From contig NZ_CP041743.1 in assembly GCF_007556815.1 (NCBI RefSeq), positions 2,391,001 to 2,455,000 on the forward strand: a stretch of DNA of 64,000 bases, read 5' to 3'. Below the pieces are notes generated by a model. The model was given only the letters and a program-made list of their open reading frames with translations. It did no database searches and was not told where the DNA came from. Origin of the DNA: Paraburkholderia megapolitana. Its GTDB lineage: Bacteria > Pseudomonadota > Gammaproteobacteria > Burkholderiales > Burkholderiaceae. A program made the translations under genes and the position numbers. Positions 1 to 64,000 of the stretch are shown here, piece after piece. Positions within the stretch are counted from its first letter, which is position 1, and every line of letters starts with the position of its first letter.

Positions 1-26
1 CATCTATCGCATTCATTGCATCCGTC

Positions 27-1145
27 ATGCCGACCGATCTTAACGCGCTGCTAGCGCCCATCAACGAGTCATCGCCGTGCGGCGACGACATGCTGTTCTC
101 GTCCGACTTCGACGCGATCCAGAACGCGCGCCGTTTCGAAGACGCGACGCTCGATCAGGGCGAATGGATCACCGACGTCAAGGAAGCCGACTGGTCGTTC
201 GTCGTCGAGCGCAGCACCGATCTGCTGCAGACGAAGACGAAGGACTTGCGGCTCGCTGTCTGGCTCACCGAGGGCTGGGCGATCGAAGACGGCGTAACAG
301 GTCTGACGCAGGGCTACGCGCTGCTCACGGGCCTGTGCGAGCGTTTCTGGGAGCAGGTGCATCCGTTGCCTGAAGGCGACGACACCGAATACCGGCTCGG
401 CAATGTCGGCTGGCTGGTGGGGCGCTCGGTGGAGTTGCTGCGCGCGATACCGCTCACCTCCGGCACACGCTACAGCACGATCGACTGGGAAGTCGCTACA
501 CATGTCGCGCAAGCGGTAAAGCGCGACCCGGAGAACGCGGACGACATTGCACGCGGCAAACCGTCGGTCGAACAGATCGATGCGGCCAGGCGCATCACAC
601 CGGGGACGTTTTACCTGGCGCTGCTGGCCGATCTGCGAGCGTTTGAAGCGGCGGTGCTCGACCTCGAACAGGAACTGAATCGCCGCGCGGGCGATGCGTC
701 GCCGAGTTTCCGTCAGATCAAGGAGGCTCAGGAGAGCGTTTATCGACTCGCCGAGCGGTTCGCGCGCGAAGTCGGTGTCGATCTCAACGCCGCGCCGAAA
801 GTCACACGCCCGTCCGATATCCCCGAGCGTAACGAACCCAGTTTCAAGACCCCGTCGTTGCCGGAGGGAAACATGTCGACGCCGAGCTCGCACACCGCAA
901 CGCCGGTGGTCCCGCAGGCCGGAATCCAGACCCGCGCGCAGGCTGTTGACCAGTTGCGTGCAGTCGCGAAGTTCTTTCGTGCCACCGAACCGCACAGCCC
1001 CGTCGCCTACCTCGCGGACAAAGCGGCGGAGTGGGCCGGCATGCCGCTCGACCAGTGGCTCTCGACCGTGGTGAAGGACGACGCTTCGCTCTCGCACATA
1101 CGCGAGATGCTCGGCGTGAAGCAGGCGGATACAGGCGGTAGCTGA
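27..1145 (+). CDS. tssA: Type VI secretion system protein TssA (ImpA family)
   Basis: Cytoplasmic TssA/ImpA protein, which contacts the baseplate and the distal end or base of the contractile sheath during assembly. The 372-residue length is normal. An ImpA N-terminal domain is visible at about residues 5-120 (LLAPINESSPCGDD near the start), followed by a charged linker and a C-terminal helical part containing AVDQLRAVAKFFRATEPHSP. The ATG at 27 lacks a clear Shine-Dalgarno; the 26 bases before it show nothing, so translational coupling to a gene outside the window is possible. It is convergent with the T6SS genes at 1264-8107, and the stop is followed by a strong hairpin. Confidence 0.9.
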   Translation: MPTDLNALLAPINESSPCGDDMLFSSDFDAIQNARRFEDATLDQGEWITDVKEADWSFVVERSTDLLQTKTKDLRLAVWLTEGWAIEDGVTGLTQGYALLTGLCERFWEQVHPLPEGDDTEYRLGNVGWLVGRSVELLRAIPLTSGTRYSTIDWEVATHVAQAVKRDPENADDIARGKPSVEQIDAARRITPGTFYLALLADLRAFEAAVLDLEQELNRRAGDASPSFRQIKEAQESVYRLAERFAREVGVDLNAAPKVTRPSDIPERNEPSFKTPSLPEGNMSTPSSHTATPVVPQAGIQTRAQAVDQLRAVAKFFRATEPHSPVAYLADKAAEWAGMPLDQWLSTVVKDDASLSHIREMLGVKQADTGGS

Positions 1146-1173
1146 TCGATTGACTAGGCGGTCTGAAAAGACA

Positions 1174-1208
1174 CGCGGCCGGCTCGCAGGATTGCGATGC
1201 CGGCCGCG
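1174..1208. terminator. Hairpin terminator between convergent tssA and the OmpA-like gene
   Basis: Perfect 10-bp stem CGCGGCCGGC (1174-1183) / GCCGGCCGCG (1199-1208) with a 15-nt loop, followed on the + strand by TTGTTTT. It lies 29 bp after the tssA stop and 56 bp before the 3' end of the convergent gene, so it may serve both directions. Confidence 0.75.
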
Positions 1209-1263
1209 TTGTTTTGTGCCTGCATGAAGCCTCGAAAATCTCGAGGCGTGTGACGGACGCGTG

Positions 1264-2181
1264 CTACGAGCCCGCGCGGAACTCGATGCGCCGGTTGCGC
1301 GCGCGGCCGTCGGGCGTATCGTTCGAGGCAATCGGCTGGTCGGGGCCGACGCCGGTCGCTGTTAATTGCTGCGACGGAATGCCCTTCGCGATCAGATAGC
1401 CCTTCACCGTGTCGGCGCGTGCCTGGCTCAGCGCGATGTTCGATGCGCGGGCGCCGGAGTTGTCCGTGTGCCCGATGATCGCGACAGTCCGCGTCGTCAG
1501 CTTCGCGAGTACCGCCGCCATCTGATCGAGAATCAGCGTGCCCTGCGGTGTCAGCGTCGCGCTGCCGGTTTCGAATTCGATCGTGCGGTTCGCAAGCGTC
1601 TGGTCGAGCACGCCTTGTTCGGACGCGCTCACGCGCAGACCGTTGCGAATCGTGTAGGTCGGATTCAGCGCGTTGGCCATGTCGCTGGCAATCTTCTGAC
1701 GCTGCGATTCGTTAGGAACTTCGCCCTTCACGTCGATCTGCGTGCCGTCGATCGTCAATTGCCCCTTGTGGATCTGTGTGAGTTGCGAGCCGAGTAGCTT
1801 CTGGACGTTGGTGGCCCAGTTCGGCGGCGTCGCGACATCGCCGACTTCGATCTGATCGACGACATTGCCTGCGCCATACGTGTTGCGCAACTGGCCGAGC
1901 ACGGCGGCCTTGGTCGCTTCGTCGGGCACCTTGCCGCCCACTACGACCTGTCCGGGAACGGGATTCGCCGCGGCCGGCGTAATGGTGGCTGCTGCAGCGC
2001 CTGTCGTCGCATTGGGCGTGGCCGGCAGCACGGTCGTACGGACCTGCACGCCGCTGTTGTCGATCGGCGTGACACGGGCGCCGCCGCCATCGTCGTCCGC
2101 CCATGCGGGACTGCTCGCCAGTGCGCCGGCGAGCAGCGCGAGGGGCAACGTACGGCGGATCGTGCCGAAGTAGAAGGTCAT
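1264..2181 (-). CDS. OmpA-family outer membrane protein with BON-like repeats, T6SS-linked
   Basis: Exported peptidoglycan-binding protein. The ATG at 2181 gives a 305-residue product, overlaps the tagF stop as ATGA and has GGGGGAG 9 nt upstream; an in-frame extension to 2310 would lie inside tagF and is rejected. Residues 1-28 form a Sec signal peptide (hydrophobic core, SSPAWA cut site before DDDGG). The middle carries two BON-like segments (VVVGGKVPDEATKAAVLGQL and a later KGEVPNESQRQKIASDM). The C-terminal third is a standard OmpA-like domain with GHTDNSGARASN and GRARNRRIEF, including the Asp and Arg that hold diaminopimelate. It is the last gene of the tssM-tagF unit, which suggests it anchors the TssM-containing membrane complex to the cell wall. 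Confidence 0.85.
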   Translation of the reverse strand: MTFYFGTIRRTLPLALLAGALASSPAWADDDGGGARVTPIDNSGVQVRTTVLPATPNATTGAAAATITPAAANPVPGQVVVGGKVPDEATKAAVLGQLRNTYGAGNVVDQIEVGDVATPPNWATNVQKLLGSQLTQIHKGQLTIDGTQIDVKGEVPNESQRQKIASDMANALNPTYTIRNGLRVSASEQGVLDQTLANRTIEFETGSATLTPQGTLILDQMAAVLAKLTTRTVAIIGHTDNSGARASNIALSQARADTVKGYLIAKGIPSQQLTATGVGPDQPIASNDTPDGRARNRRIEFRAGS

Positions 2182-3176
2182 TGCGTTACTCCCCCGATGA
2201 AGGCTTCGCGGAACGTATCGATGCTGACACGCAGCGACAGTTGCGGTTGATCGAGGTAGCTGACCAGCTTGCTGATGCCATGATCGTTCTGTGCGTGATC
2301 GTTGATCCACTCGGGGTCGTCGATGTCGATGTTGTGCGTTGCATAGGCCTGCGGATCGACCACGCTGTGCAGCGTTTTCGCCGAGGCGCCGTTAAAGCCG
2401 ATGATGAGCCGCTCGCGCTCCGCAATCGTGCCGATGAAGATCGCCAGTTCGAAATCGGCCTGCGAGACAAACGGCGCAATCAGTTCGAGCCAGAACGCGG
2501 CGATCAACGTGCGATAGAACGGATCGGTCGGCAGCGGCAATGTGAGACCGCGCTCGAGGTGCGACGAGCCGCTTTGCATCACGGGTCGCAGCAGCGAACC
2601 GAGCGCGAGCATCGCACCGCGCAGCCGCACCGGGTGGCCGCTCGCGAGCAGCATCTGTTCGAGGCCGGACAGCGTTTGATGTTCGACGAAGTCGTCGAAG
2701 GTGCCGTCATGCGGATTGCCGGGCGCGCCGATATCGATCGGCACCTGCATGTCGCCGAGTGCCTGCAGTGCGCCCGCGGGCTCGGTGGCGCTGAGCAGCG
2801 GCTTCATCTGCATGGAGACACGCGACCACAACCGCGCGAATGCCAGCGGGCTGCGCGCGAGGAACGCCAGCGGCCGCTCGACTTCGAGCGCGGTTGCGGC
2901 GAGAAACGGGAAGCGCCGCGACGACAGATCGTGGCTCGCGACGATATGGCCGGCAATTGCGAGCTTGCTGCGCGAACCGAGAAACGCGAAATGCATCGGC
3001 TTCGCGTTTTCGTAGACGATCTTCCAGCGCGGATCGTCGGTGAGCATTTCCATGGCCTGCGCGATCCAGCGGTCGAGCGTCTGTAGCAGCTGCGGGTTGT
3101 GCGCACTCTTCACGAAGTCGCCGCGCGACGGGATCTTGCCGAAATAGGCGATTTGCGCCTGGACTGTCGGCGTCAT
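2178..3176 (-). CDS. tagF: Type VI secretion-associated protein TagF (ImpM family)
   Basis: 332-residue TagF/ImpM protein. The N-terminus IAYFGKIPSRGDFVKSAHN is the family signature, followed by DRWIAQAMEML. TagF in Pseudomonas is a post-translational repressor of the T6SS that works with Fha; whether the same holds here is inference. The start overlaps the tssM stop and the stop overlaps the start of the OmpA-like gene (both ATGA), so the three genes form one translationally coupled unit. No membrane segments are visible, which fits a cytoplasmic protein. Confidence 0.88.
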   Translation of the reverse strand: MTPTVQAQIAYFGKIPSRGDFVKSAHNPQLLQTLDRWIAQAMEMLTDDPRWKIVYENAKPMHFAFLGSRSKLAIAGHIVASHDLSSRRFPFLAATALEVERPLAFLARSPLAFARLWSRVSMQMKPLLSATEPAGALQALGDMQVPIDIGAPGNPHDGTFDDFVEHQTLSGLEQMLLASGHPVRLRGAMLALGSLLRPVMQSGSSHLERGLTLPLPTDPFYRTLIAAFWLELIAPFVSQADFELAIFIGTIAERERLIIGFNGASAKTLHSVVDPQAYATHNIDIDDPEWINDHAQNDHGISKLVSYLDQPQLSLRVSIDTFREAFIGGVTQ

Positions 3177-6100
3177 TGCGCACCTCCCGTGGTGGCCGGG
3201 GCCCGATTGGCGGTTGCCGTGGCCGGTGCCGAGCCGGGTGCACCAGGGGCGCCTGGCGTGATACCCGTCGCGATCGCGGCCGCGGCGTTCGCACCGGCGC
3301 TCACGTCGACGACCGAGGACGGCAGTTGCAGCCCGCGCAGGCTCTGCGCTTGCGGCGTGTCGCTACCGCTGCCGGTGCTGGCGCTAGTCGGCGTCGACGT
3401 GCTGATGATGCGCATGCTGACTTCCACCGACACATTGCCCTGCGTCCACACCAGATCGAACGTGCCGTCGGGGCGGCGCTTGCGCTGCGCCGAGTTGATC
3501 AGCTTCTCGAGACCGTAGTGGCCCGGCTCGTTGACGAGCTGGATCGTGCGGCCGTCGAACGTCGTTGCCGACAGCGTGGCACCCGGTGAACCGGACGGAT
3601 TCGGCCACACGAAGTTGGTCCACTGCGGCGGCGTGTTGCGATAGCGCAGTTGCTGCCCGTCGATTGCGATCGTGTACTCGGTCGTACCGGTGGCCGGTTG
3701 CGGCAGGATCTGGAACACGGTCTGCGGCTCGGACGAACCGCCACCGCCGCCACCCCCGCCACCGCCTGCAGCGCCGCCCGCAAGCGGAGCCACCCAGCGC
3801 GCGAAGCCGTTCGTCAGATCGGGTGTCAACGCAAGGCCCATGTCGCCCCACGTCCGCGCGGTCAGCGTATCGCCGCGGCGTACCGCGAGCGGCCCGAGCG
3901 TCGTGCCGACGAACTTCGCGATGGAGCCATCCGGACCGAACACCTGGCCAATTTCGCTGGCGGCGGCTTCGACCCTCGCGCTGCCTGAGAACGGATACTT
4001 GGTCGCGAGCGAACTCTGGAAGGTCTGGTAAACCTGCGCGTTCCACACCTTGTTGACTTCGACGCTGGCCGGCTGGATCACGACCGCATATGCCTGCATC
4101 AGCGGCCGCACGAGCAGCGGGCGCAGTGCCTTGCGTTGCGTATCGGTGAGACCCGTCAGCATCTGCTCGTCGACGTACTTCAGCGAATCGGCCAGCTCGG
4201 AGCCGCTGCCGTCGAGCGTCTGCTGCATCAGCTGACGCGCGCCCGGCCCCGGGTCGCCCTGATTCTTGAGGATGTTAAAGCGCGTGCGGACCTTCGACAG
4301 CGTGTCCATATAGCCGCGCAGCATCGACGTATTGTCCTGCGTCGAGACGATCCGCCCGAGGCCCGCGAACTCTACTCCGATCGGCCCCATCGGCACTTCG
4401 ACCGGATTGCCGTTGATGTCGATATTCGCGCTGAGCTGGCCGACGGCCGACGGCGTGTGCGACGAGAACAGGCGTTTGAACCAGCTCGTCACGCCGGTCT
4501 GCGCGAGCTTCAGGTTCGCGTTGGCGAGCGACGGGTTGTCCCACGAAGTCTGGTCGTAAGCAGTTTCGAGCACCTTGCGGATCGGCGAATCCTGCGGGTC
4601 GCCAAGCCGGTTCATTGCATCGACGGCCTGATTGAAGCTGCCGAAGCTCTGCACCGCAATACCCTGCATGAACTTCTGCCAGTGCATTGCGTACTCGTCC
4701 TTGTACATCGCGACGAGGGCCTTCTGGATCTGCTCGGGGCTGCCTTCGAGCGTCAGGTCGTCGGTGGCCGAGGTGTTGAGCACCCAGTCCTTCGCCTGCA
4801 GTTCCTTGGTCGCGGCGTCGCGGATGGCGCCTTGCACGTACTGGAACCACGCCTCGCGCGTGAACGTGCCGGGAATCGCGTAGCTGCCCGCGACCAGCGC
4901 CGTGTTGCCTTCGCCGACAATGCGCGCGATGGTCATCGGTGCGAAGCGGGTCGACGCGCGCGCCTTGATTTCTTCGTACACGCGCTGCCGTGCCGGCATA
5001 CCGCGCACGACGTGGCGCAGGTTTTCGCGAGTCTGGTCGACCAGCGCCAGATTCTCGTCGACCATCGGCCAGTCGTCGTCCGAGACGCGCGACAGATAGA
5101 ACGTGATCATCCGCTCGGCGCTCTTGATCATCTGGTCGCGCGGCATGTTGCCGCGATTCGTCTCGAGCCAGCCGCGCCAGAAGCGGGCGATCTGATCGGT
5201 CAGATGCGCGGCTTCGACGTGGCGCTTGTCGGACAGCATCAGGTAGGTCTTGAGCGCGTTGTACGCATCTTCGACGTTGGTCGGCGACGCGTCGCTATAC
5301 AGGCCGCCCTGGTTGTTTGCCGCCATCGCCGAATGTGCGGACACCTGCACTGCGCCGGAATCGGGCGCATGCGTCATCGGTGCGAGTTGATCGGGGTGCG
5401 TGTTGACGTCCTTCAGGAACGACGCGAGATTCTGCGAGACCGGCGCCAGCATGATCTGCTTTACGCCGCTGTAATACTGCGTCAGCAGATGCTGCTCGAG
5501 ACGGTCGCCCTGATACAGACCGAGCGACACCGACAGCGGCCGGTCGCGGCGGAACTGTTCGAGCTGTTCGATGCGGTCTTCGAGAATGTCCATGGCCTGC
5601 AGGCGCGACTGCAGATCGTTGCGGTTCTGCTGCAGTTTCACGACGTTGTCGAGGTCGGCCTGCACGTTCGCGGTGAGCTGCTGGTTGCCGATCGTCGACC
5701 ACGTCCAGCCGCCCAGCGCGATGGCCAGCGCGGCGACGAAGCCGAAGAACGTCATGTACCGGAAGCGCGCTTTCGCGGGGCTTGCAAACTGCCTGACGGT
5801 CTGACGGTCGGCGAAGATCACCTTCGAGAACAGGTCGCGCAGGAAGAAGCCGTTCTTCGAGAACGCGCTGGTCTGTTTGGGCAGGCTGTCGGTGGCGAGC
5901 CCGAAGCGCGTCGCGATGCGCTGCGCTGCGGCGCTGTTGGTTTCGCCTTCCTGCAACGCGCTCGTGAAATAGAAGCCGCGGAAAATCGGCTTGTACTGGA
6001 ACGGGTTGGTTTCGAACAGCGTGGCGAGGAACGCGCGCAGCGCCGGCTTGATCGTCGAGAACTCGAGCGGGAAGCTCAGTTGTCCCGGCGAAAGCTTGGC

Positions 6101-7078
6101 GCCGCGGTTGATCGACATCTGCGCGATGCTGATTTCCTTCAACCCTTCGTAGAGTTCTTCGAAGCGCTCGTCGAACTGTGCAACGACATCGCGCTTTTCG
6201 TCCGGCTCGTAGGGCAGGGTAGCGCCCCACACGCGGTCGTATTCCTGGCGGTCGTTGCCGGTAAAGAACTCGGTGAAGCCGGTGATCAGATCGACCTTCG
6301 TGAACATCACGTAGACCGGCGCGAACACTTCGAGCTTTTCGGTCAGTTCCTGCACGCGCTGGCGCAGGTTCTTTGCGAGGTTGATCGCAAACTCGGGGCG
6401 ATTGCCGGTCAGCTCCGCGATGCTCGCGGTGACGATGATGCCGTTGATCGGCGCTTTCGGCCGGTAGCGTTTCAGCAGGCCGAGGAAGCCGAGCCATTCG
6501 CTGCGGTCCTCCTCGTGCACGGAGTAGCGGCCCGCGGTGTCGAGCAGGATGCCTTCGGTCGTGAAGAACCAGTCGCAGTTACGCGTCCCGCCGATGCCGT
6601 GAATTACGGCTTCGTTCTTTTCGGTGAAAGGAAACTGCAACCCGGAATTCAGCACGGCGCTGCTTTTGCCGGCCGCCGGGTTGCCGATCACGATGTACCA
6701 CGGCATTTCGTACAGCGCCGAGCCGCCCGACATCTGGCCGATCTTCGACGTCTTGATCGTCTTTACGGTCTCGACGAGCCGCTGACGCAGCGCATCGAGT
6801 TCGGCCTGCTTGGCCGGGGTGGCGGCGACTGTCGTCTTGCCCGCTTCGGCTTGCTGCTCGAGCATGTCGCCGAGCTTGCTGTTGGCCCGCCGGGTGCGCA
6901 GCACTCTGATCAGCCACACCAGCAGCCACAGCGCGACGATGACGCCGACTGCGATCGCAGGCCATATCAACGGGATCTGCAGCGTATCGGCTGCAATGAA
7001 CAGCACCGCTGCCAGCGCGATCAGGCCGACGATGGAAAGCGTGCGGGGATGGGTCAACACGTTGAGAAAGCGTCGCAT
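3173..7078 (-). CDS. tssM: Type VI secretion membrane-complex ATPase-like protein TssM (IcmF/VasK)
   Basis: 1301-residue inner-membrane core of the T6SS trans-envelope complex. Two transmembrane helices occur at about residues 14-32 and 38-60 and a third near 445-462. Between them is a cytoplasmic NTPase-like domain with Walker A GNPAAGKSS at 132-140. The large periplasmic part ends in a beta-rich IcmF C-terminal domain. An unusual run of about ten consecutive glycines (codons around 3740-3775, near residue 1105) separates the helical and C-terminal periplasmic domains. It lies downstream of the M15 peptidase (165-bp gap) and is coupled to tagF by ATGA. TssL and TssJ are not in the window. 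Confidence 0.93.
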   Translation of the reverse strand: MRRFLNVLTHPRTLSIVGLIALAAVLFIAADTLQIPLIWPAIAVGVIVALWLLVWLIRVLRTRRANSKLGDMLEQQAEAGKTTVAATPAKQAELDALRQRLVETVKTIKTSKIGQMSGGSALYEMPWYIVIGNPAAGKSSAVLNSGLQFPFTEKNEAVIHGIGGTRNCDWFFTTEGILLDTAGRYSVHEEDRSEWLGFLGLLKRYRPKAPINGIIVTASIAELTGNRPEFAINLAKNLRQRVQELTEKLEVFAPVYVMFTKVDLITGFTEFFTGNDRQEYDRVWGATLPYEPDEKRDVVAQFDERFEELYEGLKEISIAQMSINRGAKLSPGQLSFPLEFSTIKPALRAFLATLFETNPFQYKPIFRGFYFTSALQEGETNSAAAQRIATRFGLATDSLPKQTSAFSKNGFFLRDLFSKVIFADRQTVRQFASPAKARFRYMTFFGFVAALAIALGGWTWSTIGNQQLTANVQADLDNVVKLQQNRNDLQSRLQAMDILEDRIEQLEQFRRDRPLSVSLGLYQGDRLEQHLLTQYYSGVKQIMLAPVSQNLASFLKDVNTHPDQLAPMTHAPDSGAVQVSAHSAMAANNQGGLYSDASPTNVEDAYNALKTYLMLSDKRHVEAAHLTDQIARFWRGWLETNRGNMPRDQMIKSAERMITFYLSRVSDDDWPMVDENLALVDQTRENLRHVVRGMPARQRVYEEIKARASTRFAPMTIARIVGEGNTALVAGSYAIPGTFTREAWFQYVQGAIRDAATKELQAKDWVLNTSATDDLTLEGSPEQIQKALVAMYKDEYAMHWQKFMQGIAVQSFGSFNQAVDAMNRLGDPQDSPIRKVLETAYDQTSWDNPSLANANLKLAQTGVTSWFKRLFSSHTPSAVGQLSANIDINGNPVEVPMGPIGVEFAGLGRIVSTQDNTSMLRGYMDTLSKVRTRFNILKNQGDPGPGARQLMQQTLDGSGSELADSLKYVDEQMLTGLTDTQRKALRPLLVRPLMQAYAVVIQPASVEVNKVWNAQVYQTFQSSLATKYPFSGSARVEAAASEIGQVFGPDGSIAKFVGTTLGPLAVRRGDTLTARTWGDMGLALTPDLTNGFARWVAPLAGGAAGGGGGGGGGGSSEPQTVFQILPQPATGTTEYTIAIDGQQLRYRNTPPQWTNFVWPNPSGSPGATLSATTFDGRTIQLVNEPGHYGLEKLINSAQRKRRPDGTFDLVWTQGNVSVEVSMRIISTSTPTSASTGSGSDTPQAQSLRGLQLPSSVVDVSAGANAAAAIATGITPGAPGAPGSAPATATANRAPATTGGAQ

Positions 7079-7243
7079 ATGCCGTTCAGGTCCTGGTGCC
7101 TTGATTGCTGCTGTTGGGGCTATCGCTATTCGTTGTAGCGGGGTGCGGTGTAGCGGCGGGCGTTGCGCGTCCGTATGCGGGTGCGCGCTCGCGAGCGTAG
7201 CGGATTTGGGTTGCGAAACAGTGTCCGCGGATCGGGGATAAGG

Positions 7244-8107
7244 TCATTGGCTGGGCACGACGAGCGGTTTCGACTTTCCCATCACGAAGCCGGGTTTGTG
7301 ATATTCGACGTGCCCGAGGTCCATCAACTTCCAGCGGCCGCCCCATGTCAGGCCAACCTGTTCGGCGCACTGTCCGTACAGTTGATAACCGCGCATGGCC
7401 CAGGGGTCTTTTTCCGTAATGACGAGCTTGCCGTCGCGCAAAAACGCGTTGTCCGCGGCGAGGCCATATTGGTGGTAGCTCTGAAACGCAGCGGCATTCG
7501 TGACTCCCCCCATTTTCGACAGCTGGTTTTGTCGCTCCGGGCTGCGATAACCTTCCAGCAAAGCCATTTCATAACCGTATTGCTCGTGCATCATTTTGTA
7601 AACGAGCAATAAGCGTGTCCTGAAGTCAGCATCGAGCAGATTCCAGTCGCGGCTTGCGCCCTTTAGCGCGGGCCGGATCTGCTGAACTTCCTGCGTCTCG
7701 AAAATCTCGGGTGGCAACGGCGGCGGTGGGACGAGTTGTTCGCCGTTCAGGAGTGCGGCTATTTTCTCGTCGGGCACCCTGATAGTGTCGTCATATTGAA
7801 AAAACTGTCGTCCGCGTAATGCAATTGCCACCAATGGCGGCGTCGCAAGAATACCTGTGGTCGTAAAAATCAGCAAGCGCCGGCGCACAAGTAAATTTTG
7901 CATATCGCCGAGCGTCGATTGCGAAATTCTTGCCGATTTTGCAATCGTGCCACGCGCGTGTGCGGCGCCCCGCGAAGCCCGGCGTACTATGCGGTTATGC
8001 AGATTGAATACGCCGCCAAAAAGTGATGCCCGTACCGACGGTAATAGCAGAATGGCTGCCACAAGGACGGCGATGGCAAAATAAGCAACCAGTGCAACAG
8101 CAATCAA
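7244..8107 (-). CDS. Membrane-anchored M15-family peptidoglycan peptidase, T6SS-linked
   Basis: 287 residues. Two hydrophobic segments (about 2-24 and 70-95) anchor it in the inner membrane, with the catalytic domain outside. M15 (VanY/endolysin-type) signatures are clear: EGYRSPERQNQL, then SYHQYGLAADN matching the SxHxxGxAxD zinc motif, then GHVEYH with the last zinc histidine. The fold cleaves peptidoglycan peptides. In Acinetobacter the M15-type TagX supports T6SS assembly, and a similar role here is inferred from position just upstream of tssM. The only in-frame start is TTG at 8107, preceded by GGGGG, so initiation may be weak. An effector role is an alternative but no adjacent immunity gene is seen. 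Confidence 0.78.
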   Translation of the reverse strand: MIAVALVAYFAIAVLVAAILLLPSVRASLFGGVFNLHNRIVRRASRGAAHARGTIAKSARISQSTLGDMQNLLVRRRLLIFTTTGILATPPLVAIALRGRQFFQYDDTIRVPDEKIAALLNGEQLVPPPPLPPEIFETQEVQQIRPALKGASRDWNLLDADFRTRLLLVYKMMHEQYGYEMALLEGYRSPERQNQLSKMGGVTNAAAFQSYHQYGLAADNAFLRDGKLVITEKDPWAMRGYQLYGQCAEQVGLTWGGRWKLMDLGHVEYHKPGFVMGKSKPLVVPSQ

Positions 8108-8132
8108 AGAACCCCCGGAAAATTCGAAACAA

Positions 8133-8161
8133 TTGTATTTTGTAATGCTTGCTCTTAGAAT
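8133..8161 (+). promoter_or_regulatory. Putative sigma-70 promoter for the Ala-rich membrane protein gene
   Basis: TTGTAT (8133-8138), a 17-nt spacer and TAGAAT (8156-8161) in the 138-bp divergent gap, about 85 nt before the start at 8246. Read by eye only. Confidence 0.4.
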
Positions 8162-8245
8162 CAGGCCAGCCCGAACATGGGCTCAAGCGTATTATCGCGG
8201 CTAAATAAGCCTGAATTCAATGAGCAGGTTTCAAAGAGACAGTGA

Positions 8246-9217
8246 ATGAGTGCGCCGGATAGCTCCGATTCGAACAAAGCCCCTCCCAGCCTGCTTTCCG
8301 ATAAGGAGAACGCTGCGCAAGCCAATGGCTCGCGCATTCTCGCGAATCTGGAGGGCCGCGTTGCACCACCTCCCGATAAACCACAACAGCGTTCCCGCGC
8401 ACCGATCGTCATTGTCGCGCTGCTCGTAATCGCAGCAGGCGGTTGGGGCGCATGGCATCTTCAGCATCGCGGCGAAGGGCAGACCGCCACCGTTGCCGCC
8501 GTGCCGGTGCCCGCCAGCGCAAACCCGGTCGCGCCGGTTGCTGCGAGCGCGACAGCTCAGGTCATGGCGAAAACCGACAATCAGGCGTCGGCACCGCAGG
8601 CCGCCACGATCATCTCTGAAGATACGACGAATAAGGCCGCGTCCGATTCAACGGCTGCTGGCGCTTCGGGTGCCGATGGCGATAACCGTCTGTCGCGTGC
8701 ACTCGCGAGCGGCGCCGAAGAGGCGAGCGGTGTATCGCCGCCGGCGGCTTCCGCGGTGTCCGCCTCGGCTGTCGCGGTGCCTGCCGCAGCGGCGAAGACG
8801 ACGCTGGCTGGCAGCAGTGCGAAGCACGCAGCAAGTGCAGCGCGCGCGAAGCGCGAAGCCGCCAACGCGCATCATGCGAGTTCGGCCACTGCGGTTGCGC
8901 AGGCGAAGAAGCCGGCCGCACGCGATGCGAAGTCCGGCGCGCGTACGGATTCCGATGCCGATCTGCTGGCGGCGCTCGTTGCCCGTACTAAACCTGCCGG
9001 TGCGAAAACGGATACCGCGGCAGCGAAGAATGCACACGCTGCGAAAGCCGCGCCACCGGCTGCCGCAAGCGCGCCGGCCACCACGCTCGCGCAGCGCGTG
9101 AAAGAATGCGGCGCACGCGGCTTCTTCGACGAGCAGATGTGTCGCTGGCACGTATGCGACGGGCACTGGGGCAAAGACCCTGCGTGCCCGAATGCGAACC
9201 AGGCACACCAACCCTGA
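8246..9217 (+). CDS. Ala-rich single-pass membrane protein with conserved Cys/Trp tail, T6SS-adjacent
   Basis: 323 residues of unknown function. A cytoplasmic N-terminus of about 50 residues is followed by one membrane helix (PIVIVALLVIAAGGWGAWHL, near 51-71). A long Ala/Lys/Thr-rich low-complexity stalk comes next, then a compact tail in the last 40 residues with RVKECGARGFFDEQMCRW and HWGKDPACP, giving four cysteines in a pattern that looks structured. The stalk plus cysteine-rich tail suggests a periplasm-spanning accessory protein. It diverges from the T6SS peptidase gene and has its own terminator. AGAGAC precedes the ATG at the right distance. Confidence 0.6.
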   Translation: MSAPDSSDSNKAPPSLLSDKENAAQANGSRILANLEGRVAPPPDKPQQRSRAPIVIVALLVIAAGGWGAWHLQHRGEGQTATVAAVPVPASANPVAPVAASATAQVMAKTDNQASAPQAATIISEDTTNKAASDSTAAGASGADGDNRLSRALASGAEEASGVSPPAASAVSASAVAVPAAAAKTTLAGSSAKHAASAARAKREAANAHHASSATAVAQAKKPAARDAKSGARTDSDADLLAALVARTKPAGAKTDTAAAKNAHAAKAAPPAAASAPATTLAQRVKECGARGFFDEQMCRWHVCDGHWGKDPACPNANQAHQP

Positions 9218-9223
9218 ACGACG

Positions 9224-9251
9224 GCCGCGACATTTCTGTCGCGGCTTTTTT
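9224..9251 (+). terminator. Rho-independent terminator
   Basis: Perfect 9-bp stem GCCGCGACA / TGTCGCGGC with loop TTTC, followed immediately by six T residues (9246-9251), 7 bp after the stop of the upstream gene. Confidence 0.93.
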
Positions 9252-9480
9252 CTTTCGTGCATGGTGTGCGACGTGCGCGATCCGGTCAGCAGCTCGCTGC
9301 CGCACGACTCCATCACCGAACCCATTCACACGAACGTTGCCGCGCATGCCATGCACGCGGCATGACGTTTTGTCTGCGCGATGTTTACGCTTATGATGGA
9401 CCGCCTTCCGGCATGCCGCGTTCGGCGAACGTGACGATGCGTAGAGCCCGGACAGAACAGGAATAAAACAGGAGGAGTGT

Positions 9481-10620
9481 GTGAAGCGATTGATCGTGAC
9501 GTTGGCGTGCGCAGCAGGATTAACTGGCATCGCGGCAGGGACCGCATACGGAGGCACCGTGCATACAGGTGGTCCGAAGGTCATCATCGATAGCGACTAC
9601 AACACGTTGAGCGACGATGGCCAGCTGGGTGTGATGGCGGTGCAGTTGCAGGCGCAAGGTCAGATCGATGTGCTCGGCATCACGGTCGTCAGCGGCAACC
9701 AGTGGTTGAAGCAAGGCGTAGCGGATGCGTTGAAGTCGATGGAACGCCTTGGGGCCGGCAACCGTATCGGTGTCTATGTGGGTGCGAATTATCCGCTCTC
9801 GCACGACTACGCGACGATCAAGCAGGAGCTCGCGCAATTCCCCGGCGGCGACGGCTATCTTGGGGCATGGGGCACGCCTGAGCCGAAGTCGAATGCCGAC
9901 CTCGTCGCGCCGCCCGACGGTTTCGCGACGCACACCAAAGTGCAGCACAAGAGCGCTGTCGACTTCATCGTCGACAGCGTGAAGCAGCATCCTGGCGAAG
10001 TGACGATCCTCGCGATCGGCCCGTTGACTAACATCGCACTCGCGACGCGCCAGCATCCGGAAATCGTGCCCATGATCAAGCAGATCATCTACATGGGCGG
10101 CGCGATCGATGTGCCCGGCAACACCACGCCGACTGCGGAGTTCAACTGGTGGTTCGACCCGGTGGCCGCGCAGGAGGTGTTGCGTCTGCCGGTCAAGCAG
10201 GTGGTCGTGCCGCTCGACGTAACGGACACGGTGAAGATGGACAAGGCGACCTACGACCGTATCGCACACGATCCCAAACACCAGACCGTCATCACACGGA
10301 TGTTCAAAAAGCTGAACGGCTATGGCTTCGACGGCAAGAACGGCTTCGAAACCAATCCCAACTACACGACGAGCGTCTGGGACACGCTGACCATCGCGTA
10401 CCTGATGGACCCAACGTTCGCGACGCAGACCGTCGACGAGTGGGTCGACGTCGACACACTCGTCGGTGCGAACGATGGGAAAGCGACCGGCTACGCGAGC
10501 AATCCGCCGGCGGGCCTGCAGAAGATGACGATCGTGAAGCGCTTCGACAACGCGCGCTTCTTCGATTACTACGTCGATCTGCTGACGCGGCCGGTACCGG
10601 TGAAGCTGCCGCAGAACTGA
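9481..10620 (+). CDS. Secreted nucleoside hydrolase (IUNH family)
   Basis: 379 residues, GTG start preceded by an excellent AGGAGG at 9470. Residues 1-23 are a Sec signal peptide (KRLIVTLACAAGLTGIAAGTAYG). The calcium-binding Asp cluster of the family appears as DSDYNTLSDDGQLG rather than the usual DTDxGxDDA, and TILAIGPLTNIALA and MGGAIDVPGN are typical IUNH segments. The enzyme would cleave ribonucleosides to base and ribose in the periplasm. Three extra residues inside the Asp cluster make it a divergent member. It stands alone between two hairpins and converges with the LysR gene. Confidence 0.8.
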   Translation: MKRLIVTLACAAGLTGIAAGTAYGGTVHTGGPKVIIDSDYNTLSDDGQLGVMAVQLQAQGQIDVLGITVVSGNQWLKQGVADALKSMERLGAGNRIGVYVGANYPLSHDYATIKQELAQFPGGDGYLGAWGTPEPKSNADLVAPPDGFATHTKVQHKSAVDFIVDSVKQHPGEVTILAIGPLTNIALATRQHPEIVPMIKQIIYMGGAIDVPGNTTPTAEFNWWFDPVAAQEVLRLPVKQVVVPLDVTDTVKMDKATYDRIAHDPKHQTVITRMFKKLNGYGFDGKNGFETNPNYTTSVWDTLTIAYLMDPTFATQTVDEWVDVDTLVGANDGKATGYASNPPAGLQKMTIVKRFDNARFFDYYVDLLTRPVPVKLPQN

Positions 10621-10621
10621 T

Positions 10622-10657
10622 AACGCTCAGGCGGCCGGGTCGGGCCGCCTGAGCGTT
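10622..10657. terminator. Long hairpin between convergent genes
   Basis: Perfect 15-bp inverted repeat AACGCTCAGGCGGCC / GGCCGCCTGAGCGTT with a 6-nt loop directly after the nucleoside hydrolase stop. There is no strong T-tract on either side, so termination may be partial or the stem may protect 3' ends. Confidence 0.65.
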
Positions 10658-10693
10658 GGATTGCTACATTGGATCACCAGGCAGGCTAAACCA

Positions 10694-11653
10694 TCAAGCC
10701 GGATGCAACCCGCCGCGCAGCAACTGCCGCACACGCTGCAAGTCCTTCTCCACATGCCCGGCCTGCTCGAACAGTTGCGCAAGCCAGTCGACAAAAGCAC
10801 GCACGCGCGGCGACACGCGCCGGCTTTTCACATACGCCACCGATACTGCCATCGGCACCGGCTTCCACTGCGGCAATACTTCGCGCAGGGCGCCGGAATC
10901 GAGGTACGCCTGCGCCGCGATGCGCGACGGCTGGATCAGACCGAGCCCTTGCAGGCCGCAGGTCAGATACGCGTGCTCATCGCTGACCTTCACGAAGCCG
11001 TTCACCTTCACACGCGTTGCGTTGTCGCCCACTTCGAAATCGAAGTCGCACGCGCGGCCGTTCTGCGACGACATGCAGTTCACCGCGATGTGCGTGGCGA
11101 GATCGTCGAGTTCGAGCGGCGTGCCGTAGCGTTCCAGATAGGCGGGGCTCGCGCACGTCACGTGATCGAGCGTGCCGAGGCGTCGCGCGACGAGACCCGA
11201 ATCGGGCAGCTCGCCGAGCAGGATGCTGCAATCGACAGCTTCGGCGATGTGATCGATGCTGCGATTGCTGATGCCGATCGCGAGATCCACGTTCGGAAAA
11301 CGCATGTGGAAATCGTCGAGCGCCGGCAACACCAGTTCGGTGGCGACGGCGCCTGGCATCTCGACACGCAGGCGGCCGCTCAACGCATCGGTGGTGCCGC
11401 GCAGACCGGCTTCGAGCTCGTCGATGTCGGCGAGAATCTGCGCGCAGCGTTCGTAGTACGCGGCGCCTTCGGTAGTGAGACTGAGCCGGCGCGTCGTGCG
11501 CGTCAGTAACGCAGTGCCGAGCAGGGCCTCCAGATTCTGCACGACGGTCGTGGCGGTGGCGCGCGGCATGTCGAGCGACTCTGCGGCGCGGCTAAAACTG
11601 TTTGTGTCTACGATGCGGACGAAAGTGCGCATCGCCTGAATACGGTCGATCAC
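10694..11653 (-). CDS. LysR-family transcriptional regulator
   Basis: 319 residues from a GTG at 11653 with GGAGA upstream. The longer in-frame extension to 11767 encodes no LysR-like sequence and is rejected. The N-terminal winged helix-turn-helix (SFSRAAESLDMPRATATTVV) is followed by a LysR substrate-binding domain. The AAESLDMPRATATTVVQNLE type belongs to the CrgA/AaeR-like branch common in Burkholderia. It is transcribed in the same direction as the alcohol dehydrogenase gene upstream (205-bp gap) and has no divergent partner, so its target is unclear. Confidence 0.88.
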   Translation of the reverse strand: MIDRIQAMRTFVRIVDTNSFSRAAESLDMPRATATTVVQNLEALLGTALLTRTTRRLSLTTEGAAYYERCAQILADIDELEAGLRGTTDALSGRLRVEMPGAVATELVLPALDDFHMRFPNVDLAIGISNRSIDHIAEAVDCSILLGELPDSGLVARRLGTLDHVTCASPAYLERYGTPLELDDLATHIAVNCMSSQNGRACDFDFEVGDNATRVKVNGFVKVSDEHAYLTCGLQGLGLIQPSRIAAQAYLDSGALREVLPQWKPVPMAVSVAYVKSRRVSPRVRAFVDWLAQLFEQAGHVEKDLQRVRQLLRGGLHPA

Positions 11654-11858
11654 GGGACATCTCCAGAGTGAACGAAACGAATTGATTGCGGGTAACGCGT
11701 AAAACGTCGACAGCGTGCACGGCAAGCAGCCGGTGCACCTTCCCGTCAGGGAGGTGAACCGGCGCAACGAGCCATGCGTAAGGCGGGGAGCGGGACAGGA
11801 GGCCGCGCGCGAGCGCAGCCCCCAGGAGGAAATGCGATGCGGTGTCCTGCTGCCTGTC

Positions 11859-12911
11859 TTACTGCCTCAGCGAGTCGAGATCGATGACGAAGCGGTACTT
11901 CACATCGCTCTTCAACATGCGCTCGTATGCGTCGTTAATCTGCTGCATCGGAATCACTTCGATATCCGACGTAATGCCGTGCTCGCCACAAAAATCGAGC
12001 ATCTCCTGCGTTTCCGCGATTCCGCCGATCAGCGAACCGGCCAGACGCCGGCGCTTGAAGATCAGGCCGAACACCTGCGGCGACGGATGGTCGTGCTCCG
12101 GTGCGCCGACCAGCGTCATCGTGCCGTCGCGTTTCAGCAGGTTGATAAACGGGTTCAGGTCGTGCTGTGCGGCTACCGTGTTGAGGATGAAATCGAAGCT
12201 GTTCAGGTGGGCCTCCATTTCCTCCTGATTCTTCGAAATCACGACTTCGTGTGCACCGAGCCGCTTCGCATCCTCGATCTTCGACGGCGACGTCGTGAAC
12301 AGCACGACGTGCGCGCCGAGCGCACGGGCAAACTTCACGCCCATGTGGCCGAGACCGCCCAGCCCGACGATGCCGACCTTGTGGCCGGGACCGACGTTCC
12401 ATTGACGCAGCGGCGAGTACGTCGTGATGCCTGCGCACAGCAGCGGCGCGACGCCGGCCGGATCGAGGTTATCCGGTACGCCGAGCACGAATGCTTCGTC
12501 GACGACGAGACTGGTCGAATAACCGCCGAGCGTGATGTCGCCGGTGATGCGGTCCGCGCCGTTGTAGGTGCCGACCCAGCCGTTCTCGCAATACTGCTCG
12601 AGCCCTTCGGCACAACTCGGGCAGGTGCGGCACGAGTCGACCAGACACCCCACGCCGACGAGATCGCCGACACGATGACGCGTGACGCCGGCACCGACCG
12701 CGGTAACACGGCCGACGATTTCATGGCCCGGAACCACCGGGTAGATCGAGTTCTTCCATTCGTTGCGCGCCTGGTGCAGATCGGAATGGCAGACGCCGCA
12801 AAACAGCACGTCCATCTGCACGTCGAGATCGCGCAGCGCACGGCGATCGAAAGTGAACGGCACCAGCTTCGAATTCGGATTGTGGGCCGCGTAGGCCTGG
12901 GTTGTCGTCAT
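11859..12911 (-). CDS. Zinc-dependent NAD(P)H alcohol/aldehyde reductase (cinnamyl-alcohol dehydrogenase, YahK-like)
   Basis: 350-residue medium-chain dehydrogenase. Catalytic zinc ligands appear in GVCHSDLHQARNEW and GHEIVGRV, structural zinc cysteines in CRTCPSCAEGLEQYC, and the Rossmann motif is GLGGLGHMG. Family members reduce a broad range of aldehydes with NADPH. The ATG at 12911 has GGAG 7 nt upstream; an upstream extension to 12965 runs through an inverted repeat and is rejected. It diverges from an AraC regulator of the YqhC type, an arrangement like the aldehyde-responsive yqhC/yqhD pair in E. coli, so aldehyde detoxification is the likely role. Confidence 0.85.
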   Translation of the reverse strand: MTTTQAYAAHNPNSKLVPFTFDRRALRDLDVQMDVLFCGVCHSDLHQARNEWKNSIYPVVPGHEIVGRVTAVGAGVTRHRVGDLVGVGCLVDSCRTCPSCAEGLEQYCENGWVGTYNGADRITGDITLGGYSTSLVVDEAFVLGVPDNLDPAGVAPLLCAGITTYSPLRQWNVGPGHKVGIVGLGGLGHMGVKFARALGAHVVLFTTSPSKIEDAKRLGAHEVVISKNQEEMEAHLNSFDFILNTVAAQHDLNPFINLLKRDGTMTLVGAPEHDHPSPQVFGLIFKRRRLAGSLIGGIAETQEMLDFCGEHGITSDIEVIPMQQINDAYERMLKSDVKYRFVIDLDSLRQ

Positions 12912-13212
12912 GGTCGCTCCTGCAGATGGGTGAGTGCCGCCAGCCGGCCGCGCGGCGAGGTTCACGGCGGATGCTGTGAACCTCGTCGAGAGGCAGCGTG
13001 TGCGAGCGTAAAAGGGGGCTTCGGGGGCGTTTCCGGGTGTGTCCGGGCTACTTCAGACGCCGTTGCATCAGGGTTCCCATCGTAGGGGCCGGGCGCGTCC
13101 TGGGGAATACCTGAATATCTTGAAGGTTTGCCTATTTCTCTCCGAGGCAAGCACCACAACCCGTTTAATGCTAGATTTCAAGCCTGTTTATCAATTAGCG
13201 CAGATTTCCGCG
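12912..13212. promoter_or_regulatory. Divergent control region (ADH / AraC) with inverted repeat
   Basis: The 301-bp gap holds a perfect 10-bp inverted repeat CGAGGTTCAC (12956-12965) / GTGAACCTCG (12976-12985) with a 10-nt spacer, 45 bp upstream of the dehydrogenase start codon. It could be an operator or an mRNA leader hairpin. No other gene was seen. Confidence 0.4.
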
Positions 13213-14214
13213 ATGAACCCGATTCCGTCTTCCTCCCCATTGCCGCCTAGCTTCGGCGCGTCCCTCGATGCCGCAGCCTCGGCCGCGCAGCAGAGCATGG
13301 TCGAGCTGTTCGACGTGCTCGCGCCCGCCGAAGGCTTCACGCAGACGCCGCTCGACGGCGTCAAGCTCATGCGTTCGAACCGGCCCGTGGAGCGCAAGCC
13401 GGTGATGTACGAACCGAGCATCGTGATCGTGTGCCAGGGCCGCAAGCGCGGCTATATCGGCGAACAGACGTTTTTCTACGACGCGCAGCAGTATCTTGTG
13501 ATGTCGGTGCCGCTGCCGTTCGAATGCGAGACCGAGGCGAGCCCGGAAGAACCGTTTCTCGGCATCTCGATCCGCGTCGACCTGGGTGTAGTGGCCGAAC
13601 TGGTGCTGATGCTGAACGACACGCGCGGCGCGACTCACGACGAGCCGCGCGGTATCTATTCGACGCCGCTCGACGCGACGCTTGGCTGCGCGGTACTACG
13701 GCTGCTCGAAGTGATGGCGTCGCCGCTCGATGCGCGCATTCTCGGGCCCGGTATGGTCCGCGAGATCTGCTATCGGGTGCTGACGGGCGTGCAGGGCGAT
13801 GCGATCCGCGCGGCGCTCACGCATCAACATCATTTCGGCCGCATTGCGAAGGCGCTGCGGCGCATTCATGCGGACTACGAGAGCGAACTCGATGTCGAGA
13901 CGCTTGCGAGCGAAGCGGGCATGAGCCTCGCCGTCTTCCACGCGCAGTTCAAGGCCGTGACGGCCACTTCGCCGATGCAGTACGTGAAGACCACGCGCCT
14001 GCATCACGCGCGGCTGTTGATGGTTCAGGATGGCCTGAATGCGGGCGCGGCGGCGGGCAAGGTCGGTTACGAAAGCGCGTCGCAGTTCAGCCGCGAATTC
14101 AAGCGTTTGTTCGGACTGAGCCCCGTCGACGAAGTGCGACGGATGCGCAATGCGTTCGAGCCGCCGGCTCCGCGCAGCCTGCCGCCGGTTCGACAGTACG
14201 TGACGGCGGTTTGA
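13213..14214 (+). CDS. AraC-family regulator (YqhC-like)
   Basis: 333 residues from ATG 13213; an alternative ATG at 13168 is possible and neither has a strong ribosome site. The N-terminal AraC_N domain (about 50-200, EPSIVIVCQGRKRGYIG) is followed by two helix-turn-helix units, with DVETLASEAGMSLAVFHAQFK and GYESASQFSREFKRLFG as recognition segments. It is divergent from the alcohol dehydrogenase at 11859, its probable target. A related protein at 57863 faces an SDR in the same way. Confidence 0.87.
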   Translation: MNPIPSSSPLPPSFGASLDAAASAAQQSMVELFDVLAPAEGFTQTPLDGVKLMRSNRPVERKPVMYEPSIVIVCQGRKRGYIGEQTFFYDAQQYLVMSVPLPFECETEASPEEPFLGISIRVDLGVVAELVLMLNDTRGATHDEPRGIYSTPLDATLGCAVLRLLEVMASPLDARILGPGMVREICYRVLTGVQGDAIRAALTHQHHFGRIAKALRRIHADYESELDVETLASEAGMSLAVFHAQFKAVTATSPMQYVKTTRLHHARLLMVQDGLNAGAAAGKVGYESASQFSREFKRLFGLSPVDEVRRMRNAFEPPAPRSLPPVRQYVTAV

Positions 14215-14243
14215 GTGAAGGCTCTTTCGGAAGCGCGCCTCGC

Positions 14244-15068
14244 TCAGAGTCCGCTGAACCAGTTGTAGCCCTGATCTTCCCAGTAGCCGCCTGGGTTCGT
14301 GTTGGTCACGAAGATCTCGGCGATATGCTTCGGGTTCTTGAAGCCGAGCTTGGTCGGCACGCGCAGCTTGAGCGGGTAACCGTACTTCGGCGGCAGCGGT
14401 TCGCTGCCGAAGTCGAGCGTCAATTGCGTCTGCGGATGCAGTGCGGTCGCCATATCGAGGCTCGAGTAATAGCGGTCCGCGCATTTGAAGCCGACATAGC
14501 GCGCCGTCGTATCGGCGCCGATGCGCTCGAGGAACGTGCGAAACGGCACACCGCGCCATTCGCCGATCGCACTCCATCCTTCGATACACACATGCCGCGT
14601 GATCTGCGACGCCTGGGGCAGCGTGCGCAATTGTGCGAGCGACCACGAACGCTTGTTGGCAACGAGCCCCGACACCTCGAGCGCGTACGACGCACCGTCG
14701 ATCTCCGGCACATCGAACTCCTGATAGAACGCGTTGAACGGAAACGGCTTCGTGATCTGGCTTGCCGCATAGGTGGGCGCGAGCTTTGTGCCGCTAAAGA
14801 GCCACGCCTGCACGCGATCGTTCCAGCGCGACATCGCCCATAACACCTTGTCGACGGAATCGCCGTCCTGCATGTTGCAGCCCGACAGCATCGCGAGCGC
14901 GCCGACGGACAGCGTCGAGCGCAGGAACAGGCGGCGCTGCAGGCGCTCCAGTTGCGGGCGATGGTCGGCGAGCACGATGCGTTCTCGCTTTGCGGGGCGG
15001 GGCGTTTCGATAGGCGCAACGTCGGTGTCGTCGCGACGGCCCGCGGACAGATTGTGCCGGTCGTTCAT
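14244..15068 (-). CDS. Tat-exported molybdopterin lipoprotein, sulfite-oxidase/MsrP-like
   Basis: 274 residues from ATG 15068, overlapping the cytochrome stop as ATGA. A twin-arginine motif QRRLFLR near residue 52 is followed by a hydrophobic stretch and lipobox LSGC, predicting a Tat-exported lipoprotein. The catalytic part belongs to the oxidoreductase molybdopterin-binding fold: the Mo-ligating cysteine is in ITRHVCIEGWSAIGEWRGV. It ends at KYGYPLKLRVPTKLGFKNPK without the extra dimerisation domain of SoxC, so it is closer in size to MsrP (YedY). The b-type cytochrome upstream would supply electrons. The substrate is not shown by the sequence. Confidence 0.82.
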   Translation of the reverse strand: MNDRHNLSAGRRDDTDVAPIETPRPAKRERIVLADHRPQLERLQRRLFLRSTLSVGALAMLSGCNMQDGDSVDKVLWAMSRWNDRVQAWLFSGTKLAPTYAASQITKPFPFNAFYQEFDVPEIDGASYALEVSGLVANKRSWSLAQLRTLPQASQITRHVCIEGWSAIGEWRGVPFRTFLERIGADTTARYVGFKCADRYYSSLDMATALHPQTQLTLDFGSEPLPPKYGYPLKLRVPTKLGFKNPKHIAEIFVTNTNPGGYWEDQGYNWFSGL

Positions 15069-15703
15069 GCGTGGTGGCCTTTCTGTGTGTTGCGCGGTTT
15101 CATCGCGCGCCCGGTGAACATCGGCGGCAGCGTGCGCGGTACGAGCACGACTAGTGCGAGATGCACGACGACAAAACCGACCACGCCCGCCATCGCGCCG
15201 AAATGCACCTTGCGCGCGAAGTCGAAGCCACCGAATAGAGCGGTAAGCCACGCGAACTGGACGGGTTTCCAGATCGACAGTCCGGACGCAACGAGCAGCA
15301 CGCCGAGCAGCAGCACCGCGACATAAAGCGCGCGCTGCACGGCGTTGTAGCGACCCGTTTCGTGCGGCAGGCGCAGGCGCATTGCCAGCAGCGCGTCGTG
15401 TACCACCTCGCGCGGATGAACCGGCAGCAACTGACGCTGCAAATGCCGGCTCGCGAGCCCGTAGGTCAGATAGACGAGGCCGTTCGCGCACAGCAGCCAC
15501 ATCGCGGCGAAGTGCCACGCAATCGACCCGCCCAGCCAACCGCCGACGGTCGCCCAGACTGGAAAGCGGAACGCGAAGATCGGTGAGGCGTTATAGATGG
15601 CCCAGCCGCTCGCGATCATGCAGGTCATCGCGAACGCGTTGACCCAATGAGTGATCCGGACGACCAGCGGATGCGCGACGACGCGCGAGGGGTTCTGCGA
15701 CAT
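15065..15703 (-). CDS. Membrane b-type cytochrome (b561 family)
   Basis: 212 residues with several membrane helices (for example HWVNAFAMTCMIASGWAIY, AMWLLCANGLVYLTYGLA, YVAVLLLGVLLVASGLSIW and GAMAGVVGFVVVHLALVVLV). Histidines in VRITHWVN and VVHLALVV are candidate haem ligands. It is translationally coupled to the molybdoprotein gene downstream, so it is likely to feed electrons to that enzyme from the quinone pool. Start chosen at ATG 15703; a TTG 51 bp further upstream is less likely. Confidence 0.8.
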   Translation of the reverse strand: MSQNPSRVVAHPLVVRITHWVNAFAMTCMIASGWAIYNASPIFAFRFPVWATVGGWLGGSIAWHFAAMWLLCANGLVYLTYGLASRHLQRQLLPVHPREVVHDALLAMRLRLPHETGRYNAVQRALYVAVLLLGVLLVASGLSIWKPVQFAWLTALFGGFDFARKVHFGAMAGVVGFVVVHLALVVLVPRTLPPMFTGRAMKPRNTQKGHHA

Positions 15704-15777
15704 GGCAGTAGGGGAAATCGGAAAACAATCGAGGCGAAGCGCCACCGCAAGCAAAAAACAAGCGGTGGCGCATGCAA

Positions 15778-16422
15778 TTACATCGGCGGAACGACGCCGT
15801 TCTTACCCGCAGAAATGAAGTTCGCCGCGAGCGAGCTGTCGGCTTCCTTGTGGGCAAACAGCACTACGTGCGCGCCCGGCACGAGCAGCGAACGGTCGCC
15901 CGGTTCGAGATTGACGATCGGCACATCCTGCGGAATCACGACCTTCTTTTCGCCGCCCTTGTAGTTGATGGTGACCGTGCGGCCGTTGCTCACGACGACG
16001 CTACCCACCGTGCCGTTCGTCATCGAGCTGTTCGCGCCCAGATCCCACGGGCGGTGGCCGTCGCCCATGCCGCGCATGCTGGCCGGGAACACGTGAACTT
16101 CGAGTGCTTTGAGCGTGCCGTCGGCCTGCGGGATCGCGGCCGTGCCGATGTAGCTGTCCGCCTTGATGTCGCCGATGTTTGCGAGCGTGACACCGCGAAT
16201 CGGCGTGTCTTTGGCGAGCTTCACGTCGACATCCTGACCGCTGTTCTCATGCACCTTGAGCGTGTCGCCTGCGAGCGCAGTGACCGTGCCGCGCACACCG
16301 GCCGGCGCGCTGGCCTGTGCGAAGGCGGCGGGCGCCGTCGTAGCGAAGGCGGCGACGATCAGTGCAGGCGCGGCGACTGCGCGCAAAAAATGGTGTACGG
16401 CGCTGGGTGCAGCAGGTTTCAT
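15778..16422 (-). CDS. Secreted beta-rich protein, DUF5666-like
   Basis: 214 residues from ATG 16422. A signal peptide is clear (hydrophobic stretch ending TAPAAFAQA). The mature part begins GVRGTVTALAGDTLKV, typical of small OB-like repeats found in DUF5666 proteins, and repeats the pattern in TVGSVVVSNGRTVTINYKGG. No catalytic motif is visible. It precedes the cytochrome and molybdoprotein genes on the same strand (74-bp gap) and diverges from the two-component system, so the three genes probably form one envelope-stress or metal-response unit. Confidence 0.6.
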   Translation of the reverse strand: MKPAAPSAVHHFLRAVAAPALIVAAFATTAPAAFAQASAPAGVRGTVTALAGDTLKVHENSGQDVDVKLAKDTPIRGVTLANIGDIKADSYIGTAAIPQADGTLKALEVHVFPASMRGMGDGHRPWDLGANSSMTNGTVGSVVVSNGRTVTINYKGGEKKVVIPQDVPIVNLEPGDRSLLVPGAHVVLFAHKEADSSLAANFISAGKNGVVPPM

Positions 16423-16490
16423 GGTGTTTCCCGGTGGTGAAGGACGGGAGAAGCGTAGTGCGCGAGATGGCTCGTGCGTCTGACTTCTGG

Positions 16491-16506
16491 ATGACAAAAA
16501 CGTCAT
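16491..16506. promoter_or_regulatory. Putative response-regulator box between the DUF5666-like gene and the two-component operon
   Basis: Inverted repeat ATGAC-N6-GTCAT in the 187-bp divergent gap. It resembles the ATGAC/GTCAT core of CusR/HprR-type sites in E. coli (known family knowledge), which fits the CusR-like regulator encoded 104 bp downstream. Confidence 0.5.
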
Positions 16507-16609
16507 TAATTCCCGGAGACAGCCGGCTAGAATGCGGCAAAACATTCTTGATGAATGCGCGTTACCCTGTAGTTTCCCTGCACGCGCGCCCGCGGACGAT
16601 TCAGCAACC

Positions 16610-17281
16610 ATGAGCATTCTCGTCATCGAAGACGACCCGAAGACCGGCGACTACCTGAAAAAAGGGCTTCGCGAGAGCGGCTATGCAGTCGATCTCGCGC
16701 GCACCGGTACGGACGGCCTGCACATGGCGCTCGAGCATGCCTACGAACTGGTCGTGCTCGACGTGATGCTGCCGGGCATCGACGGCTGGGAGATCATGCG
16801 TACGCTGCGCGCGCGGCGCGACCTGCCGGTCATCTTCCTGACTGCACGCGATCACGTCAGCGACCGCATCCACGGTCTCGAACTCGGTGCGGACGATTAC
16901 CTCGTCAAACCCTTCTCGTTCACCGAACTCGTGCTGCGCATCCGCACGTTGCTCAGGCGCGGCATCGTGCGCGAAGCGGATGTGTTCGAAGTCGCAGACC
17001 TGAAGCTCGATGTGCTGCGCCGGCGCGTGACGCGCGAAGGCATCGAGATTGCGCTCACCAACAAGGAATTCATGCTGCTGCATCTGCTGGTGAAGCGGCA
17101 GGGCGAGGCGTTGTCGCGCACGCAGATCGCATCGGAAGTGTGGGACATGAACTTCGACAGCGATACGAATGTCGTCGATGTCGCGATCAAGCGGTTGCGC
17201 GCGAAGATCGACCATCCGTTCGAGCGCAAGCTGATTCACACGGTGCGTAGCATCGGCTACACGTTCGGTCTCGAGACATGA
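16610..17281 (+). CDS. OmpR-family response regulator (CusR/IrlR/HprR-like)
   Basis: 223 residues from ATG 16610. Receiver domain with acidic pocket EDD near residues 7-9, phosphoacceptor Asp51 in VVLDVMLPG and Lys in YLVKPFSF. The C-terminal winged helix ends [15 protein letters not shown]. Family members respond to copper, other metals or oxidative envelope damage. The stop overlaps the kinase start by 4 bp (ATGA), so the two are co-translated. Confidence 0.9.
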
Positions 17282-18684
17282 AGCTCTGGACGTCGCGCTC
17301 GCTCACCACCCGCACCACGATCCTGCTCGCGCTGATCGCGTGTTTCGTGAACGGCGCGCTGGGTGCGTACTTCTACGGCTCCGCGCAGGTGTCGCTGCAG
17401 CGCCGCGCCGACCTCGTGTTGCTCGGCCGGGTCGAGCATTTCAGCCGGCTCGTGCGCGAGATGTACACCGTCAGCGAGCTGAAAGACCGACCGTTGCTGT
17501 TCGAAACGATGCTTGGCGCCGAGCAGGACGTGTTGCTGTTTCGCCGGCCGGGCGAAACGTCATTCATCGACGTCAATCCGCAGAACGTGCCGGTGCCGGC
17601 GCTACGCACGCTGGATGTGCAGCGGCTGCCCACGCTCGCCGATATTCAACAGACACGTCTGCCGAACGGCGTCATCATGCATTGGGCCGTCGCGCTCGCA
17701 CCGGCTCGCGAGGACGGTGCGGCGGTCGAAATCATCGCCGGGCACCCAATGACCGCCGAGAAACGCATGCTGGCCGCGTATCGCGACCTGATCCTTGCCG
17801 CGACGCTGGCGGGCATGCTGGCTACAACGTTGCTCGCGTACGTCGTATTGCGGCGTGGACTGCGGCCGGTGCGGCACATCGCGACACACGCCGCGCAGAT
17901 CAGCCCGACCAATCTCGCTGTGCGACTGAATAGCGATGATGCACCGGTCGAACTGCGCCAGCTGACGCTTGCCTTCAACGCGATGCTCGACCGGCTTGCG
18001 GACGGCTATCAGCGGCTCTCGCAGTTTTCCGCCGATCTCGCGCACGAAATCCGCACGCCGGTCGGCGCGTTGATCGGTCAGACCCAGGTGACGCTCGCAC
18101 AGCCGCGCGATGTGGCCGAGTATCAGCAGGTGCTCGAGTCGAATCTCGAAGAACTGAGCCGCCTCAGTCATATCGCGGAGAACATCCTGTTTCTCGCGCA
18201 GGCCGATCACGCAGGGCTGTCGATCGAGCGCGCGCCGGTTGCGTTGAGCGACGAACTGCACAAGATCGCGGACTACTTCGAAGGCATCGCGGACGAACGC
18301 GGCATGCGCTTCGCCGTATCGGCGGACGGGGTCGCGTGGGCGAACCCGATGTTGTGCCGGCGCGCGATCAACAACCTCGTCGTGAACGCCGTGCGCTACG
18401 GTGCGCGCGATACGGTGGTGCGCCTGACCGGTGTCCAGGACGGGCAGGGCGCGACCGTCGTCGTCGAGAACGACGGTGCGGCGATCGCGCCGGAACAGCT
18501 GCAGCGGCTCTTCGACCGCTTCTATCGTGCCGATGCGGCGCGCAGCCAGTTCACCGAATCGAACGGACTCGGACTCGCGATCGTCAAGGCGATCATGAAC
18601 CTGCATCGCGGCACGGCGAGCGCTCAGTGTCCGACGCCGGGCGTGGCGCGCTTCGAATTGCGGTTTCCGGCGCAGGCTGGCTAG
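17278..18684 (+). CDS. Heavy-metal-type sensor histidine kinase (CusS/IrlS-like)
   Basis: 468 residues. Two membrane helices (about 10-32 and 170-191) flank a periplasmic sensor of about 135 residues. Then come a HAMP domain, a dimerisation/phosphoacceptor segment [14 protein letters not shown] (His near 256), and a catalytic ATPase domain with [15 protein letters not shown] and [12 protein letters not shown]. It pairs with the overlapping regulator upstream. The periplasmic part has no obvious metal-binding cluster, so the signal is open. Confidence 0.9.
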
Positions 18685-18802
18685 CTTGCTGCCCGGGCGG
18701 CGGCCCGGTAAGAGGAAGTTTTAAAGGCAGATCCCGAAGCGCGCCACGCTGCTCCTTGCTACACTTTCGCCTGTCGCCGTCTCCACACAACGCGCCCAGG
18801 TC

Positions 18803-19735
18803 ATGAAGCCCTCCCTGCTGGTCCTGATTTCCCTTCGCGACGATAGCTACGCGAGCGTCGCAGCCTCCTTCGACATCCTTTACGCCCCGACGCCTGAGCA
18901 GCGCACGCAGATCATCGCGTCGCACGGTGCGACGATTCGCGCGGTACTGACCAACGGCACGACCGGCCTGACCGCCGACGAGATCGACCGGCTTCCCGAT
19001 CTCGAGTTCGTCAGTGCGCTGGGTGCGGGCTACGAAAACATCGCCGTCGATTACGCCCGTGCCCGCGACATCGTGCTCGTCAACGGCGCCGGCACCAACG
19101 ACGACTGCGTGGCCGACCACGCGTTCGCGCTGCTGCTCGCGGCGGTGCGCGACATCGCGCAGCGCGACCGGGCGACGCGCGACGGCGTCTGGCGCGACAA
19201 GCTGCCGTTGAGGCCGAACGTATCGGGCAAGCGACTCGGCGTATTGGGGCTGGGCAATATCGGACTGAAAGTCGCGCGGCGCGCGGCGGGCTTCGATATC
19301 GAAACCGGTTATCACAACCGTAAGCCGCGCGAAGGGTCGGCGCTGCGGTACTTCGATAGCGTGGTGGCGCTGGCTGAATGGAGTGACTTTCTCGTCATCG
19401 CGACGCCGGGTGGCGCGGGCACCCATCATCTGGTCGATCGGGCGGTGCTCGACGCGCTCGGGCCGCTGGGCTTTCTCGTGAACGTGTCGCGCGGCAGTGT
19501 AGTCGATACGGCGGCGCTGGCTGCCGCGCTCGAAGCGGGTACGCTCGGCGGCGCGGGGCTCGACGTCTACGAGGGCGAGCCGCATCTGCCGCAGGCGCTG
19601 GTGCATCTGAAGAACATCGTGTTGACGCCGCATGTGGCCGGATCGTCGCCGGAAGCGATCGGTGCATCGGTGCAGAATTTTCTCGTCAATGCGCAACGGC
19701 ACTTTGCCGGCGAGGCCGTGCTGACGCCGATCTGA
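18803..19735 (+). CDS. D-isomer-specific 2-hydroxyacid dehydrogenase (hydroxypyruvate/glyoxylate reductase-like)
   Basis: 310 residues. The NAD(P)-binding motif is GVLGLGNIGLKVARRAAG, followed by NVSRGSVVDTAAL and the catalytic histidine region TPHVAGSSPEAI. The cofactor loop YHNRKPRE contains an Arg, which favours NADPH. Such enzymes interconvert 2-oxoacids and D-2-hydroxyacids in the cytoplasm. It is followed 57 bp later by an OsmC gene in the same direction, so the two may share a transcript. Confidence 0.87.
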   Translation: MKPSLLVLISLRDDSYASVAASFDILYAPTPEQRTQIIASHGATIRAVLTNGTTGLTADEIDRLPDLEFVSALGAGYENIAVDYARARDIVLVNGAGTNDDCVADHAFALLLAAVRDIAQRDRATRDGVWRDKLPLRPNVSGKRLGVLGLGNIGLKVARRAAGFDIETGYHNRKPREGSALRYFDSVVALAEWSDFLVIATPGGAGTHHLVDRAVLDALGPLGFLVNVSRGSVVDTAALAAALEAGTLGGAGLDVYEGEPHLPQALVHLKNIVLTPHVAGSSPEAIGASVQNFLVNAQRHFAGEAVLTPI

Positions 19736-19792
19736 ACGCGTGCCGCACACACAGTTTCTCCTGCACGATCTCTTTCATAAGGATGCGATCAG

Positions 19793-20278
19793 ATGGCAAC
19801 CCACACCGCGACCGTCGAATGGAGCAGCAACGGCAGCCGGTTTACCGATCGACGTTATAGCCGCGCGCATCAATGGAGTTTCGATGGCGGGGCGGTCGTG
19901 CCCGCGTCGAGTTCGCCGCACGTCGTGCGTGTGCCGTTCTCCGATCCTGCCGGCGTGGACCCGGAAGAAGGCTATGTCGCGGCGCTCTCGAGTTGCCATA
20001 TGCTGTGGTTCCTCGACATTGCCTCGCAGGCGGGATATGCCATCGAGTCGTATCGCGACGAAGCGCTCGGAGAGATGGGGCATAACGAAGCGGGAAAGGA
20101 AGTCGTGACGCGGGTCGTGCTCAGGCCACTCGTCGTGTTCGGCGGAACGAAAGTGCCGGACGACGAAGCGCTCCGGCACCTGCATCATGAAGCGCACGAG
20201 TCGTGCTATCTCGCGAATTCGGTGAAGACCGTGATCGAGGTGGAGGGGAGCTGGACGCATCCGGATCGAGGCACGTAA
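19793..20278 (+). CDS. OsmC/Ohr-family peroxidase-like protein
   Basis: 161 residues. The two reactive cysteines of the OsmC fold are present, in ALSSCHMLWFL and HESCYLANSV. Family members reduce organic hydroperoxides through a Cys-Cys cycle fed by lipoyl or thiol donors in the cytoplasm. It is convergent with polB, 20 bp apart. Confidence 0.88.
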   Translation: MATHTATVEWSSNGSRFTDRRYSRAHQWSFDGGAVVPASSSPHVVRVPFSDPAGVDPEEGYVAALSSCHMLWFLDIASQAGYAIESYRDEALGEMGHNEAGKEVVTRVVLRPLVVFGGTKVPDDEALRHLHHEAHESCYLANSVKTVIEVEGSWTHPDRGT

Positions 20279-20298
20279 ATCTGTGGTTACGCCGCGCA

Positions 20299-22680
20299 TC
20301 AAAACAACTGCCGCTGCCCCGAAATCAAAGTCGTAAAGTCATCGCGCAACATCGGCAGGATCGCATCGGCCACCGGCTGCAATTGCCGCGTGAGGTAGTG
20401 ATCGTAGTCGATCGCCGAGCGCAGCGTTTCCAGCGGCTCCGGTCCCGCGACTGTCATCACATAGCTGACCCAGCCGCCGTTCTGGTATTGCAGGGGCCGC
20501 CCTTGCCGGCGATTGAATTCGTCGGCGACGCGTGCCGCGCGCACATGGGGCGGTACGTTGCGCTCGTATTCCTCAAGCGTCCTGCGCAGGCGTTTCCGGT
20601 AGACCAGTTGATCGTCGAGCTTGCCCGCGAGCGTATCGCGCACATAGTCGCGCACATAATCCTGATACGGCTGCCGCGTGAAAATGCGCCGGTACAACTC
20701 CTGCTGGAACTGCTGTGCGAGCGGCGTCCAGTCGGTGCGCACCGTTTCGAGCCCCTTGTAGACGATGTCCTCGCTGCCGTCCGGCAAAACAACGAGCCCG
20801 GCATAGCGTTTCTTGCTGCCGTCCTCGGCACCGCGCACGGTCGGCATGAAAAAGCGCCGGTAATGCCGCTCGAATTGCAGCTCCAGTGCACTTTCAATGC
20901 CGAAGCGTATCGGCAGATTCTGGCGCCACCAGGCATTGATATGCTCGACCAGCGCGCGCCCGATGCGGCTCGCGTCTCCCTCGTCATGCGCATGCTTGAG
21001 CCATACGAACGTGGAATCCGTATCGCCGTAAATCACTTCGTAGCCTTCGCCCTGAATCAGCTCGCGCGTGGTGTGCATGATTTCATGACCGCGCATCGTG
21101 ATCGATGAGGCAAGACGCGGGTCGAAGAAGCGACAACCGGTCGACCCCAGTACGCCGTAAAAGGCGTTCATGATGATCTTCAGCGCCTGCGAAAGCGGCG
21201 CGTTGTGTTCGCGTTTGGCCGCTTCGCGTCCTTGCCACACCTGGCTGACGATCGCCGGCAAGCAATGGTGCGTGCGCGAAAAGCGCGCGCCTAGAAAGCC
21301 GGGTATGGATGCTTCGTCGGTGGGGTTCAGCGTGCCTTCTACCAGACCGACCGGGTCGACCAGGAAGGTACGGATGATCGACGGATACAGGCTCTTGTAG
21401 TCGAGCACCAGCACCGAATCGTAGAGACCTGGCCGCGAATCCATCACGAAGCCTCCCGGGCTTGCCGCGCCGGCCACATCGCCGAGATTCGGTGCGACAT
21501 AGCCTTGCCGGTGCATGCGCGGCATGTACAGATGCGTGAATGCCGCAACTGACCCGCCGCTGCGATCTGCGGGTAAGCCGGTAACGGTGGCGCGCTCCAG
21601 CAGAAACGACATCAACTCGGTCTTCGCAAAAATGCGCGTAACCAGTTCGCAATCTTTCAGGTTGTAGCGGGCGAGCGCGGGCTTGTCTTCATCGAAGCGC
21701 CGCTGTATTTCATCCATGCGTTGATACGGATTGTCGATCGCCTTACCTTCGCCCAATACGGTGCGAGACACATATTCGAGGCTGAACGACGGAAAACTCC
21801 ACGTCGCGGATCGCAGTGCCTCGATGCCGTCGATAATCAGCCGCCCGGCAGCACCTGCAAAGAAATGGTTCTGCTTGAGACCGTGCTCGCGCCATTCCAT
21901 CGCCGAACCGCCGCGACCGAGCCGCAACGGCACGCGATACTGTTCGGCGTGCTGTTGCAGCACGCGTAAATCGAACTGCACGAGATTCCAGCCGATGATC
22001 GCATCGGGGTCGTGCCGTTCGATCCACAGGTTCAGCTTTTCGAGCATCTGCGCGCGGGTTTCGCAGTATTCGAGGTCGAAATCGCGTTCGCCTGCGTCGC
22101 CGTTGGGCGGTCCCAGCATATAGACCTGGCGTTGCCCACAACCTTCCAGCGCGATCGAATAGAGCTCGGTCTGCGCACTGGTTTCGATATCGAGCGACAC
22201 GAGCTTCAACGAAGGACGATAACCGCTGGCCGGTTTTAGTTCGCCGTTCAGCAGCGAACCGTCGCGCTGCACATCGCCGCTGAAGTGCACGGGAGCAGTG
22301 ATGAACCGCTCCATCATGTAGCGTTCGGGCGGAAAGATATCGGCTTCGTAGACGTCGACACCGCCTTGCCGCAGGCGCTTCTCGAAGCCCGTCAGTTGCC
22401 GGTACTGCGGGCAGTAAAGACCCATGACCGGCCGATGATGGAAGTCGCGCAGCTCGAGTGGCCGTAGATCGAGCGGTGCCTCGCGGCGCAGAATGGTTTC
22501 GGCGCGTTCGCGATGTCCAGCGGGAATAAATGCCACCGACGGTTGGTGACGCAGGAGGATGTGGCGGGGCCCGCTGTCCGTTGCCAGCCAGAAATCGACT
22601 TCCGTACCGGCCGGTGTGTCGCGCCAATGCCGGGTCAAAATGAAACCCTGTTCAAGCTCGGTCAAACCACCACCTCTCAT
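20299..22680 (-). CDS. polB: DNA polymerase II (family B)
   Basis: 793 residues, close to E. coli Pol II (783). The exonuclease motif DIETS is near residue 164 and YNLKDCELV marks a later exonuclease site. Polymerase motif A is DYKSLYPSI (about 426), motif [14 protein letters not shown] and motif C YGDTDS (about 550). It performs error-prone or restart synthesis in damage tolerance. The start may be ATG 22680 or a TTG four codons downstream, which has AGAGGTGG before it. No LexA-type CTGT-N8-ACAG site was seen upstream, so SOS control is not apparent. Confidence 0.95.
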
Positions 22681-22784
22681 GCGGGCGCCATCGCCATGCG
22701 CGATTTTACCGTCATGCGCACCTGCCTGCGACGCTGCTGCTGCCGTGGTAATTTGATTGCCTCGCGTGCAAGAGGATTACCACT

Positions 22785-23726
22785 GTGAAAACTCGAATTC
22801 TGTTGGGAACGGTTGCTGCGTTGATGGTTGGTCACACCGCGCAGGCTGCCATGCTGGAGTCGACGTCTGCTACGACTTCCTATCATCGCGTGATGGTCGA
22901 CGGCACTTCGATCTTCTACCGCGAGGCCGGTCCGAAGAACGCACCGACAATCGTGCTGCTACACGGCTATCCGTCCTCGTCGCGCGAATTCGACACGCTG
23001 ATTCCATTGCTGGCAACACGCTATCACCTGGTAGCACCCGATTTCCCGGGCTTCGGTCAAAGCGATGCGCCGCCGCCATCGTCGTACACCTACACGTTCG
23101 ATCATCTGGCGCAAACCACTAACCATCTGCTCGAGAAACTGGGTATCGACAGATACAACCTTTATCTGCACGACTATGGCGGCCCGGTCGGCTTCCGGAT
23201 CATGCTCGCGCATCCGGAGCGTGTGCAGGCACTCGTCATCCAGAATGCCAACGCTTACCGCGAAGGGCTAGGCGTCAAGTGGACGGGAATTGCGCAGTAT
23301 TGGGCCGATCCGAAAGCGCACCCTGAAGTGCTCGATACGTTCATGTCGCCGGCGGCAAACGAACAGCGCCATACCGCCGGCACGTCGCATCCCGAACGCT
23401 ACAACCCGGACACCTGGACCGACGAGGACGCCCACCTGTCCAGACCCGGTCAACGCGACATCCAGGGGGCGCTGCTATACGACTATCAGACGAATGTCGC
23501 CGCATATCCGGCATGGCAGTCGTGGTTGCGCGAGCACAAGCCGCCGACCCTCGTCGTGTGGGGGCGAAACGATCCCTCGTTCATTGCCGCCGGGGGAGAG
23601 GCCTTCGGGCGCGATCTACCTGCTGCCGAGATTCATCTGCTGGATGCGGGTCATTTCGCGCTCGACGAGCAGGTCGACGAGATTGCTTCGTTGATGCAGG
23701 TCTTTCTGAAAAAACATCTCGACTGA
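22785..23726 (+). CDS. Secreted alpha/beta hydrolase, haloalkane dehalogenase/epoxide hydrolase type
   Basis: 313 residues with a signal peptide (MKTRILLGTVAALMVGHTAQA). The fold markers are LLHGYPSSSREF (oxyanion HGYP) and DFPGFGQSD. The nucleophile elbow reads LHDYGGPVG, so the nucleophile is Asp, not Ser, as in dehalogenases and epoxide hydrolases. The acid is likely in VVWGRNDP and the His in DAGHFALDE. Export of this class is unusual but recurs in proteobacteria. The stop lies 1 bp from that of the convergent gene. Confidence 0.82.
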   Translation: MKTRILLGTVAALMVGHTAQAAMLESTSATTSYHRVMVDGTSIFYREAGPKNAPTIVLLHGYPSSSREFDTLIPLLATRYHLVAPDFPGFGQSDAPPPSSYTYTFDHLAQTTNHLLEKLGIDRYNLYLHDYGGPVGFRIMLAHPERVQALVIQNANAYREGLGVKWTGIAQYWADPKAHPEVLDTFMSPAANEQRHTAGTSHPERYNPDTWTDEDAHLSRPGQRDIQGALLYDYQTNVAAYPAWQSWLREHKPPTLVVWGRNDPSFIAAGGEAFGRDLPAAEIHLLDAGHFALDEQVDEIASLMQVFLKKHLD

Positions 23727-23727
23727 T

Positions 23728-25047
23728 CTAGTGCAACACAACGGTCTTCGGCGCGCGGTCGAAGCGGTTCACCATGAGTTCGCAAACAGTGGAATAAAGT
23801 TCTGCCGCAAGCGAGTCCCGATGGCTTTTCCAGATCTCGAGGCGCACGGCGGTTGTTGGGTCCGCGGTAGATTGGGTCGCTTCCAGTTTGTCGATCAGCG
23901 TGCGTACCTGATGACGCCATCGGTTGACGGTTTCGATATCGTCGTCGGGAGGTTTGAGTCCGCATTGTCGCTCGACTTCGCGTAACGCCGCGTCCCCCAT
24001 CATCCTCGTGTTGCGCTCGTCTTCGTCGGTCCAGAACCTGGGCTGCTCGCGTGCATAGGTTAGCGACAGAACCATCTGCAGCAACATGTCGAGGTCCAGT
24101 CGTGCGAGCGGACGGGCTACGTGTTCCATCTGTTCGATGAAGATCTGTTGCAGATCCAGCGGTGTCGCCGTGTCTTCCGACTGACGCAGGCTGTGAACAT
24201 CCGCGAGTGCAATCGCATCGCGTGCCAACTCTAGCCAGGCCCGGTCATCGACCCGCGTGCCGACGAGTTCGCGAGCATGCAACACGGCGAGCCGCGCGAA
24301 GATCTCGCGGGCGTTGCCTTCCGGCGCGTATCGGACGAGTCCCCAGCGGCGATCGTGCAGCAGTCCATGCGTAACCGCCGGTGCGACACTGCTCAGGTCC
24401 GCTCCCAGAGGAATCGCCTCGATCAGTGCGATCGTGCGCGCACGTGCATAGGCAGCGCCTTCGGTCGCACAGGTCAGGCGCCAGAGCGTATCGATCATGT
24501 CGCCGAGCACGCCCGGTACGCCCACCTCGTCGACGAAGTGTCCGGCGTCGCCGGCAGCACAATGGGAGGGCGGATGCTCGGCACTGAAAACCGTGTCGCG
24601 CAGGCGCTTGAGACAGATCTTTTTGCGTGCTGCCTGACCCTGGAAGGCAAGCGCCGACGATGCGCAGAGTTCGTCGGCCCGCGCAGCGTTCCACGGCATG
24701 TCGGATCCAAAGCGATCCTCGATCAGTACCTGCACGCGTGCAACGGACGGTGCAACGAGCGCGGTGTGTAGATCGCCCTTGTCGAAGAACAGCACGGTTG
24801 GAATACGGTGGATGTCGAAGCGTTTAACAATCGCTTCATGTTCGTCGACGTTCACCCTGACAATTTTCAGGCGGCTCGTATGGTGTCGCGCAACCTGGTC
24901 GAGTAACGGATCGATCGCACCGCACGGCTCCGACCATGGTGCCCAGAAGTACAACAGCACCGGCGACGTCGTGTGCGCGACGTCGATCTCGAACTTCGCG
25001 TCGGTGGTATCCAGAACCTGAGTGGTCATGCCTGCCTTTAATTCCAT
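23728..25047 (-). CDS. Thioredoxin-like domain fused to an unknown alpha-helical domain
   Basis: 439 residues, ATG 25047 with a strong AGGAG 8 nt upstream. Residues 10-115 follow the thioredoxin fold (PVLLYFWAPWSEPCG, DQVARHH, VRVNVDEHEAIVKRFDIHRIPTVLFFDKG), but the active site is WSEPC, lacking the first cysteine of WCxxC, so a normal dithiol cycle is impossible. The remaining 320 residues are helical with dispersed Cys and match no family I recognise. It has no signal peptide, which suggests a cytoplasmic scaffold, chaperone-like or monothiol protein. It sits 184 bp downstream of the TonB receptor gene on the same strand. Confidence 0.55.
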   Translation of the reverse strand: MELKAGMTTQVLDTTDAKFEIDVAHTTSPVLLYFWAPWSEPCGAIDPLLDQVARHHTSRLKIVRVNVDEHEAIVKRFDIHRIPTVLFFDKGDLHTALVAPSVARVQVLIEDRFGSDMPWNAARADELCASSALAFQGQAARKKICLKRLRDTVFSAEHPPSHCAAGDAGHFVDEVGVPGVLGDMIDTLWRLTCATEGAAYARARTIALIEAIPLGADLSSVAPAVTHGLLHDRRWGLVRYAPEGNAREIFARLAVLHARELVGTRVDDRAWLELARDAIALADVHSLRQSEDTATPLDLQQIFIEQMEHVARPLARLDLDMLLQMVLSLTYAREQPRFWTDEDERNTRMMGDAALREVERQCGLKPPDDDIETVNRWRHQVRTLIDKLEATQSTADPTTAVRLEIWKSHRDSLAAELYSTVCELMVNRFDRAPKTVVLH

Positions 25048-25231
25048 CGAAACGCTCCTGCGCGTAATGCAGATCGAATAACGCGATAGATGCGCGCGAT
25101 ATTCTGGAGTCCGTTGTTGTTAAAGACGAACGAGGCAGGGAAGAGAACCAGTGGAATCAGCAGAAAGAAGATTCGCGATCATGAAGCTGGTAATACAGCC
25201 GTCATGACCGGCATGCTGCTACGCGAATGCG

Positions 25232-27568
25232 TTAGAAGTCGTACGTGCCGCTCAGAAAGAACAGGCGACCGGATTGTTGTTCGAGCCGTTGGTCCGCGTA
25301 GTCGTCATACAGCGCGCGGTTGAAGATGTTCTTCGCGCTAAGCGTCGCCGACCAGCGTTTGGCGTGGTAATAGACGCTCACGTCGGTGCGTGTCTGACCG
25401 GCTTGCCGGTACAGGTTTCCAGTAGCATCGATCGCGTTGTAATGAGTGCGAGCCCACACCCCGATCCCTGCGCCCCAGCCATGCAGGAACGCATTCTGGA
25501 AGTCATAGGTCGTCCACAGGCTTGCTACGTGAGTTGGCAGTTGTCCGACTTCGCCGTTGGGCGCCTGCGCATTGCTATACGTATAGCTCGCGATGACATT
25601 CCAGCCAGGCAGCAGACGGCCCGTGATGTCGAATTCGACGCCGCGATAGGCGATATCCGGAACGACTGCATAGAAGTTCGGGTGATTGAAGTCGTCTTGT
25701 ACCGCGTGGGATTCCTTGCTGCGAAACAGTGCAACGGTCCCCGTCAGATGATCGTCGAGCAGACTGAACTTCATACCGGTATCGATCGAGTGACCGATTC
25801 TGGGCTGCGGGACGCTTCCGTTGAAAGTGGGAAACGTGTACTGCGGCAGGAAGCTGTGCGTGGTGTTCGCAAAGATGGCCAGACTATCGGTCAACTGGTA
25901 CGCAATGCCGATGCTCGGAGACCAGTTAGTCACGCGTGCGGAGGGAATGCCTGGGGCATCGTGGGTGGTCCAGACCTGGCTACGCCCGAGATTGACCAGC
26001 ACGTGGAGCGGTCCCCACGTCATCTGATCCTGCACGTATAGCGTCGTGAGGGAATCTCGCTGTGACGGAATCTTGTTGACGCTCGTTATCGCGACCGGTG
26101 GTAACGGCGGTACCGGAATGGGTACGGTCACCGACGTCCCGCTGCCGAGCGTCTGGGCATACCGGTCCGACGACCACGCGAAACCGCCCAGCAGCGTATG
26201 CGTGATCGGCCCGGTGCGAGTCTTGAACTGCAGGTTGTTGTCGACGCTGATCTGATCCTGCTGTATCTGGTTGGTTTGCGGCAGGAAGGTGGTCCCGCTG
26301 GGGGACGGTAACGCCGTGATGAGGTATTCCCGCGAGTCCTGGCTCGACGCGTCGTAGCGCGCCTTGCTGTGGAATGTCAGCGAACTCGTGAGCTTGCGCG
26401 TGTAGTCGTAATACACCGCCGTATCGTTGATCAGGTAGCGGTCATCCGGGCGACCAAGCGGAGACGACAGGTTCATCGGACCGGTCGGCAGTAGCAGCGA
26501 ATTCGGCGCAAACGGTTCCCGGTCCGAGTTCTGTTGCAGTCCCACCACCAGCGTGGTCTGCGCATCGTGCCAGCCGATCGATGGCGCGACATAGAAATTG
26601 CGCTTGCCGTCGTAGCCGATGGAATCCTGGCCGGCACGCTCGCCGGACATCACGAATCGATAGGTCAGCTTTTTGTCGTCCGTGATCGCACCGGCCAGGT
26701 CGAGCGAGGTCAGCCAGTCGCCATATGACCCGGCCTGCACGGTGAGGCGCTGCACGGGGTCGGCCTGTGGGCGTTTCGTGACGATATTGACGAGCCCTCC
26801 CGCGTCCATGCTCCCCGCGAGAATCGAGTCCGCACCCTTGAGCACCTCGACGCGCGATATGGCTACGGGCGGCAGCGACAACGGAATGTCGGACTGGCTC
26901 AACGCGACCGGCAATCCGTCCAGCAGCACAGGCGCGGCGTATCCGCGGATATAAGGCAAACCCTGTGCGCTGTAGCTCCCGACCCGATCGATCGTGATGC
27001 TGCTGATATTGCGCAGCACGTCCCGCACCGATTGATCCTGCTGGCTTGCGAGGGTGTCCTGCGTGACGACGGCGATGGACTGCGGGATCTGGATGATCGG
27101 TGTGTCGGTGCGCGTTGCCAGGGAGCTTGATTGCGCGGCAAAGCCGAGGTCGTTCATCGCGTTCGTGCCATTGACCATCACCGGGGGCAGGACGGTGACG
27201 ATATCGCTCGGGCGGAGCGGCAATGCTTCGGCCTGAGCGGGCGGCCCGTGAATGATGTAGGTCTTCTCGTCGCGCTGCTGCACGGTGAGCTGGGTGCCTT
27301 CAAGCAGCCGGTGCAGCGCTTCGGAGACGGTCAGCTTGCCCGACAGCGCGGGCGCGTTGTGGTTGGCGGTGAGTTCCGACGGCGCGAGGATATTGACCGC
27401 GCCTTCGCGGGCCAGTTGCGAGAGCGAGAGCGACAACGCCTGGGCCGGCAGCGCGATGATCGTTTGCGCATGAACAGCGAGGCTTGCCAGGCCGAGCGCG
27501 CCCAGCATACCCGCGAGCGTTGCCAGCCGATATTGCACAAGGGCCTTGCTTGTCCAGCTCGTTCTCAT
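25232..27568 (-). CDS. TonB-dependent siderophore receptor with signalling (STN) domain
   Basis: 778 residues. A signal peptide ending VHAQ is followed by an STN domain (about 38-115), a plug domain starting near 150 (PIIQIPQSIAVVTQDTL, VRDVLRNISSITIDRVG) and a 22-strand barrel ending in Phe (FFLSGTYDF). The STN domain relays ligand binding to the FecR protein encoded 133 bp upstream, so this is a FecA/FpvA-type ferric-siderophore transducer. The ligand (ferrichrome or coprogen class is common) cannot be decided by eye. No siderophore synthesis or ABC transport genes are near. Confidence 0.92.
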   Translation of the reverse strand: MRTSWTSKALVQYRLATLAGMLGALGLASLAVHAQTIIALPAQALSLSLSQLAREGAVNILAPSELTANHNAPALSGKLTVSEALHRLLEGTQLTVQQRDEKTYIIHGPPAQAEALPLRPSDIVTVLPPVMVNGTNAMNDLGFAAQSSSLATRTDTPIIQIPQSIAVVTQDTLASQQDQSVRDVLRNISSITIDRVGSYSAQGLPYIRGYAAPVLLDGLPVALSQSDIPLSLPPVAISRVEVLKGADSILAGSMDAGGLVNIVTKRPQADPVQRLTVQAGSYGDWLTSLDLAGAITDDKKLTYRFVMSGERAGQDSIGYDGKRNFYVAPSIGWHDAQTTLVVGLQQNSDREPFAPNSLLLPTGPMNLSSPLGRPDDRYLINDTAVYYDYTRKLTSSLTFHSKARYDASSQDSREYLITALPSPSGTTFLPQTNQIQQDQISVDNNLQFKTRTGPITHTLLGGFAWSSDRYAQTLGSGTSVTVPIPVPPLPPVAITSVNKIPSQRDSLTTLYVQDQMTWGPLHVLVNLGRSQVWTTHDAPGIPSARVTNWSPSIGIAYQLTDSLAIFANTTHSFLPQYTFPTFNGSVPQPRIGHSIDTGMKFSLLDDHLTGTVALFRSKESHAVQDDFNHPNFYAVVPDIAYRGVEFDITGRLLPGWNVIASYTYSNAQAPNGEVGQLPTHVASLWTTYDFQNAFLHGWGAGIGVWARTHYNAIDATGNLYRQAGQTRTDVSVYYHAKRWSATLSAKNIFNRALYDDYADQRLEQQSGRLFFLSGTYDF

Positions 27569-27701
27569 TCAAGGTCCAGGCGATCTACGTTGCATGCGGC
27601 AGGCACGATAAAAGTGTCAGGCGGCCGGGCGCGCGACAGATGACGGGATAACATCGGGTGTCCTGCGATGACGAACTTTGCTTTCCGGTTGCCGCTGCAG
27701 G

Positions 27702-28688
27702 CTAGTGGCGCGATGCAATGACGGCTGTGCCATCCGGCTTCATGGTAACTGTCACCGGCGCCACGGAGGGCAGTGTCTTGAGCAGTTGTTCCGGATCGGC
27801 GATCGAGAAGCCGCCGCTCACGCGAAACTTGCCTGCCTTGTTGTCGGCCAGCACGATCGGTTTAGACCGATAGCGCTGCAGATCCCCGATGACATCGACG
27901 ATGCTCGTATTGTCGAAATCGAGCCGCTGGTCTTTCCAGCTCAGCATCGCGTTGACCGCCTGTGGTCCGTCGACCGCAACCATCGTCGTACCGTCGGTGC
28001 GCAGCGCCTGGTTGGCGGTGAGCAGGGCGGGCGGTGTGTCGGCGGATGGCGTCACCGATACGCGGCCTTCAAGTACCGCGACGCTCACGCCGGTTGGCAG
28101 CAGACGCACGCTGAACTGCGTACCGACGTCGCGGATATCGGCGGTGCCGGCGTACACGTGGAACGGCCGCACGCTGCTATGCACGACCGAGAACATGGCT
28201 TCGCCTTTTTCCAGCGTCAGCTCGCGCGAATGCAGCCGGTTGACGAAGCGCACTGCGGTATCGGTGTTGAGCAGGACGCGGCTGCCGTCATCGAGATCGA
28301 AGGCGAGTTGCTGACCGACCGCGGATGAAGTGGTCTGGTGCGACAGCACCGGATTGATGACCCACGTGGCGGCCGCCACCATGGCGCAACAGGCCATGGC
28401 AATGCCGGGCCAGAAACGCGACAGACCCGGTGCACGCGCGATCGTGGCGGCAGCAACCGGCACGCGACTTTCGATGTGACGCGGATAGCGATTGCGCAAG
28501 GTCCCGACGTTGACTTCGAGTGCCCGGTTAGCGGCTTCGAGACCGGCGACATGCGCCAGACGTTCGGAATCCCCGCCTGTCCATGTGTCGAGGGCGGTTT
28601 GCGCTGATTTTTGCTGTGCGATGTCGCCGAACTTCGCGGAGGCGAACAGATCGTCGGCGGCGTCGCGTTCGGACTGACTCAGCGGCAT
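27702..28688 (-). CDS. FecR-family anti-sigma/sigma regulator
   Basis: 328 residues from ATG 28688; a TTG at 28706 is a less likely start. The N-terminal cytoplasmic domain (SERDAADDLFASAKFG, later ALDTWTGG) binds the sigma factor. One membrane helix is near 95-115 (FWPGIAMACCAMVAAATWVI), and a periplasmic FecR domain (GQQLAFDLDDGSRVLLNTDT) and a C-terminal STN-interacting part follow. It transmits the receptor signal to the FecI-like factor encoded 42 bp upstream. Confidence 0.88.
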   Translation of the reverse strand: MPLSQSERDAADDLFASAKFGDIAQQKSAQTALDTWTGGDSERLAHVAGLEAANRALEVNVGTLRNRYPRHIESRVPVAAATIARAPGLSRFWPGIAMACCAMVAAATWVINPVLSHQTTSSAVGQQLAFDLDDGSRVLLNTDTAVRFVNRLHSRELTLEKGEAMFSVVHSSVRPFHVYAGTADIRDVGTQFSVRLLPTGVSVAVLEGRVSVTPSADTPPALLTANQALRTDGTTMVAVDGPQAVNAMLSWKDQRLDFDNTSIVDVIGDLQRYRSKPIVLADNKAGKFRVSGGFSIADPEQLLKTLPSVAPVTVTMKPDGTAVIASRH

Positions 28689-28730
28689 GGGCCTGACGAT
28701 TCCCAAGGTACGAGCGTGGCTGGCCGCGTG

Positions 28731-29285
28731 CTAACCGAGCACGACACGGCACTCGCGCAAGGCTTGCACAAGGTATTTGCGGATGACCGTAGGGCTGATG
28801 CCCATTTCATCGGCGGCTTCTTCATAAGTCATGTGATGCAGTTTGCACAGGACAAAGGCTTCCCGGCAACGGGGTGGTAAGGCGTCGATGATATCGCATA
28901 GCTGGTCGACTGCCTGGCGACCAGCGAGCGAACGCTCGGGCGTCACCTCCGAACACGCCAGCCGGTCGATATCGTCTTCGACCTCGTCGACCGATTGCCA
29001 CGACACGCGCGCGAAGCGCCGGCCACCGTCGATCTGCAGATTGCGGGCGATACCGAACAGCAAACCGCGCGGCGAGTGTACCTCGTGACTTTGCGCGTAG
29101 CGCAGTGCCCGCTCAAACGATGATTGCGCGACATCGGCCGCATTATCCGTATCCAGCTCGCGTGTCAGCACCCGTTTTAACTCGTGATAGCCGCTGACCA
29201 GTTCATCGAAAAGCCCCTTAGCCAAGTTAACTCCAGGCGAGTGCGACGAAGCGCGAGTTTGTAGAAAGGAAGGGCGGTTTGACAT
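28731..29285 (-). CDS. ECF sigma factor, FecI-like
   Basis: 184 residues from ATG 29285 with GAGG 7 nt upstream. Sigma-2 region: FDELVSGYHELKRVLTREL and DVAQSSFERALRYAQ. Sigma-4 region: LPPRCREAFVLCKLHHMTYEEAADEMGISPTVIRKYL. It directs RNA polymerase to the adjacent receptor gene on siderophore binding. First gene of the sigma-FecR-receptor unit. No clear Fur box was found upstream. Confidence 0.9.
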   Translation of the reverse strand: MSNRPSFLQTRASSHSPGVNLAKGLFDELVSGYHELKRVLTRELDTDNAADVAQSSFERALRYAQSHEVHSPRGLLFGIARNLQIDGGRRFARVSWQSVDEVEDDIDRLACSEVTPERSLAGRQAVDQLCDIIDALPPRCREAFVLCKLHHMTYEEAADEMGISPTVIRKYLVQALRECRVVLG

Positions 29286-29695
29286 GCTGCCTCGTATCAC
29301 CGCTTTAATTACGACGTCCTGCCGAATGTTACTAACTTTTACCCGGCCAGATTTGCAGTGTCAAGCAGCGACCAGACAGGACTGTACACGTGCGTGCGTT
29401 GCGGCGAGCGTGCGTGTGGCGGACCATCGGATGCGAAGTGAGGGGCTCGATGCGTAGTGCTTCGTTGCCGGCAAAACCGGCCTGCGATGTTTAGTGAAAA
29501 TCGGCGATATTGCCTAAGATTTGCGTGCTTTTCGGCGAAAGCGCGTTGCGGGTTATTAGCTTATATGTTTTCGACGCTGAAGCGCATTTAACAATTTAAC
29601 GTTTCGACAGCGAATTGTCGTATGTGACGGCATCGCACGAACACACAAAAATCGACAAAAACGTTTGCTGTTGCGCGACGGGCGCGAGATGGGCG

Positions 29696-29717
29696 CCGCC
29701 AGTATTTCTACTGGCGG
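29696..29717 (-). other. 9-bp hairpin with GAAA tetraloop (minus-strand reading)
   Basis: CCGCCAGTA / TACTGGCGG with loop TTTC on +, which is GAAA (GNRA class) in a minus-strand RNA. It lies about 140 bp after the GntR-type gene. There is no adjacent T-tract. Confidence 0.55.
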
Positions 29718-29742
29718 GCGAGATGGAATGTGCGATGGAGTA

Positions 29743-29781
29743 CGCCTACGCGTGTAGCGTAGGCGACGCGCAACGCGTCGC
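29743..29781. repeat. Two abutting perfect inverted repeats
   Basis: CGCCTACGC-N5-GCGTAGGCG (29743-29765) partly overlaps GCGACGCG-CAA-CGCGTCGC (29763-29781). The two stems share three bases and would compete. Together with the stem at 29696 they make a cluster of structure downstream of the GntR-type gene. Confidence 0.65.
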
Positions 29782-29853
29782 ACGCGTGGCGGCGACGCGA
29801 AACTACCCGACGCGCGTAATAACCGCGTACGGTGGACCGCTTACGGCGCTGGC

Positions 29854-30255
29854 TCAGCCCTCGTCGAGCGGCAGCACGACCGTCCCGCGGCGCTTGCTGC
29901 CACGGACGAGGCCGCGGCGTGCCGCTTCGCGGAATGCCGCGTTGATCGTGTTGCGATGAAACCCGAGCGCATCGGCGATTTCGCGTTGCGGGCGGAACAG
30001 ATCGCCAGGCCGCAGCACGCCGAGGCGTACCGCCTGCTCGATCTGATCGGCCAGCGCGATGCGAATATTGCCGCGCAGGAGGGCGAAATCCGGTTGCCAC
30101 GCCGACACGCGTGTCGCAACCGCCGCCGCGGTATGCGTCGCCCGGGGTTCAGGGGCGGATCGATCGGCATCGATCGAAATCCGGTGGGGGATATCGCTGC
30201 TGCTGTGCGTCGGGATGCTGTGATCCGTGCGCAGATACTGCTGATCCATGCTCAT
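29854..30255 (-). CDS. Short GntR-type winged-helix regulator without effector domain
   Basis: 133 residues. An N-terminal polar tail of about 55 residues precedes one GntR-like winged helix (ADQIEQAVRLGVLRPGDLFRPQREIADALGFHRNTINAAFREAARRGLV, read as separate segments). The protein stops directly after the wing (GTVVLPLDEG), so no FCD, UTRA or aminotransferase domain follows. YtrA-type GntR proteins are similarly short but have a C-terminal dimerisation helix pair that is absent here. It may be a truncated gene or a minimal DNA-binding protein. No divergent partner is present. Confidence 0.65.
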   Translation of the reverse strand: MSMDQQYLRTDHSIPTHSSSDIPHRISIDADRSAPEPRATHTAAAVATRVSAWQPDFALLRGNIRIALADQIEQAVRLGVLRPGDLFRPQREIADALGFHRNTINAAFREAARRGLVRGSKRRGTVVLPLDEG

Positions 30256-30493
30256 TGCCCGTCCGATGCGATATACGGCGTCGCGACCGAAGCTCGTCCG
30301 CTTTCATGGCCTCGCCAGGGATAAAGACGAACGGTTGAAAAAGTCGGACCAGTGCGGAGGGCGCAATTATTCTTATCGGATGTGAGGATCTGATAGGCAT
30401 AGCATGCGGGATGCGTGAACGGCTCGTAGTGCGATCGGGTTCGCGAATCCGCGTATACCCCTATCTTTCAACCAACCCCGCGTGCGAAAGTAC

Positions 30494-31927
30494 TCAGCGC
30501 ACCTCGTCGACCGCTACGCGATACGTCGCCGCTACGCCATCCGTCATCTCCGACGCCAGCGATTCGAGCGCAAGCCCCTTCGTTTCGATGCCGAGCACCC
30601 AGACGGCGAGCGCTGCCACCACGAACGACAACGCGCCGAGCGTAAACACGCCACCCTGACCGAACACCGGCAGCACGACGCCGACCGCGTACGGTCCGAT
30701 CAGCGAACCGATCCGTCCGATCGCCGAGGCGAAACCGGAGCCGGTCGCGCGTGCGCCGGTGCCGTACAACTCGGGCGTATAGGTGTAGAGCACGGCCCAC
30801 ATGCCGAACAGGAAAAACTGCATCAGCAGGCCGGAGCAGATGAGCAGCGTGACGCTCTCGGCGTGCAGTGCGGCCTGGCCATACAGATAAGCCATGGCGC
30901 CGCCGCCGATCAACGAAGCAATGCAAGTCGGTTTGCGACCCCAGCGCTCGACCAGCCACGCCGCGCAGAGAAAGCCCGGAATGCCGCCGAGCGAAATCAG
31001 CACCGTGTACAACACGGATTTCGTCACGGCGACGCCGGCCTGCTGCATCAGCGCGCCGAGCCACGATGTCAGGCCGTAGAAACCGAGCAACGCGAAGAAC
31101 CACAGCGCCCACACCATGATCGTGCGCTGCCGGTAGGCGACACTCCAGATCTCGCGGAACGCACCGCGGGTGCGCTGGCCGACGGCTTCGACGAGCATCG
31201 ACGGTGCGGACAGCGATGTCAGCCCCTTCGACTTCATCACTTTCGCTTCGATCTGCACGAGCACCGCGTCGGCCTGATGCAGACGGCCGCGATGTTCGAG
31301 CCAGCGCGGCGATTCGGGCACGATGCGGCGCACGAACAGCACGAATACGGCGGGAATGGCGAGCAGCGCGAACACGGTGCGCCAGCCAAACTGCGGCAGC
31401 ACGAAATACGACACGACGCCCGCCGTGATGAAACCGAGCGGCCAGAAGCCGTCCATCAGCGCGACGAGCCGGCCGCGCGACGCCGTCGGTACGAATTCGG
31501 ACAACAGCGTTTGCGCAATCGGAAACTCCATGCCCATGCCGATGCCGAGCAGGATGCGATAGACGATCAGCGTATCGACGGAATGCGCGGTCGAGCAGAG
31601 GTAGGATGCGAGACCCCACAGCACCATGCTCCACTGAAATACGGGGCGTCGTCCGAAGCGATCCGCGAGCAAACCCGCCACGGCCGCGCCGAGCACCATG
31701 CCGAAGAAGCTCGCACTCGCGACCAGACCTGCGGCCGCGCTCGACAGTCCGAACTCCGTGCGGATTGAGCCGAGCACGAAGGTCATCGTGCCGAGATCGA
31801 CGGAATCGAAGAAGAAGGCGATCGCGATGATCAGGAAGATCGTGCGGTGGTAGCCGGAGAACGGTAAACGTTCTAGCCGGGCAGCGGCGCTGGGACGTGA
31901 GGTGGAGGAAGAAGCGGTGGTCGACAT
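30494..31927 (-). CDS. MFS transporter, metabolite:H+ symporter type
   Basis: 477 residues with about 12 membrane helices and a central cytoplasmic loop. Signature motif A is GLLADRFGRRPVF, repeated in the second half as WLVERWGRKPT; PESPRWLEHRGR follows helix 6 as in the sugar-porter and aromatic-acid branches. It lies 176 bp downstream of betA on the same strand, so import of choline or a related quaternary amine is a reasonable guess, but position is the only evidence for substrate. Confidence 0.8.
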   Translation of the reverse strand: MSTTASSSTSRPSAAARLERLPFSGYHRTIFLIIAIAFFFDSVDLGTMTFVLGSIRTEFGLSSAAAGLVASASFFGMVLGAAVAGLLADRFGRRPVFQWSMVLWGLASYLCSTAHSVDTLIVYRILLGIGMGMEFPIAQTLLSEFVPTASRGRLVALMDGFWPLGFITAGVVSYFVLPQFGWRTVFALLAIPAVFVLFVRRIVPESPRWLEHRGRLHQADAVLVQIEAKVMKSKGLTSLSAPSMLVEAVGQRTRGAFREIWSVAYRQRTIMVWALWFFALLGFYGLTSWLGALMQQAGVAVTKSVLYTVLISLGGIPGFLCAAWLVERWGRKPTCIASLIGGGAMAYLYGQAALHAESVTLLICSGLLMQFFLFGMWAVLYTYTPELYGTGARATGSGFASAIGRIGSLIGPYAVGVVLPVFGQGGVFTLGALSFVVAALAVWVLGIETKGLALESLASEMTDGVAATYRVAVDEVR

Positions 31928-32103
31928 GGCATCCTCTGAATGGATGTGAGGAGGCTCGCGGAGAAGATGCGCACACTCGCTAGCGTCTTCGCGGCCTCGA
32001 TCCGTTCAGTAGACTTGACCATTATTTGCCGACATAGAAGGAATGCGGCATCTGGATAGGATGGGGGCGTCACCCAGGGCAAGCCCCTCAGCCGTTCAGT
32101 GGG

Positions 32104-33813
32104 TCACGTCGCGTGAACGGTCTCCGCTGCACCCTTGTGTACCTCGATGCCCCGTGCCGGTGCTCCGTTTGCCACGAAATACCGTGCAGTCGAGCGCGCG
32201 AGCGCGGTCCGTCCACGAATCCGGTCGGCGATTTTCTCGGCGATCATGATGGTCGGTGCATTCAGGTTGCCGGTCGTGATCAGCGGCATGATCGACGCAT
32301 CGACTACACGCAACCCGTCGATCCCATGCACGCGGCCCTCATCGTCAACCACGGCCATGTCGTCATAGCCCATCGCACACGAGCACGAAGGGTGATAGGC
32401 CGTTTCCGCACGCGCACGCACGAATGCATCGATCTCCGCATCGCTCTGCAGCCTGGCACCGGGGCTCAGTTCATCGCCGCGAAACCGGCCGAGCGCCGGC
32501 TGCGCAATGATCTCGCGCGTAATCCGGATCGCGTCGCGGAACTCGCGCCAGTCGAGCGCTTCGGCCATGTAGTTGAAGAGGATCGACGGATGTTCGTGCG
32601 GATTGCGCGAACGCAGTTTCACGCGTCCGCGGCTCGGCGAACGCATCGAGCCGACGTGCGCCTGGAATCCGTGCATCTTGATCGCGTTGGTGCCGTTGTA
32701 GTTGATCGCCACCGGCAGGAAGTGATACTGGATGTTCGGCCACAGGTCGTCGTCGCGCGTGCGGATAAAACCGCCCGCTTCGAAATGATTGCTCGCGCCG
32801 ATACCGGTGCCTTTCAGCAGCCACTCGAGTCCGATTGCCGGCTGATTGCGCAGCAGCAGCGCCGGATAGAGCGATACGGGTTCCTTGCACGCGTACTGCA
32901 TGTACATCTCGAGGTGGTCCTGCAGATTCTGTCCGACGCCGGGCAGATCGAGCACCACTGGAATGTCCAGTTCGCGCAGCCATGCGGCCGGACCGACGCC
33001 CGAGCGCTGCAGGATCTGTGGTGAGGCGATCGCGCCACCGCACAGCAGCACTTCGCGGCGCGCGTGCACGGTGACCGACGCACCGTTGTGCAGATACGCC
33101 ACGCCGTTGGCGCGCTTGCCGCTGAAGAGAATGCGGTCGGTAGTGGCGTGCGTGACGATCGTCAGGTTCGGCCGCTGCCGCGCCTGGTCGAGGTAGCCGC
33201 GCGCAGTACTCGCGCGACGGCCGTGCGCCGTGACCGTGCGGTCCATCGGGCCGAAGCCTTCCTGCTGGTAACCGTTCAGATCGTCGGTGCGCGGATAGCC
33301 CGCCTGCACACCGGCCTCGACCATCGCTTCGAACAGCGGGTTCGCGCCGGGCTTGCTGGTGGTGACGTGAACCGGACCGTCGCCGCCGTGATAGTCGTTT
33401 GCGCCGACGTCGCGGGTTTCGGCTTTGCGGAAGTACGGCAGGCAGTCGAGATAGCTCCAGTCCCCGAGTCCTTTACGCTGTGCCCAGCCGTCGTAGTCGA
33501 GCGCATTGCCGCGGATGTAGCACATGCCGTTGATCAGCGACGATCCGCCCAACCCCTTACCGCGACCGCATTCCATCCGGCGGTTGTTCATGTGCGGTTC
33601 CGGGTCGGTCTCGTACGCCCAGTTGTAGCGCCGTCCCTGCAGCGGATAGGCGAGGGCCGCGGGCATCTGTGTGCGGAAGTCGAAGCGGTAGTCGGGGCCG
33701 CCGGCTTCGAGCAGCAGCACCGTCACGTCGCGTTCTTCGGTCAGACGCGTCGCGAGCACGTTGCCCGCCGATCCCGCGCCGATGACGATGTAGTCGTATT
33801 CGTTCGCTGCCAT
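32104..33813 (-). CDS. betA: Choline dehydrogenase
   Basis: 569 residues, GMC oxidoreductase. N-terminal FAD motif [17 protein letters not shown], then [15 protein letters not shown] (GMC signature 1), [13 protein letters not shown] (signature 2) and the catalytic-histidine stretch [10 protein letters not shown]. It oxidises choline to betaine aldehyde at the inner membrane and passes electrons to the respiratory chain. ATG 33813 has GGGAG upstream. It follows betB by 11 bp, giving the order betI, betB, betA as in many proteobacteria. Confidence 0.94.
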
Positions 33814-33824
33814 GCGACGCTCCC

Positions 33825-35294
33825 TCAAAACACCGGTTGATACTTGCCGAGTTCCACCTGAACCGACTTGATACGCGTGTAGTGCTCGAGCGTCGTGATG
33901 CCGTTCTCGCGGCCGACGCCCGATTGCTTGTAGCCGCCCACCGGCATTTCCGCCGGCGATTCACCCCACGTGTTGATCCAGCAGATGCCGGCTTCGAGAC
34001 GGTGAATCACGCGATGCGCACGCGAGAGGTTCTCGGTGACGACGCCGGCTCCGAGGCCGTAGATCGTGTCGTTGGCGCGCGCGATGACTTCTTCTTCGTC
34101 GGCGAAACTCAGCAAGCTCATCACGGGCCCAAAGATTTCTTCGCGCACGATCTGCATGTCGTCGCGGCAATCGGCGAACACGGTCGGTTGCACGTACTGG
34201 CCCTGCGCGTAATCGCCGTCGACGATCCGCGCACCGCCGGCCACGAGCCGTGCGCCTTCGCGCTTGCCGCTTTCGATGTAGCCGAGCACCTTGTCGAGTT
34301 GCGCGGCGCTCGCGAGCGGGCCGAAGTTGGTGGTGGGATCGGACGGCTTGCCAATGCGAATGCGCTTCACACGCTCGACGATGCGCGCTTCGAATTCCTT
34401 CTGCACCGACTGATGCACGAACACGCGCGTGCCGTTCGTGCACACCTGACCCGAGCTGAAGAAGTTAGCGGTGACGGCGATATCGGCGGCGCGGTCGAGA
34501 TCGGCGTCTTCGAAGACGATCAGCGGCGACTTGCCGCCGAGCTCCATCGTCACTTCCTTGAGCGTCGAGCCACCAGCCAGCGACATCACTTTCTTGCCCG
34601 TGGCGACGCCGCCGGTAAACGAAATCTTCGCGACGCCTTCGTGCCCCGCGAGCAGCGCGCCGACCCGGCCGTCGCCTTGCACGACATTGAAAACGCCCGG
34701 CGGTACACCGGCTTCGAGGTAGACTTCGGCAAGCTTGGATGCCGATAGCGGCGTGACTTCGCTCGGTTTGAAGATCATCGCGTTACCGGCTGCGAGCGCC
34801 GGCGCCGATTTCCAGCAGGCGATCTGGATTGGGTAGTTCCATGCGCCGATGCCGGCGGTGACGCCGAGCGGTTCGCGCCGCGTATAGACAAACGATTCGG
34901 CGCGCAGCGGAATCTGCTGACCCTCGATCGCAGTGGCGAGACCCGCGTAGTACTCGATCACGTCGGCACCCGTCACGATGTCGACCGAGCGCGTTTCGGC
35001 GATCGGTTTGCCGGTGTCGCGCATCTCCAGTTCGGCGAGCACGTCGTTGCGCTCGCGCAGCAACTCGACGGCGCGCCGCAGGATGCGCGAGCGCTGCATT
35101 GCGGTAAGCGCGGCCCACGCGCGCTGGCCTTCGCGTGCCGACTGCACCGCGCGGTCGATATCGGCTGCGCTCGCCTGCTGCACGGTGGCGAGCTTTGCGC
35201 CCGTGGCGGGGTCGAAGGTCTCGAAGGTCTCGCCGCTGGTGGCATCGACGTATTCGCCGCCGATATAAAGACGTTGCAGGCCGTAAGAGGTCAT
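33825..35294 (-). CDS. betB: Betaine aldehyde dehydrogenase
   Basis: 489 residues, the family length. The catalytic Cys is in [12 protein letters not shown] and the general-base Glu in [21 protein letters not shown] is the cofactor loop. It oxidises betaine aldehyde to glycine betaine with NAD(P)+ in the cytoplasm. The ATG at 35294 has AAGGAGA at optimal spacing, so the longer open frame to 35519, which overlaps betI, is rejected. It lies 44 bp after betI. Confidence 0.95.
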
Positions 35295-35338
35295 GACGGG
35301 GTTCTCCTTGTATGCGAGCTGGATATGCTGGAAACGCG

Positions 35339-35926
35339 TCAGGCTGCGTGCGCGAGCAGCATGTCGATGTAGTCGTTGGCGAGCCGCAGTGCGGCCCGGG
35401 TGTCGAATGGATCGCCTGATAGCGCGCCGCGCAGCCACAGCCCGTCGATCATCGCCGCGAGGCCGCTCGCGGCCCGGCGTGCGGCGCCGCGCGGCAGTTC
35501 CTTCGCGAATTCCGCGCACAGGTTCGAGTACAGGCGCCGCGTATTGACGCGCTGCAGACGGCGCAGCCCGGGCTCGTGCATGCTCTCGGTCCAGAACGCG
35601 AGCCAGGTTTTCATCACCGGTCCGCTAACTTGCGATACGTCGAAATTGGCGGCGACGACAGCGCGTAGCCGCGCACGAGGCTGCGCCTTCGCAGCGTTGC
35701 GCCGACGCGTGGTGGCCGCCCACAGGTCGCGCAGGATATGCCGCATCGTCGCTTCGAGCAGACCGTCCTTGTCGCCGAAGTAGTGACTGACGATCCCCGT
35801 CGAAATATTGGCGCGCTGTGCAACCGAAGCGAGCGTCGTGCCGGACAGGCCCGCCTGATCGATGGTGAGCAGGGTGGCGTCGATCAGCTGGGCGCGGCGC
35901 ACTTCACGCATTCCAAGCTTGGGCAT
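35339..35926 (-). CDS. betI: TetR-family choline-responsive repressor BetI
   Basis: 195 residues, matching BetI (about 195). The N-terminal TetR helix-turn-helix reads [20 protein letters not shown] then [33 protein letters not shown]. BetI represses the bet genes until choline binds the C-terminal domain. It is the first gene of betI-betB-betA, and a TTGA/TCAA dyad lies about 107 bp upstream. Confidence 0.93.
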
Positions 35927-36032
35927 GCTGTCGAACCCCCAAAAAACGCGAAAACCCACAAAAAACAGGCTGCACGAACCCAACACCAGAGAGCGCCAGG
36001 CTGCGAGGAAGCCGTAGCTTAGCGTTTTTTTA

Positions 36033-36048
36033 TTGACCGATCAATCAA
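36033..36048. promoter_or_regulatory. Candidate BetI operator
   Basis: TTGACCGATCAATCAA holds the dyad TTGA-N4-TCAA, with a second TCAA four bases on, in the 277-bp gap between betI and fdhA. TTGA/TCAA dyads of this type are the known BetI box pattern in enterobacteria. Confidence 0.5.
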
Positions 36049-36203
36049 CAAAAACCGCAAAAGGCGACCGTGTCGGTTTTAGTCAGACGGATGTCGGGTT
36101 TCATACACCGGGTGCGGGTGCCGAGGGGCTACGCTCGAAAGAGCGGCGTTCGCCGAATGCCGTGTCGAAATGCGTGACGTCAGACGAACATGGAGACGAG
36201 ACA

Positions 36204-37403
36204 ATGAGCAGCAATCGCGGTGTCGTGTATCTGGGGCAGGGCAAGGTCGAAATCCAGTCGATCGATTTTCCGAAGATGGTCGATCCGCGCGGTCGCGCGA
36301 TCGGTCATGGCGTGATTTTGAAAGTGGTGTCGACCAATATCTGCGGCTCGGATCAACATATGGTGCGCGGCCGCACGACGGCCGAAGTCGGCCTCGTGCT
36401 GGGCCACGAGATTACCGGCGAAGTGATCGAGGTCGGGCGCGATGTCGAGACGTTGAAGGTCGGCGATCTCGTGTCGGTGCCGTTCAACGTTGCGTGCGGT
36501 CGCTGTCAGACCTGCAAGGAGCAGCACACCGGTGTGTGCCTGAACGTGAATCCGTCGCGTGCGGGCGGTGCGTATGGCTATGTGGATATGGGCGGCTGGA
36601 TCGGCGGGCAGGCGGAGTATGTGCTCGTGCCGTACGCCGATTTCAACCTGCTGAAATTCCCGGATCGCGATCGCGCGATGGCGAAGATCCGCGATCTGAC
36701 CTGCCTGTCCGACATTCTGCCTACCGGCTATCACGGTGCCGTGATGGCGGGCGTGAAGCCGGGTGCGACGGTGTATATCGCCGGTGCCGGCCCGGTCGGG
36801 ATGGCTGCTGCCGCTTCGGCGCGGCTGCTGGGCGCGGCGTGCACGATCGTCGGCGACATGAACGAGGAACGCCTCGCGCATGCGCGCTCGGTCGGTTTCG
36901 AGACGGTCGATCTCTCACGCGATGCGACGCTCGGCGAACAGATCGCCGCGATTCTGGGCAAGCCGGAAGTGGATTGCGCGGTCGATTGCGTCGGTTTCGA
37001 GGCGCACGGCCATGGTAGCCACGGTAGCCAGGAAGAAGCGCCCGCTACGGTGCTGAATTCGCTGATGGACATCACGCGTGTGGCCGGTGCGATCGGTATT
37101 CCTGGCCTCTACGTGACAGACGATCCGGGTGCCGCCGACGCCGCCGCGCGCCGAGGCAGTCTGAGCATCCGCTTCGGCCTCGGCTGGGCGAAGTCGCATT
37201 CGTTCCACACGGGCCAGACGCCGGTGATGAAGTACAACCGCAATCTGATGCAGGCCATCTTGTGGGACCGTCTGCCGATTGCGCAGATCGTGAACGTCAC
37301 GGTCGTGTCGCTTGAAGAAGCGCCGGATGGTTATCGGAAGTTCGATGGAGGGGCGCCGCGTAAATTCGTGATCGACCCGCATGGGTTGCTGAAAGCGGCT
37401 TGA
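36204..37403 (+). CDS. fdhA: Glutathione-independent formaldehyde dehydrogenase
   Basis: 399 residues, equal to Pseudomonas FDH (about 399). Zinc motifs: NICGSDQHMVRGR, GHEITGEVIEVG, and structural cysteines CGRCQTCKEQHTGVC. Cofactor site: GAGPVGMAAAASARLLGA. It oxidises formaldehyde with NAD+ without glutathione. Formaldehyde or C1 units are released when dimethylglycine and sarcosine are demethylated, which explains its place beside the choline/betaine genes, divergent from betI. ATG 36204 has GAGACGAG upstream; the open frame reaching 36033 has no support. Confidence 0.92.
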   Translation: MSSNRGVVYLGQGKVEIQSIDFPKMVDPRGRAIGHGVILKVVSTNICGSDQHMVRGRTTAEVGLVLGHEITGEVIEVGRDVETLKVGDLVSVPFNVACGRCQTCKEQHTGVCLNVNPSRAGGAYGYVDMGGWIGGQAEYVLVPYADFNLLKFPDRDRAMAKIRDLTCLSDILPTGYHGAVMAGVKPGATVYIAGAGPVGMAAAASARLLGAACTIVGDMNEERLAHARSVGFETVDLSRDATLGEQIAAILGKPEVDCAVDCVGFEAHGHGSHGSQEEAPATVLNSLMDITRVAGAIGIPGLYVTDDPGAADAAARRGSLSIRFGLGWAKSHSFHTGQTPVMKYNRNLMQAILWDRLPIAQIVNVTVVSLEEAPDGYRKFDGGAPRKFVIDPHGLLKAA

Positions 37404-37414
37404 TGCGGTGGTGG

Positions 37415-37438
37415 TCCGCCTGCACAGGTGCAGGCGGA
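37415..37438. terminator. Hairpin between convergent fdhA and the hrpB1-like gene
   Basis: Perfect 11-bp inverted repeat TCCGCCTGCAC / GTGCAGGCGGA separated by AG, 11 bp after fdhA and 40 bp beyond the hrpB1-like stop. The flanking T-tract is weak (ACGTTTGCTT on +). Confidence 0.6.
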
Positions 37439-37478
37439 TCACGTTTGCTTCAGTAAAGCTGTACCGGGGAACCGAAAG

Positions 37479-37886
37479 TCATACCTGCAAGGCGTGCAAC
37501 ATGGTGGACTGCACGGGCTCTGCAACGCTGGTTTCTTCTGTACGGCCGAGTAGCGCAAACATTGCCCGACGGATATACGGGTCGGGGCTGTCTTCGAGTG
37601 CTGCCGCATAGCTATGCCACGTGGGGTCTTTCAACAGGTACAGGCAGATTGCCTTTAGCTCGGGGTTCTGGTCTTCCGGCAAGCCATTGACGACTTGCCA
37701 CGCTCCCCGCACATCGCCACGCTGGATCGCCATCAGCACGGGAAAGAACAGCATGTCCCGCGACGCCGGATGAGCCTCGTGCAACTGCTGCAGGAGCGTT
37801 TCCGCTTCGTCGAAACGTTCGGCCCTGATGCTGTCGAACACGGCTCGTCCTAGCCGGGCGGCCTCAGTGGTTTGGGGCAGGTCCAT
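37479..37886 (-). CDS. HrpB1/HrpK-family type III secretion protein
   Basis: 135 residues with a TPR-like helical pattern: FDEAETLLQQLHEAHPASRD, MAIQRGDVRGAWQVVNGLP, AICLYLLKDPTWHSYAAALE, and a final RRAMFALLGR. This matches the HrpB1 (Xanthomonas) / HrpK (Ralstonia) family, a small cytoplasmic or periplasmic accessory of Hrp-type type III secretion. AAGGA lies 6 nt before the ATG. It is the second gene of a two-gene unit behind a PIP-box promoter, 48 bp after a harpin-like gene. No other secretion gene is in the window. Confidence 0.72.
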   Translation of the reverse strand: MDLPQTTEAARLGRAVFDSIRAERFDEAETLLQQLHEAHPASRDMLFFPVLMAIQRGDVRGAWQVVNGLPEDQNPELKAICLYLLKDPTWHSYAAALEDSPDPYIRRAMFALLGRTEETSVAEPVQSTMLHALQV

Positions 37887-37934
37887 AGAATTCCTTGTAT
37901 TGATCGAACACCCTGTTCAAGCCGGAATCCGGGT

Positions 37935-38153
37935 TCAATCGCCCAATGCTTTCTCGATGCCTTGCAGCAGTTGCTGGAGCGCGCCACCCGATGGCGACTC
38001 GTCCGACGTCGCTTTACTCGATTCGCCGCCACCCGAACTCGTGAGATCTTTCACGGAATTTAGCGCTTCAAAACCATCCTTATGCTCTCCAAGTGCCTTG
38101 AGACCGCCGCTAGCGGAATGGCCAAGTGAACCAGCAATTGAGGCGATGCCCAT
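37935..38153 (-). CDS. Small Gly/Ser-rich harpin- or pilin-like protein under a PIP box
   Basis: 72 residues from ATG 38153 with AGGAGA at 8 nt. The upstream in-frame ATG at 38198 falls in the 5' hairpin and is rejected. The protein is acidic, rich in Gly and Ser, has no cysteine, and carries an amphipathic C-terminal helix (GALQQLLQGIEKALGD). These are features of harpins and of small type III pilus/needle subunits; no specific family was recognised. Its PIP-box promoter and the HrpB1-like gene downstream support a role in type III secretion. Secretion itself is inference. Confidence 0.6.
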   Translation of the reverse strand: MGIASIAGSLGHSASGGLKALGEHKDGFEALNSVKDLTSSGGGESSKATSDESPSGGALQQLLQGIEKALGD

Positions 38154-38193
38154 ATCGTTTCTCCTGGATTGAAAGCTGACCCGGATTGGGAAC

Positions 38194-38220
38194 TGCACTG
38201 AAACCGGTTGTTTCAGTGCA
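38194..38220 (-). other. 5'-terminal mRNA hairpin of the hrp-type unit
   Basis: Perfect 11-bp inverted repeat TGCACTGAAAC / GTTTCAGTGCA with a 5-nt loop. The -10 box ends at 38228, so transcription should begin near 38220 and this stem would form at the extreme 5' end of the message, 41 nt before the start codon. It could stabilise the mRNA, bind a regulator or affect early elongation. Confidence 0.65.
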
Positions 38221-38227
38221 TGCGATC

Positions 38228-38289
38228 ACTGTAGAGGAGGGGATGTGCCCGGAAATGGGGGCGTGCGAAATGAAGCGCTGGAAAGCGAA
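38228..38289 (-). promoter_or_regulatory. PIP/hrpII-box promoter (HrpB/HrpX-type activator site)
   Basis: Minus-strand TTCGC (38289-38285), N15, TTCGC (38269-38265), N31, TACAGT (38233-38228). It matches the plant-inducible-promoter rule TTCGB-N15-TTCGB-N30-32-YANNNT established for HrpX of Xanthomonas and HrpB of Ralstonia at every defined position. It lies 75-136 bp upstream of the harpin-like gene start. Confidence 0.85.
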
Positions 38290-38326
38290 GTGATGGCGTC
38301 GTATGGAACGCGGGTACAGGTGTGGC

Positions 38327-38344
38327 GCGTTGTCCCAACAACGC
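38327..38344 (-). terminator. Hairpin after nrdJ
   Basis: Perfect 7-bp stem GCGTTGT / ACAACGC with a 4-nt loop, 15 bp past the nrdJ stop on the minus strand and upstream of the PIP box. No T-tract follows, so it is a weak terminator candidate that could still separate nrdJ from the hrp-type unit. Confidence 0.4.
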
Positions 38345-38359
38345 GTCACACTCAAACCA

Positions 38360-40909
38360 CTACCCGCACGCGCCCACTTCCCCACACGCCGTGCAGAAGT
38401 CGCAACCATCCTTACGAATGACCGCATTCGCGCCGCACGTATCGCACTTGCGGCCGAGCATCGTGCGCAGTTCGAGCGGGCCTGCGCCTTCCGGCAGCGC
38501 GGCAGTTTCGCCGCTATCGCCGCGATCCGGTTCAGCAAGGCCGGCCACAGGCGCCGCAGCTTCAGCAAGATGCCCACGCGGCAAGCGCGCAAGCAACCGC
38601 GTCGGCACCTGATTACCTTCCGCATCGAGGAACCCACGCCGATGCAGAATCTGCTGGATCGCATAGGCAAGTGCAGCGACTTCCGAATCGTGCCAGCGCG
38701 GCGTCCGGTGCCCATCGAGCCGCAGCACATCGCCAAGCCGCACCTGGCCGCGATCCCACGACACCTTGCGCAGATCCTGCAGATTGCGCGCGACGAACCC
38801 TCCGCGCGCAGCGAGCGACAGCGAACGCATCGTCGCCGTGATCCATTGCTGCGATTCGTCGCGCTGGCCGACCGGGATGAAAAACTCGATCGGCCGCTCG
38901 ATCGTCATGTCTTCGCCGCCGACTCTGCCCGTCACCTCGATGAACGACACCGCGACATACAGCGACTTCTTGCCCACCTGCGTCAGGTATTCGACCTTCT
39001 CGATGATCGCGGGTAGTTCGCCCTTCGGCCGATGATCGATGGCGACGCGCAGCGGATCGGCGTCGATTTCAGCGAGCGCATCGTCGGTGGATTGGGGCGT
39101 CACGCTCAGCACCGCGCCGAGCGTTTCGTTGGGCCGGTAGGTGGCGAGTCCTTTCAGGCCGCCTTTCCATGCATCGAAGTAGAGGTTTTCGAACGCATCG
39201 AACGGGTAATCGGCAGGGACGTTGACAGTCTTCGAGATCGACGTGTCGATGTACGGTTGCACGGCCGCCATCATGTCGAGGTGATCGCGCGCGGACATGT
39301 CGAGCGCGCTCACGAAGTAGTCGGGCAACGCATCGACGTTGCCGCCGAACGCGCGATAGACGCGATACGCATGATCTTCGACCGCAAACGACGCACGGCT
39401 GCCATCGGCCATCACCTTCATGCGCGTATAGGTCCACGAGAACGCGGGCTCGATACCGTTCGATGCATTGTCCGCGAACGCGAGGCTCACGGTGCCGGTC
39501 GGCGCGATCGAAAGCAGATGGCTGTTACGGATGCCGTCGCGGCGAATCGATGCCTTGATGTCGTCGGGCAGGCGCGAGGCAAACGTGCCATCGGCCAGAT
39601 AGCTGTCGGCATCGAACAGCGCAAACGCGCCGCGTTCGCGCGCGAGTTCGACCGATGCGCGGTACGCCTCGTCGCGCATCAGTTGCGCGATGCGCGCGGC
39701 GAAGTCGCGGCCTTCGGCGCGGTCGTAGCGCAAGCCCAACATGACGAGCGTGTCGCCGAGACCGGTAAATCCCACACCGATGCGGCGCTTCGCACGCGAT
39801 TCGTCGTATTGCTCGGGAAGCGGCCACAGCGTCACGTCGAGCACGTCATCGAGAAAACGCACCTGCGTGCGCGTGCGTGCGGCGAGTTCGTCCCAGTCGA
39901 ACGACGGTTTGCCGCCGCGCACCTGCGCAAACGGATCGATCACGAAGCGCGTCAGATTAAGCGGGCCGAGATTGCAGCAGCCATAAGCAGGCAACGGTTG
40001 TTCGCCGCATGGATTGGTTGCGCGGATCGTTTCGAGCGTGCGCAGGTTGTTGTCTTCGTTCATCCGCGAGATGAACACGACGCCGGGTTCGGCGACGTCG
40101 TAGGTCGAGCGCATGATGCGCTCCCAGATTTCACGGGCGCGTTTCTCGGCGTACACCCACAAACCGTCTTCACGTTGCCGCAGGTCGCTGGCTGCGCGCA
40201 ACGCGGGCGACGGCTCCGCGCGATGCACGAGTTGCCACGGCAGGTCGGCTTCGACGGCCTGCATGAATTCGTCGGTGACGGCGACGGAGACGTTGAAGTT
40301 GTTCCAGCGTCCCTTCGAATGCTTGGCCTCGATGAACTCGGGCAGGTCCGGGTGTGTGCAGTCGAGCACGGCCATTTGCGCACCACGACGCGAGCCGGCG
40401 CTTTCGACAGTCCGGCACGACGCGTCGAAGACGTCGATATAACTGCACGGGCCCGATGCCGACGAACTGGTGGTGTGCACGCGCGCGCCCTTGGGGCGGA
40501 TCGCGGAGAAGTTGTAGCCGACGCCGCCGCCGCGGCGCATCGTTTCGGCCGCCTGCAGCAGTGCCACGTAGATGCCCGGCAGACCGTCTTCGTCGACACC
40601 CTGAATGCTGTCGCCGACCGGTTGCACGAAGCAGTTGATCAGCGTCGCGGCGATGCCTGAGCCGGCCGCGCTCATGATGCGCCCGGCGCCGAGCGCGCCA
40701 TGCTGCAGGTTCTCGACGAAACGCGCTTCGACCTCTTCGCGCAGCGCCGGCGGTTCGGCCTGTGCGACACCGTGCGCGACGCGCCGGTAGACGTCGTCGA
40801 CGCTTTGTTCGTCACCCTTTGCGTACTTTTCGAGCAGGACGTCGAGCGAGAATTGTTGTGGAGCGACGGAGAGCGTGCGCGCGGCGATATCGGTGTCGTT
40901 TTCGGCCAT
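38360..40909 (-). CDS. nrdJ: Adenosylcobalamin-dependent (class II) ribonucleotide reductase
   Basis: 849 residues from ATG 40909 (AGGAAA upstream). An N-terminal segment is followed by the catalytic barrel with ATNPCGEQPLPAYGCCNLG, containing the radical-site and active-site cysteines, and AGSRRGAQMAVLD. The C-terminus ends in a zinc-finger-like tail CDTCGA...CDFCTACGEVGACG, also carrying the redox-relay cysteines. It reduces ribonucleotides using adenosylcobalamin and needs no oxygen. There is no separate small subunit. The 125-bp upstream gap is too short for, and lacks, a cobalamin riboswitch. Confidence 0.93.
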   Translation of the reverse strand: MAENDTDIAARTLSVAPQQFSLDVLLEKYAKGDEQSVDDVYRRVAHGVAQAEPPALREEVEARFVENLQHGALGAGRIMSAAGSGIAATLINCFVQPVGDSIQGVDEDGLPGIYVALLQAAETMRRGGGVGYNFSAIRPKGARVHTTSSSASGPCSYIDVFDASCRTVESAGSRRGAQMAVLDCTHPDLPEFIEAKHSKGRWNNFNVSVAVTDEFMQAVEADLPWQLVHRAEPSPALRAASDLRQREDGLWVYAEKRAREIWERIMRSTYDVAEPGVVFISRMNEDNNLRTLETIRATNPCGEQPLPAYGCCNLGPLNLTRFVIDPFAQVRGGKPSFDWDELAARTRTQVRFLDDVLDVTLWPLPEQYDESRAKRRIGVGFTGLGDTLVMLGLRYDRAEGRDFAARIAQLMRDEAYRASVELARERGAFALFDADSYLADGTFASRLPDDIKASIRRDGIRNSHLLSIAPTGTVSLAFADNASNGIEPAFSWTYTRMKVMADGSRASFAVEDHAYRVYRAFGGNVDALPDYFVSALDMSARDHLDMMAAVQPYIDTSISKTVNVPADYPFDAFENLYFDAWKGGLKGLATYRPNETLGAVLSVTPQSTDDALAEIDADPLRVAIDHRPKGELPAIIEKVEYLTQVGKKSLYVAVSFIEVTGRVGGEDMTIERPIEFFIPVGQRDESQQWITATMRSLSLAARGGFVARNLQDLRKVSWDRGQVRLGDVLRLDGHRTPRWHDSEVAALAYAIQQILHRRGFLDAEGNQVPTRLLARLPRGHLAEAAAPVAGLAEPDRGDSGETAALPEGAGPLELRTMLGRKCDTCGANAVIRKDGCDFCTACGEVGACG

Positions 40910-41034
40910 GATTTCCTGCCTCGGGCGAAGGGCTGACGGACTGGAGATCATTCACTATAGCGCCATACGAGGCCATGTGTGGGCCGCTTCGGACGCGGGG
41001 CGCGGGTGCCCCGGAAACAGGCAGGAGAGGGGTG

Positions 41035-42051
41035 TCAGGCCGGCAGCGCCAGCCCGCTTGTCACACCCGGCATGACGTGAGCAAGCGGTGCAACCTGTTT
41101 GCGGCGCTCGCGTGTCGGCGCCGTGCCGAATGCATCGCGGTAGCTCTTGCTGAAATGACACGCCGATTGGAACCCGCACGCCATCGTGATGTGCATGATC
41201 GACATGTCGGTCTGCAGCAGCAGTTCGCGCGCGCGGCGCAGGCGCAGGGTCAGGTAGTAGTGAGTCGGCGTCATGCCGAGGTGCTCGCGAAAGAGCCGTT
41301 GCAGTTGTCGTTGCGACATGTTCGCGAGGCGCGACAGCTCTTCACGCGACAACGGCTCTTCGATGTTGTTTTCCATCAGCGCGATCACTTCGAACAGCGA
41401 CTTGTTCGCCGAACCGAGCCGTGCGACGAGTGGCATGCGCTGCTGTGCACTGGTATCACGGACATGCTCGACGATGAACTGCTCGGCGATCTGCGTGACG
41501 CGCGGCGTACCGACGCGCGCCGCGATCAGGTTCAGCATCATGTCGAGCGGAGCGACACCGCCGGTGCAGGTTACGCGGTCACGGTCGATAACGAACAGTT
41601 CTTTCAGGAAACGCGTGTCGGGAAACTCTTCCTTCAGCGCCGACATGTTTTCCCAATGGATCGCACACGCATAGCCCGCGAGCAGCCCCGATTTCGCGAG
41701 CGCATAAGTGCCGGTGCACAGACTGCCGAGCGCGACGCCTGCGCGCGCGAAGCGGCGCAGTGTCGACAGATGGGCCGGGGTGGTTTCGCGCTGCACGTCG
41801 ATGCCGCCGCAGACAAACACGATGTCGGGTTGACCCGCGCACTCCGCTGTCGCGGTGTCGACGGCAAGGCCGTTGCTGGCCGACACGAGGCCGCCTTCGG
41901 GGCTGATGATCGACCAGCGATAAAGCGTTTGCCCGCTCAGGTAGTTGGCCATGCGCAGCACTTCGATCGCATTGGTAAAAGCGATCATCGTGAAGTTGGG
42001 CAGCGGCATGAACGCAAAGTGCGCCAGCGACGCGGTGCGGTCGGGAGACAT
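41035..42051 (-). CDS. gbdR: GlxA/AraC-family regulator of glycine betaine catabolism (GbdR)
   Basis: 338 residues from ATG 42051; no clear ribosome site. An N-terminal DJ-1/PfpI-like sensor domain (FMPLPNFTMIAFTNAIEVLR, FVCGGIDV) is joined to a C-terminal AraC double helix-turn-helix (LSREELSRLANMSQRQLQRL, CGFQSACHFSKSYRDAFG). In Pseudomonas GbdR binds glycine betaine or dimethylglycine and activates gbc, dgc and sox genes. Its place head-to-head with the betaine operon makes that assignment likely. Confidence 0.85.
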   Translation of the reverse strand: MSPDRTASLAHFAFMPLPNFTMIAFTNAIEVLRMANYLSGQTLYRWSIISPEGGLVSASNGLAVDTATAECAGQPDIVFVCGGIDVQRETTPAHLSTLRRFARAGVALGSLCTGTYALAKSGLLAGYACAIHWENMSALKEEFPDTRFLKELFVIDRDRVTCTGGVAPLDMMLNLIAARVGTPRVTQIAEQFIVEHVRDTSAQQRMPLVARLGSANKSLFEVIALMENNIEEPLSREELSRLANMSQRQLQRLFREHLGMTPTHYYLTLRLRRARELLLQTDMSIMHITMACGFQSACHFSKSYRDAFGTAPTRERRKQVAPLAHVMPGVTSGLALPA

Positions 42052-42196
42052 GGGGGGCGAGTGTTCCTTCGACTCTGATCTCTGGTGTAGCAGCCGACGT
42101 GGGGGGGACGGCCGCACTATTCTGAGATCTAGCGCAACAAGCATGCCATACGGCTAAACCCTGGCTGGCACGCGCGGTCGGACCAGGCGGGGGCGG

Positions 42197-42223
42197 CTCG
42201 CCGCACCTTGCATGTGCGGCGAG
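42197..42223. other. 10-bp inverted repeat upstream of gbdR and glyA
   Basis: CTCGCCGCAC / GTGCGGCGAG with a 7-nt loop CTTGCAT. It sits between divergent genes, so a terminator is not expected; it may be an operator or leader stem. Confidence 0.45.
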
Positions 42224-42352
42224 GGCACTGTTCGCGGGCGGGCCGCGCACGCCGGCAGTGCGATCGCGCTGCATCGCAACATACGATCGGACGTCACGAA
42301 TAATGCCGCCAAGCCGGAGCGACCGGCGGGCCGGCCGGCCACCGGGCCACTT

Positions 42353-42365
42353 GTCCAAAACGGAC
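42353..42365. promoter_or_regulatory. GTCC-N5-GGAC dyad, candidate GbdR-type site
   Basis: TTGTCCAAAACGGACC lies about 200 bp before glyA. A similar TTGTCC-N6-GGACC occurs before the betaine-binding protein gene at 54082. Assignment to GbdR is a guess from recurrence and location. Confidence 0.3.
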
Positions 42366-42565
42366 CTGGATGTCGGAAAACGCCAAGAACACGTCTGAAT
42401 TCGTAAATTGACGGGCGAGACAGCGGAGAAGAATAGAGCCGTCGGGAGCCGGTGCCGGCAGGCCAGTCAAGGGAAGCGGGAAGGTACAGCGCGCCTCGTC
42501 GGTCTGTTTGAATCGCCGTGCGACCCCTTGCTTTCCATGACTAACAGACACCCCCGGGACACCCC

Positions 42566-43840
42566 ATGACGAACGCCAATCCCTTCTTCTCGCAACCTCT
42601 TGCCGAACGCGACGCGCCGGTCCGCAGCGCGCTTCTCAAGGAGCTCGAGCGGCAGCAGTCGCAGGTGGAGCTGATCGCGTCGGAAAACATCGTGTCGCGT
42701 GCGGTGCTCGAAGCTCAGGGTTCGGTGCTGACCAACAAGTATGCGGAAGGCTACCCGGGCAAGCGCTACTACGGCGGTTGCGAGTTCGCCGACCAGATCG
42801 AGACGCTCGCCATCGATCGTATCAAGCAGATCTTCAATGCCGGTTTTGCGAACGTGCAGCCGCACTCGGGCGCGCAGGCAAACGGTGCGGTGATGCTGGC
42901 ACTGACGAAACCGGGCGACACGGTGCTCGGCATGTCGCTCGACGCAGGCGGTCATCTCACGCACGGCGCCAAACCCGCGCTGTCGGGCAAGTGGTTCAAC
43001 GCCGTGCAGTATGGCGTGAACCGCGAGACGATGCGCATCGATTACGACCAGGTCGAAGCGCTGGCCAATGAGCACAAGCCATCGCTGATCATCGCGGGTT
43101 TCTCCGCTTATCCGCGCGAGCTCGACTTCGCGCGCTTCCGGGCGATCGCCGACAGCGTCGGCGCGAAGCTGATGGTCGATATGGCGCATATCGCCGGGAT
43201 CATCGCAGCCGGTCGTCATCAAAATCCGGTCGAGCACGCGCATGTCGTCACGTCGACCACGCACAAGACGCTGCGCGGTCCGCGCGGCGGCTTCGTGCTT
43301 ACCAATGAAGAAGACATCGCGAAGAAGATCAACTCTGCCGTGTTCCCTGGCCTGCAGGGCGGCCCGTTGATGCACGTGATCGCCGGCAAGGCGGTTGCAT
43401 TCGGCGAGGCGCTGCAGGACAGCTTCAAGACTTACATCGACAGCGTGCTCGCCAATGCAAAGGCGCTCGGCGACGTGTTGAAGGACGGCGGCGTCGATCT
43501 CGTGACGGGCGGCACCGACAACCATCTGCTGCTCGTCGATCTGCGTCCGAAGGGTCTGAAAGGCGCGCAGGTCGAACAGGCGCTCGAACGCGCGGGCATC
43601 ACCTGCAACAAGAACGGCATCCCGTTCGATACCGAGAAGCCCACGGTCACCTCGGGCATCCGTCTCGGCACGCCGGCAGGCACGACGCGTGGTTTCGGTG
43701 TGGCGGAGTTCCGCGAAACGGGCCGTCTGATCCTCGAAGTGTTCGACTCGCTGCGCGACCATCCGGAAGGCGACCCCGCCACCGAACAGCGCGTGCGCCG
43801 CGAGATCTTCGCGCTGTGCGAGCGCTTCCCGATCTACTGA
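42566..43840 (+). CDS. glyA: Serine hydroxymethyltransferase
   Basis: 424 residues. N-terminal [17 protein letters not shown], active-site [13 protein letters not shown], and pyridoxal-phosphate lysine in [12 protein letters not shown] (near residue 232). It converts glycine plus methylene-tetrahydrofolate to serine. As first gene of the betaine catabolic run it would use the glycine and C1 units from sarcosine, parallel to glyA1 near soxB in Pseudomonas; a housekeeping copy probably exists elsewhere. Confidence 0.95.
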
Positions 43841-43915
43841 TACTGCAATAAACAACACGCGCGAGACACACATGCGCCGCGTTTCCCCACACGCTGATAG
43901 CTGGAGCACCGAACC

Positions 43916-44887
43916 ATGAGCACTCTGCACGAGAACAGCATCATCATCGACGGTCTGAACATTTCGAAGTTCGACCGCTCGGTGTTCGAAGACATGCAAA
44001 AAGGCGGCATCACCGCGACCAACTGCACGGTGTCGGTCTGGGAGAGCTTTGAGAAGACCGTCGATAACATCGCACTGATGAAGCAGCAGATCCGCGAGAA
44101 CAGCGAACTGCTGACGCTCGTGCGCACCACCGACGACATCCTGCGTGCCAAGAAAGAAAACCGCACCGGCGTGATTCTCGGCTTCCAGAACGCGCATGCG
44201 TTCGAGGACAACCTCGGCTATATCGAAGCGTTCGCCGATATGGGCGTGCGTGTCGTGCAGCTTTGCTACAACACGCAGAACCTGGTCGGCACCGGTTGCT
44301 ACGAGCGTGACGGTGGCCTGTCGGATTTCGGTCGCGAAGTGATCACCGAAATGAACCGCGTCGGCATCATGGTCGATCTGTCGCATGTGGGTGGCAAGAC
44401 GTCGTCGGAAGCGATCGCGTTCTCGAAGAAAGCAGTGTGCTACTCGCACTGTCTGCCGTCGGGGCTCAAGGAACATCCGCGCAACAAGTCCGACGAGCAG
44501 CTGCGGGAAATCGCCGATGCGGGCGGCTTTGTCGGCGTGACGATGTTTGCGCCGTTCCTGAAGCGCGGTATCGATGCAACCGTCGAAGACTATGTCGAAG
44601 CAATCGACTATGTGGTGAACATCGTTGGCGAGGACACGGTCGGCATCGGCAGCGATTTCACGCAGGGCTATACCACCGATTTCTTTGACTGGATCACGCA
44701 TGACAAGGGCCGTTATCGCCGCCTGACGAACTTCGGCAAGGTCATCAATCCGGAAGGCATCCGCACGATCGGCGAGTTTCCGAACCTCACGGCCGCGATG
44801 GAGCGCGCCGGCTGGAGCGAGACCCGTATTCGCAAGATCATGGGTGAGAACTGGGTGCGCGTCTTCCGCGATGTGTGGGGAGCCTGA
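43916..44887 (+). CDS. M19 membrane-dipeptidase-like protein with missing metal ligands
   Basis: 323 residues. The renal-dipeptidase fold is clear: MVDLSHVGGKTSSEAI, VCYSHCLPSGLKEHPRNKSDEQLR, GGFVGVTMFAPF and GIGSDFTQGYTTDFF. The first zinc motif DGHND of M19 enzymes is DGLNI here, and the bridging Glu region reads GFQNAH, so two or three of the usual ligands are absent while the later histidines remain. A homologue lies beside dgcA in Pseudomonas (the PA5396 type). Activity on dipeptides is doubtful; a mononuclear hydrolase or binding role is possible. Confidence 0.8.
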   Translation: MSTLHENSIIIDGLNISKFDRSVFEDMQKGGITATNCTVSVWESFEKTVDNIALMKQQIRENSELLTLVRTTDDILRAKKENRTGVILGFQNAHAFEDNLGYIEAFADMGVRVVQLCYNTQNLVGTGCYERDGGLSDFGREVITEMNRVGIMVDLSHVGGKTSSEAIAFSKKAVCYSHCLPSGLKEHPRNKSDEQLREIADAGGFVGVTMFAPFLKRGIDATVEDYVEAIDYVVNIVGEDTVGIGSDFTQGYTTDFFDWITHDKGRYRRLTNFGKVINPEGIRTIGEFPNLTAAMERAGWSETRIRKIMGENWVRVFRDVWGA

Positions 44888-44915
44888 GAGAACCCGCTCA
44901 ATATAAGAACGACGA

Positions 44916-44937
44916 CGGGCGCCGCTACGAGCGCCCG
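44916..44937 (+). other. Intercistronic hairpin
   Basis: CGGGCGC / GCGCCCG with an 8-nt loop in the 101-bp gap between the dipeptidase-like and DUF5943 genes. It may tune the relative expression of the two parts of the operon. Confidence 0.4.
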
Positions 44938-44988
44938 CGCCGAACCAGCACCGATACGAATCTGCTTACCCCACGGAGTCACCCCGCG

Positions 44989-45519
44989 ATGCAACCGCAA
45001 CTGCCGATCGACGTCGATCCCAACACCGGCGTATGGACTACCGACGCGCTGCCGATGCTGTACGTGCCGCGTCATTTCTTCACGAATAACCACACGGCAG
45101 TCGAAGAAGCGCTGGGTCGCGACACGTATGCCGAGATTCTTTATAAGGCCGGTTATAAATCGGCTTACCACTGGTGCGATAAGGAAGCGAAACAGCACGG
45201 CATTAGCGGAATGGCGGTGTTCGAACATTATCTGAAGCGTCTGTCGCAGCGCGGTTGGGGTCTGTTCAAGATCGTCGAGGCCGACCCGGCGCGTGCGCAT
45301 GCGCGCATCGAGCTGCATCACTCGTCGTTCGTGCTCGCGCAGCCCGACAAGAGCGGCAAGCTTTGCTACATGTTCGCAGGCTGGTTCGCCGGCGCGATGG
45401 ACTGGGTGAATGACACGACCGACGCGGGCAAAGATGCGCCGCGTTCGCAGTCGAAGGAAGTGCAGTGCGCCGCCGAACATCACGCGCACTGCGTGTTCGA
45501 AGTGTCGCCGCTCGCCTGA
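44989..45519 (+). CDS. DUF5943 protein with V4R-like domain
   Basis: 176 residues from ATG 44989. It contains MLYVPRHFFTNNHTAVEEALG, and ends AEHHAHCVFEVSPLA, the Cys-x-Phe ending seen in V4R (4-vinyl reductase) domains, which bind small ligands or metals. This gene always follows the dipeptidase-like gene and precedes dgcA in betaine-using Pseudomonas (the PA5397 type). Its function is unknown. A Cys/His-rich C-terminus may bind a metal. Confidence 0.72.
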   Translation: MQPQLPIDVDPNTGVWTTDALPMLYVPRHFFTNNHTAVEEALGRDTYAEILYKAGYKSAYHWCDKEAKQHGISGMAVFEHYLKRLSQRGWGLFKIVEADPARAHARIELHHSSFVLAQPDKSGKLCYMFAGWFAGAMDWVNDTTDAGKDAPRSQSKEVQCAAEHHAHCVFEVSPLA

Positions 45520-45560
45520 TTGTCGAGACTTTTACCGCACACCGCCCGAGGTCGATCGCG

Positions 45561-47624
45561 ATGCGTTACCCCAATCTGTTCAAACCCTTGACGCTGAATC
45601 AACTGACGCTGCGTAACCGCATCGTCAGCACCGCGCACGCCGAGGTCTATGCCGAACCGGGCGGTCTGCCCGGCGATCGCTATATCCGCTACTACGAAGA
45701 GAAGGCGAAGGGCGGGGTCGGGCTGGCCGTGTGCGGCGGTTCGAGCCCGGTGTCGATCGACAGTCCGCAGGGCTGGTGGAAATCGGTGAATCTGTCGACC
45801 GACAAGATCATCGATCCGCTCGCGCGACTCGCCGAAGCAATGCATCGGCACGGCGCGAAGATCATGATCCAGGCGACGCACATGGGTCGTCGCTCAGCGT
45901 TTCACGGCGAGCACTGGCCGCATCTGATGACGCCGTCGGGTGTGCGTGAACCGGTGCACCGCGGCAACGCGAAGATCATCGAGGTCGAGGAAATCCGCCG
46001 CATCATCGGCGATTTCGCGGCGGCTGCGAAGCGCGTGAAGCAGGCCGGGATGGACGGCATCGAGATTTCGGCGGCGCACCAGCATCTGATCGATCAGTTC
46101 TGGAGCCCGCGTACGAACTTCCGTACCGACGAATGGGGCGGCTCGCTGCAAAACCGCCTGCGTTTCGGCACCGAAGTACTAAAGGCCGTACGTGAAGCGG
46201 TCGGCGCGGACTTCTGCATCGGCCTGCGCATGTGCGGCGACGAATTCCACGAAGACGGCCTCGACCACGAGCAACTGAAGGAAATCGCCCAGGCGATGGC
46301 CGAGACCGGCCTGATCGATTACCTCGGCGTGATCGGTTCCGGCGCGGACACGCACAACACGCTCGCCAACTGCATGCCGCCGATGGCGCTGCCGCCCGAA
46401 CCATTCGTGCACCTTGCAGCCGGCATCAAGTCGGTGGTGAAGCTGCCGGTGATGCACGCACAAAGCATTCGCGACGCGGGTCAGGCCGAACGCCTGCTCG
46501 CTAATGGCATGGTCGACCTTGTCGGCATGACGCGCGCACAGATCGCCGATCCGCACATGGTGATCAAGATCCGCGACGGCCGAGAAGACGAGATCAAGCA
46601 GTGCGTCGGCGCGAACTATTGCATCGACCGCCAGTACAACGGCCTCGACGTGCTGTGCGTGCAGAACGCCGCAACGTCGCGCGAAGCGACGATGCCACAC
46701 GTGATCGAAAAGACCCGTGGACCGCGCCGCAAGGTGGTAGTGGTCGGCGCGGGTCCCGCCGGACTCGAAGCGGCACGTGTTGCGCGTTCGCGCGGTCACG
46801 ACGTCGTGCTGTTCGAAAAGAACGACGCGGTGGGTGGCCAGATCATGCTCGCTGCAAAAGCGCCGCAGCGCGAACAGATGGCCGGCATCGTGCGCTGGTT
46901 CGACATGGAGACGAAGCGCCTCGGCGTGGACCGGCGCCTCGGCGTCGCCGCCGACGAGAAGGCGATCATGGCCGAGAAGCCCGATATCGTCGTGCTAGCC
47001 ACGGGTGGCTCGAGCTTCACGCAGCAGGTGCCGGCGTGGGGTGTCGAGGAAGGGCTTGCGGTCAGCTCGTGGGACATCCTCTCAGGTCGCGTCGAGCCGA
47101 AGCAGCACGTGCTCGTCTATGACGGCGTCAGCACGCATGCCGGTGCGGGCGTCGCGGATTTCATCGCGAGCCGCGGGGCGAAGGTCGAGATCGTGACACC
47201 CGATGTGAAGATCGCCGATGACGTGGGCGGCACGACGTTCCCGATCTTCTACCGGCGGCTGTATGCGCTCGGCGTGATCCATACGCCGAACTACTGGCTT
47301 GATCGCGTGTACGAAGAGGACGGCCGCAAGATCGCGGTGCTGCGCAACGAATACACCGAAGAACTCGAAGAACGTGTCGTCGATCAGGTCGTGATCGAAA
47401 ACGGCAGCACACCGAACGACGCGTTGTACTGGACACTGAAGCCCGAATCGGTGAATCGCGGCCAGACCGATGTGCACACGCTGTTTGCATCGGAGCCGCA
47501 ACCGTCGCTGTCGGAAGAACTCGGCAACGGTCGCTTCCTGCTGTTCCGCGTCGGCGACTGTATTTCGATGCACAACATCCACGGCGCGATCTACGACGCG
47601 CTGCGTCTCTGCAAGGACTTCTGA
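45561..47624 (+). CDS. dgcA: Dimethylglycine catabolism protein A (flavin oxidoreductase)
   Basis: 687 residues from ATG 45561. Residues 1-340 are an Old-Yellow-Enzyme TIM barrel (LTLRNRIVSTAHAEVYAE, GMDGIEISAAHQHLIDQF). A 4Fe-4S cysteine cluster region follows (QCVGANYCIDRQYNGLDVLC), then FAD/NAD domains with VVVVGAGPAGLEAARVARSR. The layout resembles trimethylamine and dimethylglycine dehydrogenases. With DgcB it demethylates dimethylglycine to sarcosine and sends electrons to EtfAB. The dgcB start is 2 bp beyond the stop. Confidence 0.93.
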   Translation: MRYPNLFKPLTLNQLTLRNRIVSTAHAEVYAEPGGLPGDRYIRYYEEKAKGGVGLAVCGGSSPVSIDSPQGWWKSVNLSTDKIIDPLARLAEAMHRHGAKIMIQATHMGRRSAFHGEHWPHLMTPSGVREPVHRGNAKIIEVEEIRRIIGDFAAAAKRVKQAGMDGIEISAAHQHLIDQFWSPRTNFRTDEWGGSLQNRLRFGTEVLKAVREAVGADFCIGLRMCGDEFHEDGLDHEQLKEIAQAMAETGLIDYLGVIGSGADTHNTLANCMPPMALPPEPFVHLAAGIKSVVKLPVMHAQSIRDAGQAERLLANGMVDLVGMTRAQIADPHMVIKIRDGREDEIKQCVGANYCIDRQYNGLDVLCVQNAATSREATMPHVIEKTRGPRRKVVVVGAGPAGLEAARVARSRGHDVVLFEKNDAVGGQIMLAAKAPQREQMAGIVRWFDMETKRLGVDRRLGVAADEKAIMAEKPDIVVLATGGSSFTQQVPAWGVEEGLAVSSWDILSGRVEPKQHVLVYDGVSTHAGAGVADFIASRGAKVEIVTPDVKIADDVGGTTFPIFYRRLYALGVIHTPNYWLDRVYEEDGRKIAVLRNEYTEELEERVVDQVVIENGSTPNDALYWTLKPESVNRGQTDVHTLFASEPQPSLSEELGNGRFLLFRVGDCISMHNIHGAIYDALRLCKDF

Positions 47625-47626
47625 CG

Positions 47627-49558
47627 ATGAGCCCGGCGTTTCTCATCACCGCATTGCTGTGGGTATCGGTGGCCGGCCTTGCGTTCGCGGTCGCGAAGCG
47701 CTCGGCGTACTGGCGCCTCGGCCGCGCGACGGCGGCCGGCGCGTTCGGCTGGACCAACCTGCTGACGATTCCGAAGCGCTATTTCGTCGATCTGCACCAC
47801 GTGGTCGCCCGCGACCCGTACATCGCGAAGACCCACGTCGCGACCGCGGGCGGTGCGATTGGCGCGTTCGTGCTGGTGTTTCTCAACTACGGGCTCGCGA
47901 TCTACTCACCGTGGCTCGACCGGCTGATCTTTATCGCGGCGCTCATCATGCTGGTCGGCGTGATGTTCGTGTGGCGTCGCCGGCGCGGTACGAAGGCGGT
48001 GCCGGCGCGACTGTCACACGGACCGTGGGACACCCTGCCGTGGCTGCTTGGCTCGTTTGCACTTGGTCTCGTGCTGTTTGTTTCGGTACCCGCCGGTGCG
48101 ATGTCGGGTGCACTCGCCGTGATTTTCGCGCTGCTGATCGCTGCGGGCGCGTTTGCGATGACCGTTGGTGCAGCACACGGCGGCCCGATGAAGCATGCGC
48201 TCGCGGGTCTGCTGCATCTGGCGTTTCATCCGCGCCAGGAGCGCTTCGCGGCGTCCGGCGATGTCCGCCGCGCCGGTGCCGTCAGCATGACGCCACCAAC
48301 GGCGTTGAAAACGCCGGTGCTGGAGCAAAACGAATACGGCGTCGGCAAGCCGGTCGAATTCCGCTGGAATCAATTGCTGAGCTTCGATGCGTGCGTGCAG
48401 TGCGGCAAGTGCGAAGCAGCGTGCCCGGCCTTCGCCGCGGGCCAGCCGCTGAACCCGAAAAAGCTGATTCAGGATCTCGTGACCGGAATGGTCGGTGGCT
48501 CGGATGCGGCGTATGCAGGCAGCCCGACACCGGGTTTGCCGGTAGGCCACCATACGGGCGAACCGAACCGGCCGATCGTATCGAGCCTGATCGAAGCTGA
48601 CACGCTGTGGTCCTGCACGACGTGCCGTGCCTGTGTGCAGGAATGTCCGATGCTGATCGAACACGTCGATGCGATCGTCGACATGCGCCGCAATCAGACA
48701 TTGGTACACGGCACGGTGCCGGGCAAAGGCCCCGAAGTGCTCGCGAATCTGCGTGAAACCGGCACGGCTGGCGGCTACGACAAGGCTGCGCGTTACGACT
48801 GGGCCGTCGATCTGAACGCACCGGTGGCGCAACCGGGCAAACCCGTCGACGTGCTGCTGGTGGCCGGCGAAGGGGCATTCGATATGCGCTATCAACGCAC
48901 GCTGCGTGCCCTGGTTACGGTGCTGAACAAGGCAGGCGTCGACTATGCGGTACTGGGCGGCGAAGAGACAGATACGGGCGACGTCGCGCGCCGCCTCGGC
49001 GACGAAGCGACGTTCCAGCAACTCGCGCGGCAACTGGCGGGTACGCTTGCGAACCTCACGTTCAAACGCATCGTCACCGCCGACCCGCACGTGATGCACA
49101 GCCTGCGCAACGAATACCGCTCGCTCGGCACGCGTTACGACGTGCTGCATCACACGAGTTTCATCGCGGAACTGGTCGCCTCCGGCAAGCTGTCGCCAAA
49201 GGCCGCCGATGCTTTGCACGACAAACGCGTCACGTACCACGATCCGTGCTACCTCGGCCGCTACAACGGCGAAACGGACGCGCCGCGCAAGCTGTTGAAA
49301 TCGATCGGCATTCAGGTCATCGAAATGGAACGCAACGGCAAGCGCGGGCGCTGCTGTGGCGGTGGAGGCGGTGCACCGCTGACCGATATCCCCGGTAAGC
49401 AGCGTATTCCGGATATCCGCATCGCCGATGCTCGTGCCATTGGAGCGGACGTGGTCGCGGTGGGGTGCCCGAACTGCACGGCGATGCTCGAAGGCGTGGT
49501 CGGTCCGCGCCCCGAAGTGCTCGACGTAGCCGAACTCGTTGCCGCTGCGCTGGAGTGA
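47627..49558 (+). CDS. dgcB: Dimethylglycine catabolism protein B (membrane Fe-S protein)
   Basis: 643 residues. An N-terminal membrane region (DUF3483, about 1-190, several helices) is followed by two ferredoxin-type cysteine sets, CVQCGKCEAACP and CTTCRACVQECP. Two CCG-type domains follow (YHDPCYLGRYNG, GRCCGGGGG, VGCPNC), as in heterodisulfide-reductase and EtfQO-like electron carriers. It probably passes electrons from DgcA or EtfAB to the quinone pool. It is followed 4 bp later by etfA. Confidence 0.92.
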   Translation: MSPAFLITALLWVSVAGLAFAVAKRSAYWRLGRATAAGAFGWTNLLTIPKRYFVDLHHVVARDPYIAKTHVATAGGAIGAFVLVFLNYGLAIYSPWLDRLIFIAALIMLVGVMFVWRRRRGTKAVPARLSHGPWDTLPWLLGSFALGLVLFVSVPAGAMSGALAVIFALLIAAGAFAMTVGAAHGGPMKHALAGLLHLAFHPRQERFAASGDVRRAGAVSMTPPTALKTPVLEQNEYGVGKPVEFRWNQLLSFDACVQCGKCEAACPAFAAGQPLNPKKLIQDLVTGMVGGSDAAYAGSPTPGLPVGHHTGEPNRPIVSSLIEADTLWSCTTCRACVQECPMLIEHVDAIVDMRRNQTLVHGTVPGKGPEVLANLRETGTAGGYDKAARYDWAVDLNAPVAQPGKPVDVLLVAGEGAFDMRYQRTLRALVTVLNKAGVDYAVLGGEETDTGDVARRLGDEATFQQLARQLAGTLANLTFKRIVTADPHVMHSLRNEYRSLGTRYDVLHHTSFIAELVASGKLSPKAADALHDKRVTYHDPCYLGRYNGETDAPRKLLKSIGIQVIEMERNGKRGRCCGGGGGAPLTDIPGKQRIPDIRIADARAIGADVVAVGCPNCTAMLEGVVGPRPEVLDVAELVAAALE

Positions 49559-49562
49559 CGCG

Positions 49563-50759
49563 ATGAACACGACCATCAAACGTATCGATCCGCGGCGGCC
49601 GTTCACGATCACGGCGGCAGGTATCCGGCGTATCACGCTCGGCGGGACTTTCGACGCGCATGCATCGAACGATCAGAGTCACGGCGCGGCCGGTGCGCAC
49701 GCGCACGGTCAGGCTGTGAAGCCGCTCCGCACCAGGCAACCGGCGCAGCGCACGGTACTGGTTGCCGCGCACAGCGACCGTGGCGCGCTCGACGAACACA
49801 CACGTCAGGCGCTCGCTGCCGCAGCGCTTATCGCAGACGCACAGACCCAGGTGGCGCTCGTCGTGTTCGGCGAACTGAAGGACGATGCGGCGGCACTCGG
49901 CGCCGATCGTATTGTTGAACTTGCAACGTTCGACCGTCGCAGGTTTGCGCCCGAGCGCGAGTTGCAGGCGCTGGCCGCATGCGTCGCACAGATTGCGCCG
50001 GCGCACATCCTGATGCCGGACAACGCAACCGGCGACGGCGACCTCGGACGGCGTTATGCCGCGTATGCCGGCGCAAGTATCGCGACTCAGGTTGTCGAGG
50101 TCGATGCTGCGCATGTGAGCAGCTATGCCCAGGCGAAGCAGGCATATGCGAGCCGCGCGCTGCCCGATGTCGTGCTGCTGGCGGCGGGCGCTGTCGACCC
50201 GCGGTTACCGTTTGTCGGCGCGGGAGAACGCGTCGAGATTGCGCTGCCAGCCGAAGCAAAAGAAGGCGCGGCGAGCGATCGCTACCGCGATCTCGGCATC
50301 GAAGAAATCGACGCCGCGCAGGTCGCACTCGAAGAGGCGGATTTCATCGTCTCGGCGGGCAACGGCGTGGCCGATGTCGCGGCATTCGAACAACTGGCCG
50401 GCGCGTTCGGAGCGGCCGTCGGCGCGAGCCGCGTCGCGGTCGACAACGGTCTCTTTCCGCGCGACAAGCAGATCGGCGCGACCGGCAAGACCGTCGAGGC
50501 GAGCGTCTATATCGCGTTCGGTATTTCGGGCGCGGTCCAGCATCTGCAGGGCATCAAGGATTGTCGGCACGTGATCGCCGTGAATCTGGACGGCAGCGCG
50601 CCGATCGTCAAGCGCGCGAACCTGACGATCATCGGCGATACGCAGGCCACGATCGCGTCGCTGATCGACGAGGTCGCGCGAGCGCGGTCCACGCGCGCAC
50701 CGGCCGGAGCCGCAGCTACAACACCCGCCGCAACCGTCGCAGAAGGAGTCGCCGCATGA
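49563..50759 (+). CDS. etfA: Electron transfer flavoprotein alpha subunit
   Basis: 398 residues from ATG 49563. An N-terminal extension of about 65 residues precedes the ETF domain. The C-terminal FAD-binding domain has DNGLFPRDKQIGATGKTV, YIAFGISGAVQHLQGI and NLDGSAPI. The subunit accepts electrons from dimethylglycine oxidation. The stop overlaps the etfB start (ATGA). Confidence 0.92.
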   Translation: MNTTIKRIDPRRPFTITAAGIRRITLGGTFDAHASNDQSHGAAGAHAHGQAVKPLRTRQPAQRTVLVAAHSDRGALDEHTRQALAAAALIADAQTQVALVVFGELKDDAAALGADRIVELATFDRRRFAPERELQALAACVAQIAPAHILMPDNATGDGDLGRRYAAYAGASIATQVVEVDAAHVSSYAQAKQAYASRALPDVVLLAAGAVDPRLPFVGAGERVEIALPAEAKEGAASDRYRDLGIEEIDAAQVALEEADFIVSAGNGVADVAAFEQLAGAFGAAVGASRVAVDNGLFPRDKQIGATGKTVEASVYIAFGISGAVQHLQGIKDCRHVIAVNLDGSAPIVKRANLTIIGDTQATIASLIDEVARARSTRAPAGAAATTPAATVAEGVAA

Positions 50760-51547
50760 ACGGCAAGCTCGCACGGATCGCCGTGCTCGTCTCGGTTGGT
50801 CGCCATCCGGTGAGCGGCGTGGCGCGCTATAGCCGCAACGATGCCGCCGCACTCGAAACCGGCCGCGCACTCGCGCAACAGCACGGCGCGCTGCTCGACG
50901 TCGTGCATGCCGGCGACCCGTCCAACGCGGCACTCGAAGCCTATCTGGCGCTCGGCGCTGCACGCGTCGAGGTACTAGTCTGCGATCCCGCCGACGATGC
51001 CGTAGCCGCGCTCGCCCAGCGTGTGCAGGGCTACGATCTGGTGCTGACTGGCACCTGCGCGGAAGGCGCGTTCGACAGCGGCATGCTGCCGTATCGCCTT
51101 GCCGCTGCGCTGGGTTACATGCTGGTCGGCTCGGCGGTCGACGTCGTGATCGAAAACGGCGACGTGACGACGGCGACGGTCAGGCAATTCTTGCCGAAGG
51201 GCGTACGTCGGCGCGTGCAGACACCGCTGCCGGCCGTGGTCGCCGTGCATCCGCTCGCGCCGGTCCAGCCGCTGTATGCCTATGCAAGGTTGCGCGCCGG
51301 CACCGTCGACACGCGCAGCGTCGCGCCGCGCGGCGCGGACGCCGAAGCGGCGCACTGGACGGTCGCGCCGGCAACCCGCAAACCCGTGCGACTCGCCGCG
51401 CCGGAGAAGCGTTCCGGGCACGCGCGCATGATGTCCGCGACCACGACCGAAAGCCGCGGCGGCAGCGTCGTAATTGAAGGGACTTCGGTCGAAAAAGCAC
51501 AAGTGATCCTCGCCTATTTGCGCGAGCATCAACTCATCGACTACTGA
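50756..51547 (+). CDS. etfB: Electron transfer flavoprotein beta subunit
   Basis: 263 residues from ATG 50756, with AGAAGGAGTC upstream and a 4-bp overlap with etfA. It shows the adenine-nucleotide alpha-hydrolase-like fold of ETF beta (VQGYDLVLTGTCAEGAFDSG, then LPYRLAAALGYMLVGSAVDV). It partners EtfA in carrying electrons from demethylation. This pair is specific to the betaine operon rather than the fatty-acid set. Confidence 0.9.
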   Translation: MNGKLARIAVLVSVGRHPVSGVARYSRNDAAALETGRALAQQHGALLDVVHAGDPSNAALEAYLALGAARVEVLVCDPADDAVAALAQRVQGYDLVLTGTCAEGAFDSGMLPYRLAAALGYMLVGSAVDVVIENGDVTTATVRQFLPKGVRRRVQTPLPAVVAVHPLAPVQPLYAYARLRAGTVDTRSVAPRGADAEAAHWTVAPATRKPVRLAAPEKRSGHARMMSATTTESRGGSVVIEGTSVEKAQVILAYLREHQLIDY

Positions 51548-51570
51548 AAAAGAGCGTTCCGGAGCACACG

Positions 51571-52836
51571 ATGAAAGTATCGGCAGACATTCGCGCGCTG
51601 GTCGATCGGCGCAAGAAGGGTTACAGCCTTGAGGCACCGTTTTACCTGAGCGAAGAGATTTTCGCGCTCGACATGGACGCGATTTTCCGCCAGCACTGGA
51701 TCCAGGTCGCCATCGAGCCGGACATCCCCGAGCCCGGCGATTACACGACGGTCCAGCTGGGCCACGATTCGATCCTGATCGTCCGTGACGACGACATGGA
51801 AGTCCGCGCGTTCCACAATGTGTGCCGCCATCGCGGTGCGCGCCTGTGCAACGAAGAGAAGGGCTCGGTCGGCAATATCGTGTGTCCGTATCACAGCTGG
51901 ACCTACAACCTGAGCGGCCAGTTGATGTTCGCCGAGCACATGGGCGAGAAGTTCGACCGCTGCAAGCACAGCCTGAAGAGCGTGCACGTGCAGAATCTGG
52001 CCGGGCTGATCTTCATCTGCCTCGCAGACGAACCGCCGGTCGATTTCGACGTGATGCGCGCCGCGATGGAGCCGTACCTGCTGCCGCACGATCTGCCGAA
52101 CCTCAAGATCGCCGCCACGATCGACATCATCGAAAAGGGCAACTGGAAGCTGACGATGGAGAACAATCGCGAGTGCTATCACTGCGTCGCGAACCATCCG
52201 GAGCTGACCATTTCGCTGTACGAGTATGGGTTCGGCTATCAGCCGTCAGCGGCGAATGCCGAGGGTATGGCCGCGTTCGAACGGACCTGCGTCGAACGCG
52301 CGGCGCAGTGGGAAGCGATGAATCTGCCGTCGGTCGAAGTGGACCGGCTGTCTGACGTGACCGGTTTTCGTACGCAGCGCCTGCCGCTCGATCGCAGCGG
52401 CGAATCGCAGACGCTCGACGCGAAGGTTGCATCGAAGAAACTGCTCGGCGAATTCAAGCAGGCCGACCTGGGTGGGCTATCGTTCTGGACCCAGCCGAAC
52501 TCGTGGCATCACTTCATGAGCGACCACGTCGTGACGTTCTCGGTGATCCCGTTGTCGGCTGGCGAGACGCTGGTGCGCACGAAGTGGCTCGTGCACAAGG
52601 ACGCGAAGGAAGGCGTCGACTACGACGTGAACAACCTGACGGCCGTGTGGAATGCGACCAACGATCAGGACCGCGCGCTCGTCGAATATTCGCAGCGCGG
52701 TGCGTCGAGCAGCGCGTACGAACCGGGTCCGTATTCGCCGTTCACCGAAGGGCTCGTCGAGAAGTTCAGCGACTGGTATGTGGGACGGGTCGCGGCGCAG
52801 ATCGATTCGCAGACTGAAGCACACGCTAGCAGCTAA
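51571..52836 (+). CDS. gbcA: Glycine betaine monooxygenase, Rieske oxygenase subunit
   Basis: 421 residues. The Rieske 2Fe-2S motif is CRHRGARLC...CPYHSW (near residues 85-107). The mononuclear iron site lies in ENNRECYHCVANHPEL. It oxygenates glycine betaine to dimethylglycine and formaldehyde, with electrons from GbcB. ATG 51571 is 23 bp after etfB, so it is in the same operon, unlike Pseudomonas where gbcA and gbcB are separately placed. Confidence 0.94.
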   Translation: MKVSADIRALVDRRKKGYSLEAPFYLSEEIFALDMDAIFRQHWIQVAIEPDIPEPGDYTTVQLGHDSILIVRDDDMEVRAFHNVCRHRGARLCNEEKGSVGNIVCPYHSWTYNLSGQLMFAEHMGEKFDRCKHSLKSVHVQNLAGLIFICLADEPPVDFDVMRAAMEPYLLPHDLPNLKIAATIDIIEKGNWKLTMENNRECYHCVANHPELTISLYEYGFGYQPSAANAEGMAAFERTCVERAAQWEAMNLPSVEVDRLSDVTGFRTQRLPLDRSGESQTLDAKVASKKLLGEFKQADLGGLSFWTQPNSWHHFMSDHVVTFSVIPLSAGETLVRTKWLVHKDAKEGVDYDVNNLTAVWNATNDQDRALVEYSQRGASSSAYEPGPYSPFTEGLVEKFSDWYVGRVAAQIDSQTEAHASS

Positions 52837-52928
52837 CGCGCAGCAGGCAGTAGTACAAGCAGCAGCGTAAACAGCAACGCAACGAACACAAGCAGACAAC
52901 TGGCTGCCTCGGGCAGGTGGAGCAAACG

Positions 52929-54071
52929 ATGATGCGGGATGCGGCAACTTTCGAACCCGTTGAGAGCCGGCTGACCAAGCCGCAATTCTGGGGCGTGCTG
53001 CCCGAGCGCTGGACGAGCGACGTCGAAGAGACGCTCGTGTGTTGCCAGGTGCGCCAGGAAACGCACGACGTGAAGAGCTTTTTCTTCCGTTCGCCGCAAG
53101 GTCGTGCGTTTGTGTTCGAGCCGGGCCAGTTCCTCACGCTCGAACTGGAAATAAACGGCGAGACGGTCAATCGCTGCTACACGATCTCTTCGTCGCCGAC
53201 GCGGCCGCATACCATTTCGATCACCGTAAAACGCGTGCCCGGCGGCCCGGTTTCGAACTGGCTGCACGACAACTTGCAGGCCGGCGCGCAGGTTCGCGTG
53301 CTGGGACCGTCCGGCGATTTCACCTGTGCGCGGCATCCGGCGCGCAAGTATCTGTTTCTGTCGGCGGGTTCGGGTGTCACGCCGCTGATGTCGATGAGCC
53401 GCGCGCATCACGAGTTGAGCGAAGATCGCGACATCGTGTTCGTGCACAGCGCCCGCACACCCGACGACATCATCTTCGCGCGTGAACTCGATCTGATCGC
53501 GTCGAACCAGAGCAATTTCCGCACGTCGTTCATCTGCGAACGTGTCGGTCCGCGCACCAACTGGCACGGCGTAACGGGTTTTCTGACGCTGCCGCTGCTA
53601 CAAGCGATCGCACCGGACTTCATGGAGCGCGAGATCTTCACGTGCGGCCCGGCGCCGTATATGAAGGCCGTGCGCGACCTGCTCGGCGATGCGGGTTTCG
53701 ATCGCGCGCACTATCACGAGGAAAGCTTCTCGTTCGAGACGCTGACACAGTCGGCGCCCGAGGTTCTCGTCGAAGAACACGCAGCCAGTCCCACAGAGCA
53801 GGGCACACAGACGTTCACGGTAAGCTTTGCGCGCAGCAATCGCGAGATCAGCTGCGGCAGCGACCAGCACGTGCTCGACGCTGCGCGCCAGGCCGGCGTG
53901 CGGTTGCCGTCGTCGTGCACGCAGGGCATGTGCGGCACCTGCAAGGTCAAGCTCGTCTCCGGCCAGGTCGAGATGAAACACAACGGCGGCATTCGTCAGC
54001 GGGAAATCGATCAGGGGATGGTGCTGCTCTGCTGCAGCAAACCATTGACGGATCTCGTCGTCGAGAAGTGA
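52929..54071 (+). CDS. gbcB: Glycine betaine monooxygenase, flavin/2Fe-2S reductase subunit
   Basis: 380 residues from ATG 52929 (GGTGGAG 8 nt upstream; a GTG at 52917 is an alternative). Ferredoxin-reductase FAD motif RCYTISSSPTRP, NAD-binding LFLSAGSGVTPLMSM and FTCGPAPYMKAV, then a C-terminal plant-type 2Fe-2S domain SSCTQGMCGTCKVKLVSG with a later LLCCSKP. It passes electrons from NAD(P)H to GbcA. A 92-bp gap precedes it. Confidence 0.93.
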   Translation: MMRDAATFEPVESRLTKPQFWGVLPERWTSDVEETLVCCQVRQETHDVKSFFFRSPQGRAFVFEPGQFLTLELEINGETVNRCYTISSSPTRPHTISITVKRVPGGPVSNWLHDNLQAGAQVRVLGPSGDFTCARHPARKYLFLSAGSGVTPLMSMSRAHHELSEDRDIVFVHSARTPDDIIFARELDLIASNQSNFRTSFICERVGPRTNWHGVTGFLTLPLLQAIAPDFMEREIFTCGPAPYMKAVRDLLGDAGFDRAHYHEESFSFETLTQSAPEVLVEEHAASPTEQGTQTFTVSFARSNREISCGSDQHVLDAARQAGVRLPSSCTQGMCGTCKVKLVSGQVEMKHNGGIRQREIDQGMVLLCCSKPLTDLVVEK

Positions 54072-54081
54072 CAGTCGGTTT

Positions 54082-54095
54082 GTCCTGCACCGGAC
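54082..54095. promoter_or_regulatory. GTCC-N6-GGAC dyad before the betaine-binding protein gene
   Basis: TTGTCCTGCACCGGACC in the 202-bp gap downstream of gbcB. It resembles the dyad at 42353 but with a spacer one base longer. The long gap suggests a secondary promoter for the transport genes. Confidence 0.28.
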
Positions 54096-54273
54096 CGCAC
54101 GGCATGAACACCCGATGCGCGCGGCCCGCGCATCCGGTTGCCCGACGTATCGACGCCTGCCGATGATGCGTGTCGCATTTCCACAAGCCGCTGTCGCAAC
54201 AGACTATCCGCCGTCAATTCTGGCTGGCGATGCTCAGTGCTACACCGCGCTAGCGGCCATAAGGAGATCGACC

Positions 54274-55149
54274 ATGAAACGCCTTAAAAAACTCTTGCTG
54301 TGCGGTGCACTCGGGGCTGCTCTGATCGCGACGATGAGCGCGAGCGTGACTGCGGCAGCGGATACGAAACCGACGATCAAGATCGGCTATGTCGAAGGAT
54401 GGGATGACAGCGTCGCGACCTCGAACGTCGCCGCACAGATCATCCAGAAGCGGCTGGGTTATCCGGTGCAACTGGTGCCGGTTGCGGCAGGGATCATGTG
54501 GCAGGGTGTGGCGCGCGGCGATCTCGACGCAACGCTGTCGGCCTGGCTGCCGGTGACGCATGGTGCGTACTGGGATCAGTTCAAGAGCAAGGTGACCGAC
54601 CTCGGGCCGAATTTCAACGACGCGAAGATCGGTCTGATCGTCCCCGCTGATTTACCGGAGACGAGCATCGGCGACCTCGAAGCGCATAAGGCGGACTTCG
54701 GCGGCCGCATCGTCGGGATCGATGCGGGCGCGGGTGTGATGAAGAAAGCGGGCGAGGCGATCCAAGCCTACAACCTCAGTCTTCAGCTGATGCCAAGCTC
54801 GGGCAGTGCGATGACCGCGGAACTTGCACGCTCGATGCATGCCAATAAACCTATCATCGTGACCGGCTGGGTACCGCACTGGATGTTTGCGAAGTGGAAA
54901 CTGAAGTTCCTCGAGGATCCGAAGAAGGTGTTCGGCGAATCGGAGCATGTCGATAACGTAATCAACCCCGGGCTCGAGACAAAGGCTGCACCCGTGGTTG
55001 CGTTTCTCAAGAAATTTCAATGGAAGCCGGGCGAAATCGACAGCGTGATGCTGGCGACACAGAACGGCGCCAAGCCTGCTGCCGCAGCCGACACATGGAT
55101 CGCCGCGCACGGCGATCGGGTCGACAGCTGGGTGGCTGGAGCGCAATAA
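54274..55149 (+). CDS. Glycine betaine/choline-type ABC substrate-binding protein (OpuAC family)
   Basis: 291 residues from ATG 54274 with AAGGAGA upstream. A signal peptide ends at VTAAA. The OpuAC fold shows KIGYVEGWDDSVATSNVAA, WQGVARGDLDATLSAWLP, and the Trp-rich end TGWVPHWMFAKWKLKFLEDP, typical of quaternary-amine cages made from Trp residues. The cognate ATPase and permease are absent here, so it either works with a distant transporter or with the downstream permease. Preceded by a 202-bp gap. Confidence 0.85.
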   Translation: MKRLKKLLLCGALGAALIATMSASVTAAADTKPTIKIGYVEGWDDSVATSNVAAQIIQKRLGYPVQLVPVAAGIMWQGVARGDLDATLSAWLPVTHGAYWDQFKSKVTDLGPNFNDAKIGLIVPADLPETSIGDLEAHKADFGGRIVGIDAGAGVMKKAGEAIQAYNLSLQLMPSSGSAMTAELARSMHANKPIIVTGWVPHWMFAKWKLKFLEDPKKVFGESEHVDNVINPGLETKAAPVVAFLKKFQWKPGEIDSVMLATQNGAKPAAAADTWIAAHGDRVDSWVAGAQ

Positions 55150-55175
55150 CGTCTTCGCTTTGACGTTGTCACACA

Positions 55176-55210
55176 GCGTGCGGATCGCCGTTGCAGGGCG
55201 ATCCGCATGC
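55176..55210 (+). other. Strong hairpin between the binding-protein and permease genes
   Basis: A 14-bp stem with one G-U wobble, GCGTGCGGATCGCC / GGCGATCCGCATGC, loop GTTGCAG, 26 bp after the binding-protein stop. No T-tract, so it probably protects the upstream mRNA 3' end as between malE and malF, leaving the permease less expressed. Confidence 0.6.
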
Positions 55211-55266
55211 TGGGTTCAGGTTCACGCGTTCCGGTCCAGGCACAGGCTCTCTACAGGAGGCTCTGG

Positions 55267-56925
55267 ATGGAACAGGCAAGACTGCGCACGCGCAGCACCC
55301 ACGACGCGGCACATGGTGCCGCTCATGACGAAGGCCACACGCTGCAACGCGGCCTCACATGGAAGGACGCATTCTGGGTGACGAGCGGTGTGCCGGCCGG
55401 CATTCTGTTCACGATAGGCGGCGTATGCGCGACGATCGGTCAACCTGCGTGGGCGATCTGGATCGCGGCGATCTCGATGGGCTTGATCCAGAGCGCGACG
55501 TATGCCGAGATTTCCTCGCTGTTTCCCCATAAATCCGGCGGCGCATCGGTGTACGGCGCGATGGGCTGGGTTCGCTACGGCAAGCTGATTGCGCCGGTGT
55601 CGGTGTGGTGCAACTGGGTCGCGTGGTCGCCGATGCTGGCGCTCGGCACCGGGCTCGCCGCGAGCTATGCGCTCACCACATTGTTCGCGCCCGATGCGTT
55701 GATCAACACGTGGCAATGGACCTTGCTCGATCTTGGCTTCGTCAAGCACGGTCTTACGCTGCGCATCAACGCCACGTTTCTGCTTGCGGTCGTTTTCCTG
55801 TTGATCACCTTCAGGCTGCAGCACAGCGGCGCAGCGAAAGCGGCGAAGACGCAGCGCCTGCTTGGCATTGCGTCGCTGACGCCGTTGCTGATTGTGGGTA
55901 TCGTCCCGTTCGTGACCGGCGATGTGCCGGCTGCACACCTGTGGCCGCTGCTGCCGCTCGCGCACGATGCGCACGGCCAGCTCAGCGCGGCATCGTTTGG
56001 TTCATGGAACAGCACCGGTATCACGATGGTGTTCGGTGCGATGTTCATGGCGGGCTGGGCTGCATACGGTTTCGAAACAGCCGTCTGCTATACGCGCGAG
56101 TTCCGCAATCCGCGTACCGATACGGTCAAGGCGATCTTCTGGTCGGGTGCACTGTGCCTTGTCGTCATGACGCTGGTGCCGATTGCGTTTCAGGGCGCGC
56201 TCGGCACGGCGGGCATGTTGAATCCGAAGATCGTCGACGGCACCGGTGTGGGTGCGGCGATGGCGCATATGGTGGGCGGCGGTGCAGTGGTTGCGAACGT
56301 GATCGTCGTGATGCTGATGCTGTCTATCTTGCTGATCGTGATGACTTCGATGATGGGATCGTCGCGCACGTTGTACCAGGCGTCGGTGGACGGCTGGTTG
56401 CCGCGCTACCTGTCGCATGTGAACGAACACGGCGCACCGACGCGCGCGATGTGGACCGATCTCGGCTTCAACCTGATCCTGTTGATGATGTCCGACTATA
56501 TGACGGTGCTGTCCGTGTCGGGCGTGTGCTACATGATCTTCGTATTTCTGAACCTGCAGTCGGGATGGATTCATCGCATGGATCGTCCTGACGCGGACAG
56601 GCCTTTTCGCTGTCCGACCTGGTTGCTTGCGGCAGGCGCGGTGTGTGGTTATCTCGACCTGGCGTTCATCGGTGCGGGTGCGGATTTGCAGGGCGAAGGC
56701 ACGTTGCGTAACGGCTTGATTGCGATGCTGTTGATCGTGCCGGTGTTTGTGTTCCGGCATTACTGGCAGGATCGTGGGCGTTTTCCTGCGCGCATGGCGC
56801 AGGATATGGAGATGCAGCCGGGGAGCGGGGTGAGTGGTATGCGGCGTGCGTTGCCTTATGGTGCGTTGGTGCTGGCTGCGCTTGTGGTGTGGGCTTCGCA
56901 CTACCTTGCGAAGCCCTTCTATTGA
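55267..56925 (+). CDS. APC-superfamily amino acid/amine permease
   Basis: 552 residues from ATG 55267 with AGGAGG 8 nt upstream. About 12 membrane helices, with the N-terminal substrate segment WKDAFWVTSGVPAGILFTIGG and MGSSRTLYQASVDGWLP. The APC fold mediates proton- or cation-coupled uptake or exchange. Position at the end of the betaine operon suggests transport of a betaine pathway compound; the sequence does not show which. It converges with the SDR gene, 15 bp apart. Confidence 0.85.
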   Translation: MEQARLRTRSTHDAAHGAAHDEGHTLQRGLTWKDAFWVTSGVPAGILFTIGGVCATIGQPAWAIWIAAISMGLIQSATYAEISSLFPHKSGGASVYGAMGWVRYGKLIAPVSVWCNWVAWSPMLALGTGLAASYALTTLFAPDALINTWQWTLLDLGFVKHGLTLRINATFLLAVVFLLITFRLQHSGAAKAAKTQRLLGIASLTPLLIVGIVPFVTGDVPAAHLWPLLPLAHDAHGQLSAASFGSWNSTGITMVFGAMFMAGWAAYGFETAVCYTREFRNPRTDTVKAIFWSGALCLVVMTLVPIAFQGALGTAGMLNPKIVDGTGVGAAMAHMVGGGAVVANVIVVMLMLSILLIVMTSMMGSSRTLYQASVDGWLPRYLSHVNEHGAPTRAMWTDLGFNLILLMMSDYMTVLSVSGVCYMIFVFLNLQSGWIHRMDRPDADRPFRCPTWLLAAGAVCGYLDLAFIGAGADLQGEGTLRNGLIAMLLIVPVFVFRHYWQDRGRFPARMAQDMEMQPGSGVSGMRRALPYGALVLAALVVWASHYLAKPFY

Positions 56926-56940
56926 GTGAACCAGCGGCAC

Positions 56941-57720
56941 TCAGATCTGCATTCCTCCCGCCACCTCGATCCGTTGAGCATTGACCCAACCGAACTCGTC
57001 GGACAGCAAACCAGCAATCACGGGGCCAACATCGTCGGGCACACCGACACGTCCGAGCGCCGTATGATCCGCAACCATCTTGTTGATGGCGGGGTTGTCA
57101 CGCACGACGCCCCCGCTGAAATCGGTGGCAATGGCTCCAGGCGCGACGACGTTCACCGCGATCCGGCGCGGCCCGAGTTCCAGCGCCATATAACGCGAGA
57201 GCGACTCGACCGCGGCCTTCATCGGGCCGTAGATCGCACGGCCATTCATCGCCACGCGGGCAAGACCCGACGAGATGTTCACGATTCGCCCGCCGTCGTT
57301 CATGAGCGGCAAAAGCGCCTGCGTGAGCAGGAAAACGCCCTTGAAATGCACGTTGAATTGCGCATCCAGTTCAGCTTCCGTGCCCGTCGCCAGCGATGCC
57401 GCAGAGGAAGTCCCCGCGTTGTTCACGAGATAGTCGAAGCGTTCCGCGTGCACTTCGCTCAGGGCGCGTGTCACTCGATCGATGAAACCGCCGAAGCTCG
57501 CCGCGTTGCCCGTGTCGAGCTGCAACGCGATAGCTGGAATTCCGATATCGCTCGTGAGCGCGACGACCTTCTCCGCTTCTGCCTGATTTGCGTGGTAGGT
57601 GAATATCGACCGCACCCCGCGTTTCGCGAGGCTTATCACGGTGTTGCGCCCGATGCCCCGGCTGCCGCCGGTGACAATAGCGATCTTGTTCGTTGATGGG
57701 GTTGAATCTGCGACTGCCAT
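56941..57720 (-). CDS. Short-chain dehydrogenase/reductase
   Basis: 259 residues from ATG 57720 with GGGAG upstream. The NADP-binding motif is VTGGSRGIGRNT and the catalytic set is NNAG, NISSG and YGPMK (Ser-Tyr-Lys). Such SDRs reduce carbonyl compounds. The 24-codon extension to 57792 is rejected. It diverges from an AraC regulator at 57863 of the same type as the one beside the alcohol dehydrogenase. Confidence 0.9.
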   Translation of the reverse strand: MAVADSTPSTNKIAIVTGGSRGIGRNTVISLAKRGVRSIFTYHANQAEAEKVVALTSDIGIPAIALQLDTGNAASFGGFIDRVTRALSEVHAERFDYLVNNAGTSSAASLATGTEAELDAQFNVHFKGVFLLTQALLPLMNDGGRIVNISSGLARVAMNGRAIYGPMKAAVESLSRYMALELGPRRIAVNVVAPGAIATDFSGGVVRDNPAINKMVADHTALGRVGVPDDVGPVIAGLLSDEFGWVNAQRIEVAGGMQI

Positions 57721-57756
57721 GTTCGTGCTCCCGGTTAGAAACTGGAACCGAGTATA

Positions 57757-57790
57757 GGTTTGGAGGTGACGCAATCTGAATACCCAAACC
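57757..57790. promoter_or_regulatory. Inverted repeat in the SDR/AraC divergent region
   Basis: GGTTTGG (57757-57763) and CCAAACC (57784-57790), perfect 7-bp arms with a 20-nt spacer, in the 142-bp gap. Candidate operator of the AraC protein. Confidence 0.4.
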
Positions 57791-57862
57791 ACCCCATTTC
57801 TTGCCTATTCCGACTCGGCGACGTATGGTTGTCAGTCGATGCCCGGATGGGAGATCAGGTTC

Positions 57863-58801
57863 ATGCTGGAAGATTTAGTCGCTGCGATGTTGCGATATAC
57901 CGACCGCCAGGAGGGCGCGAGCCCGTACTTTACGGCGATCGAAAGCGTGTTCATTCTTCGCTCGGATCACCCCAAGCCACCGGTCCACCGGATATCGCAA
58001 CCGGCCATGTGTATCGTGGCTCAGGGTGCCAAGTGGGCCAGCTTTGGCGAAACGCGCTACGAATACAAGGCCGGCGAGGCACTCATTGTTGGAGTCGAGG
58101 CTCCATCGGTTGGCAAGGTAAGCGCGGCCAGCCCCGACCGGCCATGTCTTGTCCTCGCGTTCGAACTCGATCTCGCGATCATGCGCAGTGTTGCGGCGGA
58201 ACTGGACGAGCCACCGAAGGCGAGTGGCGATGTCGGTCGAGGCGTCTTCGTGACCGATTTCCTGGGACCGCTCGCCGACTGTGCGCTGCGTCTCGTCAAG
58301 TTGCTCGATACGCCTGGTGCGATTGCGACGCTTTATCCGCTCATCATGCGAGAGATCTGCTACTGGCTTCTAACCGGGCCACACGGCGGGGACGTCGCAC
58401 GCATGGCATTGACGAATGCGCCTTCGAAAGGCGTGCTCAATGCGATGCGCCGGCTCCGCGAAAATCTTGCTGAACCGATCCGCGTCGAAGAATTAGCCAC
58501 GGTTGCGCAGATGAGTCCGTCTTCTTTCAATCGACATTTCAAGGCACTGACATCGCTTTCGCCGTTGCAGTTTCACAAGCAGCTAAGGCTGCTGGAAGCT
58601 CGCAGACTGATGGTCTCGCTCGGCGCGAACGTCGAGACAGCGGCTTTTCAGGTGGGCTACGAAAGCCCGTCGCAATTCAGCCGCGAATATTCGCGCATGT
58701 TCGGCGAGCCACCAAAGCGGAACGTGAAGCGGCTGGAGTCCGGGGTCGATGAAGTTTCTCGCCGTGCCGATCGCGAGGTTGTAGTGAGGGGCGTTGCCTG
58801 A
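57863..58801 (+). CDS. AraC-family regulator (YqhC-like)
   Basis: 312 residues from ATG 57863 with AGG upstream. N-terminal AraC_N domain (QPAMCIVAQGAKWASFGE) and a C-terminal double helix-turn-helix with RVEELATVAQMSPSSFNRHFK and FQVGYESPSQFSREYSRMFG. It shares this layout with the protein at 13213 and likewise faces an oxidoreductase gene. The SDR at 56941 is its probable target. Confidence 0.88.
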   Translation: MLEDLVAAMLRYTDRQEGASPYFTAIESVFILRSDHPKPPVHRISQPAMCIVAQGAKWASFGETRYEYKAGEALIVGVEAPSVGKVSAASPDRPCLVLAFELDLAIMRSVAAELDEPPKASGDVGRGVFVTDFLGPLADCALRLVKLLDTPGAIATLYPLIMREICYWLLTGPHGGDVARMALTNAPSKGVLNAMRRLRENLAEPIRVEELATVAQMSPSSFNRHFKALTSLSPLQFHKQLRLLEARRLMVSLGANVETAAFQVGYESPSQFSREYSRMFGEPPKRNVKRLESGVDEVSRRADREVVVRGVA

Positions 58802-58905
58802 GTGGATCATGGCAAAGAGCTAGAGCTAGGGGAAATCGTGTTCGAACCTTGGCAGTGGCTGGCCGCTCCTGGCCGACCACTACCCGATATCGCACAGAAA
58901 CACAT

Positions 58906-59790
58906 TCAAACGATATAGCTGGCTCTCGCCTCTTGCAGATATTCACCAAGCCGCTTTGGAGCACGTCCGATGAGCGACTCGAGATGGTCGGTGACGATAG
59001 AAAGATTTCCGGCCCGGACCTCCACTTCAATCGACGCCAGTGCGGAAACAAACACGTCAGGAACACCCGCCGCTTTCAGTCCCGTGACGAATTGCTCGTC
59101 AGTCACATGGACGACGACAAGCGGCTTGCCTGTCACCCGGCTAGCGAGGTCGGCGATTTCTTCGTTGGACAACGCTTCCGGACCTGTGAGCGTGTAGGTC
59201 CGGCTATCGGTGCTTGACGTGGCCAGCGCTGCGGCAATCGCTTCAGCATAGTCCTCCCGTCCGGCGGACGACGTTCTCCCGCCTTTAGTCGCCGAATGCC
59301 ATTGCCCGCTCTTCAGCGCATGAGGGAGGGACCTGTGCAGATTCTCGTGATACCAGCTGTTGCGGAAAATCACGTGCGGCAGACCGGTGGCCTTGATGGC
59401 CCGCTCTGTTTCCAGGTGGTCCGGCGCGAAGCTCAGTAGCGAGCTGTCCGGATTGGGCTGCGACGTATAGGCGATACGCTTGACATCTGCCGCGACCGCC
59501 GATGCGACCGCATTGCGATGCTGCTTCAATCGTGTGTCGACTCCATCCATGGCATCTGTCGAAATGATCAGGACGGTACCGACGTTTTTGAAAGCTTCGG
59601 TCAGGCCCTGAGGATCTTCGAAGTCCGCCTTGCGAACCTCAATGCCTGCTGCAGCAAGGCCGGCAAGTTTTTCGGGGTTGCGCGTGCCGGCGATGATGCG
59701 CTCGTGCGTCACGCCGCGCGCAAGCAGATGCTTGATGACAAGCTGACCGAGTTGACCGGATGCGCCGGTGACGAAAATGGTGTCGCTCAT
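58906..59790 (-). CDS. NmrA-like NAD(P)H:quinone oxidoreductase (QorB/YtfG)
   Basis: 294 residues. N-terminal Rossmann VTGASGQLGQLVIKHLLARG, then IAYTSQPNPDSSLLSFAPDH and FRNSWYHENL, typical of YtfG/QorB quinone reductases and their NmrA-like relatives. The partner HxlR gene at 59896 diverges, as in the E. coli ytfG-ytfH pair, which supports control of quinone or diamide stress. Confidence 0.87.
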   Translation of the reverse strand: MSDTIFVTGASGQLGQLVIKHLLARGVTHERIIAGTRNPEKLAGLAAAGIEVRKADFEDPQGLTEAFKNVGTVLIISTDAMDGVDTRLKQHRNAVASAVAADVKRIAYTSQPNPDSSLLSFAPDHLETERAIKATGLPHVIFRNSWYHENLHRSLPHALKSGQWHSATKGGRTSSAGREDYAEAIAAALATSSTDSRTYTLTGPEALSNEEIADLASRVTGKPLVVVHVTDEQFVTGLKAAGVPDVFVSALASIEVEVRAGNLSIVTDHLESLIGRAPKRLGEYLQEARASYIV

Positions 59791-59810
59791 GTACTCGCCT
59801 CATTGTGAGT

Positions 59811-59833
59811 GTTACTCTCTTTTTGAGAGTGAC
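59811..59833. promoter_or_regulatory. Operator-like inverted repeat between QorB-like and HxlR genes
   Basis: GTTACTCTC-TTTTT-GAGAGTGAC: 9-bp arms with one mismatch in the 105-bp divergent gap. GAGT/ACTC outer bases extend it further. It is a good candidate site for the HxlR protein. Confidence 0.6.
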
Positions 59834-59895
59834 TCGATAATCAGGCTTCTGCGAGCACTCGTAAAGAAGGCAGTTTCTGAGGAGATAGTTACCAG

Positions 59896-60315
59896 ATGGG
59901 AACCACCAAGGTATCGACCAGCGCGCTCAAAGCGAGGCTGGAGAAGGCTCGGGCCGAACACGGCGCCTGGGCGAATTGCCCGGTGCGCGACGTCGTCGAT
60001 GTGATCAGCGGGCGGTGGAGTTCGTTACTGATGACGGCGCTGGCCGAGCACCCATGTCGATTCGGCGAACTGCGCCGGTTGGTGCCCGACATTTCGCAGC
60101 GCATGCTGACGCAGACACTTCATGAATTGCAACGCGATGGTTATGTGCATCGCGTGGTCTTTCCGACCAAGCCGCCGGGCGTCGAATACAGCCTGACCGA
60201 TCTCGGGCATTCGATGTTCGATGCGTTGAACGTGTTGATCCAGTGGGCCGACGACAACCATGCTGCGGTCACGGCGGCCCGCCTGCGCTTCGATAGCGAG
60301 AAGGAATCTGCGTAA
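59896..60315 (+). CDS. HxlR-family regulator (YtfH-like)
   Basis: 139 residues, a single MarR-like winged helix. CPVRDVVDVISGRWSSLLMTAL and RFGELRRLVPDISQRMLTQTL are the HxlR signature, with an N-terminal Cys that in redox-sensing HxlR proteins reacts with electrophiles. The wing is RVVFPTKPPGVEYSLTDLG. It probably controls the divergent QorB-like gene and itself. Confidence 0.92.
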   Translation: MGTTKVSTSALKARLEKARAEHGAWANCPVRDVVDVISGRWSSLLMTALAEHPCRFGELRRLVPDISQRMLTQTLHELQRDGYVHRVVFPTKPPGVEYSLTDLGHSMFDALNVLIQWADDNHAAVTAARLRFDSEKESA

Positions 60316-60334
60316 GCGGTCTTACGCCCCAGTG

Positions 60335-61483
60335 TCAGGCGTGCAGAACCAGCTTCTGCACACGCCAGTTGAGCAGTTCGGCAACGAACAGCACGTTCTC
60401 GGATGGACACGCCATCTGATGAATCCAGCCGAACTGCTTCGACTGCTTGCCTGCTTTGCCGAGCACGCCGAGTACCTTGCCGTCGAGCGTCATCTTGTAG
60501 ATGCGACCCGGAAAAGCATCGGAGCTATAGAGCACCTGGTTCGGTCCCGGCGAGATGCAGATCGCCCACGGCGAACCTGGTGCAAACGTGCCGGCTGCGA
60601 TGTCCGCCTCATTCGGCATGTTGCCGATCGCGGGACGCGCATCCGCGGGCACCGGGACATCGATCGTGAATTGCCGCAGGAACTTGCCTTCGGTGTCGAA
60701 CACCTGAATGCGCCGGTTGCTGCGGTCCGCGACGTAGATGTTGTCGTGTGCATCGAGCGCGATGCTATGCGGCGTATGAAACTGTCCCGGCCCGGTGCCG
60801 CGGTCGCCCCATGACTTGATCCAGTTGCCGTCGCGATCGACTTTCGCGACCCGCGAGTTGATATAGCCGTCACTGATGTACGTGTTGCCTGCGACGTCCC
60901 ATGCGACATCGGTGACCTGGCGAAAGCGCCCGGGCTCGGCGGGTAGCGGCGGGTTAGGGTGCTTGAGCGGGGCGGTCTCTTCGTCGGCGGCTTCCTGCTT
61001 GCGGCCGAACACCATGGCGACGCGTCCCTCCGGTGTGAACTTGATCACCATGTCGGAGCCCTTGTCCGTCACCCAGATGTTGTCCTGCCGGTCGACCTTG
61101 AACGAATGCGCGAACGACCAGGCATACAGGTTGTGTCCTATCTCGCGGATGAAGCGTCCGTCGGGTGCGAACTCCAGCAGTTGTGCCGCAGCCGCGCCAT
61201 AGGCCGGCCCGGTTGTATTGCCGCGCGACAGCACGAAGATGTGTCCTTGCGAGTTGAGCGCAACGCCGGAGCATTCGCCGAAATAGGTGTCTTCAGGTAA
61301 ACGAACGGGATCGGCAATCGAATCGAAAGGAATCGACGGCACCGATTGTGCGTCCGCGAAAGCCGGCGGTATGACGAGCCCCGCAGCCGTACCGGCGACG
61401 AGGCTCATGAAAGTACGGCGACTCATCGCCCGATGCTCCGCGTTGCCGCAGCACGGGCAAAACGACCCATAGTGCTCGCTCAT
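60335..61483 (-). CDS. Tat-exported NHL/six-bladed beta-propeller protein
   Basis: 382 residues from ATG 61483 (AAGGAGA upstream). A Cys-rich N-terminus (CPCCGNAEH) is followed by a twin-arginine signal MSRRTFMSLVAGTAAG and a cleavable AFADA. The mature part has repeating NHL-type blades (DNIWVTDKGSDMVIKF, GNTYISDGYINSRVAKVD, DNIYVADRSNRRIQVFD). It resembles peptidyl-glycine alpha-amidating lyase-like propellers; the catalytic role is not shown. It is convergent with the HxlR gene. Confidence 0.8.
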   Translation of the reverse strand: MSEHYGSFCPCCGNAEHRAMSRRTFMSLVAGTAAGLVIPPAFADAQSVPSIPFDSIADPVRLPEDTYFGECSGVALNSQGHIFVLSRGNTTGPAYGAAAAQLLEFAPDGRFIREIGHNLYAWSFAHSFKVDRQDNIWVTDKGSDMVIKFTPEGRVAMVFGRKQEAADEETAPLKHPNPPLPAEPGRFRQVTDVAWDVAGNTYISDGYINSRVAKVDRDGNWIKSWGDRGTGPGQFHTPHSIALDAHDNIYVADRSNRRIQVFDTEGKFLRQFTIDVPVPADARPAIGNMPNEADIAAGTFAPGSPWAICISPGPNQVLYSSDAFPGRIYKMTLDGKVLGVLGKAGKQSKQFGWIHQMACPSENVLFVAELLNWRVQKLVLHA

Positions 61484-61607
61484 CCGATGTCTCCTTGATG
61501 GTATGTCACGCACTGGCGTACTCAACGTACCGAACGTGCAGAGGCAATCGTAGTGCACAAAACGTTTAATCGCTAAGCGGCATTTGGGTCGCGCGGGCGG
61601 CCGCAAG

Positions 61608-62660
61608 TCAGTGAAACGGCGATTGTCTCAGCAAGCGCTCATCGCTATTGCTACTGCTGCTAAACGGCGTGCCACCGTTAAAGTCAGCAGTGAGCGTGCT
61701 CTGGATCGACGACAGGATGGCTGCGTTCGTCGTCTCGAGACCCAGCTCGCGATTCTTGGTCAGCGATGCTACCGAGAAATTCTCCGAGCCGAGAAAGAGG
61801 TTCGCTTGCGGTGTGCCGTAATCGACGAGGATCGCTTTTGCATGGATGTACAGCGACGCGCTCGATGCGTAAGTGCTGATCTGCACGCCGGCCGCGCTGA
61901 GCTTGTCGAAGTTGCTGACCCAGTCGCTGCTGTAGGTCATCGCGACCTGGACGGTTACCCCGCGTTTTGCCGCGTTGACGAGTGCGGTGACGATCTTCGA
62001 GTTGCTCATCTCTTCGTTCTCGACTTGCAGTGTGCTTTGCGCCGAGTTGATGAGATTGACCAGATCCGTTTGCGACTGCGTCGGGCTCCACACCAGATCG
62101 TCTCCGGCGGGTGGTGTGATCGAGCTGCTGTTGAAATCGGCATTGAAGACGGTCTCGATGGCGGCCACGTCGTTGGCGTCGCTCTCGATCACCGCGAAAT
62201 CGCGCGATGTCGAATAGTAGCGGCTCGTCAGATTGAGCGTCATGATCGCCGCCGTTTTTCCATCGACGACAATCGACTTCTGATGCGTGGCCGCATAAGT
62301 CGGATTGGCCCAGACGACGTTGACACCGTTCTGCGACAGGTAAGTGTAGGCCGCCTGGTTGTTGCTCGACTCGAGGTTCTGATCGAGGATCACACGCACT
62401 GTGACGCCGTTGGCCGCGAGCTGAACGAGCGTCTGCTCGGCCGTCGTATCGACGAGTTCGTACATCGTCATGTCGAGCGTCTTGGTTGCCGATTGCATGA
62501 ACGTATAGATCGGCGTGAGACCTTGACCGGGTTCGGTGATCAGCGTGGGGCTTGAAGCGGTTGCAGTGGCAGGCGTTTGAGCGGGCAGTGTAGCGGCCTG
62601 GGCGGTAGCGGATAGCAGAGTCAAGGCGCAAAGCAGGGCAGTCAAAACGGTTCGACTCAT
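61608..62660 (-). CDS. Secreted phospholipase D-family protein
   Basis: 350 residues from ATG 62660 with GGAGG 7 nt upstream. A signal peptide ends at ATAQA. Two HKD motifs are intact: THQKSIVVDGKTA and YIHAKAILVDYGTPQ, the second followed by GSENFS. These form the two-fold active site of phospholipase D and nuclease (Nuc-like) enzymes. It may hydrolyse phospholipids or nucleic acids outside the cell; the sequence does not separate these. Confidence 0.88.
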   Translation of the reverse strand: MSRTVLTALLCALTLLSATAQAATLPAQTPATATASSPTLITEPGQGLTPIYTFMQSATKTLDMTMYELVDTTAEQTLVQLAANGVTVRVILDQNLESSNNQAAYTYLSQNGVNVVWANPTYAATHQKSIVVDGKTAAIMTLNLTSRYYSTSRDFAVIESDANDVAAIETVFNADFNSSSITPPAGDDLVWSPTQSQTDLVNLINSAQSTLQVENEEMSNSKIVTALVNAAKRGVTVQVAMTYSSDWVSNFDKLSAAGVQISTYASSASLYIHAKAILVDYGTPQANLFLGSENFSVASLTKNRELGLETTNAAILSSIQSTLTADFNGGTPFSSSSNSDERLLRQSPFH

Positions 62661-62735
62661 GGATAACCTCCAGAAATTTGGGTGTTCCCCGGGGGTACAG
62701 GTCTTGTCGTTTTGTGCGATCGGACATCTCGCCTG

Positions 62736-62790
62736 ATCGGAATGGATGCATCGAAATGTAGATGCACGCGACGTTATCGTCCATTCCGAT
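62736..62790 (-). promoter_or_regulatory. Long bulged stem upstream of the phospholipase D gene
   Basis: Minus-strand reading: outer arms ATCGGAATGGA / TCCATTCCGAT (perfect 11 bp), then a one-sided 13-nt bulge, then TGCATC / GATGCA (6 bp) around an 8-nt loop. The two stems stack on the 3' side. It begins 76 bp before the start codon in a 293-bp gap without a gene. Confidence 0.5.
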
Positions 62791-62953
62791 GACATTTACT
62801 TGTCAGCGGGATTGAGTATTCGCTCAGGTACTACGGGAGGGTCATGTCAAGCGCATAGGCTTGCGCGTTGCTTTCAAGAAGCGAAGGCGTGAGGTCTTGT
62901 TTATTCTGCAGGACTTAGGTCTATGAGTTGCGATGTGGATAGCAAGATCCGAA

Positions 62954-63268
62954 CTACTCATCCGACAGAATTTCGTTCGTAATGTTGTCAACCACGACAG
63001 GGCTGTCAAAGTACGTGACCGAAGGATTTGCACCGAAGGTCTCACGTGCAACAGCACGCCAACTTTCCGTGTACATCGCTTCGGCTTCGACGCGGGAGTT
63101 CCATAGATAGACTCCCCCAGCCGTGGTGCCATCTTGCGACAGGACATAGTACTTACGGAGAAGACCGGCCACGCCCAGGTATCTCGGGGCCGCACTCAGG
63201 AAAATGCGTCGCGCTTCTTCACGTGTGACCGGCTTTGGAAATTGAAATGAGGTGATCACGGTGATCAT
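62954..63268 (-). CDS. YdhR-like small monooxygenase-fold protein
   Basis: 104 residues. MITVITSFQFPKPVTREEARR, YLWNSRVEAEAMYTESWRA and VTYFDSPVVVDN match YdhR and related ABM-fold ferredoxin-like dimers, proposed as monooxygenases. GAGG lies 11 nt before the ATG. It sits downstream of the AhpD-like gene by 62 bp on the same strand, so the two are probably cotranscribed. Confidence 0.75.
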   Translation of the reverse strand: MITVITSFQFPKPVTREEARRIFLSAAPRYLGVAGLLRKYYVLSQDGTTAGGVYLWNSRVEAEAMYTESWRAVARETFGANPSVTYFDSPVVVDNITNEILSDE

Positions 63269-63330
63269 GGAAATTCACCCTCGGTTGCGAAGACTTCAGA
63301 TAGCGTGTCCCACGCATTAATCCCGACTCA

Positions 63331-63897
63331 TCACGGCGCTTGGGTCGCCGTGCGTTCGGGGAAGCGCATTGCATAAGATTCGAGCGGCAACTGTAGAGCA
63401 TTGGTGAGGTAGCTTACGGTTCGATAGAGACCTGCCAACATCAACATTTCAAGAATCGCTTCCTCGGAGACATGAGCGCGTAGCGCCTGCCATGTGTCTT
63501 CGTCGATGTCGCAGTCGTTATGTAACGCGTCACACATTTGCAAGACGACCGAGTCTTCGGTCGACCAGCATTTGTCGTGAGGTGTGCCATGCACCAGCGC
63601 CTCGATTTGTTCTTCCGAGAAACCAGCACGTGCGCCAAAGAAGGTCACGTGTACCCCCCATTCATACTCGGACCGACATAGGGCAGTGGTTCGATCGATG
63701 ATCAATTCGCGCTGCCGTAACGTCAGGTGTCCACGACCCAGCAGACCGGCGGCGAAGAATTTTCCAAATAGCCGCTCGTCGCGAGCCAGCGTGGTGAACA
63801 GGCTAAGCGCCGGAACACCCTGCGGCATGGTCTTCTCAATGCTTTCCTGAATGAACGGCGAAAAAGGCGGCCGCGCGGGTTCGATGCGTGCAGGCAT
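63331..63897 (-). CDS. Carboxymuconolactone decarboxylase/AhpD-like protein
   Basis: 188 residues of the CMD family. The segment LTLRQRELIIDRTTALCRSEYEWGVHV holds the expected Glu, Cys and His region, but there is a single Cys instead of the CxxC of true AhpD (alkyl hydroperoxide cofactor). A decarboxylase-like or peroxide-related role is possible. It is transcribed away from a partial regulator at the window edge with a palindromic control region between them. Confidence 0.78.
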   Translation of the reverse strand: MPARIEPARPPFSPFIQESIEKTMPQGVPALSLFTTLARDERLFGKFFAAGLLGRGHLTLRQRELIIDRTTALCRSEYEWGVHVTFFGARAGFSEEQIEALVHGTPHDKCWSTEDSVVLQMCDALHNDCDIDEDTWQALRAHVSEEAILEMLMLAGLYRTVSYLTNALQLPLESYAMRFPERTATQAP

Positions 63898-63909
63898 GGC
63901 AGATCTCTT

Positions 63910-63947
63910 TGCTATAATTTCGATAGCACATTCTGGTCATTTTGCTA
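63910..63947. promoter_or_regulatory. TGCTAT operator cluster between the AhpD-like and HxlR-like genes
   Basis: TGCTAT-N7-ATAGCA (63910-63928), a perfect 6-bp dyad, and a third TGCTAT half-site at 63942-63947, in the 63-bp divergent gap. Confidence 0.55.
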
Positions 63948-63960
63948 TGAAAAGTAAAGC

Positions 63961-64000
63961 ATGAAAACACCGAAAACTGGAAAACCTGTACGCGGGTCGA
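63961..64000 (+). CDS. Start of a regulator gene, probably HxlR family (partial)
   Basis: Only 13 codons are in the window: ATG, then KTPKTGKPVRGS. Such a KTGKPVRGS lead is common at the start of HxlR proteins in Burkholderia, but too little is present to be sure. It diverges from the AhpD-like gene and would match the other regulator/enzyme pairs in this part of the window. Confidence 0.45.
   Translation, partial: MKTPKTGKPVRGS

Follow-up and report, generated by a model that had tools for sequence, protein, structure and literature searches.

The window (the whole stretch of 64,000 nucleotides that we analysed, C1:2391001-2455000 in a 7.63-Mb genome of three contigs) carries a two-gene unit that we believe, with some confidence rather than firmly, to belong to the Hrp regulon as an accessory element: a cassette that would be switched on by an HrpB/HrpX-type activator, would encode a secreted cargo together with its YscG/SctY-type chaperone, and was probably replaced as a block. 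The link of the promoter and the gene pair to Hrp is well supported. Such cargo-chaperone pairs seem to form a little-described family, apparently swapped among relatives.

The features of the unit, all on the minus strand, are collected in Table 1. The first ORF has its ATG at 38153 behind an AGGAG ribosome site, and an alternative in-frame GTG at 38198 would lengthen the product to 87 aa; 48 nt separate its stop from the second ORF (37886-37479). The 5' neighbour of the unit is a ribonucleotide-reductase-like (RNR-like) gene on the same strand (38360-40951), and the 3' neighbour is a convergent alcohol-dehydrogenase-type (ADH-type) gene (36033-37403).

Table 1. Positions in the window of the features of the two-gene unit.
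Feature	Position	Strand	Evidence
PIP/hrpII box TTCGC-N15-TTCGC	38265..38289	-	pattern search; both TTCGC halves and their position kept in Paraburkholderia acidicola (L057)
-10-like hexamer TACAGT, 31 nt past the PIP box	38228..38233	-	pattern search; identical in L057
10-bp perfect inverted repeat just 3' of the -10 box, potential hairpin at the transcript 5' end	38195..38219	-	repeat search, leader folding
Small protein, 72 aa, Gly/Ser-rich, Cys-free, proposed secreted cargo	37935..38153	-	ORF; tblastn relatives L131 (P. acidicola) and L044, E about 6e-5
HrpB1/HrpK-like TPR protein, 135 aa, proposed dedicated chaperone	37479..37886	-	PF09613 28.5 bits; AlphaFold pLDDT 83; nearest folds YscG/PscG
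Diverged cassette, approximate extent, between the RNR-like gene (ends 38360) and the ADH-type gene (ends 37403)	37440..38351	-	100-column block identity against L057

The preliminary description of this DNA had claimed a complete PIP/hrpII promoter at 38228..38289, and every defined base and spacing is indeed present on the minus strand. The sequence TTCGC-N15-TTCGC-N31-TACAGT (38289-38228) is the single match in the 64-kb window to TTCGB-N15-TTCGB-N30-32-YANNNT, with a gap of N31, and it fits the full TTCGB promoter definition of the HrpB/HrpX (PIP/hrpII) regulon as given in the available portion of PMC3285194, where N15-16 is allowed. The start of the PIP box lies 136 nt, and the end of the -10 hexamer 74 nt, upstream of the ATG of the first gene. 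Taken alone, the motif is weak and not significant in the window, given that shuffled windows hold a mean of 0.16 full matches, that 14 of 100 hold at least one, and that the half pattern was seen twice against 2.81 expected. Its context is strong, because the genome has an Hrp cluster with regulator genes and because the box recurs in front of relatives of the HrpK-like gene. Downstream of the promoter, the 78-nt leader folds with -25.1 kcal/mol (z -2.98), and in P. acidicola the leader has a hairpin in the corresponding position (-19.2 kcal/mol, with a z of -1.42 that is by itself not significant); such a structure may shield the transcript at its 5' end.

The Hrp-type secretion cluster is found at about C1:103-136 kb, on the same contig and 2.3 Mb from the window unit. 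With NCBIfam models we recognized SctN, SctV, SctR and SctJ above cut-off and HrpB4 below it, and with Pfam models Bac_export_1 (SctT type), Bac_export_3 (SctS type), FliMN_C and HpaP above cut-off and YscD below it. Three HrpB1/HrpK proteins of the cluster exceed the Pfam cut-off at 62.5-90.1 bits. An OmpR-type regulator gene (C1:103351) and a 474-aa AraC-type regulator gene (C1:105519-106943) also lie within the cluster; no NCBIfam model names them HrpG or HrpB/HrpX, and they occupy the places expected of these two regulators, so that by place, and for the AraC-type gene also by size, they are candidates for those roles. The preliminary description had proposed a search of the genome for an Hrp activator gene, hrc genes and further TTCGB sites, and would have been refuted had every activator gene been missing; the cluster supplies the AraC-type gene, the Sct genes and clustered boxes: the 51-kb core has 12 half-boxes against 2.5 expected, and over the 80 kb around the cluster a -10 box accompanies 10 of 13 half-boxes. 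As a separate observation, a 1444-aa ORF in the cluster (L007:3079-7413, C1:113079-117413) matches a XopZ effector family model at 126 bits, far under its cut-off of 1300.

Beside the cluster, at C1:153.0-153.9 kb, we found a second unit: its full PIP box lies at 153057, its first ORF is Gly-rich and encodes 107 aa, and its HrpK-like ORF encodes 129 aa. The HrpK-like proteins of the two units are 51% identical. Given this second copy of the same layout, the window unit is one of a small family and stands dispersed from the cluster. It had been described as an isolated satellite of the Hrp regulon, which is accurate as to its position far from the cluster but overlooks the paralogous pair beside it. 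The companion statement, that the window holds no other type III secretion gene, is borne out within a tblastn search with 53 ORFs of the hrp region (picked mechanically, some on the wrong strand), in which only the HrpK-like gene and response-regulator/kinase-type stretches at 16.6-18.7 kb were found, but the Pfam scan covered five window proteins only.

To compare promoters, we tabulated 23 named loci and the window, leaving out one further locus, from a MAG (L065), because no cargo start was found there; it has a half-box without a -10. A full box with its -10 at 30 or 31 nt is present in all 13 named Burkholderia, Paraburkholderia and Trinickia loci and in the window; it stands with a small gene in 12 of the 13, and in L061 it precedes the HrpK-like gene itself. 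Full boxes also occur in genomes G033 (at two units) and G110. The Aquabacterium locus (L069) has a box and no -10, and the nine Rhizobacter, Acidovorax and Paracidovorax loci have TTCGC-N15-ATCGC, which departs from the pattern at one base and lies 157-165 nt upstream of the ATG; a -10 accompanies it in six of these nine. Each row of this comparison is the best of about 340 positions, so the one-mismatch boxes are weak by themselves, and they agree in form and place; the counts throughout are not independent, since many of the species are close kin. A screen of A. citrulli described in the accessible text of PMC6913199 considered perfect PIP boxes and would miss the box with one mismatch found here.

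These comparisons bear on the simplest alternative, namely that the PIP match is fortuitous and HrpB does not regulate the genes. The frequency of full matches in shuffled windows would allow it, and genome G003 (L047) is an exception: its small gene has no box directly before it, and one has to go further upstream, to a 236-aa Gly-rich ORF, to find the nearest full box. However, the window site stands a short distance before a secretion-related gene pair, is kept in P. acidicola, and has a counterpart in every one of the 13 named loci above, and we consider a chance match extremely improbable.

The 72-aa product of the first gene contains 19.4% Gly and no Cys and has a net charge of -4. Harpins such as PopA, Hpa1 and PopW are the natural comparison, and the small protein resembles them in being Gly-rich, Cys-free, acidic and behind an Hrp promoter, but it is only 72 aa long, and composition is weak evidence. 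The label "harpin-like" that it was first given therefore fits its composition but not its family relations: there was no match to Pfam, NCBIfam or PHROGs, harpin models included, at the limits used. Its predicted fold model was too poor for a structure search.

The second gene had been called an HrpB1/HrpK homologue, and it is a relative of that family but not the canonical apparatus protein, for which the hrp cluster has three stronger genes. The 135-aa protein matches Pfam HrpB1_HrpK (PF09613) over residues 20-115 with E 1.3e-6 and 28.5 bits, just below the 29.3-bit cut-off, and the NCBIfam HrpB1/HrpK model (TIGR02561) with 15.3 bits against a cut-off of 123.85; a canonical 190-aa HrpB1/HrpK protein of the same genome reaches only 66.6 bits with the latter, also under the cut-off. 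Other members of the subfamily are above the Pfam cut-off (31.5 bits for L067, 43.1 bits for L073). Judging from its sequence relatives, the window protein is a member of a subfamily recurrently paired with a small upstream gene. Its AlphaFold model (pLDDT 83) has a TPR-type helical fold, and Pfam TPR models match under their cut-offs. The best structural matches of this predicted fold are YscG and PscG, chaperones of needle proteins, with 109 residues aligned at 16-20% identity; this resemblance may be specific or may be one that TPR folds share in general. The NCBIfam SctY model gives a weak match (E 9.4e-4, 19.7 bits, cut-off 70), and a profile search of PDB sequences for solved relatives returned none below E 0.1.

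A YscG-like predicted fold with a dedicated small partner, in a subfamily of HrpB1, suggests a chaperone role. Alternatively, the HrpK-like protein could be an HrpB1 apparatus paralogue of the periplasm or inner rod and the small protein an alternative subunit of rod, pilus or tip; the unit would then customise the apparatus. The Pfam match to HrpB1_HrpK is in keeping with this, as is the treatment of HrpB1 as a periplasmic part of the inner rod in Xanthomonas, alongside HrpB2, in the sections of PMC12376730 and PMC5684485 at hand; YscG serves a needle subunit, hence a needle-like cargo fits here as well. But the score of the window protein is far from the 62-90 bits of the three canonical proteins, and no family model of Pfam, NCBIfam or PHROGs assigns the small protein to the subunits of a rod or pilus. 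A tree also places the window subfamily apart from canonical HrpB1/HrpK, with support of only 83/82 and with the canonical rows, picked as outgroup, on long branches. Altogether we find the apparatus explanation rather unlikely. In the same tree, an ORF of Trinickia dabaoshanensis (L063:1441-2007) groups with canonical HrpB1/HrpK; the part of PMC6116057 available to us places hrpB1/hrpK in Mycetohabitans and reports it absent from three Trinickia species, with hrpB1 missing in T. dabaoshanensis.

Several known systems bear comparison with the pair. It shares with the HrpB1/HrpK family the homologous region and the type of regulon, but differs in scoring below the curated cut-offs, in having its own small upstream gene, in lying outside the hrp cluster and in having a predicted fold that most resembles a cytosolic chaperone. 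The YscE-YscG-YscF and PscE-PscG-PscF systems are similar in that predicted fold and in the adjacent small partner gene, but the identity is low, the small protein is no recognized needle subunit and the system is Hrp rather than Ysc. SctX-SctY (YscX-YscY) also combines a small secreted protein with a TPR chaperone, and the likeness extends to the weak SctY match, though this is well short of the cut-off; SctX uses a C-terminal hydrophobic helix, according to the available part of PMC10233624. A literature search, with most subscription journals outside its scope, found YscG mentioned together with neither HrpB1 nor HrpK, and HrpB1 never together with SctY. Finally, the hpaT-hpaH pair of clade-1 Xanthomonas, with relatives in Burkholderia and Paraburkholderia among others (PMC5483457, in the excerpts available), is likewise a PIP-driven two-gene unit, located beside an hrp cluster, with a first gene that is diverse between strains; its second gene, however, encodes HpaH, a predicted lytic transglycosylase, where the window unit has a TPR protein. 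Inspecting the cargos by eye only, we did not notice the printed repeat motif of HpaT.

In the explanation we prefer, the AraC-type activator of the HrpB/HrpX type from the cluster would bind the PIP box, and RNA polymerase would start a few bases past TACAGT to produce a single message for both genes. The small protein, which is Gly-rich and has an amphipathic stretch at its C terminus, would be exported via the type III machine, and the TPR protein would keep it cytosolic and soluble and hand it over at the export gate.

Relatives of the HrpK-like gene are rare in the genus. A protein search at E <= 1e-5 found them in 10 of 144 genomes of the genus, all among the 59 that carry HpaP, 49 of which do not have the gene (P 8e-5, uncorrected for kinship). 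Phylum-wide, at E <= 1e-8 and with no more than 10 candidates scored in each genome, only our own genome matched out of 398, and a profile search of the family gave matches in 33 of 398 genomes, the weakest of which may be canonical HrpB1. By scanning the collection we obtained 24 named loci in Paraburkholderia, Burkholderia (including B. dolosa, B. anthina and B. latens), Trinickia, Aquabacterium, Rhizobacter, Paracidovorax, Acidovorax and one MAG. The plasmid collection contributed one match, in B. arboris, with 53.6% identity and no annotated gene there.

The order at these loci is PIP box, first gene, HrpK-like gene and, in several cases, a GNAT-like gene. A first gene is found upstream in 22 of the 24 named loci; L061 has none, its full box standing directly before the HrpK-like gene with no cargo ORF of at least 45 aa between them, and in L065 none was recognized. 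The first genes vary widely in length. The short class, to which the window belongs, encodes 60-82 aa; a second class has ORFs of about 75-126 aa, mostly with a TLNPKEM...LTPEGLAA-like pattern; the Aquabacterium first gene has 164 aa; and 8 of the 9 Rhizobacter, Acidovorax and Paracidovorax loci (L071-L075, L078-L080) have a listed ORF of 459-654 aa. Using a profile of 11 long cargos, we found the six Comamonadaceae/Sphaerotilaceae first genes that were tested, among them that of Aquabacterium, to be homologues of the 75-126-aa class (all at E 1e-14 or better, against 0.0048 for the best shuffled decoy); the tested long first genes share their N-terminal region with this class. We rejected a single family for all cargos, given that four short cargos did no better than decoys against this profile. 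The short class thus showed no detectable relation to the other classes with the 11-cargo profile, and within it tblastn ties the window cargo to those of P. acidicola and L044 only at the E value given in Table 1.

Compared with P. acidicola ATCC 31363 (L057), the nearest named relative at this locus, by which we take the genome for a Paraburkholderia, the unit is far more diverged than its flanking genes. The RNR-like proteins are 98.6% identical (dS 0.24) and the ADH-type proteins 100% identical (dS 0.28), against 81% for the HrpK-like protein (dN 0.11, dS 1.0) and 34% for the small protein (dS about 1.7, near saturation), all by simple Nei-Gojobori counts on short genes. In blocks of 100 columns, both flanking genes keep 86-100% identity and the ten blocks between 38351 and 37444, several of which are gappy, show 46-82%; the drop over this cassette of about 0.9 kb falls sharply at the gene borders. 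The hrp-proximal unit shows no such divergence between the same two species (dS 0.28 for the HrpK-like gene and 0.41 for the cargo, blocks of 73-96%). In the tree, the dispersed copies of the window, P. acidicola and G033 form one group, on an unstarred branch with support of 90/99; their order within it is unclear, and the hrp-proximal copies stand apart from them (93/90). The pattern suggests that diverged alleles replaced one another, or arrived separately, as a block. Had the proteins merely evolved faster at a fixed site, the high synonymous distance of the HrpK-like gene would still call for an explanation. The HrpK-like gene looks to be under purifying selection.

The same divergence could instead mark a relic of an old hrp island, in which a gene for a small secreted harpin or effector lies beside a remnant HrpB1-like gene and the two do not act together. 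The fast divergence of the small gene between sister species and the rarity of the unit in the genus are what one would expect of a relic, but the apparent purifying selection on the HrpK-like gene is not, nor is the recurrence of the pairing in Burkholderiaceae, Comamonadaceae and Sphaerotilaceae, and we judge this improbable. Still less credible to us is a selfish or immunity-type cassette, in which a toxic small protein and a neutralising TPR partner would account for the block replacement. The sharp edges of the divergence, the fast cargo with its slow partner and the GNAT-like third gene of several loci would suit such a cassette; the Hrp promoter and the occurrence, within the genus, only in genomes with HpaP tie the unit to secretion instead. 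The GNAT-like gene itself lies 3' of the HrpK-like gene in L044 (1875-2369), L059, L074 (5365-5853) and other loci, and not in the window unit; it scores just below the cut-off of Pfam Acetyltransf_1 and matches a PHROGs acetyltransferase.

Returning to an accessory Hrp cassette, it would have come from elsewhere to lie between the RNR-like and the ADH-type gene, and block replacement in the sister species would have changed the cargo variant while keeping promoter and chaperone. The divergence of the cassette as a block points to a fast-changing, exchangeable part of Hrp secretion in Burkholderiales, and if such modular cassettes are exchanged whole, each strain might acquire a variable small secreted Hrp component. 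More generally, and only tentatively, the HrpB1/HrpK superfamily may consist of YscG-like export chaperones, with cargo-chaperone cassettes of Burkholderiales, sometimes joined by a GNAT-like third gene, dispersing from the hrp cluster.

The interval itself seems, from the genomes aligned, to be a site of variable content. The RNR-like gene occurs in 18 of 31 genomes, our own included, and among these 18 loci only our own, G053 and G023 have the ADH-type gene within 1.5 kb of it. In G053 and G023 the spacer (L118:736-1501 and L120:716-1501, 766-786 nt) holds an unrelated ORF with no similarity to the unit and 68% DNA identity over 722 nt between the two. A clean empty site was rejected, as the content of the interval varies and none of the genomes compared offers a precise insertion point. 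G033 has other genes in the interval and its dispersed unit on another contig, and in G108 an AraC-type gene follows the ADH-type gene, with no RNR gene and no unit in the stretch examined. In the window, betaine/choline-type genes, which we take to be betA-, betB- and betI-like, adjoin the zinc alcohol-dehydrogenase-type gene (32104-37403) and apparently belong to ordinary metabolism with no relation to the unit.
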